The position numbers were made by a program, and so were the translations under genes. Below are positions 1 to 20,650 of a DNA stretch of 20,650 nt, piece after piece. A model generated the notes under the pieces. It saw only the letters and a list, made by a program, of their open reading frames with translations. It made no database searches and was not told the origin of the DNA. Each line of letters begins with the position of its first letter. The first letter of the stretch is position 1. The DNA lies in IMG/VR virus record IMGVR_UViG_3300007540_000161, positions 1-20,650 of that record; one strand, written 5' to 3'. The DNA is from a virus.

Positions 1-101
1 ATGAACTAATGGCGAGTGTTCAGGAAATGGATGACATCATTAAAGGGCAAACACAGCCTACTCGTCAATTTGAGTTTCCAGAATCTGAAGGAGACGAATG
101 A
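1..101 (+). CDS. 3' end of a gene or a 30-aa mini-gene, unknown function
   Basis: A frame open from the left edge ends with TGA at 99-101. It contains an in-frame ATG at position 9, so it is either the tail of a longer upstream gene or a free-standing 30-residue peptide. The tail is acidic (ends PESEGDE). Its stop overlaps the next start in an ATGA arrangement, which suggests translational coupling with the membrane-anchored coiled-coil gene downstream. I recognise no family. The true start lies either at 9 or outside the window. Confidence 0.5.
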   Translation, partial: ELMASVQEMDDIIKGQTQPTRQFEFPESEGDE

Positions 102-580
102 TGGCAGAGTTCGAGTTTGCGGGTACAACATTTCGTGGTGGTAAGATGGCAGTTATATTGACTGCACTCTCTACACTGGGTGGTGGTGCATGGGGTGCTT
201 TTGAATTCTACTCTGACTATATGTCGATGAAAGAGATTATTCAGAACATTGACACCACAGAGATAGAGAATCGTAATAAACTGATTGAGCAAAAGATTGC
301 TGCTGCTCAAGCGTCTGTTGACGAAGCAATAGATTATTCTCGAAGCATTAAGAATGATTTGCGTGATGACTTCAACCGCATGGAAGCGAACGTTGATAGG
401 GTTGAAGACCAAAACAGAGAAATGGAAGACAAAGTAAAAAATATGATTGACAGAGCGAATGAACGCTTTGATAGTAAGAGAGAAAGTTTACAAACTGACA
501 CTGAACTGAAGATCAATGCTCTCGATGATCGCCTTAGTAAGAGAATACAGAATGTGCTTGATAATCCTCTAACAGATTAG
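98..580 (+). CDS. Membrane-anchored coiled-coil protein, hypothetical
   Basis: The product is about 160 aa. Residues 17-37 form a small, Gly/Ala-rich hydrophobic stretch compatible with one transmembrane helix. The rest is highly charged, with long Glu/Lys/Arg/Asp-rich segments and a heptad-like pattern (roughly 45-150) that should form a coiled coil. Two consecutive ATG codons (98 and 101) are available. AAGGAG at 88-93 is 4 nt from the first and 7 nt from the second, so 101 is equally plausible. The architecture resembles a tethered rod and could belong to an envelope or virion protein. It is not recognisably a spanin, because a better spanin pair lies at 2756-3563. Function unknown. Confidence 0.75.
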   Translation: MMAEFEFAGTTFRGGKMAVILTALSTLGGGAWGAFEFYSDYMSMKEIIQNIDTTEIENRNKLIEQKIAAAQASVDEAIDYSRSIKNDLRDDFNRMEANVDRVEDQNREMEDKVKNMIDRANERFDSKRESLQTDTELKINALDDRLSKRIQNVLDNPLTD

Positions 581-589
581 GAGAACAAA

Positions 590-787
590 ATGCGGGTACA
601 TATTACATTTACAAACGGGACTTCATTGTTCGGGCACATGAATATTCGTACAGACCTCAATATAGGTTTGGGAGATGTGTTGAACGATGGAAGTAAATTT
701 ATAGAGTTCCAACGCCCGAGTGGGCAACCAGTGCAATTGAACAAGAACGCGATTGCATACATAGTAGAAGCAAGTGACGACTTATAG
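590..787 (+). CDS. Small hypothetical phage protein (65 aa)
   Basis: The start is an ATG preceded by GGAG at 580-583 (within TTAGGAGAAC), with 6 nt spacing. The 65-residue product has a beta-rich look: MRVHITFTNG, then a central loop, then QPVQLNKNAIAYIVEA at the C-terminus. That pattern is compatible with a small beta-barrel. There is no signal peptide, membrane helix or cysteine motif. It follows the coiled-coil gene by 9 nt and probably shares its transcript. I do not recognise a family, and the reverse-strand reading over the same bases has no ribosome-binding site. Confidence 0.7.
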   Translation: MRVHITFTNGTSLFGHMNIRTDLNIGLGDVLNDGSKFIEFQRPSGQPVQLNKNAIAYIVEASDDL

Positions 788-824
788 GTCTTATAGATAA
801 AGTAAACAAACAAGGAGATTTAAA

Positions 825-1436
825 ATGGATTTAGTAGTAGAATTAGTGACCACCTTTTGGCAATGGGCAATCCTTGCTGTGCTAGTATTGGTTGGTTTTG
901 TAATCAGTCATTTTGACGCCCAAGGCGAACTACGAGTAGGGTTTACTTACAAGAATATGCCTAAGATGTCACCGATGCCTATCGAGACCAAAGACAAAGG
1001 ATTCTTCAAAGGAGTCTGGATGTGGTTGATGGGTACACGACATTGGGAAATCGTAGAAGACTGGCATTATGAGTTAGATGGCACCAAGTTTGTTGTTCCT
1101 GCAGGATTTCAGTTTGATGGTGCATCAGTGCCTAAGTTTCTCGCAACGTTCTTATCACCCGTTGGTGTGTTGTTGATGGGCGGATTGGTACACGACTATG
1201 CTTACAAGTATGCGGGATTGAAAACAGCAGGAACTAAGAAAGAACAGAAGTTAGAATGGAACTTAGATCAAAAGATGGCAGACGAATTGTTTCGTGACAT
1301 CTGTATTGAAGTCAACGGTTTCAAAGTACTGAACTATCTCGCATATTGGTCGCTCCGTCTTGCTGGTTTCGTAGCGTGGAATGGTCATCGTGACCGCGAT
1401 CAATTTGATCTCAAAGGTAAGAGGATTGTACCATGA
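825..1436 (+). CDS. DUF1353 family protein with N-terminal membrane helix
   Basis: The 203-aa product has a hydrophobic N-terminal helix (about residues 8-28), followed by a cytoplasmic or periplasmic domain. The DUF1353 signature is visible: a PAGFQFDGAS segment (residues 92-101) and, about 22 residues later, HDYAYKYAG (123-131). In the family these conserved Asp and His-Asp residues recur in phage and prophage proteins of unknown role. A strong AAGGAG-type ribosome-binding site lies just upstream (812-817) with 7 nt spacing. The stop overlaps the next ATG. The extra N-terminal anchor makes it longer than minimal DUF1353 proteins. A link to lysis or the cell envelope is only inferred from the neighbouring membrane and spanin genes. 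Confidence 0.8.
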   Translation: MDLVVELVTTFWQWAILAVLVLVGFVISHFDAQGELRVGFTYKNMPKMSPMPIETKDKGFFKGVWMWLMGTRHWEIVEDWHYELDGTKFVVPAGFQFDGASVPKFLATFLSPVGVLLMGGLVHDYAYKYAGLKTAGTKKEQKLEWNLDQKMADELFRDICIEVNGFKVLNYLAYWSLRLAGFVAWNGHRDRDQFDLKGKRIVP

Positions 1437-1609
1437 TTGAAGTAGCAAAAGTATATGCAAAGAAGTTGTGGAGTGAACGCTCCACGTGGGACGGTGTAGT
1501 TATCACAGGTGTATGTGGTGCTATCGTGCTGTTTGGTGGCATTGTTAAACTAGCGGCATGGGCAGGTCTTGCTTACGGTTTATGGACATTGTTTAAAACT
1601 GAGAAATAA
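1433..1609 (+). CDS. Small membrane protein (58 aa)
   Basis: The ATG overlaps the stop of the DUF1353 gene (ATGA). The product starts MIEVAKVYAKKLWSERSTWD and then has an uninterrupted Gly/Ala/Val/Leu-rich region (residues 21-54) long enough for two short transmembrane helices, ending in a charged FKTEK tail. The size, positive N-terminus and hydrophobic hairpin would suit a small holin, and lysis-type genes lie nearby. However, no family similarity is recognised, so this is only a hypothesis. A 6-bp hairpin (GTGGAG/CTCCAC, 1468-1485) lies inside the coding sequence. Confidence 0.7.
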   Translation: MIEVAKVYAKKLWSERSTWDGVVITGVCGAIVLFGGIVKLAAWAGLAYGLWTLFKTEK

Positions 1610-1639
1610 ATACGTTTATATTTGGTATGAGGTTGTGGA

Positions 1640-2008
1640 ATGAAATTATTTCAACATTTAAACGAAGACGTTTTTACTTTGTTTGCAGCAAGGCACTATT
1701 ATAACCCAACTTGTATTGATGCTGAAGAGTTTCACGAAGACCTTAAAAAGTTTAAGTATGTGAAAAGATTGGTTAATCGATATGTTTCGGGAGGAAGTTT
1801 GGCAGAGAGGTTGATACTAAACCACCTTGTTGTCATCTTTAACGTATTTGGACCAGACGCTGGTCTTAAGATGCTAGAGTTTAGATTAGAAGAACACCAT
1901 TGGCCTGTAATAAAACCATTTCTTATTTTTCTTAAAATAGTTGCGAATGATAAATATACTGGTATAGAGATGGACCAAAAAGTAATAGAACTTTTAAGGA
2001 AGATATAA
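1640..2008 (+). CDS. Conserved T4-like marine phage protein (122 aa)
   Basis: The product is a 122-aa mostly helical protein starting MKLFQHLNEDVFTLFAARHY. GAGG at 1629-1632 gives a ribosome-binding site 7 nt before ATG. It resembles a small conserved protein found in marine T4-like myoviruses (I believe the DUF7207 type), whose role is not known. The N-terminus fits a loose M-K-x-F-x-x-x-x-E pattern like the T4 capsid-targeting sequence, and residues 7-9 (LNE) fit the (L/I)xE site cut by T4 gp21 protease. The stop overlaps the next start by one base, so it is probably co-translated with the gene at 2008. Confidence 0.75.
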   Translation: MKLFQHLNEDVFTLFAARHYYNPTCIDAEEFHEDLKKFKYVKRLVNRYVSGGSLAERLILNHLVVIFNVFGPDAGLKMLEFRLEEHHWPVIKPFLIFLKIVANDKYTGIEMDQKVIELLRKI

Positions 2009-2595
2009 TGGGAATACTCTCAAGAGCAGGAGACCTGGTTTACACTTTCCGGTTTTTAAAACTGCTTGTGACAAAGTTTGAAGATACTGATGCATATAAG
2101 TTGGGTATCATCGACGTTAACGGTAAAAGAATAAAGACCAAGAATATTGAATCTTCTGATGAAAAATCAGCATTCACTACTTTTCATAGACTAGTGTTCA
2201 ACATCAAGAAATTACTTGCCAAGGTTCCTGGAGGTGGTTCTAAACTCGCGTCTTATGTCTCTGCTTTGTTTCTTCTTAAAGAACATTTTGGTGTTACCGA
2301 AAATAATTTAGAAAAAATTCTCAAAGAGTCCGGCGTTGATATGCTAGATTTGTTACAAGAGCAATCTGAGTGGTTTGTAATGCAAGACCAAATGATCGCG
2401 CCTGGCATCTATAGGGTCAAAAACGAAAAACTTCTCTCAGATTCTCTTGACGAGAGAGTCGCAGCAAAAGATAAGTTTCGTGTGTCCGAGAACAGTTACC
2501 CGATAGACGAACTTTTTGGAATAAATGTGTATGAGGGTCAGCATTTAAATACTGGAAAAACAATCCACTTTACATTGGGGGAGATTTACAAATGA
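2008..2595 (+). CDS. Conserved T4-like marine phage protein (195 aa), probably structural or assembly
   Basis: The product is 195 aa, starting MGILSRAGDLVYTFRFLKLL. It has an amphipathic N-terminal segment, a central KSAFTTFHRLVFNIKKLL helix and a C-terminal half with beta character. The pattern resembles a protein repeatedly found in marine T4-like phages, usually labelled hypothetical or structural. I recall the type but cannot name a verified function. It is sandwiched between two short genes by 1-4 nt overlaps, so the three form a translationally coupled unit. No enzymatic motif, signal peptide or convincing transmembrane helix is visible. Confidence 0.75.
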   Translation: MGILSRAGDLVYTFRFLKLLVTKFEDTDAYKLGIIDVNGKRIKTKNIESSDEKSAFTTFHRLVFNIKKLLAKVPGGGSKLASYVSALFLLKEHFGVTENNLEKILKESGVDMLDLLQEQSEWFVMQDQMIAPGIYRVKNEKLLSDSLDERVAAKDKFRVSENSYPIDELFGINVYEGQHLNTGKTIHFTLGEIYK

Positions 2596-2756
2596 AAACT
2601 TTTAAACAGATGTTTGATGAAGAAATGACAACAGCAGCTGACGCTGGTATTCCTCAAGACACTAAGGACATGGGACCCAAGAAAAAGAAAAAATATGCGG
2701 TCTTAACTCGCGGATATATAGAAGTGAACGGAAAAAGAAAAAAACTGGTGAAATAA
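2592..2756 (+). CDS. Small basic protein with capsid-targeting-like N-terminus (54 aa)
   Basis: The ATG overlaps the previous stop (ATGA) and the TAA overlaps the next ATG by one base. The 54-residue product begins MKTFKQMFDEEM, close in spacing to the capsid-targeting sequence of T4 internal proteins (MKTYQEF...E). It continues into a lysine-rich block and ends GYIEVNGKRKKLVK. The basic body would suit a DNA-associated internal head protein, but this is inference from the N-terminus and charge. A gp21-type (L/I)xE site is not perfect here (the residues are FDE). It could instead be an unrelated conserved mini-protein. Confidence 0.7.
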   Translation: MKTFKQMFDEEMTTAADAGIPQDTKDMGPKKKKKYAVLTRGYIEVNGKRKKLVK

Positions 2757-3265
2757 TGTTTAAAATATATTTGCTGGTCGCTTTAATTGGTGCTATCGCA
2801 GGAGGTTACGCTTATCATCAAGTTACTGTTTCTAAGTTCGAAGCAGGTATTGCCAAACTAGAAGCAAACAATCGCACTCTCAAAGAGAATCAGGTGCAGT
2901 TGGATATTGCCATCAACACTGCCGAAGCATCACTCAAAGCGGCAGAAGAAAACGCTAAGAAATCAGAAGCAGCAATGAGTGCCCTTACTTCTCGCAACCA
3001 AGAGTTGAATAAAGAGAAGCAAACCTACTTGAAGATCTTCAAGGACCACAACCTCACCCGACTTGCAAGAGCAAGACCAGGCATGATTGAGAAACGAATA
3101 AATAATGGAACACAGAAAGTGTTTGAGGCATTAGAAAATGATACAAAAGAACTTATGGATATTGATGATACCGATGCTGGCGAGTTGCCAGATGCTCCCA
3201 AGACTGGAGTGGGGTCCGAAACCGATAGTGGTTCAACCGGAACCACAGATAGTAACGGTAACTGA
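2756..3265 (+). CDS. Inner-membrane spanin (Rz-like)
   Basis: The product is 169 aa. Residues 3-20 form an N-terminal signal-anchor helix. A long alanine/glutamate/lysine-rich coiled coil (about 27-95) follows, then a conserved ARARPGMIEKRINNGTQKVF segment and a disordered Ser/Thr/Gly/Asp-rich tail. A type II membrane protein with a periplasmic coiled coil is the expected shape of an i-spanin, which fuses inner and outer membranes at the end of Gram-negative lysis. The call is strengthened because an Rz1-like lipoprotein starts inside this gene in another frame, the classical overlapping Rz/Rz1 layout. A Myc-like or tail-fibre chaperone role is not suggested by anything seen. Confidence 0.75.
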   Translation: MFKIYLLVALIGAIAGGYAYHQVTVSKFEAGIAKLEANNRTLKENQVQLDIAINTAEASLKAAEENAKKSEAAMSALTSRNQELNKEKQTYLKIFKDHNLTRLARARPGMIEKRINNGTQKVFEALENDTKELMDIDDTDAGELPDAPKTGVGSETDSGSTGTTDSNGN

Positions 3266-3563
3266 GAAAGTTCCTTTACGGATCTACCAACCACCTCTTC
3301 CGCAAGAGATTGATTTACTCAACGTAAACTTCTTTGTCATCACCGAAGAGAACCTCGAAGATAAATTCAAAGAGATTGAGAAGCTTCTCGATGGGCAATT
3401 CGTTGTCTTTGCTCTCACTCCTGATGGATATGAGAAGATGGCAGAGAACTTCCAAGAAGTTCGACGTTACGTGAGACAACAGAAAGAGTTGATCATTTAC
3501 TACCGTGAAGCAACCACCGAGAGTGAAGGAACCACCGCAAAAGAATGGCAGGAAAATAACTAA
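3138..3563 (+). CDS. Outer-membrane lipoprotein spanin (Rz1-like)
   Basis: The 141-aa product starts inside the inner-spanin gene in a different frame and overlaps it by 128 nt. A short signal sequence ends in a lipobox, L14-A15-S16-C17, so Cys17 should be lipidated. Gln at +2 is compatible with outer-membrane sorting. A proline/valine-rich linker follows (KPIVVQPEPQIV...), then a helical C-terminal domain ending in VRRYVRQQKELIIYYRE. GAGG at 3125-3128 is a plausible ribosome-binding site. At 141 aa it is longer than lambda Rz1, as some o-spanins are. Its role would be to bind the i-spanin across the periplasm and disrupt the outer membrane. Confidence 0.78.
   Translation: MIQKNLWILMIPMLASCQMLPRLEWGPKPIVVQPEPQIVTVTEKVPLRIYQPPLPQEIDLLNVNFFVITEENLEDKFKEIEKLLDGQFVVFALTPDGYEKMAENFQEVRRYVRQQKELIIYYREATTESEGTTAKEWQENN
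3228..3246 (+). other. 7-bp hairpin inside spanin overlap
   Basis: GTGGTTC (3228-3234) and GAACCAC (3240-3246) are perfect inverted repeats with a 5-nt loop, lying about 17 nt before the inner-spanin stop codon. No U-run follows, so it is not a terminator. It could affect translation where the two spanin frames overlap, or it could be a by-product of the repetitive Ser/Thr/Gly codons there. Confidence 0.4.
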
Positions 3564-3571
3564 AACACCTC

Positions 3572-3600
3572 TTGCTTAATCTCAAAATATAATATATAAT
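3572..3600 (+). promoter_or_regulatory. Sigma70-like promoter upstream of nrdJ
   Basis: TTGCTT at 3572-3577 and TATAAT at 3595-3600 are separated by 17 bp, followed by ATG of nrdJ at 3649. A second overlapping TATAAT sits at 3588-3593. The element lies in the 85-bp gap after the spanin gene, which otherwise holds only the TGGAG ribosome-binding site (3636-3640). Confidence 0.7.
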
Positions 3601-3648
3601 AGTTCCACTATAAAAAATTAAACCATATCAGTCAATGGAGTCTTCCGT

Positions 3649-5568
3649 ATGCCCAGTAATTATTTGCCAACCAGTTACCAAGAATTTATCCACCTGTCAC
3701 GTTACTCAAGGTGGTTACCAGAAGAAGGGAGGCGAGAAACGTGGGAAGAAACAATCGGGCGTTACTTTGATTTCTTTACCGAACATCTCTGGGATACGTG
3801 TGAATACAAACTACCTGCTAAACTCCGCAACGAACTAGAAGAAGCAGTACTGACTCAGAAGGTCATGCCATCTATGCGTTGTCTGATGACTGCGGGTGAA
3901 GCACTCAAGCGCGAGAACATTGCTGGTTATAACTGCTCATACATTGCAGTTGACAAACCTTCCTCGTTTGATGAAATCCTCTATGTACTGATGAACGGTA
4001 CTGGTGTTGGGTTCTCGGTAGAACGACAGCACATCTCACAGATGCCACGTGTAGCAGACGAGTTTCACGATACCGACACCACTATCGTTGTGGGTGACAG
4101 CAAACTCGGTTGGGCAAAGGCAATGAAGGAACTTGTGGGTCTGCTGTATGCTGGGCAAGTACCTGCGTGGGACATGAGCAAAGTTCGTGAGGCAGGTGCA
4201 CCGTTGAAGACCTTTGGTGGTCGTGCGTCTGGTCCTGCGCCATTGGTATCTCTGTTTGAATTCTGTGTTGAGACTTTCAAGGCTGCTGCTGGTCGCCGGT
4301 TGACCTCAGTAGAGTGTCACGATATTGTCTGTAAGATCGCAGAGATTGTCGTGGTTGGTGGTGTTCGTCGTTCTGCGTTGATTTCGCTGTCTAACCTGTC
4401 AGATGATCGTATGCGACACGCAAAGGCAGGGCAGTGGTGGAACGACTACGGGCACAGGGCACTCGCAAATAACTCTGCTGCATACACTGAGAAACCTGAT
4501 ATCGGTATTTTTATGGACGAGTGGAAAGCACTCTACGATTCCAAGTCGGGGGAACGTGGTATTTTCAATCGTGAGTCTGCTAATATGGCAGCAATCAAGT
4601 CTGGTCGAAGGGAGGTGGGTGACCACGAGTTTGGCACCAACCCTTGTTCTGAGATCATTCTTCGCTCTCGTGAATTCTGCAATCTCTCTGAGGTTGTGGT
4701 TCGTGCGGGTGATAACCGCGAGTCGCTACTTGAGAAAGTCCGTCTCGCAACTATTCTAGGAACGTTCCAGTCTTCACTAGTGAACTTCAAGTATATCTCA
4801 AAGACTTGGAGCAAGAACTGTGAAGAGGAACGTTTGCTTGGTGTGTCTATGACAGGGATTATGGACAACAAATACACCAATGGTAAACTGGGCAACCTTC
4901 CTTCGCTTCTAGAGGAGCTCAGAGAAGAGGCAGTGAAGGTTAATGCTGAGTTATCTAAGAAATTGGGAATCAATCAGTCTGTAGCGATTACCTGCGTTAA
5001 ACCCTCTGGCACCGTTTCACAACTAGTCGACGCTGCTTCTGGTATTCATGCAAGGCATAATCCTTACTATATTCGCACAGTGCGTGGTGACAAGAAAGAT
5101 CCTCTGACCCAGTTTATGATTGACAAAGGGTTTCCTGTTGAAGACGATGCTATGAATCCATCACACACGGTGGTGTTCTCATTCCCCGTCAAAGTAGACA
5201 AGGGTGCTGTGTTCCGCACTGATATGACTGCTATTGAACAGTTAGAAATGTGGTTAGTTTATCAGAAACATTGGTGTGAACACAAACCATCCGTTACTAT
5301 CTCTGTCAAAGAACATGAGTGGATGGATGTAGGTGCGTGGACATATGCCAACTTTGACTACATGAGTGGTGTATCATTCTTACCATTTAGTGACCACACC
5401 TACAAGCAAGCGCCTTATCAAGACACCGATGAAGCAGGATACAAAGAGTTGCTAAAGATTATGCCAAAGGATGTTAATTGGTCAGATCTAAGCGAATACG
5501 AATTGAGCGATACCACAGTGGGTAGTCAAGAGTTGGCTTGTGCTGCTGGGAATTGCGAGATAGTATGA
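3649..5568 (+). CDS. nrdJ: Adenosylcobalamin-dependent ribonucleotide reductase (class II)
   Basis: The 639-aa product reduces ribonucleotides to deoxyribonucleotides using B12-generated thiyl chemistry, supplying dNTPs for phage replication. The visible core motifs are C96 (AGYNCSY), the NPCSEI active-site loop with C333 and E335, C344 in FCNLSE, a KPSGTVS phosphate-binding loop (451-457), and a C-terminal CAAGNC pair (C631 and C636). The 11-residue spacing of C333 to C344 matches C408/C419 of the Lactobacillus monomeric class II enzyme, and C96 fits its C119. At 639 aa it is somewhat shorter than that 739-aa enzyme. It has its own promoter, and its stop overlaps the zinc-ribbon gene. Base composition looks richer in G+C than the glycan genes. 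T4 itself uses class I NrdAB instead. Confidence 0.95.
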   Translation: MPSNYLPTSYQEFIHLSRYSRWLPEEGRRETWEETIGRYFDFFTEHLWDTCEYKLPAKLRNELEEAVLTQKVMPSMRCLMTAGEALKRENIAGYNCSYIAVDKPSSFDEILYVLMNGTGVGFSVERQHISQMPRVADEFHDTDTTIVVGDSKLGWAKAMKELVGLLYAGQVPAWDMSKVREAGAPLKTFGGRASGPAPLVSLFEFCVETFKAAAGRRLTSVECHDIVCKIAEIVVVGGVRRSALISLSNLSDDRMRHAKAGQWWNDYGHRALANNSAAYTEKPDIGIFMDEWKALYDSKSGERGIFNRESANMAAIKSGRREVGDHEFGTNPCSEIILRSREFCNLSEVVVRAGDNRESLLEKVRLATILGTFQSSLVNFKYISKTWSKNCEEERLLGVSMTGIMDNKYTNGKLGNLPSLLEELREEAVKVNAELSKKLGINQSVAITCVKPSGTVSQLVDAASGIHARHNPYYIRTVRGDKKDPLTQFMIDKGFPVEDDAMNPSHTVVFSFPVKVDKGAVFRTDMTAIEQLEMWLVYQKHWCEHKPSVTISVKEHEWMDVGAWTYANFDYMSGVSFLPFSDHTYKQAPYQDTDEAGYKELLKIMPKDVNWSDLSEYELSDTTVGSQELACAAGNCEIV

Positions 5569-5714
5569 TGAGCGATCCTTATCCCTATATTTTTGAATGC
5601 CCTTCTTGCGATTGCAATATTTCTCTGACAGTATATGATTGTGATGAACTTCCCATATTCTGCCCTATGTGCGGAGATGATATGAATGGCGAGTGGGATG
5701 AAAAAGAGGATTAG
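5565..5714 (+). CDS. Zinc-ribbon mini-protein (49 aa)
   Basis: The ATG at 5565 overlaps the nrdJ stop, and a second ATG follows immediately. The 49-aa product has two CxxC knuckles, CPSC (12-15) and CPMC (33-36), separated by 17 residues, which is a compact zinc ribbon. An acidic tail ends EWDEKED. The direct overlap with nrdJ suggests co-expression. A role as a redox partner or regulator is speculation; a small transcription-factor-like zinc ribbon is equally possible. Similar acidic zinc-ribbon mini-proteins are common in phages. Confidence 0.75.
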   Translation: MMSDPYPYIFECPSCDCNISLTVYDCDELPIFCPMCGDDMNGEWDEKED

Positions 5715-5734
5715 CATCTCTTATAAGTAATACT

Positions 5735-6145
5735 ATGACGTGGTTACTTGACAATAAACCTTTCGAACCCAACGCAGATGATTTAGAATCTCTCGTTGGG
5801 TTTGTTTATTGTATCCATGAAAAAGAAACTGATATGAAATATATCGGCAAGAAACTGTTCTGGCGAAGTAAAATCTTACCTGTTACAAAAACCCGTTTGC
5901 GGCGTAAAAAGACCCGAGTAGAGAGCGATTGGATGTCCTATTACGGTTCTAGCATTCTGTTGAAAGAACAGGTGGAGAAGAACGGAGCGAACGCCTACGA
6001 GCGAAATATCCTTAGGCTCTGTACAACCAAAGGGCAATGCTCTTATTATGAGGCGAAGTATCAGTTCGAGCACGACGTTCTTCTTAGAGATGATTATTAT
6101 AATGAATTTATTGGGTGTAAAATTCACAGCAAACATTTAACTTGA
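5735..6145 (+). CDS. SegE-like GIY-YIG endonuclease
   Basis: The product is 136 aa. The N-terminal GFVYCIHEKETDMKYIGKK segment (22-40) fits a GIY-YIG nuclease core, in which the first block is FVY and the second YIG. An arginine/lysine-rich segment follows, and a downstream YYEAKYQ supplies the conserved glutamate expected of the active site. This matches the SegE-type free-standing nucleases of T4-like phages, which cut related phage DNA and spread by conversion. It lies between the nrdJ unit and a new promoter, a typical intergenic position for such elements. No intron is evident around it. The family call rests on motif reading. Confidence 0.72.
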   Translation: MTWLLDNKPFEPNADDLESLVGFVYCIHEKETDMKYIGKKLFWRSKILPVTKTRLRRKKTRVESDWMSYYGSSILLKEQVEKNGANAYERNILRLCTTKGQCSYYEAKYQFEHDVLLRDDYYNEFIGCKIHSKHLT

Positions 6146-6170
6146 CATTTATAAGAAATAAACGTATAAT
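6142..6170 (+). promoter_or_regulatory. Perfect-consensus sigma70 promoter
   Basis: TTGACA (6142-6147) and TATAAT (6165-6170) are exact consensus hexamers with the optimal 17-bp spacer. The -35 overlaps the final codons of the SegE-like gene. A second TATAAT-like A/T tract occurs at 6212-6217. The downstream leader to ATG at 6235 is about 58 nt. It should drive the DUF6433 gene and the small basic gene, ending at the terminator at 6882-6904. Confidence 0.85.
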
Positions 6171-6234
6171 AAAGCTTCTAGCGTTAGGGAATGTAGTATA
6201 TGCGATTTATATATAATATATGAGGTAAATTAAT

Positions 6235-6666
6235 ATGGCATCAAACAAACGATTAGAAGTATTCGAAGTATTGGAAGATTTTGACAAAGTAAAATCTAGA
6301 AAAGAAAAGATTGCTATTTTGAAGAAACACGAATCATGGCCCTTAAAGGATCTACTTAGGGGTATCTTTGACGACAAAATTCAGTGGAACCTACCAGCTG
6401 GGCAACCGCCATACACACCTTGTAACGTAGGTTCTCCACCATCCACCTTCCTTAAAATGAATGTTAATCTCAAATATTTTGTTAAGGGAGTTCGCGACTC
6501 AGAGAATATGACAGTGATCAGGCGTGAAAAGAAATTTATCGATATGCTTGAATCTGTACATCCGGCGGACGCTAAATTATTGGTGTCTATGATCAACAAA
6601 CAAAACCCCGTGAAAGGATTAACCAAAAAATTAATACAGGAGGCATACCCAGACTTAATCCCATAA
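6235..6666 (+). CDS. DUF6433 family phage protein
   Basis: The product is 143 aa. It has a helical N-terminus (RLEVFEVLEDFDKVKSRKEK), a central segment with LPAGQPPYTPC (about residues 53-63) and a helical C-terminus rich in lysine. The arrangement resembles the DUF6433 family of T4-like marine phages, whose function is unknown. The central P-A-G-x-P-P-Y motif is the feature I use for the call. It is the first gene after the consensus promoter. GAGG at 6222-6225 supplies a ribosome-binding site. Confidence 0.7.
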   Translation: MASNKRLEVFEVLEDFDKVKSRKEKIAILKKHESWPLKDLLRGIFDDKIQWNLPAGQPPYTPCNVGSPPSTFLKMNVNLKYFVKGVRDSENMTVIRREKKFIDMLESVHPADAKLLVSMINKQNPVKGLTKKLIQEAYPDLIP

Positions 6667-6708
6667 TGATTATGTGAATAACCAAATCGATAACAAGGAG
6701 ACTTGCCT

Positions 6709-6867
6709 ATGGTGGTAAACCAAATAGAACGTTTAAAGAAAGACTCTAGGGAACTTGGACATTATATTCACAAGTTAAATAAAAAAGGAAATGGAGATGC
6801 TGCCCATAAGATGCAGAAGAAACAAGCATTCTTAGACGCAGCCATACAACAAGTCACAAGGGGGTGA
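6709..6867 (+). CDS. Small basic helical protein (52 aa)
   Basis: ATG at 6709 is preceded by a strong AAGGAG (6695-6700) with 8 nt spacing. The 52-residue product (starting MVVNQIERLKKDSRELGHYI) is rich in Lys, Gln and His and should be largely helical. There is no known motif. It ends 14 nt before a strong terminator and is therefore the last gene of the unit started at 6142. Size and charge would suit a nucleic-acid-binding or host-interaction protein, but this is not shown. Confidence 0.7.
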   Translation: MVVNQIERLKKDSRELGHYIHKLNKKGNGDAAHKMQKKQAFLDAAIQQVTRG

Positions 6868-6881
6868 TCCTCATCTAACGG

Positions 6882-6904
6882 AGTGCCCTTCGGGGCACTT
6901 TTTT
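6882..6904 (+). terminator. Intrinsic terminator with UUCG loop
   Basis: AGTGCCC (6882-6888), loop TTCG (6889-6892) and GGGCACT (6893-6899) form a perfect 7-bp stem closed by C(UUCG)G. It runs directly into six T residues (6899-6904). This is a textbook rho-independent terminator for the transcript from 6142. Confidence 0.95.
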
Positions 6905-6919
6905 AAAGGAAAATACATT

Positions 6920-7492
6920 ATGATGCATGGTACTAATACACAGGTTGTTAACGTGTTGCCTTTTATTCCGCCAAATTCTATCGGGGTTGAAATTGGGATT
7001 TGGGAGGGAAATTCTTCTGCGAAATTTATCAATCGTAATCTTAAAGAGTTTCATATGGTTGATCCATGGCAAACACCGGAACCTCTCACTGAACGACTAC
7101 TCGATCGTTACGCTGAAAAGATTGGATCAAAATCGCGAAAAGATTGGGACGCTTATTACGAAAGAGTTTATGATAAAGTTGTTGCCCGTTTTGGTAGTTT
7201 ACCAAACGTAAAAATACACCGTAAATTCTCTATAGATTTTTTAAACGAATTCCCCGACAACTACTTTGATTGGGCATATGTCGACGGTGACCACGGATAC
7301 GAAGGGTGTAAAGCAGATCTTCTTCTTTGTAAAAAGAAAGTGAAATTTGGCGGATCTATTTTCGGAGATGATTATTCTTGGGTGCACGGCATTGGAAAGG
7401 AGGGGGTAACAAAAGCAGTTAATTCTTTAATAAATACTGGATGGAAACCTAGACGACTGGGCGAATCACAATTTGAATTTAAGGTAAGTTAA
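6920..7492 (+). CDS. Class I SAM-dependent methyltransferase (Methyltransf_24-like)
   Basis: The product is 190 aa. The SAM-binding Rossmann motif I is IGVEIGIWEGNSS (21-33). A conserved acidic segment follows, VDGDHGYEG (121-129), then GGSIFGDDY (144-152). This pattern matches methyltransferases often placed in glycan or surface modification clusters (Methyltransf_24 type). Two start codons lie at 6920 and 6923; AAAGGA at 6905-6910 supports the first. It begins 16 nt after a terminator without an obvious promoter. The acceptor substrate is unknown. Its C-terminal stop overlaps the next ATG. Confidence 0.85.
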   Translation: MMHGTNTQVVNVLPFIPPNSIGVEIGIWEGNSSAKFINRNLKEFHMVDPWQTPEPLTERLLDRYAEKIGSKSRKDWDAYYERVYDKVVARFGSLPNVKIHRKFSIDFLNEFPDNYFDWAYVDGDHGYEGCKADLLLCKKKVKFGGSIFGDDYSWVHGIGKEGVTKAVNSLINTGWKPRRLGESQFEFKVS

Positions 7493-7773
7493 TGCCAACA
7501 TACGACTTAAGAAATATAGAAACTGGCGAGGTTAAAGAAATGTTCCTCTCTATTTCAAAGAAAGAAGAACTAGTTGCTCAAGGTGAGTGGGTACAGGTAC
7601 ACCTTGGCACTCCAAAGATTGTTACTCAGTCCGGAGGTGTTCTATCAAAAACATCAGGAGACTGGAGAGACCTTCTTAAAGGCATTCAAAAATCATCTGG
7701 TGGTAATAGCGGACTATCCGCCGAGAAAAAACGTCAGCACGGATTTGTTGACAACACAATAAAAACCTACTGA
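7492..7773 (+). CDS. FmdB-like phage protein without cysteines
   Basis: The 93-aa product starts MPTYDLRNIETGEVKEMFLS, the typical N-terminal beta-hairpin of FmdB-type zinc-ribbon proteins and their marine-phage relatives. It ends GFVDNTIKTY. Unlike FmdB proteins it contains no cysteine, so the zinc ribbon is lost or never existed in this branch. It sits between the methyltransferase and PhoH with 1-nt overlaps on both sides, a strongly coupled position. The function in phages is unknown. Another frame at 7574-7762 overlaps it but has no codon or ribosome-binding evidence. Confidence 0.72.
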   Translation: MPTYDLRNIETGEVKEMFLSISKKEELVAQGEWVQVHLGTPKIVTQSGGVLSKTSGDWRDLLKGIQKSSGGNSGLSAEKKRQHGFVDNTIKTY

Positions 7774-8492
7774 TGAGAAAGCAATCGCAACAAATGCCTC
7801 CTATGAGGACTGCCATGCCTGACATGAAGATTCGTCTGGATCAAATGGAAACTATCACGCCCATTACTCCGCATCAAGAGGATGCATGGCAGGGTTGGCG
7901 TGATGGTGATCATCTTGCACTCACTGGTACTGCTGGCACAGGTAAGACGTTTCTTGCCATGTATCTTGCACTCGAAGAGGTGATGGATAAGAGCACACCG
8001 TTTGAGACATTACACATCATTCGGAGCGTTGTACCTACCCGAGAGATGGGTTACTTGCCTGGTACTATTGAAGAGAAACTCAACGCATACACAGGACCAT
8101 ATCGTGCTGCTGCTACTGAGTTATTCAACGACCCGAAAGCATATGACAAATTGGTACATAACAATTATATTACGTTTGAGTCAACCTCCTATATAAGAGG
8201 TGTGACATACGATAGCAGTATCATTCTGGTAGACGAGATGCAGAACCTAAACTTTCATGAGTTAGATTCTGTTATCACACGAGTGGGTCAAGCAACCAAG
8301 ATCGTATTCTGTGGTGATTACTATCAGAGCGATTTTAAACAAGAGAAAGATAAGAGCGGCGTAAACCAGTTTTTAAGTATCCTAGACAACATGAAAAGTT
8401 TCACGCATGTTGAGTTTGGGTGGGAAGATATAGTCAGGAGCGATTTTGTTCGTGATTATATCATGACAAAAGAATGGATGGGAATCAGATGA
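7773..8492 (+). CDS. phoH: PhoH-like ATPase
   Basis: The product is 239 aa. Walker A is GTAGTGKT (52-59) and Walker B is ILVDEMQN (about 151-158) with D154/E155. These, with the helical segments between them, match the PhoH family of P-loop ATPases, which are common in marine myoviruses and often linked to phosphate stress or RNA metabolism. The exact phage role is not established. The ATG overlaps the preceding stop, and the TGA overlaps the lysozyme ATG. The first 30 residues, rich in Met and Pro, are a poorly conserved extension. Confidence 0.92.
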   Translation: MRKQSQQMPPMRTAMPDMKIRLDQMETITPITPHQEDAWQGWRDGDHLALTGTAGTGKTFLAMYLALEEVMDKSTPFETLHIIRSVVPTREMGYLPGTIEEKLNAYTGPYRAAATELFNDPKAYDKLVHNNYITFESTSYIRGVTYDSSIILVDEMQNLNFHELDSVITRVGQATKIVFCGDYYQSDFKQEKDKSGVNQFLSILDNMKSFTHVEFGWEDIVRSDFVRDYIMTKEWMGIR

Positions 8493-8935
8493 ACAGAGAA
8501 GAAATTTTTGAAACACTAAAGATTGACGAGGGTGTCAAGTATGAAATATATGCAGACCATCTCGGTTACCACACGTTTGGGGTGGGGCACCTTGTTACCA
8601 ACGAAGATACCGAATGGGGGCAAGAATTCGGAACACCAATCTCCGAAGAGAGAGTATGGGAATGCTTCGACAAAGACCTTGACACCTCAATCAGCGAGTG
8701 TCATGTGTTATACGGCAAAGGGGTCTTTGAAGAGTTTCCCGAAACCGTCAAGCAGGTCGTGGTCAACATGATGTTCAACATGGGCAGACCTCGGTTGTCT
8801 AAGTTCAAGAAATTCAATGCAGCACTCCTTGCTAATGATTGGAAGGAAGCGGCAGTTGAAGGTCGTGACTCACGATGGCACAAACAAGTGACCAATCGTG
8901 CTGAACGTTTGATGGTTAGGTTGGAGAGTATCTGA
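8489..8935 (+). CDS. T4-type lysozyme (GH24 endolysin)
   Basis: The product is 148 aa from the ATG at 8489, which overlaps the phoH stop. An in-frame ATG at 8474 would add five residues but fits T4 lysozyme less well. The catalytic triad of T4 lysozyme (E11, D20, T26) aligns with E14 in KIDEG, D23 in YADHLGY and T29 in HTFGVGH. The C-terminal helical lobe includes MMFNMG and SRWHKQVTNRA, which parallels T4 SRWYNQTPNRA. It cleaves peptidoglycan at the end of infection and works with a holin and the spanin pair at 2756-3563. It has no signal peptide, so release depends on a holin. Confidence 0.93.
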   Translation: MNREEIFETLKIDEGVKYEIYADHLGYHTFGVGHLVTNEDTEWGQEFGTPISEERVWECFDKDLDTSISECHVLYGKGVFEEFPETVKQVVVNMMFNMGRPRLSKFKKFNAALLANDWKEAAVEGRDSRWHKQVTNRAERLMVRLESI

Positions 8936-9072
8936 TGGCAGTATTAGGAGCAACACCACGCCCAGAAACTAAACCAAAGGGCACGTCTATTGGTAGAGGT
9001 CATTTAAGTATGTCCTCTATGAATAAGAGAAAGAAAGCAAACTATAAAAAATACAGGGGACAAGGTAAATAA
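8935..9072 (+). CDS. Small basic phage protein (45 aa)
   Basis: The ATG overlaps the lysozyme stop by one base. The 45-residue product contains GRGHLSMSSMNKRKKANYKK and ends KYRGQGK. It is strongly basic, with Ser/Met/Lys/Arg-rich composition and no hydrophobic segment. A very similar short basic protein occurs next to structural genes of marine T4-like phages, with unknown function. A nucleic-acid-binding role is plausible from the charge. It is followed by a 2-nt gap to the peptidase gene. Confidence 0.75.
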   Translation: MAVLGATPRPETKPKGTSIGRGHLSMSSMNKRKKANYKKYRGQGK

Positions 9073-9074
9073 CT

Positions 9075-9500
9075 ATGGACGCTAAAGAAGCAAATAAAAC
9101 CGTTGCAGCAAAGTTCCAATATATTACCGATAAAAAGAAATATGGATTTTTCGAGACGTGGTCTATCATGGACATGAGCAAAGAAATCTGGGAAGGCGAC
9201 TGCGAAGATTATTCTTTGACGGTTCTTTGGTTAATGTCAGGAGAAAAGACATCTACTTTTGTTAAGAACGTTTTGTTTAACCGAGACTACAGAATGCACT
9301 TCGTGAAGTATATAAGAACCGGCGAAGGTCACGCTGTTCTCTCTTATAAAGGAGAGTTCTGCGACAACATTCAAAAGAAATGGTTCAAAGAAGGTAGTGC
9401 TGCTTATAAGAAATATGATTGGAAATGGCCAGTGTTCGGTCCATTGGTAATCATCAATCTTCTTATTGGTAAAATTGTGAAAAGAGTAAAACGAGGTTAA
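9075..9500 (+). CDS. Membrane-anchored transglutaminase-like cysteine peptidase
   Basis: The product is 141 aa. A papain/transglutaminase-type triad can be read as C43 in EGDCEDYSL, H86 in GEGHAVL and D97 in FCDNI. The order and spacing (Cys, His, Asp) are those of bacterial transglutaminase-like cysteine proteinases (BTLCP). A C-terminal hydrophobic stretch (about 120-132, PVFGPLVIINLLIG) followed by KRVKRG suggests a single C-terminal membrane helix. Members of the family occur in marine phages, without known targets. Substrate, and whether it cleaves or cross-links, are unknown. The start is an ATG 2 nt after the previous stop. Confidence 0.78.
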   Translation: MDAKEANKTVAAKFQYITDKKKYGFFETWSIMDMSKEIWEGDCEDYSLTVLWLMSGEKTSTFVKNVLFNRDYRMHFVKYIRTGEGHAVLSYKGEFCDNIQKKWFKEGSAAYKKYDWKWPVFGPLVIINLLIGKIVKRVKRG

Positions 9501-9507
9501 TAATACG

Positions 9508-9690
9508 GTGGCGAAGTATAGTAGGTTTGACGCGAGGAATAAGAAAAAAACTCGCGATAAATATAGAAAAGACAGTGGTAAAAATAAATTTAGTTTGAGT
9601 TCTTCTAGAACCCTATTGTCTTCTGAAAGAGAAGTTGTTGATTATGAAACGATTGATTTATCAAGTATACGTGGGCGGCAAAAAATCTAA
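9508..9690 (+). CDS. Small basic protein, GTG start (60 aa)
   Basis: The start is GTG at 9508, with GAGG at 9493-9496 as a somewhat distant ribosome-binding site. The product is rich in Lys, Arg and Ser (starts MAKYSRFDARNKKKTRDKYR), has no hydrophobic segment and ends near GRQKI. It overlaps the following glycosyltransferase by 47 nt. It resembles other short basic proteins in this region. Doubt remains because of the non-ATG start and the long overlap; if the GTG start is wrong, the gene may not exist. Confidence 0.55.
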   Translation: MAKYSRFDARNKKKTRDKYRKDSGKNKFSLSSSRTLLSSEREVVDYETIDLSSIRGRQKI

Positions 9691-10426
9691 TCTATACGAA
9701 ACCTGTATAGAGTCCGCCCGTAAATACTGTGAGAAATATGGCATTGACCATATAGTCCAAACGAAACCAATACTTAGAATAAGACCCGATATCTTCACAT
9801 CAAATAGATCTGAAGAGTCTTATATGAAGTATGGTGGATATCTTCCTATTTACGAAAAAGAAAACGCATTCAAATATTTTGATCGTTACGATCAGATAGC
9901 GATCATTGACGCAGATATTTTTATAAAGGACTCTGCTCCTAATTTGTTTGAAGATCTCGGCGATCATGATTTTGCAGCATGTTGTGAACGTGAAATGCCT
10001 CTTAATAAAACATACCTTTCTAAGATAATCAATTACTCTAGAATGCAGTATTCTGAACTAAAAGACGTTGATTGGAAATGGAACGCTCGAGGAGGGGAGT
10101 TTTTCAATATGGGGTTAATGGTTATGAACAAATCGTTCGCCAAATACCTTAAAGGGCAATCGCCTCAGCAATTTCTTAAACGTTATGAATTTCAAAGATT
10201 CGTTGATGGACTCGGTTCATGGAAATGGTCTACTGATCAAACCCTTCTCAACTGGTGGATTAAAAAGGAAAAGATGAAAGTGAAACATTTAGACTGGAAA
10301 TTCAATGCACTGTACACTGCTATAGATGATATTAGCGAAGCACATTTCATACATTTTTTCCTAAAAGACAAACTGCCGCAAGGCGGCGAAAACATTAAAC
10401 AATTAATAGATCAGATGGAGTTATAA
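9644..10426 (+). CDS. GT8-like glycosyltransferase (GT-A fold)
   Basis: The product is 260 aa from the ATG at 9644; an upstream TTG at 9635 would add three residues. The metal-binding DxD is IIDADI (D89 and D91), followed by FNMGLMV (about 154-160) and STDQTLLNWW (196-205). That layout matches GT8-type retaining transferases, which use a nucleotide-sugar donor and Mn/Mg. The start of the protein, MKRLIYQVYVGG, is the usual first beta strand. It begins the glycan cassette and overlaps the preceding small basic gene. The donor and acceptor sugars cannot be told from the sequence. Confidence 0.88.
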   Translation: MKRLIYQVYVGGKKSNLYETCIESARKYCEKYGIDHIVQTKPILRIRPDIFTSNRSEESYMKYGGYLPIYEKENAFKYFDRYDQIAIIDADIFIKDSAPNLFEDLGDHDFAACCEREMPLNKTYLSKIINYSRMQYSELKDVDWKWNARGGEFFNMGLMVMNKSFAKYLKGQSPQQFLKRYEFQRFVDGLGSWKWSTDQTLLNWWIKKEKMKVKHLDWKFNALYTAIDDISEAHFIHFFLKDKLPQGGENIKQLIDQMEL

Positions 10427-10427
10427 T

Positions 10428-11252
10428 ATGGAAGGCGTATTCGAATGGGAAGGAAAACCAGGATGGCCTTCTGGATATTCACAACTCAAATCTCATGAAA
10501 ACTTATTCTACCTTATGAATCAAGATAAGATAGCGTCCACCCTTAGTCATCTAAACCCCAAAAAAGTAAAGGATATGGATCTTATTCGTGTAGGCGGAGA
10601 ACGAGACGGTGGGTATCTAATGCTAAAACCTTTGTTGCCGAAAGGGAAGGTCGCGTATTCTTTGGGCGTCGGGAAGACATCCAAATGGGAAGATCAGATT
10701 AAAGACTATGGGTATGATATCCACATGTATGATCACACAGTTAATGGTGCCCCAGTCCAGCATCCACAACTCCACTTTCATAAAACTGGGATTGGTCCGA
10801 AAAATCAAGGTCAGATTAAAACTATAGAAACCATCATTGAGGATAATGGGCATTCTAACGAAACGGATATGTTACTACAATGTGATATTGAGGGTGCTGA
10901 GTGGGAGTCGTTTGCATGGACGCCACAAAAAACATTAGGTCAATTCTCTCAAATTATTCTTGAGATGCATTGGTTTCTGCATTATTGTTCTGACCCCAAC
11001 AGATTGAATTTAATTCACAAAACTTTATCCAATTTGTCTCAGAATTTTACCCCATACCATATTCATTCAAATAATTATGTAGGTCTATTCGGAGTGAAGG
11101 GAAAGGTAATGGCTGAGGTAATCGAGGTTTCATATGTTAGAAACGACTTGGTAGAATTTACCAATGAGAAACTAGTCTTTCCTACTCCTTTAGATAAACC
11201 AAACTCTAAGGGTAATAAACCAGATGTTATCCTAGGAGAATTTGGGTGGTAA
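10428..11252 (+). CDS. Methyltransferase, Methyltransf_22/FkbM-like
   Basis: The product is 274 aa. Conserved blocks are RVGGERDGGY (54-63), YSLGVG (77-82), DIEGAEWESF (153-162) and a later EMHW. The R-x-G-x-x-x-D-G-G-Y block followed by the Ser-Leu-Gly-Val-Gly loop and DIEGAE is typical of Methyltransf_22/FkbM-related SAM methyltransferases, often sugar O-methyltransferases. It lies directly after a glycosyltransferase by 1 nt and overlaps the next gene by 7 nt, so it probably decorates the same glycan. The specific position methylated is unknown. Confidence 0.85.
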   Translation: MEGVFEWEGKPGWPSGYSQLKSHENLFYLMNQDKIASTLSHLNPKKVKDMDLIRVGGERDGGYLMLKPLLPKGKVAYSLGVGKTSKWEDQIKDYGYDIHMYDHTVNGAPVQHPQLHFHKTGIGPKNQGQIKTIETIIEDNGHSNETDMLLQCDIEGAEWESFAWTPQKTLGQFSQIILEMHWFLHYCSDPNRLNLIHKTLSNLSQNFTPYHIHSNNYVGLFGVKGKVMAEVIEVSYVRNDLVEFTNEKLVFPTPLDKPNSKGNKPDVILGEFGW

Positions 11253-12013
11253 AGAATATTGCTGTTAATTGCAGATCCAGAGGAAACGGTCAACCTTATA
11301 CAGTCGCTGGGTTGGGCGACAGAATACATACTCTTCTTTTAATGTATCAGTATTCTATGCACCACAACATCGAAGTTAATGTGCACCTTAGTTCTAGACA
11401 ATGGGGCGACAATGATAAGAAGAACAACTCATGGAAAGAACTTCTTGAGTTAATTCCCAAAGGGTATATTAATTTAATTAACCATCCAGTGGGAGATCTG
11501 CTAGAAAACGAATGGATAATCTATCTTCGAAAACAAGGATATGCAGACGTAGAGACCTATTACTATTTTAACAAGGTGCCGGTAGCTACATTTGAGATTA
11601 CTCAATATATCAAAACCTTACCTGAGATAGATGTGGAGGATCTTTCTGAATACATGAATCTCCCTGACAAGTATGTAACAGAACAGTGGGACTCACAAGA
11701 TCAATCTAGATCCATAAATCCAAGTCAAGTTGCCTCTGTGAGAAAAATATATGAAGATATGGGATATAAAATTGTCACAATCAACGGAGGAGAACTTCAC
11801 ATTGAGCAGAAGAAACCCTTTCCATCTAATTCTATCAAACACATTGCCTACTGTATGAAGCACGCTGAATATCATATTGGTGCTAACTCGGGGTTCTTCC
11901 ACCTCGCACATTTATACAAACCTTATGAGAAAATAAGAGTTTATACAAACAGACCGCACGACCACGTTACGCGTGCACAACAGAACGGATCTAAAGTGAA
12001 CTATCTATTATGA
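11246..12013 (+). CDS. GT9/heptosyltransferase-like glycosyltransferase
   Basis: The start is GTG at 11246, with AGGAG at 11234-11238 giving 7 nt spacing. It overlaps the previous gene by 7 nt. The 255-aa product has an RSRGNGQPYTVAGLGDRIHT segment near the N-terminus. The C-terminal segment HIAYCMKHAEYHIGANSGFFH (with LAHLY after it) has the look of the nucleotide-sugar binding region of GT9/heptosyltransferase-type GT-B enzymes. It is shorter than typical full-length GT9 enzymes, so it may be a divergent or single-domain version. A different glycan-binding role is possible. Confidence 0.68.
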   Translation: MVKNIAVNCRSRGNGQPYTVAGLGDRIHTLLLMYQYSMHHNIEVNVHLSSRQWGDNDKKNNSWKELLELIPKGYINLINHPVGDLLENEWIIYLRKQGYADVETYYYFNKVPVATFEITQYIKTLPEIDVEDLSEYMNLPDKYVTEQWDSQDQSRSINPSQVASVRKIYEDMGYKIVTINGGELHIEQKKPFPSNSIKHIAYCMKHAEYHIGANSGFFHLAHLYKPYEKIRVYTNRPHDHVTRAQQNGSKVNYLL

Positions 12014-12378
12014 GAATCGAAGTACCAATCAGCGTTGGTGAGTTGCTGGATAAAATTACCATTTTAGAAATAAAAAGGCATCATGGACTCGACACTCATT
12101 CAGAGTTGAGTAAACTCCAAGACATAGCAGAAAAATGTCATTTACCTGAACTAATTGGTGAAGACTTAAAGTACATATTGAAGTCAATCAACAGAGCCTG
12201 TTGGAATGTTGAAGAGGGTAAAAGAACCAAAGAAAGCGAAGGGTTGTTTGATGAGGAGTTTATTCAACTGGCAAGGTGCGTCTATATGTTTAACGACGAA
12301 AGAGCTCGAGTTAAAAAGATTATAGATAAATTGACAAACTCGGAAATAACTGAACATAAAAGTCATAGGACTAATTGA
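12010..12378 (+). CDS. DUF6165 family protein
   Basis: The product is 122 aa. The N-terminus MRIEVPISVGELLDKITILEIKRH is the characteristic start of DUF6165 proteins, and the rest is helical with charged heptads. DUF6165 genes often sit in polysaccharide biosynthesis clusters, but the biochemical role is not known to me. Here the ATG overlaps the preceding stop by 4 nt and the gene precedes gmd by 2 nt, so it is coupled to the nucleotide-sugar step. No catalytic motif is visible. Confidence 0.75.
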   Translation: MRIEVPISVGELLDKITILEIKRHHGLDTHSELSKLQDIAEKCHLPELIGEDLKYILKSINRACWNVEEGKRTKESEGLFDEEFIQLARCVYMFNDERARVKKIIDKLTNSEITEHKSHRTN

Positions 12379-12380
12379 TT

Positions 12381-13346
12381 ATGAAAACTGCTTTGATTAC
12401 GGGTATAACGGGACAAGACGGCGCTTACTTAGCTAAACTTTTGTTAGGAAAGGGGTATAAAGTATATGGTTTATCTTCCCGCCGAGTAAATCAATCCTAC
12501 GCCAATCTAGATTGGTTAAATGTGAGAGGGGTTGAGTTTATTAACGCGGACATGACCGATCAGTGTAGTATACAAAATGTAATAAAGAAAACCCTTCCTG
12601 ACGAACTATACAACCTTGCTGCTATGAGTTTCGTTGGATCTAGTTGGGACACCCCAGTATACACTTCTAATGTAAATGCCATGGGGGTGCTTTATGTTTT
12701 AGAGGCTGTCAAGAATTTCTCTCCCCACACTAAGATCTATCAAGCAAGCACCTCTGAGATGTATGGAAATTGCGGCGGGTCTGAACCCAAAGACGAAGAT
12801 ACTAATTTTGTGCCTCGGTCACCATATGGCGTGGCAAAAACATTTGCTCATAATATGATGGTGAACTATCGCGAAAGTTATGGTATGTTTACCTCTAATG
12901 GCATTCTGTTCAATCACGAAAGTCCTGTGCGTGGAATCGAATTTGTTACCCGAAAAATCACTGACGCTGTTGCTAAGATTTCGTTAGGGATTCAGGACAA
13001 AGTGTCTTTGGGTAATCTAGATTCGAAACGCGATTGGGGGTTCAGTGGTGATTACGTAGAAGCAATGTGGATGATGCTACAGCATAACGAACCTGATGAT
13101 TTTGTGATCGCTACCGGATCTACCTACACTATTAAAGATTTTCTAGACTTGGCGTTTATGGAGATCGGTATTGAAGACTGGAGCAATTATGTTTATCAAG
13201 ACCCTGCTTTCGTTCGTCCGGCAGAGTTGGATGTTCTTCTGGGCAATCCAGCAAAGGCTAAAAGAGTATTAGGTTGGGAACCCAAAACGCCAATCGGTGG
13301 TTTGGTTGCTATGATGGTAGAGGCTGACATTGAACGAAATAAATAA
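12381..13346 (+). CDS. gmd: GDP-mannose 4,6-dehydratase
   Basis: The 321-aa product starts at ATG 12381, with AGGA at 12367-12370. A TTG at 12375 would add two residues. It is an SDR enzyme converting GDP-D-mannose to GDP-4-keto-6-deoxy-D-mannose, the precursor of GDP-fucose, rhamnose and perosamine. The NADP-binding loop is TGITGQDGAYL (7-17). The catalytic region is STSEMYG (123-129) with S-P-Y149-G-V-A-K153. Further conserved blocks are LFNHESP and LGNLDSKRDWGFSGDY. It is slightly shorter than the usual 340-370 aa. The next gene encodes a mannose-type cupin; no GDP-fucose synthase or rmd is visible in this window, so a host enzyme or a gene elsewhere must finish the sugar. Confidence 0.93.
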   Translation: MKTALITGITGQDGAYLAKLLLGKGYKVYGLSSRRVNQSYANLDWLNVRGVEFINADMTDQCSIQNVIKKTLPDELYNLAAMSFVGSSWDTPVYTSNVNAMGVLYVLEAVKNFSPHTKIYQASTSEMYGNCGGSEPKDEDTNFVPRSPYGVAKTFAHNMMVNYRESYGMFTSNGILFNHESPVRGIEFVTRKITDAVAKISLGIQDKVSLGNLDSKRDWGFSGDYVEAMWMMLQHNEPDDFVIATGSTYTIKDFLDLAFMEIGIEDWSNYVYQDPAFVRPAELDVLLGNPAKAKRVLGWEPKTPIGGLVAMMVEADIERNK

Positions 13347-13680
13347 AAGAGATTGGGGTTGGTGGCATGTCCTTGTTGAAAAAGACCCTAGTGTAAAAGT
13401 CAAAGAATTAATCTTAGAACCTGGAGGCGCGTTATCTTTTCAACGCCACTTCAAACGAAACGAGCATTGGTTTGTCCTTAAAGGTAAATTCACTCTATAT
13501 CTAGAAGACGAAAAGAGCAAGTCCGAAAGAGTTTACAGCGAGTATGAAACTTGTGTAATACCCCAAGGTACATGGCACCAAGGTTGCAATCCCTTTGACG
13601 AACCCTGTTCAATACTCGAAGTGCAGTACGGACAATTGTGCGTAGAAGAAGACATAGAGAGAAGACATGCAAGAATTTAA
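13330..13680 (+). CDS. Mannose-6-phosphate isomerase type II cupin domain
   Basis: The start is a TTG at 13330, overlapping gmd by 17 nt, with AGAGG at 13318-13322 as ribosome-binding site; no ATG lies near. The 116-aa product is a single cupin. The segment SFQRHFKRNEHWFVLKG supplies the cupin metal-binding residues, and VIPQGTWHQGCNPFDEP the second part. The sequence fits the C-terminal isomerase cupin of bifunctional ManC/AlgA-type enzymes, but here without the guanylyltransferase domain. It could convert fructose-6-phosphate to mannose-6-phosphate, feeding GDP-mannose synthesis for Gmd, or act as another sugar isomerase. Confidence 0.8.
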   Translation: MNEINKRDWGWWHVLVEKDPSVKVKELILEPGGALSFQRHFKRNEHWFVLKGKFTLYLEDEKSKSERVYSEYETCVIPQGTWHQGCNPFDEPCSILEVQYGQLCVEEDIERRHARI

Positions 13681-14413
13681 TATTGTAACAACCTTCGCCG
13701 AAAAGCATAAGTGGGGGCATGACATGGTAACTTCTTGCGAAAAATACCTACCCAGCAATTGCACTATCTCAGTTTATCTGGATCAGGAACTTCCCGAAGA
13801 CAGAGAGCGTGTAAAATATTATAAATTACCCGAAGAAAGAATTCAGAAATTTAAAGAATGGTTCATGCCTATTAAAAATTCTAAAATACCACCCAATGTC
13901 GAATGCAATAGTGACGTGTATAACAAAAACCTTTATTACTTTTGGGACGCTGACCGCTTTTGTTATAAAGTTTATGCGATGAACGAGGCTATTAGGTCGC
14001 AACAAAACAGATATATGGTTTGGGTAGATGCTGATGTTCTCTTTGAATCAGCGCCAAGTAATGAATGGATGAAATCCCTTATCAACGAAGGCACGTATAC
14101 TTCTTTTCTTCATAGAAAAACAAGGCACGCTGAAACTGGGTTCGTAATATTTGACAAAGAACATTCATATAATAATGAGTGGTGGGATACTGTAATGGAT
14201 CTATATGATAATGGCAAAATCACGCAGATTGAATCTGGATGGACCGATAGTCATGTGCACGATTATATGATTTCTTTATCGACAAAAAATGGGGTGAAAC
14301 ATACTCGACTATCGAAAAATGCCACACACGCTTGGAATGAATCTCCCCTGATCAAACACTGTCGTCATTTCAAAGGGTTGCGAGCAAACAATGAGCACGG
14401 CAGCAATAAATGA
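13667..14413 (+). CDS. Glycosyltransferase-like protein with two DAD motifs
   Basis: The product is 248 aa from ATG 13667, overlapping the cupin by 14 nt. It has the look of a GT-A transferase: a first beta strand EFNIVTTFAEKHKWG, a DxD motif VWVDADVLF (D121 and D123), and later ETGFVIF and WTDSHVHDYM. A second DAD occurs at FWDADRF (D94 and D96) upstream of the canonical one, which is unusual. The likely metal-binding pair is the one in VWVDADV. The donor sugar is unknown. The stop overlaps the next ATG (14410) by 4 nt. Confidence 0.75.
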   Translation: MQEFNIVTTFAEKHKWGHDMVTSCEKYLPSNCTISVYLDQELPEDRERVKYYKLPEERIQKFKEWFMPIKNSKIPPNVECNSDVYNKNLYYFWDADRFCYKVYAMNEAIRSQQNRYMVWVDADVLFESAPSNEWMKSLINEGTYTSFLHRKTRHAETGFVIFDKEHSYNNEWWDTVMDLYDNGKITQIESGWTDSHVHDYMISLSTKNGVKHTRLSKNATHAWNESPLIKHCRHFKGLRANNEHGSNK

Positions 14414-15099
14414 AGGGACAGATAGTTTATATCGAGGGCAGAGAAGATTCAGAGAAACAAGCAAAGAAAGCATTTGATTCTTTTACAAAATACGGATGGG
14501 ATGTTAAGATGCATCCAGGAATTACGCCAGAAACTCTTAACGAAGAAGACTTCCCTTACTCCAACGTAAAGAACGGAAGACTTGATGGAATTAGTAAAAA
14601 CGAACCTCACAAGTATAAAATCAAGAAAAGTTGTCTGTTCAACAATTTGAAGTTTTGCGAAGCAGTAATAGACGCAAAACAACCAATGGCATTTATAGAG
14701 CACGATGCTGTTTGTATCGCTCCTTACCAACCAACGCCATTTGACGAGTTCTTGTTTCTTACATTTGAATATTGCTTCAAACCACCCACAGTGCTGGCAA
14801 ACCACCCACACTTACGCAAGTATAGTCATATACCCTTTCCTGGCGTTCACGACTTTCCTGCAGATTTCCCGTTAAAGTATTACAAGTACACATTATACCA
14901 AGACCAAATAATGTCTCCTGGAACTGCAGCATATTGCCTCACGCCCAAAGGCGCACGAAAACTATTGTATGCCGCCGAGAAATGGGGATTAGAACAATCA
15001 GATTTCCATATCAATTCTTTAAATGTTCATATGGAGTTTGCCTTTCCTTCTCCAGTAAGGTATAATAAAGTAAACTTAAACACTTCTCATGGAAAGTAA
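14410..15099 (+). CDS. GT25-like glycosyltransferase, tandem copy 1
   Basis: The 229-aa product begins MKGQIVYIEGREDSEKQAKK. The central FIEHDAVCIAP block (acidic motif of LPS-type GT25) and the TAAYCLTPKGARKLL block (about residues 176-190) are the GT25 signatures. These enzymes transfer sugars to lipooligosaccharide cores in Gram-negative bacteria. It is the first of three related genes whose start codons are 689 nt apart, and it ends by overlapping the next ATG by one base. It is the most divergent of the three. A 13-bp direct repeat (14778-14790 and 14798-14810) lies inside. Confidence 0.78.
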   Translation: MKGQIVYIEGREDSEKQAKKAFDSFTKYGWDVKMHPGITPETLNEEDFPYSNVKNGRLDGISKNEPHKYKIKKSCLFNNLKFCEAVIDAKQPMAFIEHDAVCIAPYQPTPFDEFLFLTFEYCFKPPTVLANHPHLRKYSHIPFPGVHDFPADFPLKYYKYTLYQDQIMSPGTAAYCLTPKGARKLLYAAEKWGLEQSDFHINSLNVHMEFAFPSPVRYNKVNLNTSHGK

Positions 15100-15791
15100 T
15101 GAAAGCATTTGTTATAACACTATCGGATAATGTACAATCATTTGCCGCTTCAGACCGACTGATTGATAGTTCTAACCATTTTGGAAACCCATTCACTATC
15201 CAAAAGTTCAAAGCAGCAGAACCAAAAGATGTCGCGTCTGGGTTTTTTAATCGAGGCATCAAGTGGAACTACCCTTGGAGAGAAGGTGTTCTGGACCTTG
15301 CAAGCGGGTTATGGAAGTCTCCCTATGAAACTGCCGACCCTAAGAAACGCATGGCATGTTTTCTTTCACACTGGTTGCTCTGGAATAAATGCGTCGAGAT
15401 AGAAGAACCCATTTTGATCTTTGAACACGATGCAATTTTTATAAGACCGCTTGATGTTGATTTCTTTGAAAATATAAGTTACAATGTTGTTTCGTTAAAT
15501 GACCCTCGCGGCGCGACCCGTAGATCAGCGCAATATCATGATTCGATTCACGGAAAGAGCGTTGCACCAGCACCTTGGATTGATGACGATAAAGTACCTC
15601 AAGGATTACCTGGAAACTCTGCATACTATATAACTCCCAAAGGTGCAAAAAAGTTATTGAATCTCGTTAAGAATTATGGTGCTTGGCCAAACGATGCAAT
15701 AATGTGCAAACAGCTGATGCCTAAAATGCTCGGGTGTTTGGGTGTATATGCTACCACAATACAAAAAATACAATCGACGACTACACTATGA
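15099..15791 (+). CDS. GT25-like glycosyltransferase, tandem copy 2
   Basis: The 230-aa product begins MKAFVITLSDN. The motifs are ACFLSHWLLWNKCVEIEEP, then IFEHDAIFIRP (the EHD acidic block) and GNSAYYITPKGAKKLL, followed by GAWPNDAIMCKQL. These are the GT25 blocks in order. The first 21 nt of the gene match copy 3 at 20 positions, indicating duplication. The ATG overlaps the copy 1 stop, and the stop overlaps the next ATG (ATGA). Function is inferred as sugar transfer to a surface or virion glycan. Confidence 0.82.
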   Translation: MKAFVITLSDNVQSFAASDRLIDSSNHFGNPFTIQKFKAAEPKDVASGFFNRGIKWNYPWREGVLDLASGLWKSPYETADPKKRMACFLSHWLLWNKCVEIEEPILIFEHDAIFIRPLDVDFFENISYNVVSLNDPRGATRRSAQYHDSIHGKSVAPAPWIDDDKVPQGLPGNSAYYITPKGAKKLLNLVKNYGAWPNDAIMCKQLMPKMLGCLGVYATTIQKIQSTTTL

Positions 15792-16435
15792 AATCATTTG
15801 TTATAACAATAATGGACAATCCACGTTCTGTTGCTTCCGCAGAAAGGTGCATTAAATCAACCAAAGAATTTGGTACTGTAATGTCTCCTGCCATAACTCC
15901 GAAAGATAATCCCCACAAGATATTTGAAGAAGAAGGATTGCCTGTTGAGAATTTTGTTGAGAAATATTCTTACCTTGAGTCCTGTATGTCTGCGTTTTTG
16001 TCACACTACAACCTTTGGAAATTCAGCGTTTCCAAAAAACAGGAAGTGCAGATCTTTGAACATGATGCTGTAGCAGTGAGTCATCTTCCAGAGTTTATAA
16101 GTCATAAGGGGTGTATTTCTTTGGGGCAACCCAGTTATGGCAAGTTTAATTATCCGGAAGGACTTGGTCCTGTCGACCTTATGTCTAAGCAATACTTTCC
16201 TGGCGCTCATGCATATCGGGTCAAACCAATTGCTGCGCGCGCTTTAATCGAACAAGCGAAGATAGACGCAGGACCAACAGATATATTTCTACACAACGAT
16301 AGGTTTCCGTTTCTCGAAGAATATTACCCATGGCCGGTTGTGGCAAAGGATAGTTTCACCACAATTCAGAAAGAAGAAGGTTGCCTTGCCAAACATAATT
16401 GGAGAGGCGGCGAGAGATATGAAATCATACGATAA
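15788..16435 (+). CDS. GT25-like glycosyltransferase, tandem copy 3
   Basis: The 215-aa product starts at ATG 15788 (ATGA overlap with copy 2), giving MKSFVITIMDNPRSVASAER. The conserved blocks are ESCMSAFLSHYNLWKFSVSK and IFEHDAVAVSHLP. FPGAHAYRVKPIAARAL replaces the usual AYxxTPKGA block, so this copy has drifted at the site. A longer frame from 15734 exists, but the 5' identity with copy 2 fixes the start. It overlaps the next gene by 17 nt. Confidence 0.8.
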   Translation: MKSFVITIMDNPRSVASAERCIKSTKEFGTVMSPAITPKDNPHKIFEEEGLPVENFVEKYSYLESCMSAFLSHYNLWKFSVSKKQEVQIFEHDAVAVSHLPEFISHKGCISLGQPSYGKFNYPEGLGPVDLMSKQYFPGAHAYRVKPIAARALIEQAKIDAGPTDIFLHNDRFPFLEEYYPWPVVAKDSFTTIQKEEGCLAKHNWRGGERYEIIR

Positions 16436-17078
16436 ATGTTTCATAACAGGTTGTGATAACAACACTGAATGGATGCTTGATTGGTTCATTAAGAACTACA
16501 AAAAGCATAACACCACACCAATTATATTTGCTGACTTTGGCGTTAGTAAAGAAGTAAAGGCGTGGGTTTATCAAGTAAGTGGTTTTGACGAGATCATCGA
16601 TGTTCCCAAACAAAGGGTTAATGGATGGTTTCTTAAACCTAAGACTTTCATGTTATCTCCAGGAAAAGAAACCTGCTGGGTCGACACAGACATAGAAATC
16701 CTTGGCGATATGAGCGGTGTATTTGATCACCTTGAAGACAACAAAATCGCAATGGTCGAAGACAAACCTTGGTCTAAGAGAAGAGGCGAGAAGTGGCACA
16801 ATTCGGGTGTGGTTGCTTTTAGAGGAAAACCTGCTATGCTTAAAAAATGGGTCGAGCAATGTAGCGTTTCTCCCAAAGTTGGCGATCAAGAGGTTCTTCA
16901 CGAATTACTAAGTATAAGCCCATTGATGAGATTACAGCACATTACTGATCTCCCCAACAAATACAATTGGTTGAGAATACAACTCCTTGATGGAATGGAT
17001 AGCGGCAACAAACTTGCAATGCATTGGACAGGGCAAAAGGGCAAAGACAAGATAAGGAAGATGATGTATAATGGATAG
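16419..17078 (+). CDS. GT8-like glycosyltransferase
   Basis: The product is 219 aa from ATG 16419, with GAGAGG upstream; a longer frame starting at 16338 would lie fully inside copy 3 of GT25 and is less likely. The DxD is CWVDTDIEI (D89 and D91). WHNSGVVAFRG and GDQEVLHELL follow, then HWTGQKGKDK near the C-terminus, the order expected of GT8-type enzymes. The first ten bases of the gene are identical to those of GT25 copy 3. It overlaps the next gene by 8 nt. Donor and acceptor unknown. Confidence 0.85.
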   Translation: MKSYDKCFITGCDNNTEWMLDWFIKNYKKHNTTPIIFADFGVSKEVKAWVYQVSGFDEIIDVPKQRVNGWFLKPKTFMLSPGKETCWVDTDIEILGDMSGVFDHLEDNKIAMVEDKPWSKRRGEKWHNSGVVAFRGKPAMLKKWVEQCSVSPKVGDQEVLHELLSISPLMRLQHITDLPNKYNWLRIQLLDGMDSGNKLAMHWTGQKGKDKIRKMMYNG

Positions 17079-17820
17079 AATAGTTCATGTAATCGGTAAC
17101 GGCGATCAGGCGATCCAATATTTAGAAGAACCCCGTCGGGGCATGAAACTTTTATGCAACATGCCTCCATTCTCTATCCCTCGGTCAGAAGTTTATGCAA
17201 CCTGCATGGTGGACTTTAAGATGATGTCTGCGCTGAGTGAAGGGCATGTAAATTTAGATATGTATCCATGGGTGCTCGGGACTCGCCCAAAAATTTGGAT
17301 GGAGGATCCTAGACAGTCATCTTTCTATTTGAAATATGCTCCTCTCATAAAAGAGTTCAACCTGGTTGTTCCAGATTACTGTGGTGAACCTGGAAGTCCT
17401 CAGGCAGCAACGAATTTTAACTGCGGACATATGGCGGTTCATTATGCCTGCAATCGTCATAAAGCAACTGAAGTGCATATGTACGGATTTGACACTCTGT
17501 TTGAATTCAACATGAGGTCGATTACTGATGTGTATCTACATAGTGATCGTTCTGATACCAACAATTACAGACTGATCAACAACTGGCGACCTATTTGGCA
17601 TAACATGTTTGCTGAATTTCCAAACACGAAATTCGTTTTTCATCATAATCACGACGATATTAAGATTCCCAAACAGAAAAACATGGAGTTTGTTACCTAC
17701 CGAAATAAAAAGTTAGAGGTAAAGGAAAAGAGAAAGGCAGAACTTGCAGAAGAAGAATTGGCAAAACTCAATCGCAAACAAAGGCGTGCTGCGCTTGCGC
17801 AACAAAGAAAGGCAAGATAA
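17071..17820 (+). CDS. Glycosyltransferase-like protein with charged C-terminal tail
   Basis: The product is 249 aa. It starts MDRIVHVIGNGDQAIQYLEE, with a glycine motif VIGNGDQ that resembles the nucleotide-sugar site of sialyltransferase-type (GT42/GT29) or MptE-like proteins. AATNFNCGHMAVHYACNRH and VHMYGFDTLFEFN follow. The last 35 residues are a charged helical tail (Glu/Lys/Arg/Ala-rich) that could mediate assembly. AAGGAAG at 17054-17060 is the ribosome-binding site. It is the last gene of the glycan cassette. The assignment to a specific transferase family is tentative. Confidence 0.55.
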   Translation: MDRIVHVIGNGDQAIQYLEEPRRGMKLLCNMPPFSIPRSEVYATCMVDFKMMSALSEGHVNLDMYPWVLGTRPKIWMEDPRQSSFYLKYAPLIKEFNLVVPDYCGEPGSPQAATNFNCGHMAVHYACNRHKATEVHMYGFDTLFEFNMRSITDVYLHSDRSDTNNYRLINNWRPIWHNMFAEFPNTKFVFHHNHDDIKIPKQKNMEFVTYRNKKLEVKEKRKAELAEEELAKLNRKQRRAALAQQRKAR

Positions 17821-17866
17821 TCAATAACTTATGCTAGGTTTTGTTATAAAGAAAACATAGTATAAT
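17821..17866 (+). promoter_or_regulatory. Promoter cassette copy 1 (upstream element + TATAAT)
   Basis: TCAATAACTTA at 17821-17831 begins 40 bp before TATAAT (17861-17866). GGTT is at 17837-17840. The same arrangement occurs at 18582 and 19350. No good -35 TTGACA is seen, so the upstream element and GGTT may replace it. ATG of the exonuclease gene lies at 17893. Confidence 0.75.
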
Positions 17867-17892
17867 AGATACTTAACCGAAAAAGAGCATAT

Positions 17893-18576
17893 ATGCAAAA
17901 GAGAGAAAGAGACCTATTTGAACACAGTGTGGTAGACCTAGGATATGAAGACTTATCTACAACCCAGATCGACGGTAAACGTCATTATGTAACACCAGAT
18001 AAAAATTATCCTTCGATCACGACTGTCCTAAGCGTATTGTCTGAAAAATCAATCAACGCTTGGAAAAAAAGAATTGGTGAAGAAGCAGCCAATAAGATTT
18101 CTTACCGTGCTTCTACGCGCGGAACTGCAGTACATGAATTAATCGAGAAATATGTTAACAATGATCCCAATTATCTTGCAGGATATATGCCGAACATTGT
18201 GGGCAATTTTCTCACTGTAAAGGATATATTGGATGAACGAATCGGAACAGTGTTCGGACAGGAGCTTCCGTTATACAGCGATCACCTTGGGGTTGCTGGG
18301 CGTGTTGACTGTGTTGCTGAGTTTGATGGGAAAATTTCAATCATCGATTACAAAACAAGCAGGAAACCTAAACTGCGAAAGTACATTGAAAACTACTTTC
18401 AGCAAGAAACTGCTTACGCCATCATGTGGGAAGAGCGAACGGGCATTCCTATTACCCAACTCGTTACCATAATTGCTGTAGACGATGAACCTGCTCAGGT
18501 CTTCATCGAACACCGCGATAACTGGACAAAGCAATTATTCGAGACCATTGAACTATATAAATCAACAAAACTGTAA
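17893..18576 (+). CDS. PD-(D/E)XK exonuclease, MGME1/RecB-like
   Basis: The product is 227 aa. The nuclease residues fit E124 (FGQELPL), D139 (GRVDCVAEF) and D152-Y-K154 (SIIDYKTS), preceded by ASTRGTAVHELIEKY (73-87) with His81. This is the arrangement of the PDDEXK_1/MGME1-type exonucleases common in marine T4-like phages, likely acting in recombination or DNA processing. It is the only gene between promoter copies 1 and 2. No zinc or iron-sulfur cysteine cluster of Cas4 type is visible. GAG upstream of the ATG is a weak ribosome-binding site. Confidence 0.82.
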   Translation: MQKRERDLFEHSVVDLGYEDLSTTQIDGKRHYVTPDKNYPSITTVLSVLSEKSINAWKKRIGEEAANKISYRASTRGTAVHELIEKYVNNDPNYLAGYMPNIVGNFLTVKDILDERIGTVFGQELPLYSDHLGVAGRVDCVAEFDGKISIIDYKTSRKPKLRKYIENYFQQETAYAIMWEERTGIPITQLVTIIAVDDEPAQVFIEHRDNWTKQLFETIELYKSTKL

Positions 18577-18581
18577 TAAAA

Positions 18582-18627
18582 TCAATAACTTAACAAGGGT
18601 TTCTTTTGAGTCAAAACGCGGTATAAT
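18582..18627 (+). promoter_or_regulatory. Promoter cassette copy 2
   Basis: TCAATAACTTA at 18582-18592 begins exactly 40 bp before TATAAT (18622-18627). GGTT is at 18598-18601. Downstream TATAAGCAAAAA and GGA are shared with copy 3. It lies in the gap between the exonuclease and the YodL-like gene. Confidence 0.78.
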
Positions 18628-18655
18628 AATCGTATAAGCAAAAAAGGAACGTGAT

Positions 18656-19033
18656 ATGACTTACTTAATCAACCAGTTTCACTTGTCGGAAGAAGCCCGA
18701 GACCACTTAAATTCAGTTGGTTGGGACGGTGACTTCGGCGACTTCCCTGAGATCGTGATCCAGCGTGATGTCAAGTTCATGGGCGGATCTAAGCACTACG
18801 AATCGTGGATGGAAGATCACTTCCAATCAGTTGCTCGTGTTACCGGTGTTGATACCCTTGAAGATGTATTTCATGTCGGTAACGGATACGGACCTGAAGG
18901 GTCTTGCATTCAGAAGTTCACTCGAATGCATTCGGTTTCTGTAGGTGATATCATCGTCAACGAGAAGTGTGGTACTGCATGGATGGTTGATGGTGAAGGT
19001 TGGTCTAACGTTGATTTTGGGAAGAAGTTTTAG
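18656..19033 (+). CDS. YodL-like phage protein (125 aa)
   Basis: The product is 125 aa. The C-terminal half has HVGNGYGPEG, then MHSVSVGDIIV (about residues 90-100) and a final Gly/Asp-rich segment, a pattern seen in YodL-like domains of small phage proteins. The N-terminal half is Asp/Gly-rich (VGWDGDFGDFPE). AAGGA about 9 nt upstream is the ribosome-binding site. The TAG overlaps the GTG start of the next gene, so the two are coupled. Function unknown; base composition is rather G+C-rich for the window. Confidence 0.65.
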   Translation: MTYLINQFHLSEEARDHLNSVGWDGDFGDFPEIVIQRDVKFMGGSKHYESWMEDHFQSVARVTGVDTLEDVFHVGNGYGPEGSCIQKFTRMHSVSVGDIIVNEKCGTAWMVDGEGWSNVDFGKKF

Positions 19034-19356
19034 TGTCTAAAAAACACGATCCGTTATATGAGTTCCCCAACCCCGAAACAGAAATCGGGGAACTCATAAA
19101 GCGCCGAAGACTCCAGATGCTCGTCCACAGCTGTCTCTACTACGCTCTCGACGAAAATATTTGGACAGATCACCAATATGACGCTGCTGCCAAAGAACTG
19201 GCAGAGCTCCTCAGAGGCAACCCAGACGCCTACAGCGATCGTTTCGACGAGTACTTTGAGGGATGGGACGGCAGTACTGGGTTTCACCTTCCTAGTCGCG
19301 ACAGTTGGGTGCTCGCTGCTGCACAAAACCTCTTAAAAAGTAAACAATATCAATAA
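19033..19356 (+). CDS. LigA Ia-domain-like small protein (107 aa), GTG start
   Basis: GTG at 19033 overlaps the TAG of the previous gene. The 107-aa product has RRRLQMLVHSCLYYALDENI and TDHQYDAAAKELAELL (about residues 24-60), which resembles the N-terminal Ia domain of NAD-dependent DNA ligases (Tyr-Tyr ... D-x-x-Y-D). The rest, EGWDGSTGFHLPSRDSW, is a phage-specific end. It lacks the adenylation domain and KxDG, so it cannot ligate by itself. It may bind NAD/NMN or modulate another enzyme, but that is inference. The 5' coding region contains two alternative hairpins. The stop codon is inside the upstream element of promoter copy 3. Confidence 0.65.
   Translation: MSKKHDPLYEFPNPETEIGELIKRRRLQMLVHSCLYYALDENIWTDHQYDAAAKELAELLRGNPDAYSDRFDEYFEGWDGSTGFHLPSRDSWVLAAAQNLLKSKQYQ
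19057..19098 (+). promoter_or_regulatory. Alternative hairpins in the 5' coding region
   Basis: TATGAGTTCCCC (19057-19068) is a perfect 12-bp inverted repeat of GGGGAACTCATA (19087-19098), with an 18-nt loop. Inside the loop, CCCCGA (19071-19076) can instead pair with TCGGGG (19085-19090). The two helices compete for 19087-19090, so only one can form at a time. The pair starts 24 nt after the GTG start. This may control translation or transcript decay. Confidence 0.5.
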
Positions 19357-19395
19357 CTTACGTGTGGTTTTATTCCGTAAAAAATAGAGTATAAT
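19350..19395 (+). promoter_or_regulatory. Promoter cassette copy 3
   Basis: TCAATAACTTA at 19350-19360 begins exactly 40 bp before TATAAT (19390-19395). GGTT is at 19366-19369. TATAAGCAAAAAGGAG follows and provides the ribosome-binding site for the 49-aa gene. The TAA stop of the gene before is contained in the element. Confidence 0.78.
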
Positions 19396-19422
19396 AGATC
19401 TATAAGCAAAAAGGAGTGTAGC

Positions 19423-19572
19423 ATGGTTGGTAACGGAGTTGGTTGTGTGTATAAAAAACCTGTAAAAAAAGAACCAGCGGTTTATTATGAATCCGAAATT
19501 GAAACTTTAATTGGTTTCATCGTTTGTGTTGTTATCGGCGTTGGCACTATCTTTCTAAGTCATTTTATCTAA
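19423..19572 (+). CDS. Small single-span membrane protein (49 aa)
   Basis: AAGGAG at 19411-19416, 6 nt before ATG, is a strong ribosome-binding site. The 49-residue product has an N-terminal soluble part (MVGNGVGCVYKKPVKKEPAV) and a C-terminal hydrophobic helix of about 20 residues (ETLIGFIVCVVIGVGTIFLS). It is a single-span membrane protein with its own promoter (copy 3). A holin or antiholin role is possible but unsupported; host-takeover peptides of this size are common in early phage regions. Confidence 0.75.
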   Translation: MVGNGVGCVYKKPVKKEPAVYYESEIETLIGFIVCVVIGVGTIFLSHFI

Positions 19573-19581
19573 AGGACGTTT

Positions 19582-19782
19582 ATGCGAAATATCGATAATT
19601 GGGAAAAAGAAGAAATGTTCAGCGATCTAGATGATATGCGCAATTCTGGCGAGAACATGAATTGGGGTCCAAAATATCTCCGCGATGAGTTTGATCTCAC
19701 AAAATCTGAAGCATATTCAATTTTTTGCGATTGGACAATGGGGTTTGTTCCAAAGAAGGATAATTCTGTATATGGAAGATAG
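19582..19782 (+). CDS. Small acidic hypothetical protein (66 aa)
   Basis: AAGGA at 19572-19576 and an ATG 5 nt later define the start. The 66-aa product is acidic and helical, starting MRNIDNWEKEEMFSDLDDMR, with Trp and Asp/Glu-rich segments. No domain is recognised. It overlaps the next gene by 11 nt and belongs to the same transcript as the membrane peptide before it. Confidence 0.65.
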   Translation: MRNIDNWEKEEMFSDLDDMRNSGENMNWGPKYLRDEFDLTKSEAYSIFCDWTMGFVPKKDNSVYGR

Positions 19783-19909
19783 AAGAAGAAATAGAAATGG
19801 GTGGAAACCTAGATCAGAATTCGAAGACGATTTTATGAGAACTGTGCACACAATTGGGATATTCGCCTTAATGTTCACATTAATTATATTGGGAGTTTCT
19901 TCTGTATAA
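19772..19909 (+). CDS. Small membrane protein (45 aa)
   Basis: The start chosen is ATG 19772, with GAAGGA at 19755-19760. A longer frame from 19685 would overlap the preceding gene by almost its entire second half and is less likely. The 45-aa product begins MEDRRRNRNGWKPRSEFEDD and ends in a hydrophobic helix (HTIGIFALMFTLIILGVSS), a single-span membrane protein with a charged N-terminus. No family recognised. Confidence 0.6.
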   Translation: MEDRRRNRNGWKPRSEFEDDFMRTVHTIGIFALMFTLIILGVSSV

Positions 19910-19910
19910 T
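19905..19910 (+). promoter_or_regulatory. Possible weak -10 element before glycosyltransferase
   Basis: TATAAT at 19905-19910 overlaps the stop of the preceding gene. I see no good -35 at 17 bp and no TCAATAACTTA element 40 bp upstream. It could serve the glycosyltransferase at 19949 or be chance in an A/T-rich gap. Confidence 0.3.
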
Positions 19911-19948
19911 TGTACTATATACTTGTCTAAGATTAAAGTGAGGATTTG

Positions 19949-20623
19949 ATGATTAAAGGAAAAACTTTTGTAATTTGTTTGCCAGGAAAAACTTACTCTG
20001 GTAAATTTGTTACTTCAATGATTGAATTGGTTATGTACATTCAAGGCCTTGGCGGTAAAGTTATGGTCTCACAGCATTATTCTCCGATGGTCAATTTTGC
20101 GCGATGTAAAGTTGCTGGTGCTAATGTTATGAGCGGGATTAATCAAAAACCCTTTGGTGGGGTTGATTATGATTATATGCTCTGGATTGACTCGGATCAG
20201 GTGTTTGACAATACATCGTTTCAGAAACTTCTTGATATGGATAAAGAGATTGCTTCTGGTTGGTACTGCCAACCTTATACGATGACTGATGGAAGCAGAT
20301 TGACCCCGATTGTAGAGTTCATGAATAATGCATTTTTCTTAGAACACGGATCCTACCAATTTCTTTCTGCTAATCAGATTCAGGAGAAAGAAGAACCATT
20401 TGTTGTGGACTACATCGGGTTTGGGTGGGTTTTGATTAAAAACGGAGTCTTCGAAAGAATGGACTACCCTTGGTTTGCTCCAAAACCAATCAAGATTTCT
20501 GACGATATCACTGAAATGTGTTCTGAAGACGTTGCTTTCTGCCGTGATGCTATGCTGGCAGGATTTGATATTTGGGTTGATCCAACTTGTAAGGTTGGTC
20601 ACGAGAAATTGTTTGTCGTTTAA
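19949..20623 (+). CDS. GT2-like glycosyltransferase (GT-A fold)
   Basis: The product is 224 aa, from ATG 19949 (a TTG at 19946 adds one residue); AGGA lies 4 nt upstream. The sequence MIKGKTFVICLPGKTYSGKF, then SPMVNFARCKVA and the DxD in MLWIDSDQVF (D81 and D83), fits a GT-A transferase. Near the C-terminus, DVAFCRDAMLAGFDIWVDPT and VGHEK have the look of GT2 or Anp1-type enzymes. It is separated from the main glycan cassette by the small early-type genes. Donor and acceptor unknown. A tRNA follows. Confidence 0.82.
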   Translation: MIKGKTFVICLPGKTYSGKFVTSMIELVMYIQGLGGKVMVSQHYSPMVNFARCKVAGANVMSGINQKPFGGVDYDYMLWIDSDQVFDNTSFQKLLDMDKEIASGWYCQPYTMTDGSRLTPIVEFMNNAFFLEHGSYQFLSANQIQEKEEPFVVDYIGFGWVLIKNGVFERMDYPWFAPKPIKISDDITEMCSEDVAFCRDAMLAGFDIWVDPTCKVGHEKLFVV

Positions 20624-20629
20624 CAAATT

Positions 20630-20650
20630 GCCGCTATAGCTCAGTTGGTA
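20630..20650 (+). tRNA. 5' part of a tRNA gene, truncated by window edge
   Basis: The last 21 bases, starting GCCGCTA then T-A-GCTC-AGTTGGTA, fit a 7-nt acceptor strand, T8, A9, D-stem GCTC and D-loop with the GG pair. That is a typical tRNA 5' third. It begins 7 nt after the glycosyltransferase stop. The anticodon is outside the window, so the amino acid cannot be stated. Confidence 0.8.

Follow-up and report, generated by a model that had tools for sequence, protein, structure and literature searches.

An IHF-consensus site next to the weak -35 element in a class of phage promoters

The stretch of viral DNA analyzed here, 20,650 nucleotides of IMG/VR record IMGVR_UViG_3300007540_000161 and called the window below, carries three similar promoters and the genes that follow them, all on the plus strand (Table 1). 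A preliminary description had labeled the gene behind copy 1 as an exonuclease, and its match to PHROG 298 (4.7e-72) upholds the label; the name "YodL-like" for the 125-aa protein behind copy 2 found no support in PHROGs or Pfam, where this protein has no family match. The 107-aa protein is little beyond the NAD+-binding domain Ia, the rest of the DNA ligase being missing, and its gene overlaps the preceding one and has its own stop codon inside the 13-mer of copy 3. No PHROG or Pfam family match was obtained for the 49-aa small protein. The proposal that each promoter drives a single gene is improbable: two overlapping genes lie after copy 2 and three closely spaced genes after copy 3, and no terminator-like sites were found on the plus strand between the genes after these two copies.

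Table 1. Promoter elements and genes around the three copies (window coordinates)
Feature	Position	Strand	Remarks
Copy 1 A/T element, AGAA	17806..17809	+	10-13 bp before the 13-mer; 3/4 A/T
Copy 1 13-mer, AATCAATAACTTA	17819..17831	+	Begins with the last two bases of the preceding gene's stop codon
Copy 1 weak -35, TTTTGT	17839..17844	+	
Copy 1 -10, TATAAT	17861..17866	+	Transcription start expected near 17873
PD-(D/E)XK exonuclease gene	17893..18576	+	PHROG 298 at 4.7e-72; Pfam PDDEXK_1
Copy 2 A/T element, AAAA	18567..18570	+	
Copy 2 13-mer, AATCAATAACTTA	18580..18592	+	Orthologous promoters in G001 and L412
Copy 2 weak -35, TTTCTT	18600..18605	+	
Copy 2 -10, TATAAT	18622..18627	+	Start expected near 18634
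Copy 2 leader, GTATAAGCAAAAAAGGA and ribosome-binding site	18633..18655	+	Leader common across the class
125-aa protein gene	18656..19033	+	Relatives 85-88% identical
107-aa protein gene, domain Ia of NAD+ DNA ligase	19033..19356	+	Pfam PF22745, 2.1e-27; PHROG 6466
Copy 3 A/T element, AAAA	19335..19338	+	
Copy 3 13-mer, TATCAATAACTTA	19348..19360	+	
Copy 3 weak -35, TTTTAT	19368..19373	+	
Copy 3 -10, TATAAT	19390..19395	+	Start expected near 19402
Copy 3 leader, TATAAGCAAAAAGGA and ribosome-binding site	19401..19422	+	
49-aa small protein gene, probably membrane-bound	19423..19572	+	82% identical in G001

The word TCAATAACTTA that had drawn attention to these promoters is present without mismatch at 17821, 18582 and 19350 on the plus strand and nowhere else in the window, with TATAAT exactly 29 bp after it in all three cases. 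When up to three mismatches were allowed over the 17 fixed positions of the combined pattern, three matches were found in the window against 0.15 expected, and none of 100 shuffled sequences reached three. The other similarities pointed out before were also recovered, namely the GGTT block at offsets 16-19 of every copy, TATAAGCAAAAA and GGA in copies 2 and 3, and TATAATAGAT in copies 1 and 3, and the promoter at 6142, which reads TTGACA-17-TATAAT, is indeed without the site. The claim that a -35 element is lacking did not survive the alignment of all copies, which revealed a weak -35 (TTTTGT, TTTCTT and TTTTAT) at a constant position, 7 bp after a 13-mer and 16 bp before TATAAT in the three window copies; the GGTT block is the end of this 7-bp spacer plus the first TT of the -35. 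The conserved unit is the 13-mer itself (starts 17819, 18580 and 19348), of which TCAATAACTTA is the 3' part and which occupies -54 to -42, where an upstream activator would bind, as had been suggested. All three 13-mers match the IHF consensus WATCAANNNNTTR exactly, the published form of which is WATCARNNNNTTR (PMC8421141, PMC9519438). The window holds six matches to WATCAANNNNTTR against 2.0 expected, and the three additional ones have no good -10 at that distance.

Relatives were fetched by homology to the exonuclease after copy 1. The nearest one (G001, 131 kb, 89% identity) is T4-like, with DNA polymerase, DnaB-type helicase, SbcC-like, portal and major head protein families, and its DNA polymerase is at most ~54% identical to the polymerases of cultured phages among the matches listed. 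This genome contains 26 WATCAANNNNTTR sites, 8 of which, all on the same strand, lie 29-30 bp before a perfect TATAAT while the others do not; four more promoters with GTATAAT share this layout, their 13-mers deviating from the consensus at one position, giving 12 copies in total. They are mostly located in a 7-kb run of small genes without assigned function, and the remaining ones lie beside the DNA polymerase gene or before other function-unassigned genes. The same set of copies recurred in another relative of 112 kb, and between one and five copies were present in each of several additional contigs. Overall, the whole-class pattern was present in at least 25 stretches of viral contigs, with up to five sites per stretch, against a single match, in an Aquimarina assembly and taken as chance, in the bacterial and archaeal genomes of GTDB (257 Gb). 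The phage promoter class that had been suspected is thus real, with many more copies in relatives and almost none in cellular genomes, and the same figures speak against a class of bacterial host promoters.

Promoter-like sites in the motif-carrying contigs were also selected on the -35 and -10 alone. An IHF site with at most one mismatch lay exactly 7 bp upstream in 44 of the 56 promoter-like sites and at none of the 45 other offsets between 0 and 45 bp, in contigs that had partly been found through the motif, the window and G001 forming the independent part of the test. The exact consensus was present in 28-30 of 54-56 sites, and a site with at most one mismatch in 42-44. After reduction to 70% identity, 36 of 48 still had the site, compared with a mean of 0.07 in shuffled sequence. 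One class promoter has a perfect hairpin, TTGCCCTTCGGGGCAA, over its -35 and spacer (L060 10946-10994, L081 9662-9710).

A profile of 46 sites showed that WATCAA and CTTA are strongly conserved in the 13-mer and the three bases between them less so. At position 10 almost every site has C, a base that the IHF consensus does not demand, and the four bases that this consensus leaves free show a preference for TAAC. Downstream, the core promoter consists of G (40/46) before TTT (35/46), with loose inner -35 bases, a spacing of 16-17 bp and GTATAAT (41/46), followed by an TATAAGCAAAAAAGGA-like leader. Upstream, an A/T block that was never a selection criterion stands at -13 to -10 before the 13-mer (A/T in 93-100% of 43 sites), with mixed bases at -9 to -6. 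Lambda attP was taken as a yardstick: its H' site has an A-run at -14 to -9, the same place as the A/T block of the class, and the sequence of another attP site is AATCAACTACTTA. Strong IHF sites have been documented to carry an A-tract on their upstream side (PMC8421141, PMC9519438). The profile shows no conservation farther upstream than -13, and a distant UP element therefore does not seem to be part of the module, whose order is A/T element, ~9 bp, WATCAANNNNTTR, 7 bp and -35, in a fixed orientation.

Copy 2 is orthologous in three genomes (the window, G001 and L412) and has changed only where the consensus allows it. G001 has neither copy 1 nor copy 3: its exonuclease gene directly adjoins the gene before it, with no copy 1 promoter between them, and its 125-aa gene abuts the small-protein gene without a promoter, at the place that holds copy 3 and the ligase-domain gene in the window. 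Two other relatives (L134 and L136) have the 125-aa gene with a different upstream region and without the coupled site. As the listed relatives do not conserve copy 1 ahead of their exonuclease genes, the promoters appear to move as modules, and they are gained and lost together with genes.

The exact 13-mer was also found in front of other kinds of promoters in other phages. Before TTGACA and a -10, its spacing to TTGACA clusters at 4-9 bp (at least 33 non-redundant cases) and at 14-18 bp (at least 17), with one case at 10-13 bp, and the reversed word, used as a control, gave 42 listed matches and no comparable peak. The carriers include L004, L007, L034, L054, L071, L088, L109, L117, L216, L245 and others. 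The two spacing groups are about one helical turn apart, the pattern expected of a bend acting on polymerase; phase-dependent activation has been described for IS5-glpFK in E. coli, where IHF is needed for full activity (PMC2753651). A loose-gap scan with the exact 11-mer gave mostly chance matches at most gaps, with peaks at 26-27 and 29-30. Yet another promoter type has the 13-mer, then TGTACA or TGTACT and TATAAT, often with a common leader such as TTAATTGGAGAGATTG (L005, L018, L039, L015, L022, L040, L042, L069, L093 and L354), and some of these contigs carry tandem 13-mers ~29-30 bp apart. The A/T block precedes the exact 13-mer in at least 66 TTGACA-type and at least 22 TGTACW-type promoters of other phages, less sharply in the TTGACA type. 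Moreover, ATAAAATCAATAACTTA occurs at the annotated attP of Acinetobacter phage TRS1 and between divergent regulator genes of Pasteurella phage AFS-2018a (the pair L435 576-619 / L436 901-919), and both an attP and a divergent regulator intergenic region are places where IHF sites are expected. A blastn search of cultured phages with the 96-bp copy 2 promoter returned only matches of 19-26 bp at the IHF site, in Pseudoalteromonas, Pseudomonas, Xanthomonas and other phages, and the full promoter was present in none of the inspected matches. The regular coupling was not seen in T4, KVP40, phiM12, HTVC008M, P-SSM2 or C48C1.

From the letters of these sites we infer, with a probability of roughly two in three, that the class consists of early-type sigma-70 phage promoters with a weak GTTTWCT-like -35, in which an IHF site holds the UP position and IHF from the host probably acts as activator; binding, activation, early expression and the presence of IHF in the hosts are all part of what is proposed. 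Searches for MotA and AsiA (PF09114 and PF09010) gave no match in the 131-kb relative or in the other carriers, which may be incomplete, while the T4 positive control was matched, and no HU/IHF homologue was found in 10 phage records. With none of these proteins found in the carriers, the simplest assumption is that a host factor reads the site. Host IHF would bind with a footprint of roughly 35 bp abutting RNA polymerase, would bend the DNA by about 160 degrees and could thereby raise initiation at a promoter with a poor -35, either because it touches the alpha subunit or because upstream DNA is wrapped around the polymerase. Takeover and replication genes would then probably be expressed immediately and in a coordinated way.

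Several other explanations have to be weighed against activation by host IHF. The reader might be a phage-encoded activator, or some host protein that is not IHF, for example a DNABII protein of the HU type, that recognizes an IHF-like site. The near-invariant C at position 10 and the TAAC preference in bases that the consensus leaves free would agree with this, as would the poor -35, which is also seen in activator-dependent promoters, and an activator may have gone unrecognized because the carriers are fragments. However, the same 13-mer and A/T element occur in phages with quite different promoters, which favors a common host protein, the A/T element fits the layout of the IHF H' site, and MotA and AsiA homologues were lacking in the carriers when T4 was detected; we regard a different reader as unlikely. 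IHF is able to repress as well, and it might bind here to repress transcription, to act as a timing switch or to insulate genes from each other. Its footprint would abut the -35 region, tandem sites are present in some phages, and at position 55515 on the reverse strand of G001 a perfect AATCAATAACTTA stands directly before a ribosome-binding site with neither a -35 nor a -10, perhaps as a remnant of a class promoter. Activation nevertheless fits better with the tight fixed spacing to the -35 in every copy and with the two phased spacings in other phages, and a weak -35 would need help, so that such a negative or insulating role seems quite improbable.

Explanations that do without a further protein fare worse. 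If the site were an UP element, the alpha C-terminal domain would bind an A/T-rich stretch directly; the positions -54 to -42 do overlap the UP region, and the UP region of T4-like early promoters is A-rich. UP elements are A/T-rich without such specific conserved letters, whereas the class has an invariant C4, a nearly invariant C10 and a second block one turn upstream, and other phages have the same word at other distances, which leaves very little room for this explanation. Finally, the copies might be recent duplications of one promoter cassette, with the shared word reflecting ancestry only. The leader and ribosome-binding site are common too, and in G001 the genes abut where copies 1 and 3 are missing. 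The spacers between the elements have diverged freely but the elements have not, the orthologous copy 2 keeps its site in three genomes with changes only at consensus-allowed positions, and unrelated phages have nothing but the 13-mer and A/T pattern in common; ancestry as the sole cause can hardly be maintained.

A few single promoters of temperate phages are known to be stimulated by IHF. We found no description of a class of IHF-dependent promoters in lytic phages in the open-access literature, and a text search with the 13-mer returned only unrelated papers. Here, about a dozen promoters of one T4-like genome have an IHF-type site placed against the -35 in lieu of the UP element. More surprising than this is that the site recurs in unrelated phages. 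We tentatively suggest, at somewhat less than even odds, that several unrelated phage lineages independently fused in-phase IHF sites to TTTWCT, TTGACA or TGTACW promoters and that a host nucleoid protein activates their early regulons. If true, IHF fusion would be a general strategy of phage takeover, of which no description was found. The module would provide a sequence rule for spotting phage promoters in metagenomes and would point to IHF-bearing hosts of uncultured phages. A class II ribonucleotide reductase encoded in the window (3649-5568) is 62-66% identical to those of SAR116, Rhizobium and Roseobacter phages, an affinity that differs from that of the neighboring genes, whose relatives are T4-like; it would fit IHF-bearing hosts, and the gene may have been transferred. 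Loss of ihfA or ihfB is predicted to impair these promoters, a point that bears on whether phages exploit a nucleoid protein for takeover.

Among known systems, the class resembles T4 middle promoters in its poor -35 and good -10, and near -30 a small number of copies have TTGCTT or TTTGCT. The MotA box requires GCTT 12 +/- 1 bp from the -10, and this reading was rejected as GCTT is missing from most copies, including all three in the window. IS5-glpFK likewise combines an upstream IHF site and A-tracts with a sigma-70 promoter and helical phase, but its IHF site lies near -220, is transposon-borne and acts in a host operon (PMC2753651). Closer in kind are the IHF-stimulated promoters lambda pL and Mu Pe, which share with the class, as judged by the sequence of its sites, a host IHF site upstream of a phage early promoter. 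These are, however, single promoters, whereas the class has its site right beside the -35 in about a dozen promoters, and its position at -54 is not their classical arrangement; the Mu site located here lies ~70-80 bp upstream of the point where transcription is expected to begin. For lambda pL, the use of IHF together with a distant UP element is reported (title of Giladi 1998, as cited in PMC2753651), and in the class, by contrast, no sequence is conserved upstream of the IHF-type site and A/T block. The early promoters of T4-like phages have GTTTAC at -36 to -31 and an A-rich UP region (PMC2988021, PMC1524935). The class shares with them a GTTTAC-like -35 at about -36 to -31, albeit a partial match, the GTATAAT -10, the T4-like phage background, and the placement of one promoter ahead of many small genes without assigned function; it differs in a weaker -35 and in that an IHF-consensus site and A/T block replace the UP element (-40 to -60). 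With its GTTTAC-like -35 and GTATAAT, the class looks like T4 early promoters in which the UP position has been given to IHF, and it is a real promoter class, one that crosses IHF-assisted phage promoters with early promoters of the T4 type.
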